55,029 nucleotides of DNA from a virus. This document shows, piece after piece, positions 1-55,029 of the stretch. The notes beneath the pieces are model-generated. The model had not been told where the DNA came from. It did no database searches and was given only the letters and a program-made list of their open reading frames with translations. The stretch is from positions 1 to 55,029 of IMG/VR virus record IMGVR_UViG_3300042569_001733; one strand, written 5' to 3'. The position numbers were made by a program, and so were the translations under genes. Positions within the stretch are counted from its first letter, which is position 1; every line of letters starts with the position of its first letter.

Positions 1-1
1 T

Positions 2-2407
2 AGGAACTACCGTTCCCTCAGACTCCTTTGTCTCTTCGTTTAAGAAAATACCGATACGGTCTTCGTTCTTTCTGTAAATTTCAGATGCCTCGGATACAAC
101 TTTACATGTTCCTAACGCATCACGTGCAGACGAGCCAAGCAATTTAATCGCGCCCTCAACTGCCCAGGATAGAACCGCTGGAAGGGCTCCTTCAGGATCA
201 AAGATGTAGTGCTTTAGGTCTGGGTCTGGACTTTCAGGAACGTTTGTTAACGGCACGGGACGAATACGACGCCACATCGCATCATCGTTAATGATAGGTC
301 GGTGATTTGTAGTTACCCAAAGTTTTGCGCGAGAAGAAAATGTAAACGGTTTTTCACCAGGTGAACGAGCTGAGATTTCAGAAGAGCCTGTAAGTTTCTT
401 AACTGAGTTTTCCTTAAGTCTTTCAGACTCTGGAAGTTCGTCAACCCATACCATACGACGTCCGCGCAGCTCAGCCCAGTGATAAAGATCTGAGCCATTA
501 GCCTGTCCGTCGTTTTGTGCAAGGATAGAAGAGTCTAACGGCCACGCATATTGTTGCGTGCCCATGCACTTTACTAAAGCTTCAACTAATGTGTTCTTAC
601 CTGAACCAGCAGGTCCGTAAATTAAAAACATTACGTCGTACGTACGTAGACCAGTTAGCGAGTATCCAGCTGCACGCTGCAACCAATCCTGTAATTCTCT
701 GTCTCCACCTGTTGCAAAATCTAAGAACTGTTCCCACTTAACATTTCGCATTCCTGGCGTGTATGCAACAGGTGCGCGGCGTGTAATAAATAAATCAGGA
801 CGGCCTTTAAGTAATTCACCAGTACGAAGATCAATAACTCCGTTTGCAACACCAAGCAGTGTTTCATCTGAGTCCCAGGCGTTAACCTCAACCTGTACAC
901 GAGGATCGGACGTTGCGTTTTCAATACAGCCTGCGATGCGCGAGTTAGACTTAGCCTGCAGTGCCCACTTCATTAACTCTGACTGCTTGTCTGCATCCTC
1001 GTAGTTAACAACCTCGGATGCAATAACCGGTGCAAGCTTCTTTGTTAACTCCTGTAGTTCAAGATTTTCTACGTCAGGCTTCCAGTATCCGCCGTCCCAG
1101 TGAAACCAACCAAGTCCAGGTGTGTAACGAATTGCAGGACCAAACGAGTCTACAAGACGACGACCGTTTCCTGTATCTGTAAGTGTGCGCTTACCAGGTT
1201 CTCCGCCGTCATTTTCGTTAACCGCGTCAACGTCCTTAGGTACATCCATCTTTAAAAGACTTGATGCCTCGGAAATTGAATCACCGTCTGTTATAGACTG
1301 TGTAATAGATCCGCCGATAGTTCCAGGCATGTTATACGTGTCCTGCGGTGAATAATTTTCAGTTGTTCTAATTTCCTTTTGTTTTGCAGGCTTAGAACGT
1401 GTTTCATCTTGAGACTTGTTAGCCCATTCTTGTAATCCTGGCCACATGCGCTCTGATTTTGGATTGTCAATAACAAACTGTATAGCTCTGCGAACGTGCA
1501 TTAACAATCCGCCTTGGCCTTCAAGCTCAAGCGGCGGACGTACTTTTTCAGCGTTAAAGCGAATCATCATTGTTTCAACAGCAAGCTTTCCAGCCTCTGT
1601 GTTAACCGGGAACTTATTAGCAAGTGCGCACGTCATCGAGTAGATATCAACCGCGCGTGAGCCTTCCTCAATTCCTTCTTCAAGCAAACGCTCGACGTCG
1701 ATACGCTCGCCTGCAAAGTCTAGATCCTCTAGGAAACTCCAGTCGCCTTCACCAAGATTTGTGCCACCGCGTCGACTATTCTTTTTACGCAGAGACTGCA
1801 ATAGCTCTTCAGGTGCGGTTGCCATCTCAATTTCCCACGGCGCATGTCCTGGTGCCCACTCGTAACAAACTCCAGAGAAGTGTCGTGACGGAGTAATGAG
1901 AACATATCCGTTGTGCTTAATATCAACGCCCGGAAGATTTGCTTTCTTAAGATTTCCAACGAGCTGCTCTGACTCTTCACACTTATAAAATAGGTGACGT
2001 CCTCGCATAACTTTTCCACCTGCGATTGTGTACTCACCTGTGATTGCCTCAACTGTTGGAGGCAGGAATCCTTCGACTAAAGCTTCAAACTTTTCAAATG
2101 AATCTGGTCCACCTGAGCGCGGATCAATATCAATTACAAAAAATCCACTTGAACGACACATGACACCGATGTTCATGTTTGGATCTCTGTCCCACCAAGA
2201 GTTAACAGTTGCAGCGTCTGTAGTCGCGAACTTGTTCCACTCTGGAAGTGATGGGTGCTTGCCTACATCTTTTGGCTCAACGTGTGCGCCGCCACAAGTA
2301 CAGCGGCCTCCGACGATTCCATAGCAAGGAAGTATTGACCAATTATGAGTTGCATACCAACTTGCAGCAGGACCTAAACGTCCCTCAGCTGATTCCCATA
2401 CGCTCAT
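2..2407 (-). CDS. Primase-polymerase / D5-type helicase (3' end beyond window)
   Basis: Open from an ATG at 2407 to the left edge, at least 802 residues with no stop. The N-terminal ~200 residues look like a bifunctional primase-polymerase (archaeo-eukaryotic primase) domain: FFVIDIDPRSGG places the catalytic Asp pair at residues 93 and 95, and an HLFYK segment follows. A linker leads to a D5-like superfamily 3 helicase with Walker A GPAGSGKNT near residue 600, an MVWVDELPE Walker B-like segment and WVTTNHRP (sensor-like). It would prime and unwind phage DNA at replication forks. It is transcribed leftward, divergent from the gene at 2632. The C-terminal domain and stop lie outside the window. 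Confidence 0.9.
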   Translation of the reverse strand, partial: MSVWESAEGRLGPAASWYATHNWSILPCYGIVGGRCTCGGAHVEPKDVGKHPSLPEWNKFATTDAATVNSWWDRDPNMNIGVMCRSSGFFVIDIDPRSGGPDSFEKFEALVEGFLPPTVEAITGEYTIAGGKVMRGRHLFYKCEESEQLVGNLKKANLPGVDIKHNGYVLITPSRHFSGVCYEWAPGHAPWEIEMATAPEELLQSLRKKNSRRGGTNLGEGDWSFLEDLDFAGERIDVERLLEEGIEEGSRAVDIYSMTCALANKFPVNTEAGKLAVETMMIRFNAEKVRPPLELEGQGGLLMHVRRAIQFVIDNPKSERMWPGLQEWANKSQDETRSKPAKQKEIRTTENYSPQDTYNMPGTIGGSITQSITDGDSISEASSLLKMDVPKDVDAVNENDGGEPGKRTLTDTGNGRRLVDSFGPAIRYTPGLGWFHWDGGYWKPDVENLELQELTKKLAPVIASEVVNYEDADKQSELMKWALQAKSNSRIAGCIENATSDPRVQVEVNAWDSDETLLGVANGVIDLRTGELLKGRPDLFITRRAPVAYTPGMRNVKWEQFLDFATGGDRELQDWLQRAAGYSLTGLRTYDVMFLIYGPAGSGKNTLVEALVKCMGTQQYAWPLDSSILAQNDGQANGSDLYHWAELRGRRMVWVDELPESERLKENSVKKLTGSSEISARSPGEKPFTFSSRAKLWVTTNHRPIINDDAMWRRIRPVPLTNVPESPDPDLKHYIFDPEGALPAVLSWAVEGAIKLLGSSARDALGTCKVVSEASEIYRKNEDRIGIFLNEETKESEGTVVP

Positions 2408-2526
2408 ATTTGATTACCCTGCTTTAGCATCTATGCGTCGTTAGCTCCAATCAAATTATGTAAAACTCTATTTTTCTAGAGAAGAGCTATCATATCACTT
2501 ATCTAGAATCTTTGTTACTTGGCGAC

Positions 2527-2545
2527 TATAAAGGGTACCTACCCT
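2527..2545 (+). promoter_or_regulatory. Candidate -10 box with overlapping palindrome
   Basis: In the 224-bp divergent intergenic region, TATAAA (2527-2532) runs directly into the inverted repeat AGGGTA-CC-TACCCT (2532-2545). This looks like an operator overlapping a promoter between the leftward helicase gene and the rightward block. No convincing -35 box is visible. Confidence 0.35.
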
Positions 2546-2587
2546 AAAAGTAAACAACCGAAACAACTAATATCTTAATCCTTAATA

Positions 2588-2593
2588 TATAAT
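2588..2593 (+). promoter_or_regulatory. Candidate promoter -10 (TATAAT)
   Basis: A perfect TATAAT lies in an AT-rich stretch 38 bases ahead of the TTG start at 2632, which leaves a leader of about 30 bases. No clear -35 box. It is the best candidate to drive the small membrane protein and perhaps the genes after it. Confidence 0.4.
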
Positions 2594-2631
2594 TTGATAT
2601 ATCTTTAATACCCGACCGAAAGGCAACTACC

Positions 2632-3006
2632 TTGCTAAGTCAACTATCGATGCAGGTAGGCGCTGTGGTTGGAATCATAGGCGGAGGCTTATTTCTCCTA
2701 GCCTTCATCTACAAGATATACAAGATCATTAACCGCGTAGAGTCGGCCATCGGTGTAGACGAGCAGGGAAGAACGATGTCCGACCGTATGGATCGCGTCG
2801 AGTATCAGCTCTGGGAAAATGGAGGAAACTCCATGAAGGACCAGATGAACGCTAGCTCACAGCTTGCCAAGGAGACGGCGGTAGAGGTTAAGTTCATCAA
2901 GGATGTACTGCTCCAACTACTTTCTATTCCTGAAATGCACCAGGGCACCGCGCCCGTTGAGCCAAAGATGACAAAGACCCGTAAAAAGAAAGATCCATCC
3001 ATCTAA
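2632..3006 (+). CDS. Small membrane protein (holin-like topology)
   Basis: 124 residues from a TTG start; GAAAGG at 2618-2623 is 8 bases upstream and supports it. One strongly hydrophobic helix (about residues 10-27, VVGIIGGGLFLLAFIY) is followed by a hydrophilic, probably helical cytoplasmic region and a Lys-rich tail (TKTRKKKDPS). The topology (short N-terminus, one membrane helix, charged C-terminus) resembles small phage membrane proteins of the DUF2746/holin-like sort, but no family is certain. There is no adjacent endolysin to support a lysis role. It could equally be a membrane anchor for another phage protein. Confidence 0.7.
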   Translation: MLSQLSMQVGAVVGIIGGGLFLLAFIYKIYKIINRVESAIGVDEQGRTMSDRMDRVEYQLWENGGNSMKDQMNASSQLAKETAVEVKFIKDVLLQLLSIPEMHQGTAPVEPKMTKTRKKKDPSI

Positions 3007-3079
3007 AAGAAGCAGTTTTCTTCACCGCTAGTTTTAACCTCTTCTGTACTGTATTCCTGTTGTAAGTACACTAAAAAGC

Positions 3080-3108
3080 ATAGTTAAGAATACTTTTAAT
3101 TTAACTAT
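3080..3108. repeat. Inverted repeat ATAGTTAA/TTAACTAT
   Basis: Perfect 8-bp arms (3080-3087 and 3101-3108) separated by 13 bases lie in the gap between the membrane protein and the next gene. No T-run follows, so an operator or weak stem-loop is more likely than a terminator. Confidence 0.3.
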
Positions 3109-3112
3109 TTAT

Positions 3113-3211
3113 ATGCCAAATAAGCAGTACTTTTGCTCACTTCTTGTTACAATTTTCCTAACTGTTAGCCCGTGGCTTATAGTTCACTTAACTGGAGATG
3201 CCGTTAAGTAG
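3113..3211 (+). CDS. Possible 32-residue membrane peptide
   Basis: A short ATG-to-TAG frame encodes 32 residues with one hydrophobic segment (SLLVTIFLTVSPWLIVHL) and a short polar tail. It fills most of the 231-bp gap before the HTH gene. No ribosome-binding site is visible, so it may be spurious. The single membrane span is its only positive feature. Confidence 0.3.
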   Translation: MPNKQYFCSLLVTIFLTVSPWLIVHLTGDAVK

Positions 3212-3237
3212 CGTGTAGACAATACTTGGAGAGCTAT

Positions 3238-3516
3238 ATGTCACTTGCTGAACGTCTATCTCAATCAACAGGAATCGGTGCAGGACTGCCATGTAAGCTT
3301 GGGAGTCTCCTAACAGGAAGCCAGCTTTCAAAGGAAGACAAGGCAAAACTTGCCGAGGTACTTGAGGTTCCCTACGGTGCCCCAGGACGTCTTCCTAACA
3401 CAACCATCGCCGCGGCTCTAAGAGAAGAAGGCTTAGACGTAGGAGATACAGCGGTGACAAAACATCGCCGCGGCGCTTGTCGCTGCTTCGGATCTAATCC
3501 TAAGATCAGTGCGTAG
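3238..3516 (+). CDS. Helix-turn-helix DNA-binding protein
   Basis: 92 residues from ATG 3238; GGAG (3228-3231) sits 6 bases upstream, so this start is preferred to an in-frame TTG at 3226 that is itself part of the ribosome-binding site. The C-terminal half, with TTIAAALREEGLDVGDTAV followed by TKHRRGAC, has the form of the small HTH proteins of actinophages that carry a TIAxALRxEGxxVxxxxVxxHRRGxC motif. A CRC motif follows. Its stop TAG abuts the ATG of the phosphoesterase (no bases between), so the two are probably translated together. Likely role: DNA binding, regulatory or in recombination. Confidence 0.75.
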   Translation: MSLAERLSQSTGIGAGLPCKLGSLLTGSQLSKEDKAKLAEVLEVPYGAPGRLPNTTIAAALREEGLDVGDTAVTKHRRGACRCFGSNPKISA

Positions 3517-4710
3517 ATGACGCTATTTGACAAGCTCTCTGTTCCGGGGCGCTCTGGATCAGACTTTAAGACGAAGAACAGCGCTCCTGATGAGGCATGG
3601 CGTCCACGCATGGACGTAGGAGATGACGGCGGTTATGTAATCTCTATACCGCGACCTATCTCTGATATTCCTGATGCAAGAGAATTACTAATAGAATTTG
3701 ACCTTAATCCAGAGCATTGGGCGATTACGTCGGTAAGAAAATCGCGTTGGCAAAGATACGACGGCGAGCTTTTAGAATCACAAAGAATTAACATCGTTCC
3801 AATATCATCTCAAACAGAGTTAGACCTAGACATAAAAGATCTAATGAAGAGTATGCAAAATTGGAAGCCTGGCAAGAAGCCTCCAGTGACAACCGGAGAC
3901 CTTGCCTTTATTTTTGCGCCCAGCGACCAGCAACTAGGTAAGAAAGCTAACGGAGAGGGCACCAAGGAGACAGTAGAGCGTATTCAAACAGCAACTGAAG
4001 GTGCGGTTCATCGTTTACACGACCTTAGAAAAGTTGGAAGAGGCATAGGCACGGTTGTTATCGCGCTCCTAGGAGATCACGTTGAAGGTAACGTTTCTCA
4101 GGGTGGAAGACTGCAAAGTCACTCCGCGTCGGATATGGGTCTTACCGAACAGATACGCGTAGGCATAGGTGTGCTTATGGTTCAAATAAAGGCATTTGCA
4201 CCTCTAGTAGATCGCGTTGTAGTTGCGGTAGTAAACGGTAACCACGATGAGGTTAGCCGTCAGGTTGTGCTTGACCCATCTGAAGGATGGAATACGCACA
4301 TCGCAAACGTAGCCCAGTCTATCTGCGCTGAAAGCAGTGCGCTATCGCACGTAGAGTTTAGGTTCCCTGCAAAAGATCATCAAACACTTGCCGTTGAGGT
4401 ATGCGGAACGATGATCGGATTATTTCATGGGCACCAAAGTGGAAGAGACGTTACCAAGTATCTATCAGAGCAGGCAGCGGGTCAAACTGCTCTCGGCGGA
4501 TGCGATGTTTGGTTATCAGGACACTTCCACAACTTTAGATCTATGGACGTCGGCGGAAGATTTTGGGCGCAATGTCCCACTGTTGACCCAGGCTCAGCAT
4601 GGTTTAGAGACCGACGTGGCCTAGAGTCTAACCCTGGTATATTGACCATGGTCGTAGGTAAAGATCACGATCCAAGGCTTGATGTTAGCGTAATTCCAGC
4701 CAATAAATAA
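3517..4710 (+). CDS. Calcineurin-like (Mre11-type) metallophosphoesterase
   Basis: 397 residues. Metallophosphoesterase motifs are in order: SDQQLG (D137), GDHVEG (186-191), GNHDE (241-245), FHGHQ (~303-307) and GHFHN (~335-339). The first motif has DQQ where DxH is usual. The middle of the protein fits phage Mre11/SbcD-like nucleases or related phosphoesterases; the N-terminal ~125 residues are not recognised. The ATG follows the HTH gene's stop with no gap and has only a weak ribosome-binding site, which suggests coupling. Possible roles are DNA-end processing, with the HTH protein giving DNA targeting, or another phosphodiesterase activity. Confidence 0.85.
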   Translation: MTLFDKLSVPGRSGSDFKTKNSAPDEAWRPRMDVGDDGGYVISIPRPISDIPDARELLIEFDLNPEHWAITSVRKSRWQRYDGELLESQRINIVPISSQTELDLDIKDLMKSMQNWKPGKKPPVTTGDLAFIFAPSDQQLGKKANGEGTKETVERIQTATEGAVHRLHDLRKVGRGIGTVVIALLGDHVEGNVSQGGRLQSHSASDMGLTEQIRVGIGVLMVQIKAFAPLVDRVVVAVVNGNHDEVSRQVVLDPSEGWNTHIANVAQSICAESSALSHVEFRFPAKDHQTLAVEVCGTMIGLFHGHQSGRDVTKYLSEQAAGQTALGGCDVWLSGHFHNFRSMDVGGRFWAQCPTVDPGSAWFRDRRGLESNPGILTMVVGKDHDPRLDVSVIPANK

Positions 4711-4742
4711 TAAAATATCCAAGTAAAGATTTTATTTATTTG
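4697..4742. terminator. AT-rich imperfect inverted repeat, possible terminator
   Basis: CCAATAAATAATAAAAT and its near-complement ATTTTATTTATTTGG flank about ten bases just after the phosphoesterase stop. The stem is A/T only and not followed by a clean T-run, so this is a weak terminator candidate separating the nuclease and fibre blocks. Confidence 0.3.
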
Positions 4743-4804
4743 GTAGTATGTACCTGTCTCCTATTATTGTCTCTGCGATGTTCTGAGAGATATAGGTACG
4801 TTAA

Positions 4805-7087
<2,283 letters not shown>

Positions 7088-7100
7088 GGGAGGATAGTAA

Positions 7101-8792
<1,692 letters not shown>

Positions 8793-8800
8793 TCCTTTCT

Positions 8801-8806
8801 TATAAT
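8801..8806 (+). promoter_or_regulatory. Candidate promoter -10 (TATAAT)
   Basis: TATAAT in the 101-bp gap between fibres 2 and 3, about 90 bases before the ATG at 8894. A stem-loop GGGAAC-CTCTCT-GTTCCC (8848-8865) lies in the resulting leader. Confidence 0.35.
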
Positions 8807-8847
8807 ACCTTAAGTCATCTTCTTTCCTAAAGGATAAAATATCTTTC

Positions 8848-8865
8848 GGGAACCTCTCTGTTCCC
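8848..8865 (+). other. Leader stem-loop before fibre 3
   Basis: Perfect 6-bp arms GGGAAC/GTTCCC with a 6-base loop, 28 bases ahead of the fibre 3 start and not followed by T residues. It could stabilise the mRNA or weakly separate the fibre 2 and fibre 3 transcripts. Confidence 0.35.
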
Positions 8866-8878
8866 AACACTCGAGTGA

Positions 8879-11260
<2,382 letters not shown>

Positions 11261-11273
11261 CCCCTTCTTAAAG

Positions 11274-11313
11274 GAAACTGCCCGTTCTTCTCCAGAAGAG
11301 CGGGCAGTTTTTT
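11274..11313 (+). terminator. Rho-independent terminator after fibre 3
   Basis: AACTGCCCGTTCTTCT pairs with AGAAGAGCGGGCAGTT (one T-G wobble) around a 2-base loop and runs into a T-tract. It is a clear intrinsic terminator 14 bases after the fibre 3 stop. Confidence 0.9.
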
Positions 11314-11343
11314 ATGCTCGTTTTTAAGATAAACATCGAGATT

Positions 11344-11359
11344 TATAGTATAGTATACC
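11344..11359 (+). promoter_or_regulatory. Candidate promoter for fibre 4 and downstream
   Basis: Overlapping TATAGT-TATAGT-TATACC hexamers (11344-11349, 11349-11354, 11354-11359) lie between the terminator and the ATG at 11388. A new transcript is needed after the terminator, which supports a promoter here. No clear -35 box. Confidence 0.45.
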
Positions 11360-11378
11360 CATACCTTTGCAGCAGTGA

Positions 11379-14404
<3,026 letters not shown>

Positions 14405-14408
<4 letters not shown>

Positions 14409-15580
14409 CAACTAATTATAAGATATTAGGACAGACTGCTCCTGCTGTAGGCGGTGAATTACTTAACTACACAGTTCCCGCTGCTACCTCTACATTAGTG
14501 CGCTCAATTAACGTAACTAATACCTCTGCAACTGCAGATACTTACAGTCTTGCTATTGCACCAAAAAACTTGTTTGTAGGAATTGTTGATTATTCAACCA
14601 CAGCAACATACTCTACCGATGGTATTACTTGGACATCAACAACTTTGCCAGTCGCGTCTACTTCTGTATGGCGCGTTTCGTATGGAAATGGTGTATTTGT
14701 TGCAATCCAGCCTGATTCAACAACAGCATTCTATTCTACTAATGGAATATCTTGGAGTACAACAACCATGATATCAGATGGACAGTATGGAAATTGGCGT
14801 GGTTTAGCTTTTGGTAACGGTACTTTTGTTGCTACTGCTCAAAACACATCAGTTTCAGCTACTTCTACTAATGGTATTACTTGGACTCAAAGAAGTATGC
14901 CATCAAGTAAAAATTGGACTGCAGCGGTCTATGGAAACAATACGTTTGTTGTATTAACATCATTTTCTACTACAGCCGCCTCGTCTACAGACGGCATTAC
15001 TTGGACTGAAATAACTATGCCAGTGTCTGTTAATTTTAAAAACGTAGTTTTTGGTAAAGGTATATTTGTTGCAGTAGCAGGTGAATCAACCACATCCGTA
15101 TCTTCAACAGATGGAATTACTTGGACTGTAAGAACTCTGCCGTCTGCACCTGATTGGGTTGGGTTGGCTTATGGAAATGGTGTATTTGTTGCAACAGGAG
15201 CTTATTTTGGTTCTTCTAACGCATCGATATATTCTACTGATGGAATAACTTGGACAGCAACAACTATGCCAAATACAGCCGCTTGGGAATCGGTAGCGTA
15301 TGGAAGTAATGTTTTCGTTGCAGTGGGGTTTGGCTATGGGGGAGGTAAAGCAAGCTCAACTAACGGAATTACTTGGACTATCAGAACAATTCCAGAAATA
15401 AAAAGAATAGGATATAGCAATACAGAATCATCTAACTTTATTGCTTATAACAATTCTATTCCTGGAAATTCAACGGTAACTATAAAAGCAGGATACACGT
15501 TGCCAGCATCTGGCGGTATCAGAGTAACATCTACTAACGGTACCTCTACATTTTCAACATTCGGAGCGGAGATTTCATAA
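14405..15580 (+). CDS. Propeller-bearing fibre/tip protein B (paralog of A)
   Basis: 391 residues, overlapping A by ATGA. Same architecture: N-terminal NYKILGQ...TLVRSINVTN, seven repeats with ST(D/N)GITWT and YGNGVFVA, and a C-terminal segment ending FSTFGAEIS. Repeat faces differ markedly from A (fewer charged residues, more Thr/Ser), consistent with two tip specificities after duplication. Likely role: alternative or heteromeric adhesin at the tail fibre tip. Confidence 0.75.
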
Positions 15581-15924
15581 TGAGTAAACTTGTCTACAGA
15601 GGAGGAAGCGGCACGTCTACTGTGCAGTCCATCACCCTTGCAGCTGGTACTACGACAATTCCTTTTAGTAGCTATGGCACTATTCTCGTAACACCAAACG
15701 CTACTGCCTCCTATACGGCAACAACAACAGCGGCAACTGCGGGGGATAAAGCAACACTACTTATTGTTACTAGCGGTACATCCTCATACACGATTACATT
15801 TAGCACTGGTTTTAAGCCAAATGGTACTTTGGCTACTGGTACAGTAACCGCAAAGACATTTGCCCTCACATACGTTTTTGATGGCACTAATTGGCTAGAA
15901 TTAAGCCGCACTACCGCACTATAA
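15580..15924 (+). CDS. Small fibre-cap-like protein
   Basis: 114 residues, overlapping the previous stop by one base (TAATG). A β-rich, Thr/Ser-rich sequence ending VFDGTNWLELSRT closely follows the form of phage fibre cap domains (compare DTWVIVGDL at the end of fibre 3). Probably a separately encoded fibre cap or decoration. No catalytic motif is visible. Confidence 0.6.
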   Translation: MSKLVYRGGSGTSTVQSITLAAGTTTIPFSSYGTILVTPNATASYTATTTAATAGDKATLLIVTSGTSSYTITFSTGFKPNGTLATGTVTAKTFALTYVFDGTNWLELSRTTAL

Positions 15925-15938
15925 AAAGGAGAAATGCA

Positions 15939-16277
15939 ATGACAGCACGTTATGAACTAGATGCAGATAACGCGGTAAAGGTGTTTTACCCAGATTCTGA
16001 TGTCGCATCCCTATATCAACCTAATTGGCCTAACGGCGATGCTTGGGCAGATGCAGCAGAGGCTTCTGCGTGGGCTGTTCTCTACCTTGCATCTATCAAT
16101 GACGAAGATGCCCCATATGCACCAGGTGCACGTGGTGAGGCTGGTCGCGCAAAGCCAACAGCAGAGCAGAAGGCAGCTATTGAAGCAGCCCGTGCAACGC
16201 TAGAAGCAGCAACAACACCAGAAGAGCGTCAAGCAGCCCAGGCTGCTCTACAGGCAATCTACGAGGCAATGAACTAA
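15939..16277 (+). CDS. Hypothetical protein at end of fibre operon
   Basis: 112 residues from ATG 15939, chosen because AAAAAGGAG sits just upstream; an in-frame upstream GTG lies inside the previous gene. The first ~75 residues are acidic and aromatic (VFYPDSDVASLYQPNWPNGDAW); the rest is an Ala/Glu-rich helix (TAEQKAAIEAARATLEAA). The small helical protein directly after the fibre genes may be a fibre assembly factor, but I recognise no family. A terminator follows at once. Confidence 0.6.
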   Translation: MTARYELDADNAVKVFYPDSDVASLYQPNWPNGDAWADAAEASAWAVLYLASINDEDAPYAPGARGEAGRAKPTAEQKAAIEAARATLEAATTPEERQAAQAALQAIYEAMN

Positions 16278-16291
16278 ACCTTAACGTATAA

Positions 16292-16324
16292 AGGCCGTCT
16301 AGTGAAAACTAGGCGGCTTTTTAC
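16292..16324 (+). terminator. Rho-independent terminator ending the fibre operon
   Basis: GCCGTCTAGT and ACTAGGCGGC pair (one T-G) around a GAAA loop, followed by TTTTTA. It separates the fibre operon from the sulfation/glycosylation cassette. Confidence 0.85.
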
Positions 16325-16334
16325 TTTTGTATGT

Positions 16335-16340
16335 TACTAT
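16335..16340 (+). promoter_or_regulatory. Candidate -10 for a leaderless transcript
   Basis: TACTAT ends 6 bases before the ATG at 16347, the geometry of leaderless actinobacterial promoters (TANNNT about 7 bases from the start codon). No ribosome-binding site precedes that ATG, and the terminator just upstream requires a new promoter. Confidence 0.45.
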
Positions 16341-16346
16341 TTACCT

Positions 16347-17171
16347 ATGACTACACATGACGAAAAGAAATTCTTTTTTATGGCAGGGCTTCCACGCTCA
16401 GGAGGCACGCTGCTATCTTCTATTCTTAATCAAAATCCAGATATATACGTCTCACCGCAGTCGACTCTTCCTAACACCCTAGGCGCCGCGTACAACCAGT
16501 ATCAAAGTAAAGAGAATAAAGACGCTAATCAATTTGATCATATCTACGCTGTTATGGAAACAATCATTCCAATATTCTACAGTGTCCGCCCGGAGAAGTA
16601 CATCGTCGATAAGAACTTCTCCTGGCTAGACGGGCACCCGTACGTAATTCTAGAAAACCACCTTAAAAATGATATTAGGGTTATATGTCCAGTGCGTGAT
16701 GTTTTAGGTATACTTGCGTCATGGAATAGACTATGTGAAAATGACCCTAATAACGAATACGACAAGACTATATATAAAAAATATAGAGACAAAAGCTTGA
16801 TGGCTGACAAAAGAGCCCGTTACTTCATGGAGCTTGGTGACGAAGAAAATGGAATTCTAAAGGGAATTGAAAATCTTAAACGAGTGCTATATCCTGAGTT
16901 CAAGGATAATATTCTACTAGTAGACTATGACGACCTTACTAAGGACACGGAAAGTACTATAGGCAAGGTGTACGATTTCCTTGAGATTCCTAACTACACC
17001 CATGCGTATAAGTCACTATCTACACCTCATAAGTATGAAGATACTTGGGGAGTTAAGGATCACCATAAGGTGAAGTCGACTATCAAGCGTGAAGAATACG
17101 ACTACAGTAAGATATTTTCGCCTGCAACAATTAAGCAATACTCGGGACTAGAGTTTTGGAGAAACACATGA
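16347..17171 (+). CDS. Sulfotransferase (PAPS-dependent)
   Basis: 274 residues from ATG 16347; an earlier in-frame GTG (16302) lies inside the terminator and is rejected. FMAGLPRSGGTLLSSIL (GLPRSGGT at residues 14-21) is the 5'-phosphosulfate-binding loop of sulfotransferases. ICPVRDVLGILASW fits the 3'-phosphate-binding region, and LVDYDDLTKDTESTIGKVYDFLEI is typical of the C-terminal half. It would move sulfate from PAPS to a sugar or tyrosine hydroxyl. The next gene (ATGA overlap) encodes an APS kinase-like donor-making enzyme, and four glycosyltransferases follow, so a glycan acceptor is likely. No signal peptide, so cytoplasmic. Confidence 0.85.
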   Translation: MTTHDEKKFFFMAGLPRSGGTLLSSILNQNPDIYVSPQSTLPNTLGAAYNQYQSKENKDANQFDHIYAVMETIIPIFYSVRPEKYIVDKNFSWLDGHPYVILENHLKNDIRVICPVRDVLGILASWNRLCENDPNNEYDKTIYKKYRDKSLMADKRARYFMELGDEENGILKGIENLKRVLYPEFKDNILLVDYDDLTKDTESTIGKVYDFLEIPNYTHAYKSLSTPHKYEDTWGVKDHHKVKSTIKREEYDYSKIFSPATIKQYSGLEFWRNT

Positions 17172-17923
17172 TCATTCAAATTATTGGACTACCAGGATCT
17201 GGTAAGACCACGTTAGCTAAAGCTCTTCTAGAGCACACGGATGCCATTCATCTTAATGCAGATGAGGTACGAGCTGATCTTAACAAGGACCTTGGTTTTA
17301 CTCCCGAGGATCGCATCGAGCAAGCTCGTCGTATGGGAGCTCTAGCTCGTTTGTTAGACGCGCAAGGGCGTTTAGTTGTGGTTGATTTTATATGTCCTAC
17401 CTTTGAAACGCGTAAGGTATTTGGTAAGCCAGACTACCTCGTGTGGGTAGACCGTATCGAGGAAGGACGCTTTGCAGACACAAACAAGATTTGGGAAGAC
17501 CCGCTGGAGTACAGTGTTCGCGTTGAGGCAGGGTGCACGGTAGAGGAAGAAGTTCAAATTGTCTTGACTGCAGCTGGTCTACACGACTGGAAAAAGCCAA
17601 CAACCTTAATGCTTGGACGCTATCAACCTTGGCACGAAGGCCATCATGCTCTCTACAATGAAGCCGGTAAACGAACACCGCAGGTTCTACTAGGAGTTCG
17701 CAACACGCAAGGAACAAGCGAGAAGGATCCGCTGTCGTTTGATCAGGTAAATTTTTATATCGACAAGGATCCAGCAATGAAGGACGCGATGGTTGTTCGG
17801 TTCCCCAACATCACTAACATTGTCTACGGGCGTGACGTCGGATACAAGATCGAGGAGGTTGTATTAGATGCTGCTACGCAGGCTATTAGCGCAACTCAAA
17901 AACGTAAAGAGATGGGCATATAA
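17168..17923 (+). CDS. Fused APS kinase-like / nucleotidyltransferase
   Basis: 251 residues from ATG 17168 (GGAG upstream; ATGA overlap with the sulfotransferase). The N-terminal domain has GLPGSGKTT (7-15), LNADEVRADL (29-38) and DLGFTPEDR (41-49), then VVVDFICP. These match the APS kinase pattern of P-loop, DGDNVRxGL, DLGFSxxDR and VxFISP. The C-terminal ~105 residues contain GRYQPWHEGHH (150-160), the HxGH signature of nucleotidyltransferases, and DPLSF like the NPFS/T segment of NMNAT-type enzymes. The domain order equals that of animal PAPS synthetase, but the second domain is far shorter than ATP sulfurylase. Inferred role: PAPS supply for the neighbouring sulfotransferase. Confidence 0.8.
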   Translation: MIIQIIGLPGSGKTTLAKALLEHTDAIHLNADEVRADLNKDLGFTPEDRIEQARRMGALARLLDAQGRLVVVDFICPTFETRKVFGKPDYLVWVDRIEEGRFADTNKIWEDPLEYSVRVEAGCTVEEEVQIVLTAAGLHDWKKPTTLMLGRYQPWHEGHHALYNEAGKRTPQVLLGVRNTQGTSEKDPLSFDQVNFYIDKDPAMKDAMVVRFPNITNIVYGRDVGYKIEEVVLDAATQAISATQKRKEMGI

Positions 17924-18025
17924 ATGAAAGAGTATACACTTGCTGTTGTTGCATCTCTTATAATTGCTGCAATTATGGTCTATTTTGTTGATAAAAAATT
18001 TGGAGGAGAGGATGAAGGTAACTAA
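17924..18025 (+). CDS. 33-residue membrane peptide
   Basis: The ATG follows the previous TAA by one residue's spacing and the frame ends at 18025, overlapping the DUF2061 start (18012). The peptide has one hydrophobic helix (LAVVASLIIAAIMVYFV) and a charged tail (DKKFGGEDEG). Coupled placement between the PAPS enzyme and a second membrane protein suggests a real small gene, perhaps a membrane anchor or transport helper. Too short for family assignment. Confidence 0.55.
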   Translation: MKEYTLAVVASLIIAAIMVYFVDKKFGGEDEGN

Positions 18026-18215
18026 GGCTCGATCCTTTACTAAGTCGCTTAGCTACCGTATCTTTGGAACTTTAAGTTCTTTTGCTGTTGTGTTTGCCAT
18101 TACCGGCGAGGGCACATTGTCAGCCCTTATTGCCTTCTGGGAGACTGTAGTTAAAGTCGGTATCTACTATTGGCATGAAAGAATTTGGAACAAGATCAGC
18201 TGGGGAAGAAAATAG
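18012..18215 (+). CDS. DUF2061 membrane protein
   Basis: 67 residues from ATG 18012, directly after GGAGGAGAGG. The pattern TKSLSYRIFGTL, AITGEGTLSALIAFWETVVK and IYYWHERIW fits the DUF2061 family: two membrane helices with a conserved KxxxYYxHExxW end. Function unknown. It sits between the PAPS enzyme and glycosyltransferases. I recall DUF2061 genes near sulfate-activation genes in some bacteria, but this is memory, not evidence from the window. The stop TAG overlaps the GTG of the next gene. Confidence 0.75.
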   Translation: MKVTKARSFTKSLSYRIFGTLSSFAVVFAITGEGTLSALIAFWETVVKVGIYYWHERIWNKISWGRK

Positions 18216-18883
18216 TGGAACATTACGACGTACTTATAGCAACGCCTGGCGCGATGCTCGAGGCGCAATATGTAAAGAGTCTAGTTGAGACGCTTGCAGA
18301 GTGCGACAAGCGCGGGATTACGTATAAGTGGCTTAATGCCTACGCCTCACTTGTTCATCATGCTCGCGAGCTAACCGCAAGTGGCGGTGAAGGTATGGAA
18401 TTAAACCCAGACCATCGTGGTCCTGTGGGAGATTCTGTAACATATAAAAAGATATTTTGGATTGACTCAGACATCGCTTGGACTCCTGAACAATTTTTTA
18501 AGCTATATGAATCAGAGTATGAAGTAGTTTCCGGGGCCTATATAGTCTCCGATGAGGTTACTACAACAGTTCATGCTTGGGGTAAACCAGGAGGAATCCC
18601 TATCCCAGAAATTATGAAGATGAAAGCGCCTCTTAAGGTTCAAAGCATCGGGTTTGGCTTTGTAACTATGAAATATGGTGTCTTTGAGCGTTTACCGCGC
18701 CCGTGGTTTAAACACTTTGACCAAACAGTTCCAACCGCTAGAGGTAATCAAGTTGTGGACTCTATCGGAGAAGACGTATCGTGGTGCATCAAAGCCTATC
18801 AAGCAGGTATTGAGATTTACTTTGACCCGTCTGTTTTAGTTAATCATATGAAGAAAAGAGCAATTACATGGCCAAAGAAATAA
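18215..18883 (+). CDS. Glycosyltransferase (GT-A fold) 1
   Basis: 222 residues from GTG 18215, chosen over TTG 18185 because GGGGAAG precedes it and TAGTG couples it to the DUF2061 gene. KKIFWIDSDIAWTP carries the DxD metal/nucleotide-sugar motif, and IGEDVSWC near the C-terminus fits the catalytic GEDxxF/W region of family 2-like enzymes. Related in pattern to the next gene. Transfers an unknown sugar; no membrane segment, so it probably acts in the cytoplasm on a soluble acceptor such as a virion protein. Confidence 0.75.
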   Translation: MEHYDVLIATPGAMLEAQYVKSLVETLAECDKRGITYKWLNAYASLVHHARELTASGGEGMELNPDHRGPVGDSVTYKKIFWIDSDIAWTPEQFFKLYESEYEVVSGAYIVSDEVTTTVHAWGKPGGIPIPEIMKMKAPLKVQSIGFGFVTMKYGVFERLPRPWFKHFDQTVPTARGNQVVDSIGEDVSWCIKAYQAGIEIYFDPSVLVNHMKKRAITWPKK

Positions 18884-19581
18884 AAAAGAAGAGTGTCTAT
18901 ATCGCTACACCTATGTATGGAGCTATGTGTAGCGGTTACTTTGCTCGCAGCCTTACGGACCTTGTTATTAACCTTCTACAAAGTGGACACGAGGTCCACT
19001 TTCAAGATGTGTATAACTCAAGCCTTGTTACCGAGGCGCGAAATTTCTTAACAGAAGACTTCCTTCGCAAGGAGTATGACTACCTTCTATTTATTGACGC
19101 CGACCAGGGATTTAATCCACTGGGTGTGATTAAGATGATTGAAGAAGATGAAGACGTTATCTCCGGCGTAGTCCCGCTTAAGTTTCTAAACTGGGATGGT
19201 GTACTTAACGCCTCTCGTCAAGGGAAGATTGATCTATATAACTACACATCTGCCCATAATATTGTGCCTCTTAACGCAGATAACGTAGACCCTTCTCAGA
19301 AAATCGAGGTCGCGTCAGCTGGCACCGGGCTCATGCTTATCAGTCGTACAGTATTTGAAAAAATGATGCCTACAACTGAAGTCTACGGATTTGGCGGAAC
19401 ACCTTGTCTTAACCTTAGCAAAGGCGATGAGATTTATAACTTCTGGTCACTTGAGACTATTGATGGTATTAGGTTTGGAGAAGATGTTAATTTCTGCCGT
19501 AAATGGCGTGAACTTGGTGGAAAGATCTATACGACATTTTGGCCTCAGGCTACGCACGTTGGAACCTACGTCTATAAGTAG
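18868..19581 (+). CDS. Glycosyltransferase (GT-A fold) 2
   Basis: 237 residues; ATG 18868 lies 16 bases inside the previous gene. VYIATPMYGAMCSGYF begins the nucleotide-binding fold, YLLFIDADQGFNP has the DxD motif and FGEDVNFC is the GED catalytic motif. A paralog-like companion of the preceding enzyme. The two may add successive sugars of one oligosaccharide. Confidence 0.78.
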   Translation: MAKEIKKKSVYIATPMYGAMCSGYFARSLTDLVINLLQSGHEVHFQDVYNSSLVTEARNFLTEDFLRKEYDYLLFIDADQGFNPLGVIKMIEEDEDVISGVVPLKFLNWDGVLNASRQGKIDLYNYTSAHNIVPLNADNVDPSQKIEVASAGTGLMLISRTVFEKMMPTTEVYGFGGTPCLNLSKGDEIYNFWSLETIDGIRFGEDVNFCRKWRELGGKIYTTFWPQATHVGTYVYK

Positions 19582-19635
19582 TAGTGTTCTGCATAAATAG
19601 ACACTTTCTAGCGTTATTCTTGATAGGGTAATCAC

Positions 19636-20700
19636 ATGAAAGTTGCCGCATACGCCATCTCGTTAAACGAGGAAAAGCACGCTGCCCGCTGGGCTGAAAC
19701 TACAAAGGACGCGGACTTCCGCCTTGTATGTGACACTGGATCCACAGATAGAACGGTTGAGATCCTACGCGAGCACGGAGTAATAGTTCACGAGATTAGC
19801 GTCAAGCCTTGGCGCTTTGACGTTGCACGCAATACCGCACAGAGTTTACTACCCGACGACATAGACGTATGCTTGTCTTTAGATATGGACGAACTTGTAG
19901 ATGAAAACTTCTTTGAGGAAGTTAAGAAGCAGTGGGTAGACGGAGCTACAAAAGGTTGGTGTGAGTTTGACACCGGACACGTTTGGTGGGGTTGCCGTCT
20001 TCACTCACGACATAAGATGTATTGGAAATATCCAATTCACGAGGTATTTGTTCCTTCGCTTGATACACAAAATGTTAGCTGCCAAATTCACGGAGTTAAG
20101 ATGTATCATAAGCCTGATGACACTAAGTCGCGCGGACAGTATCTACCTATGCTTGTTGCCGCGTCAAAGGAGTTTGGAGAGGATCACCGCATCTGGGTCT
20201 ACCTATGTCGTGAATACTACTTCTATAAGCAGTGGGAACTTGTTATCAGCGCGGCTGAAAAGGTTACAGAGTTTAGCAAGGACTGGTACATCGAGCGTGC
20301 AGCCGTGTGTCGTTGGGCCGCGGAGGCTTCGCGCAACATAGGTAAGAAAGAAGAGGCGCACGTTTGGGCAGACAAGGCAATTGAGATTGATCCTTGCGGA
20401 GAAAATTACTACGAGAAGGTCCGCTGCTACTACGACTCCGGTGACTGGGGCGGAGTCTGGGAGACGTGTAAGCTTGTCGCCGCGTGTGACAAGACGGATC
20501 ACTATCTTTCATCCGAGGCGCTATGGCGTTGGCAACTTGACGACATGCGTGGGCTATCCGCGCACTACCTAGGTGATAGAGATAAGGCTGTACAATATGG
20601 TGAGTTGGCGGTTGCAGGTAGCCCTGACGACGAACGCCTAAAGACAAACCTAAGGTTCTATAAAGCAGGAATCGAGGCACAACTAAATGGAACAGCCTGA
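19636..20700 (+). CDS. Family 2 glycosyltransferase with TPR-like C-terminus
   Basis: 354 residues; AGGG lies about 8 bases before the ATG. The N-terminal GT-2 domain has AAYAISLNEEKHAARW, CDTGSTDRTVEIL and LSLDMDELV (DxD at ~79-81), as in SunS-like enzymes that glycosylate peptides. The C-terminal ~170 residues are helical with TPR-like repeats (EEAHVWADKAIEIDP, KAVQYGELAVAGSPDD), a common partner-binding arrangement in protein O-glycosyltransferases. This supports a protein acceptor. Overlaps the next gene by 14 bases. Confidence 0.8.
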   Translation: MKVAAYAISLNEEKHAARWAETTKDADFRLVCDTGSTDRTVEILREHGVIVHEISVKPWRFDVARNTAQSLLPDDIDVCLSLDMDELVDENFFEEVKKQWVDGATKGWCEFDTGHVWWGCRLHSRHKMYWKYPIHEVFVPSLDTQNVSCQIHGVKMYHKPDDTKSRGQYLPMLVAASKEFGEDHRIWVYLCREYYFYKQWELVISAAEKVTEFSKDWYIERAAVCRWAAEASRNIGKKEEAHVWADKAIEIDPCGENYYEKVRCYYDSGDWGGVWETCKLVAACDKTDHYLSSEALWRWQLDDMRGLSAHYLGDRDKAVQYGELAVAGSPDDERLKTNLRFYKAGIEAQLNGTA

Positions 20701-21550
20701 TGTATTTGTTGCAGTTCTTGTAAAGCAAAAAGAAGCTGTATTACCTCTATTTCTTGAATCACTTGAGGCTTGGGATTACCCTAAGGAAAAATTATTTCTC
20801 TACATCCGCACGAACAACAACACCGACAATACCGTGCAGATCTTAGACGACTGGATAGAGAAGAACGTTCATCTTTATAAAGGCTGCGTGTACGATAAGC
20901 AAAATGTCGGCGAGGCGGTAGAGCGTTTTAAGCAGCACGAGTGGAACGGCGAACGATTTAGGGTCCTTGCAAAAATTCGTCAACAAAGTTTTAACGAGTG
21001 CCTTGATACTGACTGCAAATACTACTTTGTGGTTGATGTTGATAACTTTATATTCCCGGAGACGCTCAACGAGCTTATTAAGTTAGACCTGCCTATCGTA
21101 GCTCCGTTTATTCGCTACGCGGTTGCGTTTGGCGATAATGTAGACGACGAGGAAACTGCAAAGGAACGCGAAGGACACCTTGGACAGTACTACGCTAACT
21201 ACCATCACATCGTAGACGACTACGGCTCAATCGTCGCAAACGACGCCTACTACCAGGTGCTAGAGCAAAAGGTTAAGGGACTTATCGAGTGCATGTGCGT
21301 TCACTGCACGTATCTTATTAAGCGCGAACATCTTTCAGAGCTTTCGTATTTAGAGGATTCTGATCGCTGGGAGTACATGGTGTTCTCAAACTCCGCGCGC
21401 GATAAAAATATTAAACAGTATCTAGATAACAGAACTATCTACGGTATCCTTACGCTGTCAGAAAACGCAGGCGCATCGCGCTGGTGGTACGAGTATCTAA
21501 AGGATAAAGAAGATAGAGCTGTGGCGTATAAAGATCGCTGGCTACAGTAG
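20687..21550 (+). CDS. Collagen galactosyltransferase-like (GT25-like) enzyme
   Basis: 287 residues. LVKQKEAVLPLFLESLEAWDYPKEKL, TNNNTDNT (42-49), YYFVVDVDN (DVD at 117-119), LPIVAPF (135-141) and a downstream VHCTYLIKREHL follow the order and spacing of the collagen Hyl-galactosyltransferase domain. In animals that domain reads roughly LxxLDYPxxR, TDHNxDNT, FxDTDN, LPVVAP and VHSTFL. Family placement is from memory and needs a profile search; a generic GT-2/Anp1-like enzyme is the alternative. Last gene of the cassette; its end overlaps the convergent WhiB gene by 9 bases. Confidence 0.7.
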   Translation: MEQPDVFVAVLVKQKEAVLPLFLESLEAWDYPKEKLFLYIRTNNNTDNTVQILDDWIEKNVHLYKGCVYDKQNVGEAVERFKQHEWNGERFRVLAKIRQQSFNECLDTDCKYYFVVDVDNFIFPETLNELIKLDLPIVAPFIRYAVAFGDNVDDEETAKEREGHLGQYYANYHHIVDDYGSIVANDAYYQVLEQKVKGLIECMCVHCTYLIKREHLSELSYLEDSDRWEYMVFSNSARDKNIKQYLDNRTIYGILTLSENAGASRWWYEYLKDKEDRAVAYKDRWLQ

Positions 21551-22060
21551 CGGTTTTTCCTTCTTAGGCTTCTTTTTCTTTTCTTTATCGCGCTCGCTCT
21601 TTGCTAGCTTCTCTTCACGTTGAATATGATACGCGTCAACCGCGTTTGCGCTTGTGCGTGAGCGCCAGGTAAAGTCACAAGCCTCGCATTGAACAAGACG
21701 CATGGTTGCCCAACGTCCTCCACCTGGAACATCTACTACCAATGTCTTAAGTTTATTTGGTCGTGCGTTGCAGTAAGGGCACTGTGGAAAACGTTGTCTA
21801 CGAGATTCCTGTCCGTTCCAGGATACGGAAAGTGTACGACGAATTTCTCCTTCGTCTTTTCCTCCCCAGATTCCCCAGATCTGCTTGTGCTCTAACGCCC
21901 ACTTCAAACATTCTTTTCGTACAGGACACGAGAAGCAAAGATTCTTTGCCTGGTATTTTTCTGCAGGCTCGGATGAAAAGAAGAAATCTCTGAAATCCTC
22001 GTTTACCTGTTGTCCGCATGCTGAGTCTTTTTGCCAACTAAGATCTAGTGATCCGCTCAT
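21542..22060 (-). CDS. WhiB-family regulator with C-terminal zinc ribbon
   Basis: 172 residues from ATG 22060 (ATGA overlap with the upstream stop); an upstream in-frame GTG at 22081 is less likely. WhiB cysteines are C15, C42, C45 and C51 (Cx26Cx2Cx5C), followed by GIWGG at 63-67; these bind a 4Fe-4S cluster and contact the main sigma factor. Unusually, the C-terminus has CPYC and CEAC pairs (zinc-ribbon-like) and a very Lys-rich tail. Likely a phage transcription regulator, and the main sign of an actinobacterial host. Confidence 0.9.
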   Translation of the reverse strand: MSGSLDLSWQKDSACGQQVNEDFRDFFFSSEPAEKYQAKNLCFSCPVRKECLKWALEHKQIWGIWGGKDEGEIRRTLSVSWNGQESRRQRFPQCPYCNARPNKLKTLVVDVPGGGRWATMRLVQCEACDFTWRSRTSANAVDAYHIQREEKLAKSERDKEKKKKPKKEKPLL

Positions 22061-22401
22061 TCTGCGATTACCTCGACCCACGTAATAGGAGTCAAGCCAT
22101 CTACGCTATCGCCTTCGCGTGTTTCACCGTCTTCATCGCACGCGGTTAATTCATTATCGCCGTCTACTTCTCCCGCGTAACCGTAGTTAATCAACGCGGA
22201 GTCAAGATACTTAAATCCGTTGCCTAATGACACGGATATACCATCGCGTTGTAGTGCAGACGCGAGTGCGCGACGAATAAGCTCGTTCTCTAGATCTATA
22301 TGATCCTCTGTGAAGAAGGTAACCGAATGAGCGTGTAAAGGCTCGTAGCCTTCACCCGTCCATTCCTTCCACAAAAGCTCACCTATACGTGAGTCTTTCA
22401 C
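22057..22401 (-). CDS. Hypothetical acidic protein
   Basis: 114 residues from GTG 22401 with GGGGA upstream. No family recognised. Contains an α/β-looking centre (LENELIRRALASALQRDGISVSLGNGF) and an acidic stretch (ACDEDGETREGDSVDG). Coupled to the WhiB gene by ATGA, so probably co-expressed with it. An imperfect inverted repeat (TTCCCCTTAGCG / CGTTAAGGGAA, 22404-22433) just upstream may be its operator. Confidence 0.6.
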   Translation of the reverse strand: MKDSRIGELLWKEWTGEGYEPLHAHSVTFFTEDHIDLENELIRRALASALQRDGISVSLGNGFKYLDSALINYGYAGEVDGDNELTACDEDGETREGDSVDGLTPITWVEVIAE

Positions 22402-22541
22402 AATTCCCCTTAGCGCTATCGTCGTTAAGGGAATATTACACTGAAAGGTGGATCTTCGCGTGGATAAACGCAGATTATTTTACTGCAATAAATTACCTCA
22501 GGTCAGGTGTAAAAGTGTCTCTAAGCGTCACTGAGCAACGC

Positions 22542-23069
22542 CTACATGTTGTTGTAGGTGCCGAGCTGGAGTACGCCGTTGACGTCAGGCCATAGATATT
22601 GGTAGTACTCTGGGCGATAACCTTTATCCTCTGGCCAGCCGAACTGAGAGTACCACTCGTACTCCTTGCGCAATAAAGCAATGCGGTGGGTAGAGGCAAT
22701 TTGCTCATAGGTGTCCTTATCCTTAAACCAGTAAGGGAAGGTTAATTCGTCGCTGATACGTCCTAGCTCAAGCGCGCGGATTAGTGTTCCTTCAATCTTA
22801 GGAATCATCGTAGATTTATAACCGCGCCTAAGCCACTCGTCACACATGGTAGTTGCGTATAAGGCTAAAGCTTTCTCGTGGCCTTCCCACATCTTTGCCG
22901 CAGGGTGATTACGCCAACCTTTAGGGTCACGGTGTTCTCCTTGTGGGTTTAGCGAAGTAAGAACTAGCATAAGCTGCCATGCCTCAAGTACCTGTTTGTT
23001 AAGGCGCTTGTTATCTAACTCCTGGGCAATGCGCTCAAAGGAGTCGGTATGAGGTACAAATGTTTGCAT
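22542..23069 (-). CDS. denV: Pyrimidine-dimer DNA glycosylase (T4 endonuclease V type)
   Basis: 175 residues. MQTFVPHTDSFERIAQELDNKRLNKQVLEAWQ and NHPAAKMWEGHEKALALYATTMCDEWLRRGYK match the family's LDxKRLxKQxxEA and NHPxxxMWxGxxxALxxY core. In T4 endonuclease V the N-terminal amine is the nucleophile. It removes UV-induced pyrimidine dimers. GGACGA precedes the ATG, and an extended -10 promoter lies 28 bases upstream. A sunlit aquatic habitat would suit it (inference). Confidence 0.88.
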   Translation of the reverse strand: MQTFVPHTDSFERIAQELDNKRLNKQVLEAWQLMLVLTSLNPQGEHRDPKGWRNHPAAKMWEGHEKALALYATTMCDEWLRRGYKSTMIPKIEGTLIRALELGRISDELTFPYWFKDKDTYEQIASTHRIALLRKEYEWYSQFGWPEDKGYRPEYYQYLWPDVNGVLQLGTYNNM

Positions 23070-23096
23070 GTATTCGTCCGTTCGTCATTTTAGTAA

Positions 23097-23105
23097 ATTA
23101 TAACA
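23097..23105 (-). promoter_or_regulatory. Extended -10 promoter TGTTATAAT
   Basis: Reading leftward, TGT-TATAAT is an extended -10 element 27 bases before the ATG at 23069, in the 40-bp gap before the dimer glycosylase. The same nonamer occurs at 38497-38505. Confidence 0.6.
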
Positions 23106-23109
23106 GGAA

Positions 23110-23409
23110 CTACAGCTCGTCGGGCGTAGGCTCCTCGTGTACGGGTTCTTCCTCTAGCTCGTCAATCTCATCTTCCCCATCTATCTCAACAGAAGAGATG
23201 TAAATTCCTACTACTGTTAGTCTTCCGCAGACGTAGCAATCCGACACCGCGCCTGGAGATAATTCAATCGGAACCGTAACGCTTATCAGACGAGTAATGA
23301 TATTACCGTTGATATCTACACTATCAGCTTCCCATAGACTGTTTTCGTCTATCCAGCATCTTTCACAGATCGGCACGAGACTGTCATCGTACGTGCGGAT
23401 ATGCTTCAT
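23110..23409 (-). CDS. Small acidic zinc-ribbon-like protein
   Basis: 99 residues, ATGA overlap with the methyltransferase stop. CERC (residues 15-18) and CYVC (~58-61) are spaced like a zinc ribbon. The C-terminus is a long acidic tail (EIDGEDEIDELEEEP). Function unknown; coupling to the methyltransferase may mean a shared DNA-related role. Confidence 0.6.
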   Translation of the reverse strand: MKHIRTYDDSLVPICERCWIDENSLWEADSVDINGNIITRLISVTVPIELSPGAVSDCYVCGRLTVVGIYISSVEIDGEDEIDELEEEPVHEEPTPDEL

Positions 23410-24671
23410 TCGCTAATAGTCTCCATAGGGCTACTGTACCACTTTTTCTTAGCGTAGTGTCTGGAGAATCCCTTATCCGCGTCGATAAGATATTCCCGAT
23501 CTCCGATTAACTCTGCGTCTGGCCCTTGTGGATTACCGTCAAGTGAATCCTTGATAGCCTTACCAATCCAGTTTGCAGCCTGCACAGGAACAGCCTTGCC
23601 CCATACAGCCGCAAGGTGTGAGTAGTCACGTGCGCTTTCAATATTCCAATCATCAGGAAGACCTTGCATGCGAGCAGATTCTCTGTGCGTAATAAGTCGT
23701 GGCTGCGTCGGGTGAACAACGTGATCTAGCGCAGAGCCTGTTAACACGTTACACCAGTGATCTTCCTTCCAGCGATATGGCTGAGAAAATCCAAGCTTAA
23801 AATCTTTACGAATAACGCGAGGAGAAATGTCGATCCATTTCTGAGGGAACTTACCGTCGTTTAAGTCTACCGCTTTTTTAAGTGCGCCACCTGTATCGCC
23901 GTTCCCTTCCCAGCCATCATTTCCGATGATGCTAAAGATCTCTTCAATACGTTGGGCGTGAATATTTGATTTACCGATATGTCCGTCAACCATACCGTTT
24001 TTTGTGCGCAGATGCTTAACATACTTTGACGGAGATGGCGCGGTGTACTTTTGCTTGTTCCACGTCTGAGGCATCTCCGCAAGATCACCGATGATGTCCA
24101 TAATACGTGGAAGTTGTTTCGGTTCGGTGATTGGTGTTGAAAACTTAAGACCAGATTCAACTGCTACCCAGAAGTAGCGCGGGCGATATGAAAATCCGCC
24201 AACCTGTAGGTTGTTTTCCTTAACATGGTACAGATCATATTTTTTACCGGAGACTTGCTCAACCATGTCGCGATACTTAACCATTACGTCGCGTCCCTGT
24301 GTGTATGCCTGTTGAACGCACTCAAAAACAATAGCGCGTGGTTTTACCCGTCCTGCGTATTTCATAAAGGCTACGGTGTGCTCGTGCGCCTTAGAGTCAG
24401 GTCCACGATTAGCAGGGCCAGACCATACAGACCAACCAGAGCAAGGAGGGCAACCCATAACTACATCTGCCTTTTGTACTCGCCATTCATTAGGATCATC
24501 TGAAAACTCTGCAGTCCAATCATCTCCAAGAAGATGACGGTTGTTTTCTGCAACGACGTTTCCAAAGTTTAACGTTCCGGTGCGTTGAATCATCTTCATG
24601 TCATTCTGGACAAAACCAAGACTCATGAACGCGGCAAGCCCATTGCAGTCGATAAATGTATGTTGTGACAA
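23406..24671 (-). CDS. DNA cytosine-5 methyltransferase
   Basis: 421 residues from TTG 24671 with GAAAGG 8 bases upstream. C5-methyltransferase motifs: FIDCNGLAAFMSLGF (I-like), VVMGCPPCSGWS (IV, nucleophile Cys after Pro), IVFECVQ (VI), FSYRPRYFWVAV (VIII), ESARMQGLPDDW (IX) and VWGKAVPVQAANWI (X). Motif VI has FEC in place of ENV, and the region between VIII and IX is the probable target-recognition segment. Probably protects phage DNA against host restriction, since no cognate nuclease gene is adjacent. Confidence 0.9.
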   Translation of the reverse strand: MSQHTFIDCNGLAAFMSLGFVQNDMKMIQRTGTLNFGNVVAENNRHLLGDDWTAEFSDDPNEWRVQKADVVMGCPPCSGWSVWSGPANRGPDSKAHEHTVAFMKYAGRVKPRAIVFECVQQAYTQGRDVMVKYRDMVEQVSGKKYDLYHVKENNLQVGGFSYRPRYFWVAVESGLKFSTPITEPKQLPRIMDIIGDLAEMPQTWNKQKYTAPSPSKYVKHLRTKNGMVDGHIGKSNIHAQRIEEIFSIIGNDGWEGNGDTGGALKKAVDLNDGKFPQKWIDISPRVIRKDFKLGFSQPYRWKEDHWCNVLTGSALDHVVHPTQPRLITHRESARMQGLPDDWNIESARDYSHLAAVWGKAVPVQAANWIGKAIKDSLDGNPQGPDAELIGDREYLIDADKGFSRHYAKKKWYSSPMETISE

Positions 24672-24692
24672 GGCAGTAACCTTTCGTAGTTC

Positions 24693-24713
24693 CTAAGGTA
24701 GGACCTTATACCG
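24693..24713 (-). promoter_or_regulatory. Candidate promoter and small palindrome
   Basis: Leftward TATAAG overlaps the inverted repeat TAAGGT-CCT-ACCTTA upstream of the methyltransferase TTG. It is the only likely control region in this 65-bp gap. Confidence 0.35.
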
Positions 24714-24736
24714 ACTTACCATTTACCGCGTGCTAT

Positions 24737-25057
24737 CTACGCAGAAATATTGGCATTCTTTTCTAGCTCGAGCATACCTACCTCGTAGCCACAACCCGCG
24801 TATCCCGCGATATCAATCCATGTATCTGCCTGGAACCCTGACTTATTCGCGTAACGTGCAACCTTTAACCCGACCATCATCATCGCGACATCTTCATTTG
24901 ATATCTCGACACCAAGGATCATCGACCATACCTTTGAGATACGGGCAAAGTTTTCCTCAGGACCTCCGTATTGTGTGTCCCTGTCTCCTGTGATGATCTT
25001 TGCGGCCTCACGTAGTGCCTCAACACGGTACTGAACTACTGCGTCGTTCTCTGTCAT
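24737..25057 (-). CDS. DUF6378-type phage protein
   Basis: 106 residues. LREAAKIITGDRDTQYGGPEENFARIS, LGVEISNEDVAMMMVGLKVAR and DTWIDIAGYAGCG follow the DUF6378 pattern widespread in phages. The helical fold and acidic residues recall MazG/all-alpha NTP pyrophosphatases, so a nucleotide-related role is possible but unproven. Coupled by ATGA to the gene upstream. Confidence 0.75.
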   Translation of the reverse strand: MTENDAVVQYRVEALREAAKIITGDRDTQYGGPEENFARISKVWSMILGVEISNEDVAMMMVGLKVARYANKSGFQADTWIDIAGYAGCGYEVGMLELEKNANISA

Positions 25058-25257
25058 TTATCTTCTACCTTCGTACGAATAGTAATGATTCCTGTAAGTA
25101 TCTTACCGTTGTCAAGTTTATCCTTGATCTGCAACTCCGAGTCCATAGGCAGGGTTGCGTTTTCGTCACCACAAAAATCCTGCCAACGCTGCTTAGCACC
25201 TTCCATAATCTCAGTCAAGGTAGAACCTGTAATAAAAAATTCAACTGTAGATCTCAT
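25054..25257 (-). CDS. Small hypothetical protein
   Basis: 67 residues starting ATG 25257, with its stop overlapping the next start (ATGA). Looks like one compact α/β domain (VEFFITGSTLTEIMEGAKQRW ... LTGIITIRTK). Not recognised. Translation is coupled at both ends, so it belongs to the nucleotide/DNA operon. Confidence 0.6.
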   Translation of the reverse strand: MRSTVEFFITGSTLTEIMEGAKQRWQDFCGDENATLPMDSELQIKDKLDNGKILTGIITIRTKVEDK

Positions 25258-25676
25258 TATTGAACTCTCTTCTGAAGTTGATGAGGTGAATAGTGAGCTC
25301 CATCAAGGATAGGTTCCTTATCGTCGTTAGACTTAAAGATGATGTCGCCGTAGCGAATTCCTACAACCTTACCTCTGCGTCCGTTGTGCATAGAACCTGT
25401 AGACCCTTGATACGCATCAAGCTTTACGCGTACCTGATCTCCTACGGTAATTGCTCCCGGTTGCGCATCAATCCATACCTCGTTGGCAACCTCAGGGGTT
25501 ACCGCGTGACCAAGCGCTAGCTTGTTAAATAACACAAGTACTTCTTTTTGCTGAGGATCAGATAATTTTAGAGGCTCCCATGCAGCAAGAAGTTTTAGCA
25601 GCGCATTTCCCACGCCAACCTTAACCTTTGCCTCCTGCATCTGTTGTTTAATCCATTGCTCGTTGATCTCAGGCAT
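25257..25676 (-). CDS. Hypothetical protein with SH3-like C-terminus
   Basis: 139 residues from ATG 25676, chosen because GGAGG lies exactly 9 bases upstream; the in-frame ATG at 25685 abuts the GGAGG. A helical N-terminal half (WIKQQMQEAKVKVGVGNALLKLLAAW) is followed by a β-barrel-like region with GDQVRVKLDAYQGSTG, GRRGKVVGIRYGDIIF and YSPHQLQK, typical of SH3/KOW-like folds. Function unknown. Confidence 0.65.
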   Translation of the reverse strand: MPEINEQWIKQQMQEAKVKVGVGNALLKLLAAWEPLKLSDPQQKEVLVLFNKLALGHAVTPEVANEVWIDAQPGAITVGDQVRVKLDAYQGSTGSMHNGRRGKVVGIRYGDIIFKSNDDKEPILDGAHYSPHQLQKRVQ

Positions 25677-26154
25677 CGTGTCCATCCTCCTTTGGTAAAC
25701 ATTTTGAGCACATTTCTGGGCTCGCGCCACGACCTACGTCGTCAATTGCGCGCTGGCATAGAGCACACTTTACTCCAATGTCCTTAACCTTGTAGCCGTC
25801 TAGCTGACGTTGCTTGTTACGTTCCATCTTTTCAAGATAGAACTTATCGAGCATCTCGTCTGTTCCACCTGCCGCAACGATAATGTTTGCGACAAAGTGC
25901 AAAACGTCAACAGCTTCCTTAATTACTTCTTCTCTGTCCGCATAAGGAGCGTCGTGTTGCCAAGGCTTCCATGAGATCGCTTGGCGCATCTCTGCAAGTT
26001 CATCGTCTACCGCTAGCATATTCCAGCGTAGGTACTCTACAAACTTACGGATGTTCTGAGGCTTATCGCCTTCCATTTCTTCATAGTTAATAAAGTACAC
26101 ATCCTTTTGAAGATCACGTGTACGCTTTAACCAGCTATTGAACAAGATGGACAT
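25669..26154 (-). CDS. dUTPase-like all-alpha NTP pyrophosphatase with zinc tail
   Basis: 161 residues. DELAEMRQAISWKPWQ and EEVIKEAVDVLHFVANIIVAAGGTDEML carry the ExxxE and ExxD metal-binding helices of dimeric dUTPase/MazG-type NTP pyrophosphatases. A C-terminal CALC...CSKC pair suggests a zinc ribbon. Likely hydrolyses dUTP, or dCTP and dUTP as the T4 enzyme does, keeping unwanted pyrimidines out of phage DNA. Overlaps both neighbours. Confidence 0.8.
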   Translation of the reverse strand: MSILFNSWLKRTRDLQKDVYFINYEEMEGDKPQNIRKFVEYLRWNMLAVDDELAEMRQAISWKPWQHDAPYADREEVIKEAVDVLHFVANIIVAAGGTDEMLDKFYLEKMERNKQRQLDGYKVKDIGVKCALCQRAIDDVGRGASPEMCSKCLPKEDGHDA

Positions 26155-27181
26155 TAGTTTGCTCTTTTCTCGTGAATAGGTCTAGTGCTTGTGATAAGTT
26201 GATTGCTGCGTCTCTACGTGTAGGTATATTTATAATGTATGAATCACGTTGATCCTTGGCAAGTTGAACACGCTCTTCCTGCGACATACTTTCAATACTA
26301 GATGCAAGATGCGTCCATGAAGAACCAATAAGCTGGCTTTCCTTCCAGTCTGTTGCAATAGGAGTTAGATTATTCATGCATTGTATATATCTGTAGCTCC
26401 ACCACGTACTAGAAGAATAAGGAGGAATAAGAGCTCCTAGACCAGAGGATATCTGCGTAGATACCTGCTCGTCTGTCCATGCCTTATTCCATTTCATAGG
26501 GACTGTCGGATGTGTAAGAGTTGACGTAGTAGACTTAACCCATTTAGTTGAGTAGTTTTCTACAACCCACTTGTCACGCCGCTCGATCTCAATCATGTCC
26601 TGAGTAGAAATTAAATATGAGTCTAAGTTGATTCCTACAAGCGAGTTGCCTGCACCTTCTGGTAAACAGTCTGCAACGTGTTTCATGTCGTCAGTCCACG
26701 GCAGTGCGGGGTACAAGGTAGTTGGCCATTTCTTATTTAGAAGATCGTCTATAACGTCTATAAGGTTTTGAAGCATGTTTGGCTGCGCTGCAGAGCTAAA
26801 TCCCTTGCGATACGAGTAGAAAGGCTTGGTAAGGTTGTCAGGCGTCTTACTCATAGCGCGTAGGCTCGCGGTAATCTTTGCAGGTTCCGGTGCATCAATA
26901 AATAGATGAAGCTTTGGAGAGTCTAATAAAACGTCAATAACACTCAATGCGCCGTAGACGTGGTTTGCACTTAGACTTGTTATAGGACTAATTCCAACAA
27001 GTACGGAGTCATATTGTTCAAGATCTTTTAAGTTCCAGGAGACCTCAGGATTTTCCTGTATAACCTCATGGCCTTGCTGTTCAAGAACTAGCTTCATTAC
27101 TCCCGCAAAAGATAACGAGCGCGAGTTAGCCTTCTCTGAAGCATGAGAAGCACTCATTCCTGTGATAAGAATTTTACTCAT
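26135..27181 (-). CDS. GT-B-like protein, paralog 2
   Basis: 348 residues, ATGA overlap with the paralog upstream. It begins MSKILITGMSA, with a Rossmann-like N-terminal half (LKDLEQYDSVLVGISPITSL). Its C-terminal half has LGALIPPYSSSTWWSYRYIQCMNNLTPIATDW, laid out like the nucleotide-sugar-binding half of GT-B glycosyltransferases. Similarity to the gene at 27178 (shared KxLITG start, SYD/QYDSV strand, PPY...WW...R motif) shows duplication. Function not proven; placement inside DNA metabolism suggests modified-DNA glycosylation as one option. Confidence 0.55.
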   Translation of the reverse strand: MSKILITGMSASHASEKANSRSLSFAGVMKLVLEQQGHEVIQENPEVSWNLKDLEQYDSVLVGISPITSLSANHVYGALSVIDVLLDSPKLHLFIDAPEPAKITASLRAMSKTPDNLTKPFYSYRKGFSSAAQPNMLQNLIDVIDDLLNKKWPTTLYPALPWTDDMKHVADCLPEGAGNSLVGINLDSYLISTQDMIEIERRDKWVVENYSTKWVKSTTSTLTHPTVPMKWNKAWTDEQVSTQISSGLGALIPPYSSSTWWSYRYIQCMNNLTPIATDWKESQLIGSSWTHLASSIESMSQEERVQLAKDQRDSYIINIPTRRDAAINLSQALDLFTRKEQTNVHLVQ

Positions 27182-28389
27182 ACAAGTGTACCGTCTGCCT
27201 TCAATGCACGGCCTTTATCCTCGGCAACCGCACGCTTAATGATACGGTCACAGTGTTCAACAAACGCGGTGTACTCTGGGATATAAGGCGCAAGAGCAGC
27301 GCGCTGAGCCATTGCAGTTGCGTGCAGCTCTGTATCCGACATCTTTTCAACGTCAGAGATCTTTAGCTTATACGCATCACCAAGTGGATCACCTTCGCCC
27401 TTATCAGTTACAAGGATAGAGCCAACGTGCGCTGCGTATAGGAAACGACTACGCCACCAGCCAGATCCAGCGTGTGGATACGGTGGAGAAAGAATCCCCC
27501 AGTGTCTATTGTAAAATTCAAGTACGTCTTGCTCTGTAGCAAATCTCTGTCCGCCAAGCTTCTTAATAAGCTTACGACTTCCTACGATCTCAACTTGCCA
27601 GTCTGGACTCTTTCTTTCAAGCCATGTATCGTGCGGCATAAGAGCTCCAAGAACCCATGCACGCTTTTTCTCCGTAGGAGGAAGCGCGGTAACAGGTTGT
27701 AGCGTTGGAATAACAGTTGACGTCGGGTCTAACGCCTCGATAGGTCCTACTGCATCTGGCATACGCTTGCGTACGATAGCTCTGTCACCGAAGGAATACA
27801 TAGGACAAACTGGAACCATACCTGCAAGCCAACGTTCTGCGATAAGATCTCGTGATGCCTCAACTAAACGTTTTTCATAAGGCTGTACGTTTTCGTCTGA
27901 GTCCATCATGTAGTAGCGTTCGATGTAGCACTTTTTTGCCGCCGCAGGGTTTGCTTCTTTGACTCGCTCGAGTGCTGCCTCGATATCTGCACGACTAAAG
28001 TAAGTTGCGCCTTCTTCACCGCGATGTTCAGTTCCTACAAGCAGATGCTTATACAGCATCTCTGGTTTACGAATTAAAGCACGAGCACCGTTGAACACGG
28101 TGTTAAACTGCCAGTCATCAAAGAATCCTACACAAGGTAATCCAGATGACAAAGTATAAAGTGCGCCCATTGCACCTTGACGCCCGTTAAGTGAGTTCAA
28201 CGGTGCAAGGTTTACCCATGCAACATCATAAGATGAAAGATCCTCACCCGGTGTGACCTTGCGCCAATCAACATCATGGCCAGCTTCACGCAATGCTTTT
28301 GCGATAGAAGCAGGCACGTCAATCTTTTGGATCGTACGCTTCTCTGTGTTAATTTGGAGCGCGGTAAATCCTGTAATTAGAACCTTCAT
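27178..28389 (-). CDS. GT-B-like protein, paralog 1
   Basis: 403 residues from ATG 28389 (AAAGG 8 bases upstream; a GTG two codons earlier is too close). The N-terminal Rossmann-like domain has MKVLITGFTALQ, GHDVDWRKV and DVAWVNLAPLNSL. The C-terminal domain has WVLGALMPHDTWLE and then LSPPYPHAGSGWWRSRFLYAAHVGSILVTD, the last resembling the GT-B PxxxEGFG...EAxxxGxxVxxSD region. A candidate nucleotide-sugar transferase acting on DNA bases or on a virion protein; alternatives remain open. Confidence 0.55.
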   Translation of the reverse strand: MKVLITGFTALQINTEKRTIQKIDVPASIAKALREAGHDVDWRKVTPGEDLSSYDVAWVNLAPLNSLNGRQGAMGALYTLSSGLPCVGFFDDWQFNTVFNGARALIRKPEMLYKHLLVGTEHRGEEGATYFSRADIEAALERVKEANPAAAKKCYIERYYMMDSDENVQPYEKRLVEASRDLIAERWLAGMVPVCPMYSFGDRAIVRKRMPDAVGPIEALDPTSTVIPTLQPVTALPPTEKKRAWVLGALMPHDTWLERKSPDWQVEIVGSRKLIKKLGGQRFATEQDVLEFYNRHWGILSPPYPHAGSGWWRSRFLYAAHVGSILVTDKGEGDPLGDAYKLKISDVEKMSDTELHATAMAQRAALAPYIPEYTAFVEHCDRIIKRAVAEDKGRALKADGTLV

Positions 28390-28418
28390 GCCCACTACCT
28401 TTCTAAGTAGATTTGGAG

Positions 28419-28452
28419 TATCACCTATTCACTGTACCAGGAATAGGTGATA
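28419..28452. repeat. 12-bp inverted repeat around a promoter-like box
   Basis: TATCACCTATTC and GAATAGGTGATA form perfect 12-bp arms around a 10-base centre. Reading leftward, the centre holds TGGTACAGT, an extended -10-like sequence 42 bases from the ATG at 28389. No T-run follows on either strand, so an operator or mRNA stem-loop fits better than a terminator. Confidence 0.5.
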
Positions 28453-28476
28453 AACCAGACTTACTTAGAGTGCTAT

Positions 28477-29028
28477 TTAGAACGGAGCAGAAGGTGGAGC
28501 TGCTGCAACTGCTGGCGCTGGTGCTTCTGCTACTGGAGCAGCGGCGGGCGCTGGAGCTGGTGCAGGTGCAGGCGCTGGTGCAGGCGCTGCAGCAGCAGCA
28601 GTTGTAGGAACTCCCGCTGCGGCTGTAGCTACGTAGTACATCTTAATTTCGTTCTTCTTTTGGCCCTGCCATGTGCGAGAGCCAACCTGTGCACGAAATG
28701 CGCGTCCCTTAGCAGCTTGCTCGATTGCAGCGTTAGAAGGACTTGTTGCAAAGAACTCACGGCCTAAACCGAGAGCTGCCATCTTGCGGAAAAACATACC
28801 AAGAGCAGCAGGTGACTCTGGAGTAACAACTAAGTTATCCCAAACAAGACGCTTATTGTGTGCGCCGCCCTGGACCTGTGCTTTAAGCGAGAACATAGTC
28901 TTGCCCGATTGTGAAACCTTTGCGACGATTTCTTGAACTACAAGATCGTAGTCACCGTCTGGTAGTGGTTCGAAACTGCCTACATCTCCGGCGTCTTTTA
29001 CAAGATCGCCCCAATTGAGTGAACTCAT
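28477..29028 (-). CDS. Single-stranded DNA-binding protein (DUF669-like)
   Basis: 183 residues; GGAG lies 8 bases before the ATG. The N-terminal ~135 residues (LPDGDYDLVVQEIVAKVSQSGKTMFSLKAQV, NLVVTPESPAALGMFFRKMAALGL) match the phage OB-fold SSB/DUF669 form. The rest is a low-complexity Ala-Pro tail ending in PSAPF, echoing the terminal Pro-Phe of bacterial SSB but without acidic residues. It lies 4 bases after the RecA-like gene, so both probably act together in replication and recombination. Confidence 0.8.
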   Translation of the reverse strand: MSSLNWGDLVKDAGDVGSFEPLPDGDYDLVVQEIVAKVSQSGKTMFSLKAQVQGGAHNKRLVWDNLVVTPESPAALGMFFRKMAALGLGREFFATSPSNAAIEQAAKGRAFRAQVGSRTWQGQKKNEIKMYYVATAAAGVPTTAAAAAPAPAPAPAPAPAPAAAPVAEAPAPAVAAAPPSAPF

Positions 29029-29032
29029 CTGG

Positions 29033-29809
29033 TTATTCTCCTGACTTAGTTGTTGGTGGTGTTACTGCTGGTGTACTTGGACCGAAAATCATGTCAAGCA
29101 TGCGTTCGATACCAAGGTTTTCTTGTTCAACGATCTTTCCAAGTCTACCTTGTACTCGCTCGCCTGCTTCGTATTCGTCTGTACGCTCTACGTACATACG
29201 ACGTGCCTTAAACGGTGATTGCAGTGGGTCCGGATTAGGAAACGTTTCTACTGTAATTGCGCCAAGGATGTCATAGAAGTATGGTGCTTGAATTGCAAGC
29301 TGACCCTGTAGATAAGGACGTGAACGTCCGTCTGCTCCAGGTCGTGCCATAGCAGTTAGTACAACAGCTTCTAACGGCTGTGTAGGGTGCATTGTAAGGT
29401 CACGTAGGTCACGCAATAGCGCACCCATGTGACGAAGCAACTCGCCCCATTGTTGCATCTTCATTTGTTCAGTACCTGCGATTGAATCCATGCACTTCAC
29501 TTGAAGTTCAGAGATGGAGTCAATGATAAGTGACTTGAACTGATGCTTTCCAGTTTGTAACCACTGGAATGTTTTGAGAACAACATCGTAGTCGCGAACG
29601 TTAACGACTACCGTATCCCAGGTGCCATCGGCAACTGGAGGTTCTTCTCGAATAGGGTCCCAGTACTTAACGGTGATAGGTAGGAATCGATGCCCACCCT
29701 CAACGTCAAGCATGAGACGCGGATATGGTGCGGTTACCGCGAAGGTTGATTTGCCAACCTTTGATTCGCCGTAAACCATGATAGTCAACGAACGTTGTAC
29801 GTCAGACAT
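29033..29809 (-). CDS. RecA-like/Sak4-type recombination ATPase
   Basis: 258 residues; ATG 29809 is preferred to GTG 29812 on spacing from AAAGGAAAC. Walker A is YGESKVGKST (~14-23); Walker B is SLIIDSISEL. The short RecA-core fold without a RecA C-terminal domain resembles phage Sak4 single-strand annealing ATPases, which work with an SSB encoded beside them, as here. The Pro/Thr-rich C-terminus may contact the SSB. Confidence 0.82.
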   Translation of the reverse strand: MSDVQRSLTIMVYGESKVGKSTFAVTAPYPRLMLDVEGGHRFLPITVKYWDPIREEPPVADGTWDTVVVNVRDYDVVLKTFQWLQTGKHQFKSLIIDSISELQVKCMDSIAGTEQMKMQQWGELLRHMGALLRDLRDLTMHPTQPLEAVVLTAMARPGADGRSRPYLQGQLAIQAPYFYDILGAITVETFPNPDPLQSPFKARRMYVERTDEYEAGERVQGRLGKIVEQENLGIERMLDMIFGPSTPAVTPPTTKSGE

Positions 29810-29848
29810 CACTGTTTCCTTTCATCTCTTTGTGTGTGTTTAACATTA

Positions 29849-30778
29849 TTAAGCGTTACCCTTCTTCTCTTCTGCGCCGTAGTAGGCGTATGGGTCAGAA
29901 GGTTGGAACGCGTCTTCAAGTGCAGCCTCAGCCGCGGACCCGTCATCAAACATCGGACATATAGAGAAGAATGAGCATTTCCACTTGCAATCGCGTGAAG
30001 GACTTGGGTACACGATAAATCTGTGATCTCCACCTTCATCAAGTGCCTTACGTGCATCCATCATGTTAGTTAAAACACCGTGGATACGTTGCCAAAATGA
30101 GCGCAAGGCAAAAACGTTATGACGAACTTCAATTTGTTCGTAGAAAGGCGGCTTTGCGTTTGCAGAGCGCTTAACCTTCTTTAACATAGTAAAGATTCCG
30201 CCTTCAGAGCGTTCGCCTTCTTTGTTCTGCGCAGTTTCTAACATCATGTATGTAAGAATCTGTTCATTCATGTGTGCCATCGCAGAGAAGTCAGTAAACG
30301 AACCTCCCACGGTCTTAAAGTCTCTAAACATACGCACTCCGTCAGCCTTACGACGTACACGCATATCAATCTTACCTTGTAGGATAACCTCGCCGTTAAG
30401 CAAAGGCATCTCGATGATCTCTTCAGTAGAAATCATCTCTAGTTCAGAGTCAATACCGTTTTCATCAACCCAATCAAGGTAACCTTCAAGCATGATGCGA
30501 CCAAGCTCAGCCTCAGAGTCTAGGTCGTACGTATCGCGGAATGAAGCCTCAAGAATTAACTTATCTTTCACGACAAGTTCAGAGTGAGCCTCAAGAAGTG
30601 GGATGCCTTTGCCGTAGTACATATCAAGCGCCTCGTGAACGCGAGAACCAAGTGCAAGTGCTCCTGTCATCTGTTGAGTTCTAGGTTGTAGGCGACGATA
30701 ATATGATAACCACCATCTCCTACGGCAATCTTTGAAGGTTTGGATTTCTGAGTTTGAGATTCTTACCGGCTGGGTCAT
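29849..30778 (-). CDS. PD-(D/E)XK exonuclease, Cas4/RecB-like with Fe-S cysteines
   Basis: 309 residues, ATGA overlap with the helicase. Nuclease core: GALALGSRVHEALD (helix with the conserved His), GKIDMRV (catalytic Asp) and MFRDFKTV (DxK). Cysteines at residue 18 (FKDCRRRWW) and in the C-terminal CKWKCSFFSIC give the four-Cys pattern of Cas4/AddB-type 4Fe-4S clusters. Likely 5'-3' or end-processing nuclease partnering the annealing ATPase and SSB. Confidence 0.85.
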   Translation of the reverse strand: MTQPVRISNSEIQTFKDCRRRWWLSYYRRLQPRTQQMTGALALGSRVHEALDMYYGKGIPLLEAHSELVVKDKLILEASFRDTYDLDSEAELGRIMLEGYLDWVDENGIDSELEMISTEEIIEMPLLNGEVILQGKIDMRVRRKADGVRMFRDFKTVGGSFTDFSAMAHMNEQILTYMMLETAQNKEGERSEGGIFTMLKKVKRSANAKPPFYEQIEVRHNVFALRSFWQRIHGVLTNMMDARKALDEGGDHRFIVYPSPSRDCKWKCSFFSICPMFDDGSAAEAALEDAFQPSDPYAYYGAEEKKGNA

Positions 30779-32577
30779 AGCTTTCCTGCCTTATCGTCTT
30801 TAAGTAGTGAGAGAAGCTTATCTTTATCTTTTACGATTTGTTCAAAATTATCAGCCTTAGTTGATAAAACTTGAATTACTCGTTCCTCGATAGAACCATC
30901 TGTAACATAGTCCGTGACGATAATTGAGTCGTGGATTTCAGATCCGATACGGTGAACACGGTCAAGTGCCTGCTTGTGATCTACAAGTGACCATGGACGC
31001 TGTAGCATTACTAAACGACGAGCCGCGGTAAGTGTAATGCCAACACCGCCAGCCTGCGCTGTAAAAAGTATCCACTTGATCTTGCCAGATTGGAAGTCGT
31101 CAACCGCCTGTTGACGTTCGTCCTCGTCCTGGGCACCAGTGATGAGACCATGTGGAATCTTAGCCTTAGTCATTTCTGCACTAAGTAAATCAATCAACTG
31201 ACGTGACACCGCGCATACCGCAACGGAGTCATCTCCAAAGTCGCCGTTTGAGATATCGTCCATAAGTGAATCAACCTTACAGGAAGGCTCGGCAAGAATT
31301 GCACGCATCTCTCCGGTATCTTCATTTACGTCCATAGTTGCGTATGAACTTGCAAACTGAAGTAAACGAATTGTCTGCGTTAATGCTGAAGGTGCGGTAA
31401 TTGCATCTCCGGATTCTAATTCTGCAATCATCGTGTCACGCATCTGGTCATAAGCTTTCTTTTGCTTAGTAGACATTTCAATATCGCGACGTTCAAACAT
31501 CATTTCAGGAAGCCAAGGCAATACCTTTGCCTTAAGCATACGACGCATGCGTGGATTTATAGTTGCGTAGAACTCTTGTTCCATGTGAGGCTTTACACCT
31601 AACACCATCATGCCGCCAAAGGCATTCAACATCACGTTAACCATGCGGTCAACCCAACGTGTCTTGCTTGGCCACTCTTCAGGCGATAACCAGTGAAGGA
31701 TTGACCATAGATCTAAAACGTTGTTTGCGATAGGTGTACCTGTTAAGGCAAAGCGAATATCCGCATCACCTGTTGCGGCCCATAAGGCACGTGATTGCTT
31801 AGATTTTGGCTCCTTAGAGCGGTGAATCTCGTCTGCGACTACAGACTTAAAGTCAATCATGTTAAGTTCTCGCTTGTGAACCTCGCAGCGATTTATAGTA
31901 ACCTTCTCGTCATGTCCGCCGCATTCTTGACACCGCGCGAGGGCAATAGAGCCGTAGGAAGAAAGTCTAGAATGAGAGCGCAAGGACTCCCAGTTAATAA
32001 CGTATACGTCAGCCTCTTCCTCGAAGACTTTACGGCGTTGAGTTGCTGAGCCTTTAATAACCTCTACGTCAACTCCAGGCCACCACATATCGAACTCGCG
32101 CTTCCAGTTCTTCTTTAACGTGTTAGGGCAAACGATTAAGGCAGGAAATACATCTTCCCCGTTATCCTGTAGTTGTTTTAATGCTCTAATTGCCTGCGCT
32201 GTCTTGCCTAAACCAGGTTCATCTGCTAATAATGCTCTACGGGCTACCGATAGGAATTTGACGCCTGCACGCTGATGCGGGAACAGGTCCTCGTTGCCCT
32301 CTTCCAGGGTTTCTAGGTCACGTAACGTGTTCGCCGGGGTAATACGTGTGGCTACCTCGTTGGAAGCCCAGGCGGTCAATCTAGGGCCAATTTGAAGGTC
32401 AGTTTTGAAGGTACTACGTAACGCCAAGCATGTCGCCCAACTTGTAGGCACGTTCCATACCTGAGTTCTTGCGTCCCACTTTGCTCCAGGAATACTTTTG
32501 CAAAGTTCCTTAAGACGCCACTCAGTATTGATAATTACGTGCTTGCCCGACTCGTCAAGCTCTACGTCAACTGGCAC
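30775..32577 (-). CDS. SNF2-family DNA helicase/translocase
   Basis: 600 residues from GTG 32577. N-terminal HARP-like segment (WDARTQVWNVP), then superfamily 2 motifs: ADEPGLGKTAQAI (I), VVADEIHRSK (II), ALTGTPIAN (III), QAGGVGITLTAA (V) and QALDRVHRIGS (VI). A zinc-ribbon insert (CQECGGH ... CEVH) lies between I and II. Resembles SMARCAL1-like annealing helicases of phages; probably remodels forks or recombination intermediates. Translation of the downstream nuclease is coupled. Confidence 0.9.
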   Translation of the reverse strand: MPVDVELDESGKHVIINTEWRLKELCKSIPGAKWDARTQVWNVPTSWATCLALRSTFKTDLQIGPRLTAWASNEVATRITPANTLRDLETLEEGNEDLFPHQRAGVKFLSVARRALLADEPGLGKTAQAIRALKQLQDNGEDVFPALIVCPNTLKKNWKREFDMWWPGVDVEVIKGSATQRRKVFEEEADVYVINWESLRSHSRLSSYGSIALARCQECGGHDEKVTINRCEVHKRELNMIDFKSVVADEIHRSKEPKSKQSRALWAATGDADIRFALTGTPIANNVLDLWSILHWLSPEEWPSKTRWVDRMVNVMLNAFGGMMVLGVKPHMEQEFYATINPRMRRMLKAKVLPWLPEMMFERRDIEMSTKQKKAYDQMRDTMIAELESGDAITAPSALTQTIRLLQFASSYATMDVNEDTGEMRAILAEPSCKVDSLMDDISNGDFGDDSVAVCAVSRQLIDLLSAEMTKAKIPHGLITGAQDEDERQQAVDDFQSGKIKWILFTAQAGGVGITLTAARRLVMLQRPWSLVDHKQALDRVHRIGSEIHDSIIVTDYVTDGSIEERVIQVLSTKADNFEQIVKDKDKLLSLLKDDKAGKL

Positions 32578-32608
32578 TGTTTGTCGTTCCTTTCGTCATT
32601 ATTTCGCT

Positions 32609-32617
32609 ATACTAACA
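32609..32617 (-). promoter_or_regulatory. Extended -10 promoter TGTTAGTAT
   Basis: Leftward TGT-TAGTAT, 31 bases before the helicase GTG and in an 87-bp gap. It shares the TGT-TAnnnT form of the promoters at 23097 and 38497. A nearby inverted repeat GCAGAA/TTCTGC (32625-32648) lies just upstream of it. Confidence 0.45.
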
Positions 32618-32664
32618 GGATTTTGCAGAAGTTGTTTATTGTTTCTGCTTAGTATCTACTTTAT

Positions 32665-33117
32665 TTATTGTAGGAGCCTTCTAGGGATCCAACCAAGCTT
32701 TACACACTGAAGAAGGGCATGTCGTATCGCATCAAGCGCGTGTCCTTCACCGCCCTTATGCCAGTATTCCAGCTTCTTAAGTTTGGGATTATCAAACATT
32801 GCCTTGGCGTCGGAAGGTGATTGGAAGATAACGTCATCTGCCTTTCTTCCTGCGTCCATAAGGCACTGCTTAAGAATACCAATCTGCTCAAGGCTGTAGG
32901 GAGCTTGCGTCTTTTTAGCAGTCTGAGCGTTAATGATAAAGCGCTCACAGACAACAGTCACATCAGGATACTCAATAAGAGTGTCACGGATAGGCTTAGC
33001 ATACTCTTCTTGTTGATACTCACCTGCCCAGATTAAGACTGGCTCCTGTCCTCTTTCAAACGAGAATAAAGTCATGCCTGTTGCCTTGCCTGGGTCTACC
33101 GATAAGATCATCTTCAC
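32665..33117 (-). CDS. RuvC-like Holliday junction resolvase
   Basis: 150 residues from GTG 33117 (TAGTG overlap with the polymerase stop; ATG at 33111 is an alternative). RNase H-fold motifs: LSVDPGKATGMTLF (first Asp), VVCERFII (Glu) and GHALDAIRHAL (Asp). These are the acidic residues expected of RuvC/YqgF-type resolvases. Likely resolves branched DNA before packaging. Confidence 0.8.
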   Translation of the reverse strand: MKMILSVDPGKATGMTLFSFERGQEPVLIWAGEYQQEEYAKPIRDTLIEYPDVTVVCERFIINAQTAKKTQAPYSLEQIGILKQCLMDAGRKADDVIFQSPSDAKAMFDNPKLKKLEYWHKGGEGHALDAIRHALLQCVKLGWIPRRLLQ

Positions 33118-34940
33118 TAGTATTTTTCTCCCCAGTTTTCCATAGGACCATCAATGCCGGCTGTAAGTGGGACTGCCCAACCTTCGGTAGTTGTCATGCA
33201 CTCCTTAACGATACGCTTAATTTCTTCAACGTCGTTACGCGGTGCGTTAAGAACAATTTCATCGTGCACAGGGACGATTAGAAGTTCGGTTAACTCTGCC
33301 TGATCTAGTTTTACAAGATTTGCCTTAAAGATCTCAGCCGCACCTCCTTGGGCTAAATAATTAAGCAATGTATAAACTCGATCTTCATCGCAAGGAAGTC
33401 TGCGGCCTGTCCATGTGTGAACGTACCCTTGGCCTTCTGCCTTAAGACGACGCATTCCAACATCTTCAATTTTTTGCTGGAAACCGGTCATGCCTGGAAA
33501 GCGTGCGTCAAATTGATTAACTACAGTCTTCATTATCGTCTCGGGCACACCTGCAGTTAGCGCTTGCTTTGCAACACCTGCGCCATAGAGACGACCATAA
33601 ATCATGCCTTTAATAAGACCGCGTCGTTTATCAGAACGCTGGAAGTTTGGATCGCTGTATACTTCTTTTCCAATTTCAGTGAACGGATCTGATCCTGTGA
33701 GGTCTGCCTGATGAAACATACCGATAAGGTTTGGATCTCCAGTAAGAGACGCAACCATTCTAAACTCAACCTGGTCAAGGTCAGAGGTAATAATCACGTG
33801 GTCATCGTCCTTAGGAATAAACGCACGACGTACAACGTCATCACCCTTAGGCAATGTCTGCAGCGCAGGGTTTTGGATTGACATGCGAGAGGTACGAGCG
33901 CCAAGCGTTTTTACAGAAGGGTGAACAAATCCATTGACGTTATCGTTAAGAAAGTTTGCAAAATATGTATTGGCAAGTTTATCTGCCTTGCGCTGCTTGA
34001 GTACGATTTCAGCTAAGGACTTTACCTCGTCGTTGCCTTCAATAGTAAGAAGCTTAAGTTGATCCTTTGAAGCTGATTTTTGTCCCGAAGGAGTGTATTC
34101 GTTAATCTCTGCGCCAAGAGATTCTAGTAAGCGCACTAGTTGAATATTGCTACCGATGGAAACACCGTTATATTTTTCCTTAGCCCAGGTCTTAACTGAG
34201 CCCGCGTACTCTGTTAACTCGTCAAACTTCTTCTTGGAGTAGTCAAGGTCAATACGTGCGCCGTTGATTTCCATGCGGGTAACAATGCGACGTGTCGCCA
34301 TTTCTAATTCGTATGCTCTATTGTATGGACCGTCAGGGCCACACTTTTCATAAAACTTTTCCCACAGGCGCATAGTTAAGATGCAGTCTAACGCACCGTA
34401 TGCCCAGTAAGGTTGAAAATTAGTCGGAACGGTGCCCCATGTCCAGCCGTTAGTTGCTAACTCTGTATCTAACGTATCTTGAAGAGCAACCGCGCGCCCG
34501 TCAACATATAAAGCTGCAAGACGTTTTAACGCACCGACACCAAGCGGATCAATGATATGGGCCATGATCATCGTGTCGTGCGACCTGTGCCACGGCAGCT
34601 TCCAACGTGATTGAATGTCAAACCACTTTGCCTCAAAGGCTATGTTGTGACAAACAATTTGCCCATCGAACTTATCCATAGCTTGATAGAACGCACCTGC
34701 CCACTCGTCCCACGGCATTGCCCACGCCTGTTGCCCATCACCAACCTGCACAAGACGAATTCGCCCGTGCCAAGGAGATAAGGCGTCCTTGCGATCTCGT
34801 CCTGGGTATTCTCCAGTTTCAGTATCAATCGCGATTGCATCATGAGGACGACGCTCGCCAAGCCAGGTTAAAAACTCGCCTGCCTTTTCAACGCTGTCTA
34901 CGAGGTGAAGTTGTACGTCACCTAAGCCTTCAACTGTCAT
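33117..34940 (-). CDS. Family A DNA polymerase with 3'-5' exonuclease
   Basis: 607 residues. Exonuclease motifs: AIDTETGE (D39, E41), CHNIAFEAKW and YGALDCILTM. Polymerase motifs: A, TSDLDQVEFRM; B, KRRGLIKGMIYGRLYG; C, VPVHDEIV. The motif B position equal to Phe762 of E. coli Pol I is Tyr, as in T7 polymerase, which weakens discrimination against dideoxynucleotides. No 5'-3' exonuclease domain. The main phage replicase; GAGG precedes the ATG, which lies 11 bases inside the dCMP deaminase gene. Confidence 0.95.
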   Translation of the reverse strand: MTVEGLGDVQLHLVDSVEKAGEFLTWLGERRPHDAIAIDTETGEYPGRDRKDALSPWHGRIRLVQVGDGQQAWAMPWDEWAGAFYQAMDKFDGQIVCHNIAFEAKWFDIQSRWKLPWHRSHDTMIMAHIIDPLGVGALKRLAALYVDGRAVALQDTLDTELATNGWTWGTVPTNFQPYWAYGALDCILTMRLWEKFYEKCGPDGPYNRAYELEMATRRIVTRMEINGARIDLDYSKKKFDELTEYAGSVKTWAKEKYNGVSIGSNIQLVRLLESLGAEINEYTPSGQKSASKDQLKLLTIEGNDEVKSLAEIVLKQRKADKLANTYFANFLNDNVNGFVHPSVKTLGARTSRMSIQNPALQTLPKGDDVVRRAFIPKDDDHVIITSDLDQVEFRMVASLTGDPNLIGMFHQADLTGSDPFTEIGKEVYSDPNFQRSDKRRGLIKGMIYGRLYGAGVAKQALTAGVPETIMKTVVNQFDARFPGMTGFQQKIEDVGMRRLKAEGQGYVHTWTGRRLPCDEDRVYTLLNYLAQGGAAEIFKANLVKLDQAELTELLIVPVHDEIVLNAPRNDVEEIKRIVKECMTTTEGWAVPLTAGIDGPMENWGEKY

Positions 34941-35409
34941 TTACGTCCTCTGTTATTACTACCTCGATGTTGCACTTCTTAAAATAATCTACAGTCGCAT
35001 CCGGCAAACGATGAGCCGCACGCGTTCCAATTCGCATAACAACGCGTGTAATTCCAGAGTTAGAAATTAACTTTGCACACTGATAACATGCTGCGTCTGT
35101 TATGTATATGGTACCACCTTCTACGCGAGAACGGTCAACGTATAGTAGTGCGTTTGACTCTGCGTGAATTGATGGACATGAATCATATGTGTTATCGAGT
35201 GAGCTTAATCCTTGTGCTCGTGCACACCAGTTAATACAGTCGCCTTCCGCAGGAAACAAAGCTGCAGGACCGTTATACCCGGTAGAACTTATGCGTTGGT
35301 CCTTAGACACAACAACAGCTCCAATGTGTGCACGGCTACAGCGAGATCTTTGTGCGATTGCATCTGCAACCTGCATCCAGACCTCGTCCCAGGAAGGGCG
35401 ATTACTCAT
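34930..35409 (-). CDS. dCMP deaminase
   Basis: 159 residues. Zinc-deaminase motifs: IHAESNALL (HAE) and CYQC (the second half, with A-C where PC is common). CSRAHIGAVVVSKDQRISSTGYNGPAALFP is typical of dCMP deaminases. It makes dUMP from dCMP for thymidylate synthesis or balances dCMP pools. Coupled to the small gene upstream by ATGA. Confidence 0.9.
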   Translation of the reverse strand: MSNRPSWDEVWMQVADAIAQRSRCSRAHIGAVVVSKDQRISSTGYNGPAALFPAEGDCINWCARAQGLSSLDNTYDSCPSIHAESNALLYVDRSRVEGGTIYITDAACYQCAKLISNSGITRVVMRIGTRAAHRLPDATVDYFKKCNIEVVITEDVNDS

Positions 35410-35585
35410 CTATCAATATCCTCAATTCCACCAATAACAGCACTTGAAAGTATCTTTGACACTAGGTGCAGTGCTTCCTTCTTGCTAAAGCCCGCAGATC
35501 TAAGTTCAACGTACATCTCGTGGAGTTGCACGGTTGCCTCGCGAAGTGGACTACTTTGTCCAAAACCCTCTAGCTCATTACTCAA
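35406..35585 (-). CDS. Small actinophage protein
   Basis: 59 residues from TTG 35585; AAAGGAG is 6 bases upstream, so the longer frame from ATG 35618 is less likely. ATVQLHEMYVELRSAGFSKKEALHLVSKIL is a helical motif common in small actinophage proteins of unknown role. Confidence 0.6.
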   Translation of the reverse strand: MSNELEGFGQSSPLREATVQLHEMYVELRSAGFSKKEALHLVSKILSSAVIGGIEDIDR

Positions 35586-36621
35586 TTCGGTCTCCTTTCT
35601 GATTTGCCCATAGCTCATCGGACTTGCTGATATACTTATTAGTAACGTTGACCGCGAACTCTATTGCCTCTGATGATATTCTGTACATCACATTATGGTG
35701 TTCTGGCCTTAGTATTTTTCCCCAGTAAGGCGCTAACTTCTCAGTTAGAGGAGCAAAACTTTTAGAAAGTGAAGAATCTTTAACTAAGATTGGATTAGTG
35801 TCTCCAGGGTGCATTTGAAGTCTATCCCACATCTGTGCAATATCTTCATCAGGCGTTATCGTCTTTGCAAAAACTTTATTGGCAAAGTTATTATTGACGC
35901 GTTCGTGCACATCCTTGCGAGCCTTAAATCTTTGTAGACTCGTGTAAGGAAGATGACATATTAACCAATCTTCCTTATTTGACGCGGCAACCGTAGTATC
36001 CCAAAGGTGCCAGAACTTACCGTCCCCATATTTAAGCTGGTGCTGTCCTGCGTCAACAAAGTCACCGGAGTTGTTTTTTACCAGGATCTTTGAGGGAACC
36101 CTAAACTCGTGAAGAAGTTTCTCGTTTCTTTTAACCTGCTCGTGAAACTCGTCACGATCTCCTATGTGATTTACGGACGTCACATAATGATCTATGAGAT
36201 GATAATCATCTAGTCTGGTGTCAATAAATCCTAGTGGAACTATATAGTTTTCTAGCTGCATGGCTATAGCATTCCATTTTTCACCTAGATTAGATAAAAG
36301 ATCTTCTATATCTTTGTCGGTAGGGCTAACGAGAAACTCGTCTGCGTCAAAGATAAAGTTCCAGTCAGGATTTTCTTGATTACTGATATGTAGAAGAATA
36401 TTAGTTAAGGCTTCCTGGTCAAATAAGTTGTCCTCATATCTAAATACCTCTATCTGATCCGGCCAAACCTTTTGTAGCTCAGCAAGACCATTTTTTGTGT
36501 CGTCGGTGCTGGAGTGGTCAATAACAAAAACTTTATCAACATGATAAAAAAGCGCATGCGAGATAGAGAGACCTAGTAAAGGCCACTCATTTCTTGCTAT
36601 TACTACTCCATGAATTTTCAT
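35578..36621 (-). CDS. Glycosyltransferase (GT-2 type) in the nucleotide operon
   Basis: 347 residues, ATGA overlap with the thymidylate-synthase-family gene. N-terminal HGVVIARNEWPLLGLSISH and VIDHSSTDDTKNGL, with DxD in FIFDADEFLV, as in GT-2/GT92-like enzymes. The C-terminal ~150 residues are not recognised. Its coupling to a synthase with a dCMP-type active site suggests sugar transfer to a modified base, though a virion or surface acceptor is also possible. Confidence 0.75.
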   Translation of the reverse strand: MKIHGVVIARNEWPLLGLSISHALFYHVDKVFVIDHSSTDDTKNGLAELQKVWPDQIEVFRYEDNLFDQEALTNILLHISNQENPDWNFIFDADEFLVSPTDKDIEDLLSNLGEKWNAIAMQLENYIVPLGFIDTRLDDYHLIDHYVTSVNHIGDRDEFHEQVKRNEKLLHEFRVPSKILVKNNSGDFVDAGQHQLKYGDGKFWHLWDTTVAASNKEDWLICHLPYTSLQRFKARKDVHERVNNNFANKVFAKTITPDEDIAQMWDRLQMHPGDTNPILVKDSSLSKSFAPLTEKLAPYWGKILRPEHHNVMYRISSEAIEFAVNVTNKYISKSDELWANQKGDRIE

Positions 36622-37469
36622 CTCTTATTGACTGCCTTAATCATGGCGTTTGCATACCATTGCTCAAAAGGGTGAAGACCGTACAGAAGCGCTTTTTCCT
36701 CATGATGAATTGCAGCCGTCAACGCGTTCATTGCGTAGTCTGAAACTTCTCCCCAAGAGTTACCTACCATAGCAGGGATCTTTTCGTACGGAGCGTAAGT
36801 ATGTTTTAAGCTTTCTGCAGAGTCATAGTGTTGCTCGTAGATATGAAGAGATCCGACGTGATGGTGATACGTTCCTGGCTCGATACCCAGGATAGATGCG
36901 ATAGCAAGTTGAACGCGGGTAAACTGGAAGAAGTCGTACGCCGCTCCTAGCCATACGTCGTTTGAGCGCATGTAAACGCTCATGTTAAGTTTGTTGTTGC
37001 GAATCCTGAATTGATGAAGGATAGTGCACGGGTAGTCTCGCTTATTTGCAAGAAGATCTAGCTCCGGATTCCAAATCGTAACGACAGCCTGTCGCGTATC
37101 TGGGTCTGCCTTAAGTCTTTCAACTATAGGAGCATACTGTGACTGTGTGCGAATTCCATACGCTCCGTGAAATAATCCGTTATCCTCGGTATAGTTAGCA
37201 AACTGTGGACCGATGGCAATAACAAGTTTCGGTGTGCTTGCACCTGCGATAAGCTGGCAAGCCTCAACCGCACCGATACCTGGAACAGTTCCACGTCCTA
37301 CACCTAAAGGTAAGGTGTTGTACACGTCATCTATACGAATAATTGCATCTTCAATCTCGCGCGTCTTCATACCGCGAGGAGCGACCTCCTTGCCGTATTT
37401 AAGTACGTGCTGCACAAGATCAACGTATCCGTTAACCGCGTCAGGTATGTTAATTATCGCAGTATCCAT
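36618..37469 (-). CDS. Thymidylate synthase family, probable dCMP hydroxymethylase
   Basis: 283 residues. Family signature: DYPCTILHQF (nucleophile C148), MSVYMRSNDVWLG and HVGSLHIYEQHY. At the position of E. coli ThyA Asn177 (LGLPFNIASY), this protein has Asp179 (LGAAYDFFQF). Asp there is the known switch from dUMP to dCMP in T4 gp42-type hydroxymethylases. The N-terminus is short and unlike ThyA. Likely product 5-hydroxymethyl-dCMP; a plain methyl-dCMP or relaxed dUMP activity cannot be excluded. Confidence 0.8.
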   Translation of the reverse strand: MDTAIINIPDAVNGYVDLVQHVLKYGKEVAPRGMKTREIEDAIIRIDDVYNTLPLGVGRGTVPGIGAVEACQLIAGASTPKLVIAIGPQFANYTEDNGLFHGAYGIRTQSQYAPIVERLKADPDTRQAVVTIWNPELDLLANKRDYPCTILHQFRIRNNKLNMSVYMRSNDVWLGAAYDFFQFTRVQLAIASILGIEPGTYHHHVGSLHIYEQHYDSAESLKHTYAPYEKIPAMVGNSWGEVSDYAMNALTAAIHHEEKALLYGLHPFEQWYANAMIKAVNKR

Positions 37470-38470
37470 TTATCTTCCCTGTCTTTTGTTTGTGTTAGTC
37501 GTGTTATTGCCTTGCCGTACTCTTCTTTTTGCGAGTTAAGAAATCGTCTAACATGCTGCGGGTGGGAGGTTACAGAGTAAAGATAGCTAGGTATGTCTGC
37601 GTAGATAAGTCCTTTTTCTGCAAGACGCCCTAAGGCAACTATAGGTGGACGACGCAGGGTACACCATAGATCCTCAAAACGCTCCGATGACATATCGTTT
37701 ATGTTAACGATACCCATGGTCTTCCACTTATCGGACTCGAGAGCCGTAAGTAAAAACTCGCCGGAGTTTCCATCAACAGGCATGAACGGCAGGATAGTTT
37801 CCTCGCCATATTTCTTAGTGATATTTCTTGTATCTCCTACGAGTAGTACCCTTGGAAATCTTTGTCCGATGTACTCCGGAAACTTTACTAGTTCCTGCGT
37901 GTCTTCTTGAAAAGCTTCCGCGCGGCTAATAACGTGTGACGCAAGATGAGATATGGCATCAAGTGAATCTGGAGAAGGAGTTAGGCGTCCTGCAAGTCCT
38001 GCGGAGTTTGCTGCCGCGAGCTCGTATAAACCTAAGATCTGTTCGAGCTCGTGCGCCTGTATGTAATCGTCACCGCGAGCATTAAGACGACGAGTAATAA
38101 CATCAAGAGGTTGATAGAGCCAAAATTGAGCAACACCGCGTGATTGAAGGAAAAGCTCTGTCCAACGCCAACCTGCTCTACCAAGGAGACCGTATCCGTC
38201 GCCTGTACCCGTCTCAGGGCGTTTTATAGACGCATACGTGATTTCGCCCCAATGCCAGCGATCTGCAACCGCAATACGTTGAGACCAATCTGCCTTTTCA
38301 ATAGAGGTGACGTAGTCATATAAAACCCAACGACGAGACATCTCTTCAGGCTTAGACTTATGGTAGAACTCGATTTCTTTTTTAGGAAACTTTTCGGTAA
38401 GTTGTTTTTGAACTTCAGACACTAATGTAGATTTGCCTGAGGCGTCCGTGCCTTCAATAACTATAAACAT
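37454..38470 (-). CDS. Deoxynucleotide kinase fused to an unknown C-terminal domain
   Basis: 338 residues; AAAGGA precedes the ATG. The N-terminal ~195 residues are thymidylate kinase-like: IEGTDASGKST (P-loop at 7-15), VADRWHWGEI (DR motif) and RLNARGDDY. The C-terminal ~140 residues have RVLLVGDTRN, NSGEFLLTAL, PPIVALGRLAEKGL and VTSHPQHVRRFLNSQKEEYG. That order vaguely recalls the uracil-DNA-glycosylase fold, but I cannot name it. Probably phosphorylates the (modified) dNMP from the neighbouring synthase. Confidence 0.75.
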   Translation of the reverse strand: MFIVIEGTDASGKSTLVSEVQKQLTEKFPKKEIEFYHKSKPEEMSRRWVLYDYVTSIEKADWSQRIAVADRWHWGEITYASIKRPETGTGDGYGLLGRAGWRWTELFLQSRGVAQFWLYQPLDVITRRLNARGDDYIQAHELEQILGLYELAAANSAGLAGRLTPSPDSLDAISHLASHVISRAEAFQEDTQELVKFPEYIGQRFPRVLLVGDTRNITKKYGEETILPFMPVDGNSGEFLLTALESDKWKTMGIVNINDMSSERFEDLWCTLRRPPIVALGRLAEKGLIYADIPSYLYSVTSHPQHVRRFLNSQKEEYGKAITRLTQTKDREDKWILR

Positions 38471-38496
38471 CTTTTGCGTCCTTTGTCTCTAAGAAA

Positions 38497-38505
38497 ATTA
38501 TAACA
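38497..38505 (-). promoter_or_regulatory. Extended -10 promoter TGTTATAAT
   Basis: Leftward TGT-TATAAT, 26 bases before the kinase ATG and identical to the element at 23097. It probably drives the kinase / synthase / glycosyltransferase / deaminase / polymerase operon. Confidence 0.6.
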
Positions 38506-38517
38506 CTAAAACTTGAT

Positions 38518-38988
38518 TTACGGAATAAGCTCTATCCTGTACACCGACTCAATACCCTTATCTACTTCAGAAGCGTCTTCTAGTAATCGTTGTGCAACGT
38601 TTGTTAAATAGCGAGCTCCAGATTGGTCGTATTTATACAAGGCGTCAAGTACGGGAGTTGGCTCCTCGGATACCTGTGCCCAATGACGATGTTTCTCGGG
38701 GAAGATAACTGCAACGTTACGTGTAGGACGACATTCCTCGCAAGGAAGCGCGTCATCTACCAACGCAGATAGAGGCATCTCTATAAGGCCGTATCTTTTA
38801 ACCAACTGGCACGCGGCTCCATGAAAAATTAAAGATACACCTATGCGAGAAAGAATATAGGAGCCATTGTCTGTTTTATAGAGCTTAAACTCTATCCAAC
38901 GGTATGTTCCAGAGCGCCAGGAAGAAGACTCCGCAAGAAGTTTTCCGCTAAACTGTAGGGTCCGCGAGCCGTCCTTTACCTCATGCAC
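38518..38988 (-). CDS. Hypothetical protein with central Cys pair
   Basis: 156 residues from GTG 38988; AAGGAG lies about 9 bases upstream inside the previous gene, which makes ATG 39027 (no ribosome-binding site, 47-base overlap) less likely. The N-terminal part is β-rich (LQFSGKLLAESSSWRSGTYRWIEFKLY) and a CEEC motif sits mid-protein. Not recognised. Confidence 0.6.
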   Translation of the reverse strand: MHEVKDGSRTLQFSGKLLAESSSWRSGTYRWIEFKLYKTDNGSYILSRIGVSLIFHGAACQLVKRYGLIEMPLSALVDDALPCEECRPTRNVAVIFPEKHRHWAQVSEEPTPVLDALYKYDQSGARYLTNVAQRLLEDASEVDKGIESVYRIELIP

Positions 38989-39169
38989 TCGTTGGCTCTC
39001 CTTCAATCTTCTTGATGTTATCGCCATTGACTATATTAAGTACATCTTGAAGCTGAGTTAGATCTGCACGAATAGACGCGATAGCGCTTTCGTACTGCAT
39101 GGCCATCTCACCGATGCGCTGTTGAAGCGCGATGATGATTAGCTCATCCTTAGTCTTTGGCTTGTCCAT
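38981..39169 (-). CDS. Small coiled-coil protein
   Basis: 62 residues; AAGGACG lies ahead of the ATG. Heptad-like helix (ELIIIALQQRIGEMAMQYESAIASIRADLTQLQDVL). Function unknown. Confidence 0.6.
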   Translation of the reverse strand: MDKPKTKDELIIIALQQRIGEMAMQYESAIASIRADLTQLQDVLNIVNGDNIKKIEGEPTSA

Positions 39170-39199
39170 TAAGTAAACGTCCTTGTCGTAGGTTAGTTG

Positions 39200-39418
39200 T
39201 TAGGAAAGAGCTGTGATCTGTGCTTCTAAGGCTACAATCTGCGCGTCTGCCTCTGCGATAGTTGCGTTAGCGTCTGATATCTTAGTAGCAGAAGGGTTTG
39301 ATGTAGCGTTTTCCTCGATGATAACTAACTCTGCGTTAAACTTATTATAGTTAATGTTTTTAATATGTGAGTTGACAACCGCGATTTTATCTGCTGCGGT
39401 TAGGTCGTAGTCTGCCAT
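39200..39418 (-). CDS. Small helical protein
   Basis: 72 residues; AAGGAG is 5 bases before the ATG. Ala-rich and helical (DANATIAEADAQIVALEAQITALS), with the form of small actinophage coiled-coil proteins located beside tail genes. Function unknown. Confidence 0.65.
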   Translation of the reverse strand: MADYDLTAADKIAVVNSHIKNINYNKFNAELVIIEENATSNPSATKISDANATIAEADAQIVALEAQITALS

Positions 39419-39435
39419 TGTGTCTCCTTGCGTCC

Positions 39436-39469
39436 ATTTAGCGTCCTTGTAACGCTAAATTGTATAACA
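39436..39469 (-). promoter_or_regulatory. Extended -10 promoter with downstream inverted repeat
   Basis: Leftward TGT-TATACA (39461-39469) is followed at once by ATTTAGCG-(9)-CGCTAAAT (39436-39460). Transcription would begin inside the palindrome, so it is either an operator or a leader hairpin for the gene at 39418. Confidence 0.5.
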
Positions 39470-39488
39470 TTTACTGCTGTATTGCGTG

Positions 39489-39695
39489 CTATTCTACTAC
39501 AGTTTCTTTAAAGTTTTCTAGAGCAATTATTATGTTTTTATAATTAACTAGATGTTCTTCTAGTTGAATTCTAATTTGGATGTCTTCTTCCTGTGCTAGA
39601 TCATATTCTATAGTTTCTTTCATACCGATCATACAAGAAAGCTTGCTTTGAATTATATCTATCTTTTCTTGCTTAGAAATAACGTATTCTTTCAT
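39489..39695 (-). CDS. Small coiled-coil protein at end of the tail operon
   Basis: 68 residues, starting 2 bases after the tail-protein stop. Helical and charged (KQEKIDIIQSKLSCMIGMKETIEYDLAQEE). Resembles the 72-residue protein in size and type but not in sequence. The ribosome-binding site is weak. Confidence 0.55.
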   Translation of the reverse strand: MKEYVISKQEKIDIIQSKLSCMIGMKETIEYDLAQEEDIQIRIQLEEHLVNYKNIIIALENFKETVVE

Positions 39696-39697
39696 AC

Positions 39698-41158
39698 TTA
39701 GCCTACCGCCGTATTGTACGCGCCAGTGCCAATGGAGTTTACTGCCGCAACGGAGACCCTAATCCATGTTGCAGCCGTTCCAGTTACTCTTCCGTAGATC
39801 GTTTTTGGAGTTGTAGCATTCGCAGTTGTAAACGGGCTTGATGCGGTATAGGCCCCAGAATAAGTTCCACCTGCTGAAGTGCTTATTGAGGTAGTTGACG
39901 CAATCCAAGGGCCAGTGCTGCTTCCAGCACGCTCAACAAACACTTTATAGCTTGTTATCGTTGCACCGCCGTTTGAGGAAGGGGCAGACCACGTCGCGTT
40001 CCAAGAAAGCGTAGAGCCCGAGAGTAAAGAGGTCGCCGTGAAGGAAGTAACAAGGCCAGGCACAGTTGCAGAAGTTATAGGTCCAATTTCTTGACCAGCT
40101 GCATACGCAGACGTGCCACCGGCATTAGTTGCAGACGCATATGATCTTAGATACAGCTGCCCGCTGTTATAGTCTGCCTGAGTTATTTGGTAGGTGTCGC
40201 TTATAGCGCTTCCTGCAAAGGCAACTACTGTCTCTGTCATAAGAACTCCCGCGGTGCCACGATATAGTCTTAAATCATAGCCTGTAGGAGAGTAGTCCCA
40301 AGATCCAACTCCAAAAGTTACAATGCTTCCTACAGATAAATTTCCACTAGTTGTTGGCATACTTGTATTTACTGGGACTAAAACAGGAGCAACTGCCGGC
40401 CCTACCTGCGTAGAGCTAACTTCCGTAGAAGTTCCAGCGGAGTTAGTAGCGGTAGCAAACGCCTTAAAGAATTTTGTAGCGTCGTCTTGTACAATAGTAT
40501 ACGTCCCAGACGCGCTAGACGTTGAAGCTCTAAGAGGGTCGCTAGTTAACACGGGGTTTGTTCCGTTATAAAGTCTTAGACTGTAGCTCGTCGGTGAGAA
40601 AGACCAGCCTGTAGTTGAAAAAGTTATAATGCTTCCAACATTGTAGTTTCCTGTATTTGTAGATATTGAAACTGTTCCGCCTGAAGGCACAGCTGATACG
40701 GACACCGATGTACTTGTTGAGGTTGCGGAGGTAGAGTACGTAGAGTTCACCGCGGTTACGACAAAACGATAATACGAGATAGGAGCGGGAAAGTCTGAAG
40801 GTGTGAGCACGTAGGTTACGGTGTTTGAAGATCCTACAGAAGGGTTGGCGATAGACGTTGCAGAGCCTATGTTTGTAAAGTTAACGTTATCGGAAGACTT
40901 TTGAAAGACATAGGTTAAGGACGTAGAGTTAGCCCATCTAAAGTTAGTGCCGGTAAGAGTTGAAGGGTACGTTGCGTTGTTGCGAGAGATAGTTACCCTT
41001 AACGCGATTGAAGGAGTAAGAGCAGAGGTAAAAAAAGTACGCCATGTGCCTGAAACCTTTACATAGCCTGTACTTACAGTTCTCCATGTTCCAGAAACTT
41101 TTACATACAAATTTGTAAGAGTTCTCCATGATCCAGCTGACTTAACATGCCCAGTCAT
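39698..41158 (-). CDS. Tail protein with tandem Ig/FN3-like domains
   Basis: 486 residues; AAGGTGG precedes the ATG. The N-terminus has three close copies of a VKxSGxWRT unit. Then several β-sandwich domains: two related ones contain YNVGSIITFSTTGW / LSVGSIVTFGVGSW with SPTSYSLRLYNG / SPTGYDLRLYRG, and the last is FN3-like (APSSNGGATITSYKVFVERAG). Expected on the virion surface at the tail tip, perhaps binding sugars. Confidence 0.75.
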   Translation of the reverse strand: MTGHVKSAGSWRTLTNLYVKVSGTWRTVSTGYVKVSGTWRTFFTSALTPSIALRVTISRNNATYPSTLTGTNFRWANSTSLTYVFQKSSDNVNFTNIGSATSIANPSVGSSNTVTYVLTPSDFPAPISYYRFVVTAVNSTYSTSATSTSTSVSVSAVPSGGTVSISTNTGNYNVGSIITFSTTGWSFSPTSYSLRLYNGTNPVLTSDPLRASTSSASGTYTIVQDDATKFFKAFATATNSAGTSTEVSSTQVGPAVAPVLVPVNTSMPTTSGNLSVGSIVTFGVGSWDYSPTGYDLRLYRGTAGVLMTETVVAFAGSAISDTYQITQADYNSGQLYLRSYASATNAGGTSAYAAGQEIGPITSATVPGLVTSFTATSLLSGSTLSWNATWSAPSSNGGATITSYKVFVERAGSSTGPWIASTTSISTSAGGTYSGAYTASSPFTTANATTPKTIYGRVTGTAATWIRVSVAAVNSIGTGAYNTAVG

Positions 41159-41159
41159 C

Positions 41160-42593
41160 TTATGACCACCTTAACCATACGTCTCCGTTGCCACCGTCGA
41201 GCGCGTCACTTGGTGCAGAGGATGATGCAAAAGTGTTTCTTAGCGAGCCGGAGACACCGCTGGTGTTGCTTCCACTTGATTGAAGATACGGCGCGTTAGC
41301 AAGAGTTATAGAGTTGTACGCACCCGCTAAAATTACAGCCCCTGCATAAGCCATCGTTAGCATTGAGTCGCCTGACTGCATAACAACACCCTCAGCTACG
41401 GCTGTTATTCTGCCAATTTCTGATCCGCTTACGTTAAAGAAAATTGAATTACCAGTGCCTGATGGAGCTAGCGCAAGACCTGTGCCACTTGGATAATTTG
41501 TAGACGTAAAAGTAGAACCTTTTACCTCACCTGTAAATACCGCTGTGCCAGTGTTAAGGATAGACACTGTTGCTACAGATCCGTTATACGCAAAGAAGCC
41601 GCTAGAGTTTATTTCAATGCGAGGTGTAAATCCACCTGTGCCAGAAGCCGTGGCGCTCGTTGTAATTTTTACCGTACCGGCGACGTCTAAGTACCCAGTT
41701 GTAATTTTTCCGGCGTCAAGGTTGGCGATTACCGCGTTCCCAATTGGAGCAGACGTCCATGATGTGCCACCGGCACCTACATATTGTCCTACAACAACTC
41801 CACCAGAGTACTGCCACCAGATATCTCCAGCGGTGTTAGCCGTGCTGCCCGGCGCGGCAGTGTCATAGTAAACTTTATTTTTGCCGTTCGCTGTTGACTG
41901 CGCGGTGGAAATTGCACCATCTTGCGCAGAAACCCACGCGGTTCCACTATACCTATACAGCTTATTTCCGTCGTTAGTATCTATCCAAAGATCACCAACG
42001 TTGTACGCACCGCCGGTAGGTTCATTGTCCTGCACATACGTTTTTGCCTTACCATCAGCCGTAGCCTGCGCTGCTGCCGAGTCTTGCGACAATACCCAGT
42101 CGGTGCCGTCCCAGGCGTAAAGTTTATCATTATCATTTGTATCAATCCAGATGTCGCCGACTTCATACGCCGTGCCCGCTGGTTCGTTATCTTGGTAATA
42201 GACAGCGCTTTTAGAATCTGCAGCTGCCTGTGCAGCCGGATCAGTTATAGTTACAAAAGCTGAAACATCTTCACTGTAAACTTTCTGTGCACCTGTGTCA
42301 GGGTCAACTACAGTCGTTCCTTCTTTTACGATAGCAGGATCTGTATCAGAAACTACGGTAACTCCAAAAGCTGCCTCATTCGCTGTTACAGCGTCAGTTG
42401 CGATATTTTCTGTTTCAACCGCGTCAACTTGAATTACCTTCGTTGTTACCGCGCGATAGCCAAGCTTCTCAGTTGTTACAACGTTTGCCTTAAGACGTTT
42501 TGCACCAGGTCGTTTTTCAACACGACGAACGCGACGCTCAACGTCAACTATAACCTTGCCGATACTCTTACGGCGTCTACGTCTACTGGCCAA
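41160..42593 (-). CDS. Minor tail protein with repeated binding modules
   Basis: 477 residues from TTG 42593, chosen because GGAGG is 9 bases upstream; the TTG at 42602 abuts it. A very basic N-terminus (SRRRRRKS) is followed by a helical region. Two close repeats contain DNEPxGxAYxVGDxWIDTNDxxKLY and GTxWVxxQD, with a third partial copy. The C-terminus is β-rich (YLDVAGTVKITT ... RIEINSSG) like fibre/baseplate proteins. The WIDTND modules recall the DGDLYVW modules of the collagen fibres. Confidence 0.75.
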   Translation of the reverse strand: MASRRRRRKSIGKVIVDVERRVRRVEKRPGAKRLKANVVTTEKLGYRAVTTKVIQVDAVETENIATDAVTANEAAFGVTVVSDTDPAIVKEGTTVVDPDTGAQKVYSEDVSAFVTITDPAAQAAADSKSAVYYQDNEPAGTAYEVGDIWIDTNDNDKLYAWDGTDWVLSQDSAAAQATADGKAKTYVQDNEPTGGAYNVGDLWIDTNDGNKLYRYSGTAWVSAQDGAISTAQSTANGKNKVYYDTAAPGSTANTAGDIWWQYSGGVVVGQYVGAGGTSWTSAPIGNAVIANLDAGKITTGYLDVAGTVKITTSATASGTGGFTPRIEINSSGFFAYNGSVATVSILNTGTAVFTGEVKGSTFTSTNYPSGTGLALAPSGTGNSIFFNVSGSEIGRITAVAEGVVMQSGDSMLTMAYAGAVILAGAYNSITLANAPYLQSSGSNTSGVSGSLRNTFASSSAPSDALDGGNGDVWLRWS

Positions 42594-44550
42594 TCTTGTC
42601 AACCTCCGGCTCTGTAACTAGTAGCAATTCAGTTTCTTCTGGGAAACTTGGTGTATCAGGAACTGATACCTTAAATCCTTCGATCTTACGAACGATTACC
42701 GTATCACGAACCTCAAGGTCACTTGCAAGACGCATTCTTACAAACTCATCTTCAACAATAATCGAGCACCAGTCTCCTGGAACAAACTCTCCGATCTTAG
42801 GAGATAAAGATCCGTTAACTTTTACCTTGATGTCTGAGATAGGAGGGCGTGACTCCGCAAGGTAGCGTTGCGCGTGAGCATACAAGGCAGACTCTTCAGA
42901 CTCCTCGCTTCTTGTCTCCTCTGCATCAAGGATAGGCCAGCCTGCTAATAAAAGATCAGTTGCAGACGCAACCGCGTACGGTTGGCTGATGTCATCGCCA
43001 AGATCTGGGATATTTCCAACAACAAAGAAACGCGTTGCCGAGTCCTCGGCAGACTCTTCCATCGTCACGTCAATAATACTTCCAGGATACTCGAATACAA
43101 GCTGGTCTGCTCCGTAGCGACTTGGAGGAGATACCTCTCCTTCCGCAGGAGGGTTTGGATAGTCAATAGGTAGTAAAACAAACGTGCGTGTAAACGTAGG
43201 TATGTCTCCTATATACACAAGATCACAGTCAATACGATACTCAAAGCCGTCTACAGTGTCAGAGTACTCGTCGAGTTCTTCACCAACTGAGCGAAGCTCA
43301 AATCCGCGATATGGATTATTTGGCACGTTCTTTCCGCTATACTCATCTGTTGAATACGAGATATCAATGTCAGAGTTTCCAGGAAACGGTCCGTATGTTC
43401 CGACGTTCGCAGTTGATTGAACAACAGCCGTTCCGCCAGTTACCGCCGTAGCAACCATGTCGCTATCTGCAACGTATACCCTAAACGTAGTTGCGCTTGG
43501 AATATCTACAATTTGGTACTCGCCGTCAAACACAATGATAAGAGAGGCAGGATCATCTACACCGCTAAGCACAACCGTGTCATATTGCGCGAAGCCGTGA
43601 GAGCTGCTTGTAGTAATAGTTGCGGTGAAGTCCGCGATAGACTTAGACGTTACTGTTTTAGTTATATTTTTTACCGAGGATGTTAATGATGATGCAACAG
43701 TAAACGTAGTATCGCTAGGCACCGACGTTACATCCCACAAACCGTCTAGTCCAGCAGACACGTTATAGATCTCTGTTGTTTGAGTAGGTATCAGCCCATG
43801 TGCAGATGCGGTAGTAACTGTAGTAATACTTGACGGCGCGGTAATAGATGTAATTCGTAAGCTATTAGTAAGCGCCGGCTCAATGTCTGTGTTAGGAAAT
43901 GTTATATCGCTAAAGTCTACAAGAATCTCATCGAGCAGCTGGCGTACGTAGTCGTATGTATCAACGCGCGCGTAGACCGTCACACCGACGTATGTTCCGT
44001 TAGGCACGGATGTTCCGGTGATGGTGAATGTTATATTTGTAGGAGAGGAGGCAATTACGTAATATGCGTTATACACAAAGTCAGAAACCTCTGGAAATAT
44101 AAGACGAACAGACGAGCCTACAGGGAAGTCGTACTCTAAGGCTTCTAGAGTTGCAGTTAGAGTTCCGCCTGACGCAACAACGGTTGCGCCAAAGTCGTGC
44201 GTCCATGTCTTCCAGATATTACGGTGGAAGAAGTAGCTGGTAAACTCTGATGCGCTGACACTTAGTTCACGGTCAACGACATTGTAGTTACGGTTCCAGA
44301 TAATTCCGCCCCACACACACTCGCTATCACGCACAACGTAGAGTCCTGTTTTTCCAGGCATGGTGCTTTCATACAAGTTCATCGAGGCTGTCTCCGGGAT
44401 AACCGGTATGTTTCCGCCAAAGCTGCCCGCTGCCTTGATAGATCTTTCAAAGGAAACTCCTTTGAAAGGAATTTCTGCAAGTACCTGATTCGTTAAAAGA
44501 TCAGTAGTAAAGTACCTATATACGGCTGCGTCTGATTGATACAGTGCCAT
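42583..44550 (-). CDS. Tail hub / minor tail protein (Gp37-like)
   Basis: 655 residues; GAGG lies ahead of the ATG. FKGVSFERSIKAAGSFGGNIPV and LYVVRDSECVWGGIIWNRNY match the start of actinophage minor tail proteins of the Gp37/hub type. Two HGL/HGF β-modules (about 43680-43830 and 43430-43640) are inserted mid-protein. The C-terminal segment (PGDWCSIIVEDEFVRMR) closes the hub fold. Located after the distal tail gene as expected for a tail hub. Confidence 0.82.
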   Translation of the reverse strand: MALYQSDAAVYRYFTTDLLTNQVLAEIPFKGVSFERSIKAAGSFGGNIPVIPETASMNLYESTMPGKTGLYVVRDSECVWGGIIWNRNYNVVDRELSVSASEFTSYFFHRNIWKTWTHDFGATVVASGGTLTATLEALEYDFPVGSSVRLIFPEVSDFVYNAYYVIASSPTNITFTITGTSVPNGTYVGVTVYARVDTYDYVRQLLDEILVDFSDITFPNTDIEPALTNSLRITSITAPSSITTVTTASAHGLIPTQTTEIYNVSAGLDGLWDVTSVPSDTTFTVASSLTSSVKNITKTVTSKSIADFTATITTSSSHGFAQYDTVVLSGVDDPASLIIVFDGEYQIVDIPSATTFRVYVADSDMVATAVTGGTAVVQSTANVGTYGPFPGNSDIDISYSTDEYSGKNVPNNPYRGFELRSVGEELDEYSDTVDGFEYRIDCDLVYIGDIPTFTRTFVLLPIDYPNPPAEGEVSPPSRYGADQLVFEYPGSIIDVTMEESAEDSATRFFVVGNIPDLGDDISQPYAVASATDLLLAGWPILDAEETRSEESEESALYAHAQRYLAESRPPISDIKVKVNGSLSPKIGEFVPGDWCSIIVEDEFVRMRLASDLEVRDTVIVRKIEGFKVSVPDTPSFPEETELLLVTEPEVDKIGQ

Positions 44551-44595
44551 GGGTTATACCTCACTAAGTAGATTCGTCGTTAAACACATTGTATA

Positions 44596-46233
44596 CTATC
44601 CAAGCCATGCAGAGCGGTAATACACCGTTAAAGATGCAGAGCTTGTTAGGTCGCCTTCATCGTAAAAACTAAATACGTTTGCGCCAGGAGCTAAGAGTGT
44701 CCACTCTGCAAGAACGTCAATAAGACTGCGCTTACCGACCGCGTCTCCGTTAAGCGCAACCTCGTGGTCACGCGTATCAATTTCAAGAATATCTGCGCTA
44801 GATGTAATTGTTCCAGATGAAGCTACTGATACTACGTTGGTAGCTGTTTTAGCGTAGGTAAGCGTAGTTGTTGTTGGCACAGTTAATATCGTAAAGGTGC
44901 CGTTAAATGTTGCGTGAACGCCAGATACAACTACCACATCACCCGCAAGAAGCCCGTGAGCAGCCGAGGTTGTAAGCGTTGCAATGTTGTCTGTTAAAGC
45001 CCTGTTAGAAACGGTAGGTGTCAGGACTCCGCGCAACGCGCCAATGATGGTGATAGACTCGTTAGTTGTCTCGTTAAGGATAGTTGCAGGACCAGTAAGA
45101 GGGCCGGTAACCTCAAAAATAACAGGCGAATATGCGTTTCCTGTATTTGTAACCGTGCCTGTTCCAGATCCGGGAGTTCCCGAATCTTCTCCTGCAATCG
45201 TCACCGCACGATAGCCTAGTTCGTTTCCTTCGTACCACTCGTACTTAAGAGGGTCTGGTGCACGTAGTCCGATAGAAAACTCTGTGCGTCCACGAGCGTT
45301 TACAGTTTGAATATCTGGTTGACCAGATAAACGAACGAACGAAGCCTTGGTAGGATTTTCATTTGTCTTCAACCATCCGCCAACGTATACAAGATCTGTC
45401 TCTTGGATAAGCTTATCTCTTGACACTGGAATTAGCGATGGGTCTGGAGTAAGAAAGACTCCATTAAGTGTAATTTGGCGAGCTTGATAGCGTCCGCGCA
45501 CATCGTAGGATCCGTCTCCCCAACCGCGAGGAATATCACGTACCTCCGGCTCAGGATGAACCCACCAACCTTCAATATCCGTGCATACCCAGACAACGCC
45601 GTTTTCATCTACCGTGTTAAGAATAAGACTTCCGATTGAAACGTCAGCGTTAAGCTGCATTCCTGTGATCTTAGGGATAGGTAGTGGAGTAAGCCCAAGG
45701 TTGACGTACTTGTTTTCAGTTGCCTGCGTTACGTCGTCAAAATACTCGCCGACGTAGGATGCGGCCTCAAAGATAAAAGCATCTGCGTAGAATTTCTTAC
45801 TAACCGTGCCAGCCAACGGTTGAACAATCGAGATTAGCGCTCCAAGGGCTAATGCAGGCGCGGTCATTACACCCATTAGTCTTATCCAGTCATCGCCTGG
45901 AGTGTTCTCTAGACTGATTGTGGAGGTCGTGGAGATAAGGCTACCACCGCTTAGGGCAGTGTACCAGCCGACGTTAATTTGAAAGGCACCGGTTTCTTCT
46001 CCCGCAGGGACCTTTACGTATCCGGCAACCGCATACGAGGTAGCGGCGGAGACAGAGATGCGAGATGCAATCACCGCACCTGAGTTTACGGCCGCGGCCT
46101 TCGTAATTTCTAGGCAGGAGGAGCCAAAGAACGCGTCGGTGGTAATACGAGTAATCGTTGAAGATCCTGTGGCAGACCAACCTGTTGTGTCTGTCTTAAA
46201 TGAAGGGTTGACGATTAAGTTATTTCTCGCCAT
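44596..46233 (-). CDS. Distal tail protein with N-terminal carbohydrate-binding module
   Basis: 545 residues; GGAGGAGC precedes the ATG, which sits 1 base after the tape-measure stop. The first ~165 residues form a jelly-roll of the CBM4/9 type (NLIVNPSFKTDTTGW ... YADAFIFEAA). The rest is a siphovirus distal tail protein (RYQARQITLNGVFLTPD, EFSIGLRAPDPLKYEWYEG) interrupted near residues 415-475 by an AHGLLAGDVVVVSG module. Forms the ring joining the tube to the hub; the CBM suggests cell-surface glycan contact. Confidence 0.85.
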   Translation of the reverse strand: MARNNLIVNPSFKTDTTGWSATGSSTITRITTDAFFGSSCLEITKAAAVNSGAVIASRISVSAATSYAVAGYVKVPAGEETGAFQINVGWYTALSGGSLISTTSTISLENTPGDDWIRLMGVMTAPALALGALISIVQPLAGTVSKKFYADAFIFEAASYVGEYFDDVTQATENKYVNLGLTPLPIPKITGMQLNADVSIGSLILNTVDENGVVWVCTDIEGWWVHPEPEVRDIPRGWGDGSYDVRGRYQARQITLNGVFLTPDPSLIPVSRDKLIQETDLVYVGGWLKTNENPTKASFVRLSGQPDIQTVNARGRTEFSIGLRAPDPLKYEWYEGNELGYRAVTIAGEDSGTPGSGTGTVTNTGNAYSPVIFEVTGPLTGPATILNETTNESITIIGALRGVLTPTVSNRALTDNIATLTTSAAHGLLAGDVVVVSGVHATFNGTFTILTVPTTTTLTYAKTATNVVSVASSGTITSSADILEIDTRDHEVALNGDAVGKRSLIDVLAEWTLLAPGANVFSFYDEGDLTSSASLTVYYRSAWLG

Positions 46234-46234
46234 G

Positions 46235-49200
46235 CTATGCTCCTCCGCGACGAAGTTGGAATGCTATTTGACGTGAAATTATAGACGCAAGCTCTGATTC
46301 GTTCATACCTTGTGAAGGATAGACGTTAATTGTATTTCCACCACCGCCACCAGAAAGCATACTAATCATAGCCTTGTCACGCTTTGATAGTCCGTCTGGG
46401 TCAAGAGGCTCTACTCGCTCTGAACGACCAGCTTCTCCAATAACCGCAAGCGTGCCTCCGCGGGAAGCCGGAATAACTCCGCCTTGAGCTAACTGCACTG
46501 GAGAAATCGGAGAGATTTGAAAATTTACCTTCCCGAAAGTTGCAAATTTAAGACCCTTTAGAAGTAAATTGATTGCTCCAATAGCCCCATTTAGACCTCC
46601 AATAATAAAGTTAATAACACTTTGAAGTCCGCCCTTTAGCCCATCCCACATTCCTTTAGCTGCATTTGCAATTTTTCCAGGAAGACTTTTAACAAAGTCA
46701 ACCATTAAGCCGATGTTGCCCTTTAACGTTTCATATCGATCTTTAAAAAAGTCAACTAGCCAGTTAAATATGCCTGCTGCTGCAGTTTTAACTTTGCCTG
46801 GTAGACCAATTATAAAGGTAATAAATGCACCGATGTTGCCCTTTAATGTCTCGTATCGAGCTACAAAAAAGTCTACTAGCCAGTTCCATATTGCTTTTCC
46901 AGCTTCTGCAAGTTTACTACCTAATCCCTTAACAAAAGCAACAATTTCATCAAAGTTCTTTACTACAGCCAAAACTGCTAGTCCAAACGGTCCTGTAAGA
47001 ATAGCAAGTATCATAGGCCAGTTGTTTTTCAAGAAATCAATTACTTTTAAAAAAGCATTTTTTATTGCCGTACCTATACCATCAACAAGATTTTTAAAAG
47101 TTTCACTTTTTCCATAAAGTATCGCGATAGCAGCAATTACAAGACCTACTACCGTAAGAAAAACTCCAAGAGGGTTTGCTTTCATAACAACACCCAAAGC
47201 TTTAAAAGCGCCAACAAGCTCTTTTCCTATCACCTTTGCAGTATCTTTAGCGCCTTTCTTTATTGAATCAAAGGCATACATGCCTTTAAGCGCTATTGTC
47301 TCTAGACCTGACTTAACTTTAGCAAGAACAGGGGCAGGCACAATAGCCTTTACCAGTGTACCAATACTACGTAGACTACTTTCAACAACCTTTGTACCAA
47401 ATTTACCAACTTTGCCAATCGTGCCAAGAGCCAAGCCAAAGGCTAGAATCTTTCCTGTAGCATTGAATACAGCCTTGATAAACTTGTTTTCTAAGAGGGT
47501 GTTTATTGCCTCCAGAACGGTGTTAAGCGTATTAAAGAATACCTTTATCGCGCCGGCGTCTGTAGTTGCCTTCGTAAACTTAAGAATGTTTACTACTAGT
47601 CTAGCAAGTGATGGGCCTGCTTCATTAGCTGACTTAAGAATGTCTCCAAAGATAGGAGCGCCTTCTTTTAACGTATCCCAGAAAACCTTAACATTAGGGT
47701 CTGCGCCAACTTTAAGAATTTCCTTTACAAATGCACCAACTGACTCTAAAATTGCTATTGAGTTTGTTGCCGCGCCCTTAAAGTACTCTGCTAATGAATC
47801 TTTTCCTTCTACTGACCCCGAGAATGCTTCAAACTTAGCAGTAATCTTTTCTAGCCAGTCAAGGACGATGTATCCACCGCCGCCAGGCTGGAAGTTGGCG
47901 CTGATGACATTAGAGATTCCACTAAATAAATTACCAAAAACTCCGCTTAACTGAGCGGCGATATTTCCTGCCTTAGTGAAAAATGCCTCTAGCTCTCCGC
48001 TGGCTTGCCCTGCGTTTAAGAATTTTGCAAAGTCTCCAGTTTTCTTAGTTAAGAAGTCAGTAAACTTGCGAATAAGAGGATCGGCGGCAACGAGAATAGA
48101 AAGAATAGAATCGTAGACGTTTCCTATGGTCTCTCCAAGACCTTCAACTATATAACCTGACTGCTCAAATACTTTCTCAAGATCTTTAATGTTTTCTGGT
48201 TTGACTATAGAGTCAATAATAGAGTTAAAACCCTTGCCGATAGAAGTTGCAAGCTTTGCAAGCATTGGCTCTAGCGGATCAAATAATTCTGTTCTTAGTT
48301 TTTCAAGGCCATTTTGTAGAAGAGGGAGAAGAGCTTCGGCAGCCGCATCTCTAAGTTTTTTAAGCGCGGGGATAAATGTACCAACAAGATATTTAACAAA
48401 CGCCTGAGCCGCAGGAGAAAGACCTTTTAATGCATTCGCGTACGCATCAACACCACCGGTAGCGCCTTTATTTGCAGTTTCCTGGTCTGCTAGTGCTCGA
48501 GCAAGATCATCATACGCGTCTTGAATACGGGCGATAAGATCTTCTTCTCTGTCTAAGTACCTTTGCTTAACATCTGCGTACTTCTGCTCTGCATCAGCTA
48601 TCTTTCTAGCATTGTCTGTTTTTACGTTCGCAATATTCTTTTCTACATCAGCTATTTTTTTAGCATTCTCTATTTTTACGTTTGCAATATTATTTTCTGC
48701 ATTAAGAATCTTTATAGCATTAGAAGCTCTTACAGATGAAAGATTTGCCTCAGCTTCTTGTTGAGAGCGTAGCGCATTGCGCGCGACTTGAGCTACTGTT
48801 ACCTGCGCGTCTTCTTGGCGCTTTAGCGCATCAATGTATCCTGTAGTATTCTTAGGATCTCCAGCTAGCTTATCTTGTTCCTTTTGAAGATCTTTATTCT
48901 TATCTTTAGCACGACGTAGACCAAGTTCAGCCTCAGCAAACGCAAGTTGTGCTTCACGACGAGCGCGGGTATTCGGAGGTAGATCTTGAGTACGCTGTAA
49001 GGTCTCACGAGCTTTTTCAAGAGTAATAGATGCGCGCTTCTCTGAAAGAGCTGCGTCCTCTGCATCAAATCCAAGTTGTTGTACTTCTTCACGGCCAGCT
49101 TCCAATGCTTCTGTAAGATCAAGTTGTGCTTCCTTTAGGCGATTATTCGCCTCAATCATGGACTCGGTATTTTGCTCTTTAACTAGTGAAAGACGCTTCT

Positions 49201-49948
49201 CGGCTTCTTCTTCTCGAAGAGCTGCTTCTTCTACAGCTGAAGCTTTTTCTTGTATTGCTTCGCGTTCCTTCTGCGCCGCCTCTTGCACAACTAAAGTTTT
49301 CTTTTCTACTGCTTCTCTTTCTTTTTGTGCAGCATCTTCTGCGGCTTGTGCTTTGTCTTGCTCGGCTTCTGCTAAATCTTTTAGACGGTCTCTTTCAAGA
49401 CGGAAACTGTCCTTGCTAAGTTCTTCAATCCGCTTCTCGATGTCTTCAACTCTACGAGCTGCTGCAATCTTAGCAGCTGTGTTCTCTTGCGTTGCCTTTT
49501 TCTGTTGGTTTAGTCCAGCAGAGACAGCCTTGCCTACTCCACCAAGGGCAGCAACAGTTGTTATAGCCGCAAGACCAATTGCAGTAAATATTCCAGGAAG
49601 CACAACTAGAGCAGGCGTCGCAGCTCCGACTATAGAAAGAAGAGAGACAAAGCCTCCGCCAAGAGAGCCAAGGCTAGAGATAAGAGGACCAATAGAGGCG
49701 GTAAGCACAAAGTTTGTTCTGACAAGACTTTGAAAAGTTGCTCGTGCAGCGTCAGCCTCGCTGGCAGAGAAGTCAAACTTCTTGCCTAGACCTTTAGACA
49801 GACTACTACTAAACCCTTCTATAAAAGATTCACCAATAGACTCGCCGTCTGACTTAAGGTTGATACCATTAAGAGAACGACGTACGTCTTTTTCAAAGCC
49901 AGATGTAATAGCCTTTACGACTATATACGCATCGCCAACTACTGCCAC
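46235..49948 (-). CDS. Tape measure protein
   Basis: 1237 residues from GTG 49948, 7 bases after AAGGAGG. Hydrophobic segment near 75-140, a long coiled coil (~155-480) rich in Glu/Lys/Ala repeats (AAQKEREA units), then a helical region with hydrophobic stretches (LGVFLTVVGLVIAAIAILYG, MILAILTGPFGLAVLAVV) and a Gly-rich C-terminus. In siphoviruses tail length scales at about 0.15 nm per residue, which gives about 185 nm here. Located directly after the chaperone frames as usual. Confidence 0.93.
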   Translation of the reverse strand: MAVVGDAYIVVKAITSGFEKDVRRSLNGINLKSDGESIGESFIEGFSSSLSKGLGKKFDFSASEADAARATFQSLVRTNFVLTASIGPLISSLGSLGGGFVSLLSIVGAATPALVVLPGIFTAIGLAAITTVAALGGVGKAVSAGLNQQKKATQENTAAKIAAARRVEDIEKRIEELSKDSFRLERDRLKDLAEAEQDKAQAAEDAAQKEREAVEKKTLVVQEAAQKEREAIQEKASAVEEAALREEEAEKRLSLVKEQNTESMIEANNRLKEAQLDLTEALEAGREEVQQLGFDAEDAALSEKRASITLEKARETLQRTQDLPPNTRARREAQLAFAEAELGLRRAKDKNKDLQKEQDKLAGDPKNTTGYIDALKRQEDAQVTVAQVARNALRSQQEAEANLSSVRASNAIKILNAENNIANVKIENAKKIADVEKNIANVKTDNARKIADAEQKYADVKQRYLDREEDLIARIQDAYDDLARALADQETANKGATGGVDAYANALKGLSPAAQAFVKYLVGTFIPALKKLRDAAAEALLPLLQNGLEKLRTELFDPLEPMLAKLATSIGKGFNSIIDSIVKPENIKDLEKVFEQSGYIVEGLGETIGNVYDSILSILVAADPLIRKFTDFLTKKTGDFAKFLNAGQASGELEAFFTKAGNIAAQLSGVFGNLFSGISNVISANFQPGGGGYIVLDWLEKITAKFEAFSGSVEGKDSLAEYFKGAATNSIAILESVGAFVKEILKVGADPNVKVFWDTLKEGAPIFGDILKSANEAGPSLARLVVNILKFTKATTDAGAIKVFFNTLNTVLEAINTLLENKFIKAVFNATGKILAFGLALGTIGKVGKFGTKVVESSLRSIGTLVKAIVPAPVLAKVKSGLETIALKGMYAFDSIKKGAKDTAKVIGKELVGAFKALGVVMKANPLGVFLTVVGLVIAAIAILYGKSETFKNLVDGIGTAIKNAFLKVIDFLKNNWPMILAILTGPFGLAVLAVVKNFDEIVAFVKGLGSKLAEAGKAIWNWLVDFFVARYETLKGNIGAFITFIIGLPGKVKTAAAGIFNWLVDFFKDRYETLKGNIGLMVDFVKSLPGKIANAAKGMWDGLKGGLQSVINFIIGGLNGAIGAINLLLKGLKFATFGKVNFQISPISPVQLAQGGVIPASRGGTLAVIGEAGRSERVEPLDPDGLSKRDKAMISMLSGGGGGNTINVYPSQGMNESELASIISRQIAFQLRRGGA

Positions 49949-49979
49949 TTACTCACCTCCTTTCGGTTTTTAATTTTTC

Positions 49980-50420
49980 TTATCCTCTAGTAATAGGACC
50001 GTCTAGCGTGTCGCCAAATGGCTGATCCGCTGCGGCATTTACTGTTGTAGGTCTAATAAACGGTTTAACTGCCTTTTGCTTTTGCAAGGGGTCAAAAGGG
50101 ACTATCTTTTCTTCTTCCTTTTGAGAGATAGATTCAAAGTCATCAAAATTCCTGCTAAGTCCTTGGCCACCGGCTGTGGAACTTGAAGCAGCAGAGTAGG
50201 CATAAGATGATTTGTAGAAATCTTCATAGATAGCTACACGAGAACGGTCTCTGCCCTCTGCCTGTTCAACAGTTGAGTAGAACAGATCTTCTTCAAAGAA
50301 GTAGTGCAAGACGTCAAGCATGTCGCTTGCCTCCATTTCCTTTAAGTTTAGTCCGTTCACGAGTGCTTTTCCATTAATGTAGGGCCAGAGATCTATTCCC
50401 CAGGAGACGAGACTTCTGGC
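49980..50420 (-). CDS. Tail assembly chaperone, frameshifted C-terminal part (GT)
   Basis: This -1 frame relative to the chaperone gene stays open upstream of the first chaperone stop and has no good start of its own (only a GTG at 50360). Read through a -1 shift near 50420 it adds about 146 residues, giving a fusion of about 253. HYFFEEDLFYSTVEQAEGRDRSRVAIYEDFY fits the second half of tail chaperones. The exact slip site is not certain. Confidence 0.7.
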   Translation of the reverse strand, partial: ARSLVSWGIDLWPYINGKALVNGLNLKEMEASDMLDVLHYFFEEDLFYSTVEQAEGRDRSRVAIYEDFYKSSYAYSAASSSTAGGQGLSRNFDDFESISQKEEEKIVPFDPLQKQKAVKPFIRPTTVNAAADQPFGDTLDGPITRG

Positions 50421-50740
50421 CCCTGAGTCGGGCGCGAGGTGTAACCCTCAACTAGCCAGGCGCTAATTTCTCCTAGTTTTTCCATCTGAACAATCTTGTC
50501 AGGGTGCAAAAGCAGAGCGTTAAATCGCTCGTAGCTTTCTTCCATAAGAGCATGCTTAAAGAAGAAGGTAATAGAGTTAGCAGCCTCTGCTGCATCATCT
50601 GAGTTTGATTTAGAAACTAGGTCTAAAAGAACTTTTCCTTGTAGCTCTGGGCGACAGAAAAATTCTTCGCCGTGAATCTTAAAAGATATTTCTTCTTTTT
50701 GGCCGGTGTCTTCGGACCCAAAATCTTTGAACTTGGTCAT
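50393..50740 (-). CDS. Tail assembly chaperone (G-like)
   Basis: 115 residues; GGAGG lies before the ATG. FKIHGEEFFCRPELQGKVLLDLV and NSITFFFKHALMEESYERFNALL match siphovirus tail chaperones. It precedes the tape measure gene, which it would fold and coat. The downstream frame overlaps in the -1 register. Confidence 0.82.
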   Translation of the reverse strand: MTKFKDFGSEDTGQKEEISFKIHGEEFFCRPELQGKVLLDLVSKSNSDDAAEAANSITFFFKHALMEESYERFNALLLHPDKIVQMEKLGEISAWLVEGYTSRPTQGPEVSSPGE

Positions 50741-50772
50741 TATTTCTTCCTCCGTATTGTGTTGGTGTCTTT

Positions 50773-50792
50773 ATTAAAGCACGTGCTTTAAT
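50773..50792. repeat. Perfect 20-bp palindrome
   Basis: ATTAAAGCAC/GTGCTTTAAT is fully self-complementary and lies between the tail-completion gene and the chaperone gene. As RNA it would be an 8-bp stem with an ACGT loop. No T-run follows, so an attenuator, processing site or operator is more likely than a full terminator. Confidence 0.55.
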
Positions 50793-50798
50793 TCTAGG

Positions 50799-51185
50799 TT
50801 ATCTTATCAAATAAAGGTTGTCGGTGAGGTATCTGTTTGGCCTTGTTCCAGGGTGTCTTACCATATGTGTGTAGATCACTCTTGAGCCGGCAGTAAATCT
50901 AAGCACCTGAGATCTATTAGGAACTATTAGGTGCGGGCGGCTTCCTTCATGGTGTACTAACGCATGCTTAACAGGTGAGCCTACCTCAATGTATTGACCC
51001 ACGCCAGAGCGGCTGTGGCGCATGTGAATTGATGCCTTCAGTCTGCCTGTGTCAACACCCACCTGCCCTTTCGCAGCTGCAACTATACGCTGGCCTACAG
51101 ACGCTAAGTATACGCCTACTGTTCCAGCGGGTGAGTTAAGAAGCGTGTCTAGCGCAGCAGGTCTAAATACTACTGTAACTGCCAT
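50799..51185 (-). CDS. Tail completion / HK97 gp10-like protein
   Basis: 128 residues; TAATG overlaps the upstream stop. AAKGQVGVDTGRLKASIHMR and SPVKHALVHHEGSRPHLIVP follow the HK97 gp10-like pattern (VDTGxLxxSI; YAxxxxxGTxPH). Joins the head connector and tail. Confidence 0.8.
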   Translation of the reverse strand: MAVTVVFRPAALDTLLNSPAGTVGVYLASVGQRIVAAAKGQVGVDTGRLKASIHMRHSRSGVGQYIEVGSPVKHALVHHEGSRPHLIVPNRSQVLRFTAGSRVIYTHMVRHPGTRPNRYLTDNLYLIR

Positions 51186-51688
51186 TATGGGACCACCATA
51201 GATACCTGCATACGAACTGTCTCGAAGCCACCCTCAGGGTTACCAGCCTCGACGGTTGCAATGACACCCATGCCGTATTCGTTCTCTTCCCACTGGTCGA
51301 GTTTGCGCATAAGCTCCATAAATAGGTAGCAATCAACTGCCGCGATCTCTGAACCTTCTTGAATTTTTTCTCCCGTAGGAGCCTTGCCGTTATTTCCAAC
51401 TACGGGGATCTGTCGAGATACCGCAATGCTAAGCACCGCTGTTCGTGGTTGGGTACAGCGTTGAGGCTGGCTTGCCTGATCTCCAGGAAGACCTAGATAC
51501 ATTTGAATAAATGACACAGAAAGCTGCTCGCAGTCAATCGCAGGCTCGCCCATTAACCAAAAACGACGTGAAGGCAGGTCTACGTTGTACTCTTCATAGG
51601 TAGCAACTACCTTGGCAAGAACTGCGTCAAGAAAATCCTTAAGGTGTAACGCTTTAGAGTCAACCGTGGAGATGTCAATAATTGGCAT
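51185..51688 (-). CDS. Probable tail terminator protein
   Basis: 167 residues; AGGAG precedes the ATG. The position between connector and gp10-like genes, and a fold with AVLSIAVSRQIPVVG and a C-terminal strand (GGFETVRMQVSMVVP), fit tail terminators that cap the tube. Family not certain. Confidence 0.6.
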   Translation of the reverse strand: MPIIDISTVDSKALHLKDFLDAVLAKVVATYEEYNVDLPSRRFWLMGEPAIDCEQLSVSFIQMYLGLPGDQASQPQRCTQPRTAVLSIAVSRQIPVVGNNGKAPTGEKIQEGSEIAAVDCYLFMELMRKLDQWEENEYGMGVIATVEAGNPEGGFETVRMQVSMVVP

Positions 51689-51698
51689 ATTGCGTCTC

Positions 51699-53066
51699 CT
51701 AGTTGTCTAGTGTATATGTAGGTGTCGGTACAGCACCAAGTTTAAGTGATAGGTTACCGGACGCAATATACACAGTTTCAGTTCCCTTTACTGCATAGAG
51801 ATCCCACGTACCTGGGTCAACAAAGCCCGCGTAGGCATATGCATCTGCGTAGGGAACCGATAATGTTAGTGTGTCGCGAGACTCGTTTGTAACAAGCGCC
51901 GTTCCGGTGTCTGCGCCGTACGCAACGTTGCTTGCAACCTTGACATACATAAAGGTAGTAGTCGTAGGGACATCCGCGATGTAGTACGAGCCGTTAAAGG
52001 TTGCGTTGATGCCTGAGATTGTCACGTAGTCGCCTGCTGAGAACCCGTGGGCAGTCGACGTGGTAATAATCGCCATGTTATCCGCGAGCTGCTTGTGAGA
52101 GACGGACTTAGAGATGTCGGTAGTGATGGTGTTAATAGAAACGGCGCCTGAGCCAAGATCTTTTGTCTTAGTTCCGCTGTAGTTACTGATCTTAAGGTTA
52201 GGCACCCATGTATCATCTGTTACCAGGAACGCGGCGTTGATGTAGTCGATGTTTACGTCGAGAGTTCCGCCGTCATTTCCTGTGATGATCATGTCAAGAA
52301 CACTTGGAGCAAGAGAAAGAGGCTTAGAAACATGACGACGAGCGCGAGGAACGTCTGGAGAGAATACGCGTGCCTTTGCACGTGCCTTATCTGGGTTTGA
52401 AGACTTAAGGAAGAGATCTACAACGTATAGACCTGTGCGTAGCTCATCAATGAAGTCCTGGTTGTCAAGAACAGTGTAGGAAACGCCTTGGCGAGAGATA
52501 GCGGTAATACGTTGAGGCAATGCACAGTCATCGTTGCCAGACCAGAGCTTAATAAACTCTGTAGCAAGGGTACGCGCGGCTGCCTTGCCAGACGCAGGAG
52601 GTGGAGATCCATATGTGTATGTAACTTCAATGTTGCAAGGTGCCCAGGCTGTCCCGGAGCGTGCTTGAAGCGTAGAATGATCTACTAAATAGTAGTTAGA
52701 AGGGTCGACTATCATTCCAGTGCGGTCACGGACGGCGTCGATCTTAACTACAGGCCGTCCGCGTAGGCGTAGACGTGTAGAAGGTGACATACCGTCTGTT
52801 GTAAGCTCGGCGTAGTCGTCAAATTCATCAAAAGGAAGGTTATACATGTCGCCGGCGACAAGTTCCGGCGTGTAGTTACGAGCAGAGGCGCCTAGACGAT
52901 ACGCACGTGACGCGCATACATATTTTTCTGTAACTGTATTGATTCCACCATACTTGCGACCAGACATAGACCATAGAAGTTGAGACGCTACCTTAACGGC
53001 CTCGTACGCGTATTCATGATCCGCGTAGATATCTAGTTCTTCAACGTTAACCCAAAGGTTTGACAC
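51699..53066 (-). CDS. Head-tail connector fused to β-modules
   Basis: 455 residues from GTG 53066. The N-terminal ~270 residues (YEAVKVASQLLWSMSGRKYGG, PVVKIDAVRDRTGMIVDPSNYYLVD) resemble phage head-tail adaptors. The C-terminal ~185 residues are a fused β-region containing one AHGFSAGDYVTISGINATFNG module. Such a decoration on a connector is unusual and would sit at the neck. Confidence 0.65.
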   Translation of the reverse strand: MSNLWVNVEELDIYADHEYAYEAVKVASQLLWSMSGRKYGGINTVTEKYVCASRAYRLGASARNYTPELVAGDMYNLPFDEFDDYAELTTDGMSPSTRLRLRGRPVVKIDAVRDRTGMIVDPSNYYLVDHSTLQARSGTAWAPCNIEVTYTYGSPPPASGKAAARTLATEFIKLWSGNDDCALPQRITAISRQGVSYTVLDNQDFIDELRTGLYVVDLFLKSSNPDKARAKARVFSPDVPRARRHVSKPLSLAPSVLDMIITGNDGGTLDVNIDYINAAFLVTDDTWVPNLKISNYSGTKTKDLGSGAVSINTITTDISKSVSHKQLADNMAIITTSTAHGFSAGDYVTISGINATFNGSYYIADVPTTTTFMYVKVASNVAYGADTGTALVTNESRDTLTLSVPYADAYAYAGFVDPGTWDLYAVKGTETVYIASGNLSLKLGAVPTPTYTLDN

Positions 53067-53110
53067 TTATCTGTCCTGTCTAATCGTCGTTAATGTAGAT
53101 CTTAATAAAG

Positions 53111-53154
53111 GAGCGGCATGCCTGTGTTGGTGGTAACACATCGGCATGCCGCTC
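53111..53154 (-). terminator. Strong terminator after the major tail gene
   Basis: Reading leftward, GAGCGGCATGCC pairs with GGCATGCCGCTC; inside it TGTGTT pairs with AACACA, with a 2-base bulge, and CTTTATT follows. A long stable hairpin 12 bases after the tail-tube stop, as often found there to set its high expression. Confidence 0.8.
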
Positions 53155-53165
53155 ACATTCTATTA

Positions 53166-54215
53166 TTAAGAGGTTGGATCCTCTGTAGACGCAATGATGA
53201 AGTCTACGTCGTTATCAGCGTTATAGTCCAAGCTGCCAGGAACGTTATAAGCTGTAGTTGAACCTTCTGACGCAAAGTCAGTGACCGCGCGTGAGTTTGT
53301 AGGTACTAGAGCTGTTCCAGTATCTGCAGCAGAAGTGATTGTTCCACTTGTTGCTGTTGTGTATGTGAAGGTTGTTGTTGTTGGTACAGTTGTGATTGTG
53401 TATGTACCATGCAAAGGAGCATTTCCGTTTGTACCGGAGATTGTTACTGTATCACCAACCTCAAAGGTGTGAGCCGTTGAGGTAGTGATTGTAGCAGTCG
53501 TGCCAGTACGCTGTGAGTTAGAGATTGTCTTTGAGATATCTCCGTGCCATGTGTAGAAGCCCTTGCGGCCTGTTGGAGCCCAAGCATTGCGAGCATATGA
53601 GTATGGGCGCTCTGTTGCAACTGGGAATTCCCAGCGATCATCTAAGCCCATTGAGAATGCTGTGTTGCCAAGTCCGTAACCTTCGAATGTATTTGCAAGC
53701 AAACCATTCTCAATTACGCGGTCGCCTGAAAGGCGAAGTTTTGCGTATGGGAATACCCAGTGGAAGTAAGGAAGTGTTGCTGCCTTCTTGCCGTCAATGA
53801 TTGCGTGTGACCATGTCTCAATAGCAACACCGTTACCTGCAGGATCATCACCTGTTGCAGGAGAAGACCAACCAACAGATTTGCGATCTGGTGTAGCAAA
53901 TGTTCCAAGGTTCTTACGAAGCAATAGACCGCCTGAAAGAAGCTGCGTTAATTCTGTATCTGGCTCGCAGATTGCAAGTTCCATTGTGATACGCTTTAGC
54001 GTATCTGGAGACTTGTATGTTACGCAGACAGCGCCGTTAGCGCCTTTTTCTGTAATTTCATCGCCTTCTTCATATTCTGGTGTGAATGAAAGACGCATGA
54101 ATGCAGATGTTGTGTAGCTGTCGCCAGGCTCATTTAGGAGGTTACCAGACGCGTCAAGTCGAGTTACTCGAATTGAGACGCCCTGAATACTGGCGGCGTA
54201 TTCTTGAGTTGCCAT
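53166..54215 (-). CDS. Major tail (tube) protein with β-module
   Basis: 349 residues; AAGGAG is 10 bases before the ATG. RLSFTPEYEEGDEITEKGANGAVCVTYKSPDTLKRITMEL is typical of actinophage tube proteins. Near residues 235-310 an AHTFEVGDTVTISG module with TVPTTTTFTYTT is inserted or appended, which would project from the tail surface. A terminator follows. Confidence 0.82.
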   Translation of the reverse strand: MATQEYAASIQGVSIRVTRLDASGNLLNEPGDSYTTSAFMRLSFTPEYEEGDEITEKGANGAVCVTYKSPDTLKRITMELAICEPDTELTQLLSGGLLLRKNLGTFATPDRKSVGWSSPATGDDPAGNGVAIETWSHAIIDGKKAATLPYFHWVFPYAKLRLSGDRVIENGLLANTFEGYGLGNTAFSMGLDDRWEFPVATERPYSYARNAWAPTGRKGFYTWHGDISKTISNSQRTGTTATITTSTAHTFEVGDTVTISGTNGNAPLHGTYTITTVPTTTTFTYTTATSGTITSAADTGTALVPTNSRAVTDFASEGSTTAYNVPGSLDYNADNDVDFIIASTEDPTS

Positions 54216-54268
54216 TGTTTGTTTTTCTCCTTATTTTTGATGTATAACTGTCTGCTAATACGTATATT

Positions 54269-55027
54269 TTACGCGGTTAGATCGATCCTGACTGCTGCGT
54301 GAACAGACGAGTCAAAGTATACTGCTGCCGGGCGGATTGCCTTAAGAAGCATGTTGTTCGCGTTGCCTGATACGTCATAGCCTTGGGCTAGGTTATCGTT
54401 GACAACGTCAATATCGCCAAGAATGACCCTGACGTCTCCTGTCGCGTACATCCATTTGTTTGTCGCGCTTGGTGTTTCCGTGGCGTCTGCCGCGTCGGTT
54501 GGACCTGCCCCTGAGTAGCCAGAACCAATCACTATAGGAGTTCCACCAACAGTTCTAAGGAAGGTGTCACTGCTGCCAGTTGAAGGGTAGACTAGATTAG
54601 AGCTTGCAACAAGCGCCGCAACGTCGCGTGTCATGTGAATGACTCCTTGGATTCCGCACGCTGAAGATTCTCCAATTGTCTGCTCAAGAAGCGCTAGTGC
54701 GCGACGAGCGGATAATGCTGTACCTGAGTTAAGTATCGTAGCGGCAGGATCTACTAGTGCTCGATTTGCATGGCTAGCGCCAATGCGAACTGCACCGTCC
54801 CACAGCTCTGTTTCAAGAGCTTTTTGCGTAATACACTCTAACTGACGCTTAAGTCTTTCAATATGGTCTATACCAAGTAGACCTAGAGTTGAGCGATAGT
54901 CTTCAACCTCAACAAAAAATGGTTTAACTTCTAGATAACGAGCAGGTGTTGCGTTGCTTACAATTGTAGATGAAGTTGTGTCTGTATCATCCCAGTTTTT
55001 AGCGGAATATACTCCGCTGTCCCAGTA
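54269..55027 (-). CDS. Virion structural protein, possibly capsid (5' end beyond window)
   Basis: 252 residues visible; the frame is open to the right edge, so the ATG at 54634 is internal. KPFFVEVEDYRSTLGLLGIDHIERLKRQLECITQKALETELWDG and KWMYATGDVRVILGD ... IRPAAVYFDSSVHAAVRIDL have the form of a capsid or capsid-like protein. Position upstream of the tail tube is consistent. Exact identity is uncertain. Confidence 0.55.
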   Translation of the reverse strand, partial: YWDSGVYSAKNWDDTDTTSSTIVSNATPARYLEVKPFFVEVEDYRSTLGLLGIDHIERLKRQLECITQKALETELWDGAVRIGASHANRALVDPAATILNSGTALSARRALALLEQTIGESSACGIQGVIHMTRDVAALVASSNLVYPSTGSSDTFLRTVGGTPIVIGSGYSGAGPTDAADATETPSATNKWMYATGDVRVILGDIDVVNDNLAQGYDVSGNANNMLLKAIRPAAVYFDSSVHAAVRIDLTA

Positions 55028-55029
55028 CT

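Follow-up and report, generated by a model that had tools for sequence, protein, structure and literature searches.

The window analysed here, a virus contig of 55,029 bases, encodes a sulfotransferase and, in an overlapping gene, a fusion of a kinase with a nucleotidyltransferase (NT). These two genes probably form a self-contained sulfation unit, a reading to which we assign a probability of roughly two in three. In the proposed scheme, the NT half of the fusion would act as an ATP sulfurylase, joining the AMP of ATP to sulfate to form APS and release pyrophosphate, the N-terminal half would phosphorylate APS at its 3' position to give PAPS (APS kinase), and the sulfotransferase would pass the sulfuryl group of PAPS to an acceptor. 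The acceptor is perhaps the collagen-like tail fibre of the phage, a glycan assembled by the downstream glycosyltransferases or the host surface. A PAPS supply of its own would permit sulfation in streamlined hosts that lack sulfate activation. A broader proposal, which we favour with slightly less confidence, is that the NT represents a third ATP sulfurylase class (~110–130 aa, HIGH superfamily), that it provides the missing APS/sulfate step of SAR11 sulfite oxidation, and that phages have it fused to a lid-reduced APS kinase feeding interchangeable sulfotransferases.

The gene pair is real. The sulfotransferase frame starts with the ATG at 16347 and ends with the TGA at 17169-17171; the ATG of the fusion, at 17168, lies inside this stop (an ATGA overlap), and the fusion ends at 17923. 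The same overlap is present in the close relatives L167-L169, so the pair is not a chance feature. The coordinates and the overlap given in the original prediction proved correct when checked on the sequence, and the motifs NADEVRADL, LGFTPEDR and HxGH that it had named in the fusion are all present and conserved. The first gene contains the following features:

16347-17171, + strand: sulfotransferase of 274 aa, Sulfotransfer_3/Sulfotransfer_1 type, phrog_27463 (Pfam, PHROG and homologues)
16386-16409, + strand: loop GLPRSGGT, residues 14-21, whose G, R, G and T are conserved across an alignment of 17 phage homologues
16695-16721, + strand: R117...S125 (RDVLGILAS), both named residues being invariant across the same 17 homologues

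The first protein scores above cut-off against both PF13469 (51.4 bits, 2.1e-13; cut-off 27) and PF00685 (49.9 bits, 3.6e-13; cut-off 22), in agreement with the earlier sulfotransferase call, and it has homologues in cyanophages and marine viruses. We take GLPRSGGT to be the PAPS 5'-phosphosulfate-binding loop and R117...S125 to be the 3'-phosphate-binding motif, roles that come from knowledge of the family. By score and motifs the protein is a putative PAPS-dependent sulfotransferase family member, with sulfuryl transfer as its predicted activity. Both window proteins are full-length members of PHROG families, the sulfotransferase of phrog_27463 (6e-65; function not assigned) and the fusion of phrog_10255 (6e-68; 'kinase'), and neither family has a recorded role in sulfate activation. 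The literature searched yielded no description of a PAPS pathway in phages, which is weak evidence given its incomplete coverage. When 24 kb of the window was compared with cultured phages by megablast, nothing matched, and models of defence systems gave weak P-loop matches only.

The N-terminal part of the fusion closely resembles an APS kinase with a reduced lid:

17168-17923, + strand: kinase–NT fusion of 251 aa, phrog_10255, candidate minimal PAPS synthase
17168-17575, + strand: APS-kinase-like domain with a shortened lid, spanning roughly residues 1-136 (PF01583, TIGR00455 and AF2 model)
17186-17212, + strand: P-loop GLPGSGKTT, residues 7-15, with G7, G10, G12 and K13 invariant
17255-17314, + strand: APS-site motifs NADEVR and LGFTPEDR, with D32, R35, F44 and R49 invariant in 24 sequences
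17465-17503, + strand: GRFADTNKIWEDP, residues 100-112, counterpart of the FTGIDxxYExP segment of APS kinases, past the shortened lid (F...(W/Y)ExP spacing judged by eye)

The match to PF01583 (APS_kinase; 62.1 bits, 8e-17, cut-off 21.1) covers residues 2-83, corresponding to profile positions 4-90 of 152, and the match to TIGR00455 (apsK; 63 bits, 2.8e-17) falls under the curated cut-off of 138.7. An AlphaFold (AF2) model of the kinase domain, built on an alignment of 32 relatives from loci on viral and genome contigs, has a mean pLDDT of 92. Its top 50 Foldseek matches in the PDB are without exception APS kinases or PAPS synthetases, led by the APS kinase of human PAPSS1 with bound APS (2ofw, E 6e-10). 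The original prediction had named a polynucleotide or nucleoside kinase structure as the outcome that would count against it; when the structure was checked, no such enzyme appeared among these 50 matches, and this reading was rejected.

The APS-site residues of the fusion can be placed on a known enzyme. In Mycobacterium tuberculosis CysC, APS is held by Asp480, Phe492 and Arg497 (PMC4373884), which correspond to D32, F44 and R49 of the fusion via an ungapped alignment to PAPSS1. NADEVRADL begins at residue 30, and LGFTPEDR spans residues 42-49. The counterpart of CysC Phe576, an aromatic position, is F102, assigned by motif spacing; in the surrounding segment of residues 100-112, T105 and P112 are invariant and the motif reads F102...W-E-x-P. 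SAR11 kinases carry a 27-residue insert just ahead of the equivalent segment. With the lid of the fusion shortened, the catalytic lid residue Lys562 and the adenine-stacking Arg559 of CysC have no clear equivalents in the alignment. The phage kinase thus shares the P-loop and the APS-site Asp, Phe and Arg with CysC and CysN-CysC (PMC4373884) but differs from them in that its lid region is largely missing and in its TIGR00455 score (63 versus 138.7 bits). On the strength of the model, the N-terminal domain is APS-kinase-like, with APS kinase as its predicted activity.

The C-terminal part of the fusion is a small domain with motifs of the HIGH superfamily:

17582-17920, + strand: minimal HxGH NT domain, residues 139-251, candidate ATP sulfurylase (AF2 model; a separate gene in SAR11)
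17615-17644, + strand: GRYQPWHEGH, predicted active-site motif, residues 150-159, with Q153, P154, H156, G158 and H159 invariant
17825-17845, + strand: YGRDVGY, residues 220-226, similar to the ATP sulfurylase GRD loop, invariant in phage and rhizobial members
17885-17905, + strand: ISATQKR, residues 240-246, the SxTxxR motif of the superfamily, with I240, A242, T243 and R246 invariant

The Pfam match of this region to CTP_transf_like is weak (18.3 bits, below the cut-off of 21). Modelled alone with AF2, the domain adopts a HIGH-superfamily fold (pLDDT 86) that resembles phosphopantetheine adenylyltransferases (PPAT), cytidylyltransferases and NMNAT, and no canonical ATP sulfurylase is found among its top 50 fold matches. 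Neither the window fusion nor the SAR11 NT matches PF01747 (Sat), and a profile comparison of the NT with Sat (hhalign) is not significant. Of the Sat-type motifs, QPWHxGH and YGRDVGY are present, QxRN is absent, and the GRD is replaced by GRG in the SAR11 proteins, where the counterpart of YGRDVGY reads GRGVGY. The likeness of YGRDVGY to the GRD loop, including its location, was judged by eye; in Allochromatium vinosum Sat this loop binds APS (PMC3779200). The NT belongs to neither the Sat nor the CysD family; the original prediction had noted neither this nor the chromosomal occurrence of the pathway in SAR11. The modelled fold does not by itself discriminate the substrate of the NT, so context must decide.

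The overall layout recalls the animal-type PAPS synthases PAPSS1/2, in which an APS kinase is followed by a nucleotidyltransferase in one chain, and the APS-kinase fold and motifs are shared. Unlike PAPSS1/2, the phage fusion totals 251 aa, has a shortened lid and ends in a domain of ~110 residues that lies outside the ATP-sulfurylase family.

The fusion is encoded at no fewer than 590 viral places, and linkage was counted in the best 80 of these at least 590 loci. A sulfotransferase lies near the fusion in 42 of the 80, drawn from four sequence clusters (one Sulfotransfer_3-like, two Sulfotransfer_2-like and one weakly Sulfotransfer_1), and about half of the fusion loci have none on the stretch examined. 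Most of the linked sulfotransferases are no more than 800 bases away from the fusion, and whether they lie upstream or downstream depends on the cluster. Among loci anchored on one sulfotransferase family instead, 35 of 38 carry the fusion; a relative, L170, has the sulfotransferase with no fusion nearby. The association extends to the cultured Stenotrophomonas phage DLP_6, in which the fusion occurs together with an annotated sulfotransferase, and to Rhizobium sp. BK376, where Sulfotransfer_2, APS_kinase and NT domains occupy a single 555-aa frame (L087:7128-8795).

As a control, 44 related phage records were collected with an endolysin anchor, the downstream glycosyltransferase having yielded 6 loci only. 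Pfam models were run on the whole records in place of HMMs made from fusion-linked sulfotransferases, which are biased toward the fusion. A sulfotransferase was detected in 8 of the 22 records with the fusion (3 of the 8 below cut-off) and in 0 of the 22 without it (p=0.004, a value inflated by kinship among the phages, as are those below by kinship among SAR11 genomes). These at least 590 places suggest a widespread self-supplied sulfation pathway with exchangeable sulfotransferases, and phages may commonly sulfate fibres, glycans or the surface of the host.

The fusion is not always tied to sulfation, as shown by some cultured members of the Casjensviridae that carry it with no detected sulfotransferase: the three that were tested have no PF03567 or PF13469 match, and a search of Casjensviridae phage Bhz60 for sulfotransferase-like loops gave none that looked real. 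In Bhz60, a NADAR-domain gene (L006:7553-7996) stands directly before the fusion. A gene of the same length occupies this place in AhaSv and 'Clavibacter phage 33', in which no PF03567 or PF13469 sulfotransferase was detected. The latter (L003, OR548257.1) is placed taxonomically among phages of Xanthomonas and Stenotrophomonas (Casjensviridae, Salvovirus), which is odd for a label naming a Gram-positive host. The original prediction of a two-gene PAPS supply and use is strongly supported, short of proof, by fold, linkage, the triple fusion and SAR11 context. The sulfated glycan that it gave as the likely product is one candidate product among several.

Other modification genes also occur around the fusion. 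In the same 80 loci (L007-L086), 2OG-Fe(II) oxygenases or Asp/Asn hydroxylase-like proteins are found near it in 37 and tryptophan-halogenase-like proteins in 15, as if several protein or glycan modifications travelled together.

The NADAR gene would suit an NAD-related chemistry, and one alternative is that the fusion is a NadR-like NAD salvage enzyme, in which the kinase would convert nicotinamide riboside to NMN and the NT would convert NMN to NAD, perhaps countering an NAD-depleting defence, with the sulfotransferase as unrelated cargo. The closest characterised sequence relatives of the NT are indeed NMN adenylyltransferases (nearest solved sequences 2qjt, 1e-8, and 1f9a, 3e-6), and the NT shares GRxQPxHxGH and SxTxxR with NadM and the archaeal NMN adenylyltransferase. 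It differs from these enzymes in falling far below the equivalog cut-offs and in having sulfur genes as genomic partners. Against TIGR01527 (NMNAT equivalog; cut-off 181.2), the window protein scores 16.4 bits and the SAR11 NT 24.8. The kinase fold and motifs are those of an APS kinase, several sulfotransferase families lie near the fusion, one natural triple fusion exists, and the SAR11 NT is linked to aprMBA rather than to NAD genes. We consider NAD salvage unlikely.

The activation of sulfate is central to the sulfur cycle, and to our knowledge just two families of ATP sulfurylase are commonly accepted. SAR11 bacteria are among the most abundant in the sea. In these and related marine Alphaproteobacteria, the kinase and the NT are separate, adjacent chromosomal genes. 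In one SAR11 subgroup they lie beside aprA, aprB and aprM, and in other groups CysQ is found near them (289 bits versus a cut-off of 228.8).

Co-occurrence was assessed in 147 Pelagibacterales genomes. The NT is present in 110 and aprA in 108, with both in 101 and neither in 30 (p=8e-17, uncorrected for relatedness). Sat (PF01747) is found in 6 of the 147. CysD is found in 9, none of which has the NT or aprA (p=2e-6 for exclusion of CysD and NT, inflated by relatedness). The SAR11-type kinase is present in 100 genomes, 99 of which also have the NT; 11 genomes have the NT without this kinase, and 9 of these have aprA. In six genomes lacking the kinase, the NT directly precedes aprM-aprB-aprA (G060/L299:3710-4090; L307-L311). 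Where aprA is present without Sat, the NT accompanies it in 96 of 103 genomes, which names one small protein as the candidate for these sampled Pelagibacterales; if it works as proposed, it would be a new ATP sulfurylase family and close a gap already noted in the metabolism of SAR11.

This gap has been described in the literature: P. ubique has aprBA, cysC and cysQ but not sat or cysDN (PMC5069961), and ATP sulfurylase is absent from most SAR11 (PMC10356861). The gene order in Allochromatium vinosum is sat-aprMBA (PMC3779200). Placed directly before aprM-aprB-aprA, the SAR11 NT takes the position of sat in that operon, and the phage members share a GRD-like loop with A. vinosum Sat, from which the SAR11 NT differs in its size (124-131 aa), in not matching PF01747 and in the lack of a significant profile match. 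Since the NT tracks APS reductase, excludes CysD and occupies the operon place of sat, it is a natural ATP sulfurylase candidate. From these gene patterns, the SAR11 NT may supply the step reported missing in most SAR11. The simplest single account of the contexts in phages, rhizobia and SAR11 would have the NT interconvert ATP plus sulfate with APS plus pyrophosphate, the kinase produce PAPS and the sulfotransferase consume it.

Two observations concern individual NT genes. A second, divergent copy at L300:4827-5186 (G155) sits amid sugar epimerase-like genes, and the C-terminal half of this paralogue has a partial, sub-cut-off match to PF01747 (6.6e-4). The open frame of 1796 aa that surrounds one NT (G126) is due to a masked stretch read as open and was discarded as a fusion.

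The SAR11 pattern also bears on an alternative in which the kinase is a true APS kinase supplied with APS by the host, and the NT serves the glycosyltransferases close by, activating for them a sugar phosphate, a polyol phosphate or some other acceptor. Glycerol-3-phosphate and heptose-phosphate nucleotidyltransferases rank high in the fold search, and four putative glycosyltransferases follow the fusion in the window. Such a role sits poorly with an NT that follows aprA genome-wide in SAR11 and that, where the kinase is missing, stands immediately ahead of aprMBA with no sugar genes alongside, and with a YGRDVGY loop that does not vary among the phage members and is similar to the GRD loop of Sat. 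This alternative appears about as improbable as NAD salvage. Least probable of all is that the SAR11 NT and the phage fusion mainly consume APS made by AprBA or the host, giving sulfate and ATP, or PAPS for disposal, with the phage copy serving sulfur metabolism in general and the adjacent sulfotransferases incidental: sequence leaves the direction undefined, the SAR11 context is sulfite oxidation and some phages have the fusion with no detected sulfotransferase, but for phages and rhizobia a use of PAPS is indicated by the triple fusion and by the excess of sulfotransferases in records with the fusion (8/22 versus 0/22).

Under the preferred reading, in which the fusion would supply PAPS to the sulfotransferase, the remaining genes of the window include possible sources and targets of a sulfated product:

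4826-13181, + strand: collagen-like tail-fibre genes upstream of the pair, possible sulfation targets (PHROG tail fibre, 4 of 4 genes)
17964-18215, + strand: DUF2061 small membrane protein (PF09834, 8.7e-16)
18185-21550, + strand: four downstream genes, namely two phrog_1574, a phrog_13126 beta-1,4-glycosyltransferase with TPR and an Anp1/GT2-like gene

PF01391 (collagen-like) is matched in 8894-11260 and 11388-13181, and a tail tape-measure gene is also present on the contig. In other phages, hydroxylase-like and oxygenase genes cluster near the fusion, which is of interest for a collagen-like fibre as possible acceptor. Next to the fibre genes, at 13185-15580, are two adjacent proteins of ~400 aa with repeated units and no Pfam match. 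The original prediction counted four downstream glycosyltransferases, two of which have reasonable family support: 19636-20700 matches phrog_13126 beta-1,4-glycosyltransferase and 20687-21550 matches Anp1 just above the cut-off, making both probable glycosyltransferases from sequence. The other two, 18185-18883 and 18868-19581, are both phrog_1574 (function not assigned), and their glycosyltransferase matches are weak.

The DUF2061 gene, absent from the earlier description, lies between the fusion and the downstream genes. A DUF2061 protein accompanies the fusion in 72 of the 80 loci (the best 80 of at least 590), mostly just downstream. The phage bearing the gene pair is from freshwater. On the - strand, 21542-22081 encodes a WhiB-like regulator and 23406-24671 a C5 cytosine DNA methyltransferase, and the WhiB gene suggests an actinobacterial host.

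Follow-up and report, generated by a model that had tools for sequence, protein, structure and literature searches.

A phage-encoded fusion of an APS kinase and a small NMNAT-related adenylyltransferase as a probable miniature PAPS synthetase

In a stretch of viral DNA of 55,029 nucleotides (IMG/VR virus record IMGVR_UViG_3300042569_001733, positions 1 to 55,029; hereafter the window), a single gene encodes an APS kinase followed by a small HxGH adenylyltransferase. The product is probably a miniature bifunctional PAPS synthetase serving phage sulfotransferases, in which the second domain would activate sulfate and the first would complete PAPS. Computation supports the fold and site of an APS kinase, an adenylyltransferase active site that is intact, and a genetic link to sulfotransferases as well as to small membrane proteins of the DUF2061 family.

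The fusion gene and its protein

The reading frame is intact on the plus strand, running from an ATG at 17168 to a TAA at 17921-17923 (251 codons), and AlphaFold2 predicts the C-terminal domain alone with a pLDDT of 93.5, the models of the domain and of the whole protein being confident throughout. The features of the protein are as follows, with residue conservation counted among 164 full-length family members.

17168 to 17923, plus strand: kinase-adenylyltransferase fusion, 251 residues, intact; phrog_10255 match over residues 1-250; AlphaFold2 pLDDT 94
17168 to 17596, plus strand: APS kinase domain, residues 1-143 (about 1-140); PF01583 at 8e-17; Z 19.3 to 7yq0
17186 to 17209, plus strand: P-loop GLPGSGKT, residues 7-14; K13 invariant (164/164)
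17261 to 17314, plus strand: putative APS-site segment DEVR...GF...DR, residues 32-49; D32, R35, F44 and R49 each 164/164
17468 to 17503, plus strand: shortened lid, residues 101-112; aromatic residue at 109 (F/W/Y) in 164/164; P112 invariant
17597 to 17920, plus strand: HxGH adenylyltransferase domain, residues 144-251; NMNAT profile match at 4.5e-10; hhalign 98.6%
17615 to 17644, plus strand: ATP-binding motif GRYQPWHEGH, residues 150-159; G150, Q153, P154, H156, G158 and H159 invariant
17825 to 17845, plus strand: YGRDVGY, residues 220-226, a GRD-like loop in the acceptor half; G221, R222, V224, G225 and Y226 invariant
17885 to 17905, plus strand: ISATQKR, residues 240-246, the SxTxxR motif; T243 and R246 invariant

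A preliminary description of the window had reported a small second domain with an HxGH motif, and this is confirmed by a domain of about 108 residues that carries GRYQPWHEGHH (residues 150-160) and DPLSF (residues 187-191 of the fusion protein). That description's list of motifs did not include ISATQKR, the second superfamily motif of the domain. Since both motifs of HxGH adenylyltransferases (GRYQPWHEGH and ISATQKR) are present, the C-terminal domain is complete, not truncated.

The kinase domain

Sequence, structural model and the conservation of its putative APS contacts all identify the N-terminal half as an APS kinase. The Pfam model APS_kinase (PF01583) matches it at 8e-17 with 62.1 bits, against a gathering cut-off of 21.1, and in VIA-align the kinase model reaches Z values of up to 19.3 to APS kinases, the next family being gluconate kinase at 15.9. 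In CysC of Mycobacterium tuberculosis, APS is held through the side chains of D480, R483, F492 and R497, which engage its ribose, phosphosulfate and adenine (PMC4373884). Judged by motif spacing, these four core contacts would correspond to D32, R35, F44 and R49 of the fusion, each of which occurs in 164/164 full-length relatives. The equivalog model TIGR00455 gives 63 bits, below its cut-off of 138.7, and its match ends at residue 83.

The adenylyltransferase domain

Sequence comparison indicates that the C-terminal domain is an NMNAT-related adenylyltransferase by descent, the acceptor half of which appears to have been rebuilt. When a profile built from 44 C-terminal domains was searched against the PDB, NMN adenylyltransferases were retrieved at 4.5e-10 and 5.8e-9, with matches spanning the first ~75 positions; ATP sulfurylases were absent at E up to 10. 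Profile-profile comparison with hhalign gave a probability of 98.6% to NadM-type NMNAT/Nudix proteins (over the ATP-binding half) versus 0.7% to 20 Sat-type ATP sulfurylases; here the NMNAT reference profile comprised two sequences only, and the PDB search agrees with the outcome. The impression, gained earlier from motifs, that the second domain resembles an NMNAT more than an ATP sulfurylase is thus borne out by the PDB search and by hhalign. Descent as a reduced Sat-family ATP sulfurylase was considered and rejected on the hhalign value of 0.7%. In addition, PF01747 did not match the window protein among the best 25 of 29 Pfam matches at E up to 1, and relatives of the adenylyltransferase encoded as separate reading frames gave only sub-threshold matches to PF01747 (E 0.011-0.08).

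Between the ATP half and SxTxxR, a segment of NMNATs is ~35 residues shorter in the C-terminal domain and absent from the alignment, with the almost invariant PNIxxxxYGRxVGYxIE taking its place. In NMNATs, this acceptor-half segment, an insert with a conserved Trp, binds NMN. The NMNAT equivalog models score far below their cut-offs (TIGR01527, 16.4 versus 181.2 bits; NF003786, 24.4 versus 397). A structure search (VIA) with the model of the C-terminal domain returned PPAT at Z 10.6, NMNAT at 9.2 and GCT at 9.2; a predicted structure of this kind points to the HxGH adenylyltransferase fold only and does not discriminate the substrate, and that ATP sulfurylase is missing from the list proves nothing.

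Known ATP sulfurylases carry QxRN, HxxH, a GRD loop and SGTxxR (PMC3779200), and docking in human PAPSS1 puts sulfate between R421 and R522 (PMC11697783). The sulfate-binding motif QxRN is not found in the C-terminal domain, in which GRYQ, with G, R and Q invariant, stands at its place. The family does have a GRD-like loop, with GR invariant and D in 150/164 members, as well as an S-A-T-x-x-R motif, the match being one of motif order. An invariant GR at the corresponding place in that order is compatible with a differently built sulfate site, as read from the alignment, and is no proof of one. The lack of QxRN and the different descent also speak for a less likely reading in which sulfation involves the kinase half alone, phosphorylating host-made APS, while the adenylyltransferase uses another small acceptor (phosphate, phosphonate, or a sugar or polyol phosphate) and was joined to the kinase for another reason; the size and fold of the domain likewise suit cytidylyltransferases such as GCT (Z 9.2). 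The arrangement of the genes, described below, bears on this reading.

Distribution of the family

The kinase-adenylyltransferase fusion is a widespread phage protein that is so far undescribed. A whole-length match to the PHROG family phrog_10255, labelled 'kinase' (5.6e-68 across residues 1-250), together with the finding that 590 of the 599 pattern-matching IMG/VR stretches sampled encode relatives, excludes chance, and the number of relatives in IMG/VR is therefore at least 590. Five further relatives come from isolated phages recorded from Xanthomonas, Stenotrophomonas and Clavibacter, and six from bacterial assemblies, including one Rhizobium chromosome and three Pelagibacteraceae assemblies. 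No full-length match turned up to a family for which another reaction is established, the sole full-length family being this PHROG of unnamed function, and among open-access papers none was found on a kinase-adenylyltransferase fusion, a minimal ATP sulfurylase or a phage-encoded sulfotransferase.

Two variants may be recorded here. Six relatives (L161-L166) consist of the kinase without the adenylyltransferase, and in L161 the gene lies directly 3' of a UDP-sugar dehydrogenase gene. In one Pelagibacteraceae genome (L222, 16113-17883), the fusion overlaps a preceding pyruvate-kinase-like reading frame, and rRNA-like sequence seemingly lies just downstream.

Gene neighbourhood

Within the window, the fusion lies between a sulfotransferase gene and genes for a DUF2061 protein and candidate glycosyltransferases.

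16347 to 17171, plus strand: sulfotransferase (reading frame opens at GTG 16302; first ATG at 16347); PF13469 at 2.6e-13, PF00685 at 4.4e-13
18012 to 18215, plus strand: DUF2061 small membrane protein; PF09834 at 6e-16
18185 to 18883, 18868 to 19581, 19636 to 20700 and 20687 to 21550, plus strand: four glycosyltransferase-like reading frames; phrog_1574 and phrog_13126; weak Pfam matches (Glycos_transf_2, Anp1)

The 3' end of the upstream sulfotransferase gene overlaps the start of the fusion by 4 nt. Across relatives, a Pfam-type sulfotransferase motif occurred in 36/577 reading frames within 3 kb of the fusion versus 2/400 further out (p = 7e-7, a value that overstates independence, as the reading frames come partly from related contigs), and in the first set of relatives all of the near ones are on the same strand as the fusion. 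When loci are grouped at 90 % identity, 18 of the 80 groups have a Pfam-type sulfotransferase gene, and most PF13469 matches in 50 long records lie no more than 2 kb from the fusion. A wider motif count reaches 53 loci, including two upstream protein families (L091-L104) without a match to any Pfam model. In a held-out set of 106 loci, there was no overall near/far enrichment of the sulfotransferase motif (23/500 versus 12/305, p = 0.72); in that set it is the split-gene lineage that carries the link, and several of the far matches are real sulfotransferases (L351, L342). The function of phage sulfotransferases has been called 'unclear' (PMC10580990).

At L092, L094, L095, L097-L099, L101 and L104 (about 3300-4990), two consecutive reading frames with FTPRSGST and FTNRSGST loops are situated directly 5' of the fusion. 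These loops resemble the PAPS loops of sulfotransferases, the two reading frames checked have no convincing Pfam match, and they may constitute a new sulfotransferase family.

A PF13469 scan of Pelagibacteraceae, of Casjensviridae phages and of DLP_6 found no such protein. In the Casjensviridae (L001-L005), the gene directly 5' of the fusion is NADAR by annotation in Bhz60, a MazG-like pyrophosphatase is encoded nearby, and in the other members the upstream gene matches the Bhz60 NADAR gene in size and position. Since they lack a PF13469 protein and, in the case of Casjensviridae, have NADAR upstream, the Casjensviridae and DLP_6 lineages, which are without a visible link to sulfation, may put the fusion to another use. 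NADAR directly upstream, along with the fact that NadM-type NMNATs are the closest sequence relatives of the C-terminal domain, is also what speaks for a role in NAD metabolism, whereby the C-terminal domain would be an NMN adenylyltransferase and the kinase would phosphorylate a nucleoside or NAD, perhaps restoring NAD during anti-phage defence. Such a role is quite unlikely, given that the NMN-side segment of NMNATs is missing, the NMNAT equivalog cut-offs are far from reached, the kinase is APS-kinase-like with its putative APS contacts conserved, and the linkage is to sulfotransferases.

Downstream, a DUF2061 gene is found within 2.5 kb in 96/172 loci of the first set and in 35/80 groups at 90 % identity. 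In Bacteroidota, cysH and cysD lie next to DUF2061 at 7/11 of its genomic loci (L246-L252), several of which continue with a cysN-like gene, and one Pseudomonadota genome has DUF2061 beside cysC and cysH. Linkage of DUF2061 to an APS kinase is seen in only 1/44 Pseudomonadota genomes that have DUF2061, and so it is weak there, while the link in Bacteroidota is strong; given its absence in Pseudomonadota generally, the DUF2061 linkage is supporting evidence only. The best matches of 76/123 phage DUF2061 sequences are to the seven cys-linked bacterial sequences, an apparent closeness that is suggestive only. DUF2061 may take part in the activation or transport of sulfate.

In virome papers, viral cysC is filed under assimilatory sulfate reduction, an assignment that is not validated (PMC12713726; also PMC9611531). 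Taken in that way, the fusion would be a usual auxiliary gene that boosts host sulfate reduction to cysteine, with the adenylyltransferase as an accessory, and the adjacency of DUF2061 to cysH in Bacteroidota would fit. This is very unlikely: a search of 50 long phage records for PF01507 proteins (PAPS reductase or CysD) found none, which argues against cysteine synthesis and indicates that these phages bring no CysD-type sulfurylase, and the partners that recur beside the gene consume PAPS in sulfation. In the Pelagibacteraceae genomes with the fusion, which may be incomplete, no Sat, CysD or CysH was found.

The four glycosyltransferase-like reading frames are possible makers of a sulfated acceptor, a link that we infer. 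Other genes of the window include a 33-codon reading frame between the fusion and DUF2061 (MKEYTLAVVASLIIAAIMVYFVDKKFGGEDEGN; 17924-18025, plus strand), probably with one transmembrane helix; four long tail-like reading frames at 4826-13181 (plus strand), in which collagen-like GATGLTG repeats extend across thousands of bases; two paralogous reading frames at 13185-15580 (plus strand) that consist of TSTDGITWT repeats with FVAV strands and may encode beta-propeller tail proteins; and a WhiB-like cysteine pattern at 21542-22081 (minus strand), which suggests an actinobacterial host.

Gene fusions and split genes

The strongest argument for a role in sulfation comes from gene fusions and fissions. 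On the chromosome of Rhizobium sp. BK376, one reading frame of 555 aa encodes Sulfotransfer_2, APS_kinase and the adenylyltransferase in that order; it is a single case, a scan of viral contigs having found no relatives of this triple fusion. Two phages, L311 and L342, have a kinase-DUF2061 fusion preceded by a separate adenylyltransferase gene. At 33 loci, kinase and adenylyltransferase are separate reading frames, most of which overlap by some 14-17 nt, the adenylyltransferase having mostly 114 aa; directly upstream at 17 of these loci is a sulfotransferase-like reading frame, Pfam-confirmed for L317 and L334. Because neighbours, varied double fusions and the triple fusion unite the same functions, they point to one pathway that leads from sulfate via APS and PAPS to a sulfated product. 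That kinase and adenylyltransferase occur both separately and fused, in both gene orders, and once together with a sulfotransferase also renders it unlikely that the kinase half alone serves sulfation.

Proposed function

As a bifunctional PAPS synthetase, the fusion would work in two steps. The C-terminal domain would adenylate sulfate (ATP + SO4 -> APS + PPi), and the N-terminal domain would phosphorylate the 3'-OH of APS (APS + ATP -> PAPS + ADP), thereby pulling the unfavourable first step. PAPS would then be used by the adjacent sulfotransferase, perhaps on a glycan from the neighbouring glycosyltransferases, with DUF2061 as a putative membrane partner of sulfate activation. Sulfate as the acceptor, the passage of APS between the domains and the identity of the final sulfated product are what we infer within this scheme. 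Points against the PAPS synthetase reading are the C-terminal domain without QxRN and without profile similarity to ATP sulfurylase (0.7%), the Casjensviridae and DLP_6 without a PF13469 protein, the NADAR neighbour in Casjensviridae, the held-out p of 0.72 and the kinase-only relatives.

The preliminary description had offered either a minimal sulfurylase or activation of another substrate, such as a sugar phosphate or phosphonate. Context and fusions favour a minimal sulfurylase over the latter, though not in the sense of a reduced ATP sulfurylase by descent. Our judgement leans slightly toward the C-terminal domain being a third kind of ATP sulfurylase of independent origin, alongside Sat and CysDN, that arose from an NMNAT-like ancestor, was reduced to ~110 residues and became widespread in phages within a portable sulfation cassette (sulfotransferase, miniature PAPS synthetase and DUF2061).

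If the adenylyltransferase makes APS, it would represent a third enzyme type for sulfate activation in a minimal form of ~114 residues, which also occurs as a separate protein and would be handy for mechanistic work. A function would then be at hand for a very common phage family with an unannotated C-terminal domain, some viral 'cysC' calls would move from sulfate reduction to sulfation, and there would be a bearing on the role of phage sulfotransferases as well as on the source of PAPS in hosts that perhaps do not produce any.

Comparison with known systems

With APS kinase (CysC, PF01583), the kinase of the fusion has in common the fold, the P-loop and the putative D/R/F/R contacts to APS; its lid, however, is ~12 residues shorter in the alignment, with the aromatic residue at 109 kept in all 164. 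Similarly, the C-terminal domain shares GRxQPxHxGH, an NPF segment and SATxxR with NadM-type NMNATs, but lacks ~35 residues of the acceptor half and has PNIxxxxYGRxVGY instead. ATP sulfurylases of the Sat type (PF01747) present HxGH, a GR(D) loop and SxTxxR in identical order; the C-terminal domain differs from them in having neither QxRN nor GxxKxxD and in its size (~108 versus ~390 residues). The family phrog_10255 is the same full-length family as the fusion, its PHROG name describing the kinase half alone. Finally, the domain order noted at the outset, an APS kinase and then an HxGH adenylyltransferase, is indeed that of animal PAPS synthetases (PAPSS1, PAPSS2), to which the kinase aligns at Z 17-19 and whose two reactions are proposed here for the fusion as well. 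However, the animal enzymes have ~620 residues compared with 251, and the second domain of the fusion is NMNAT-related, lacks QxRN and shows no similarity to PF01747; because that domain is of other descent than ATP sulfurylase, the fusion does not belong to the PAPS synthetase family.
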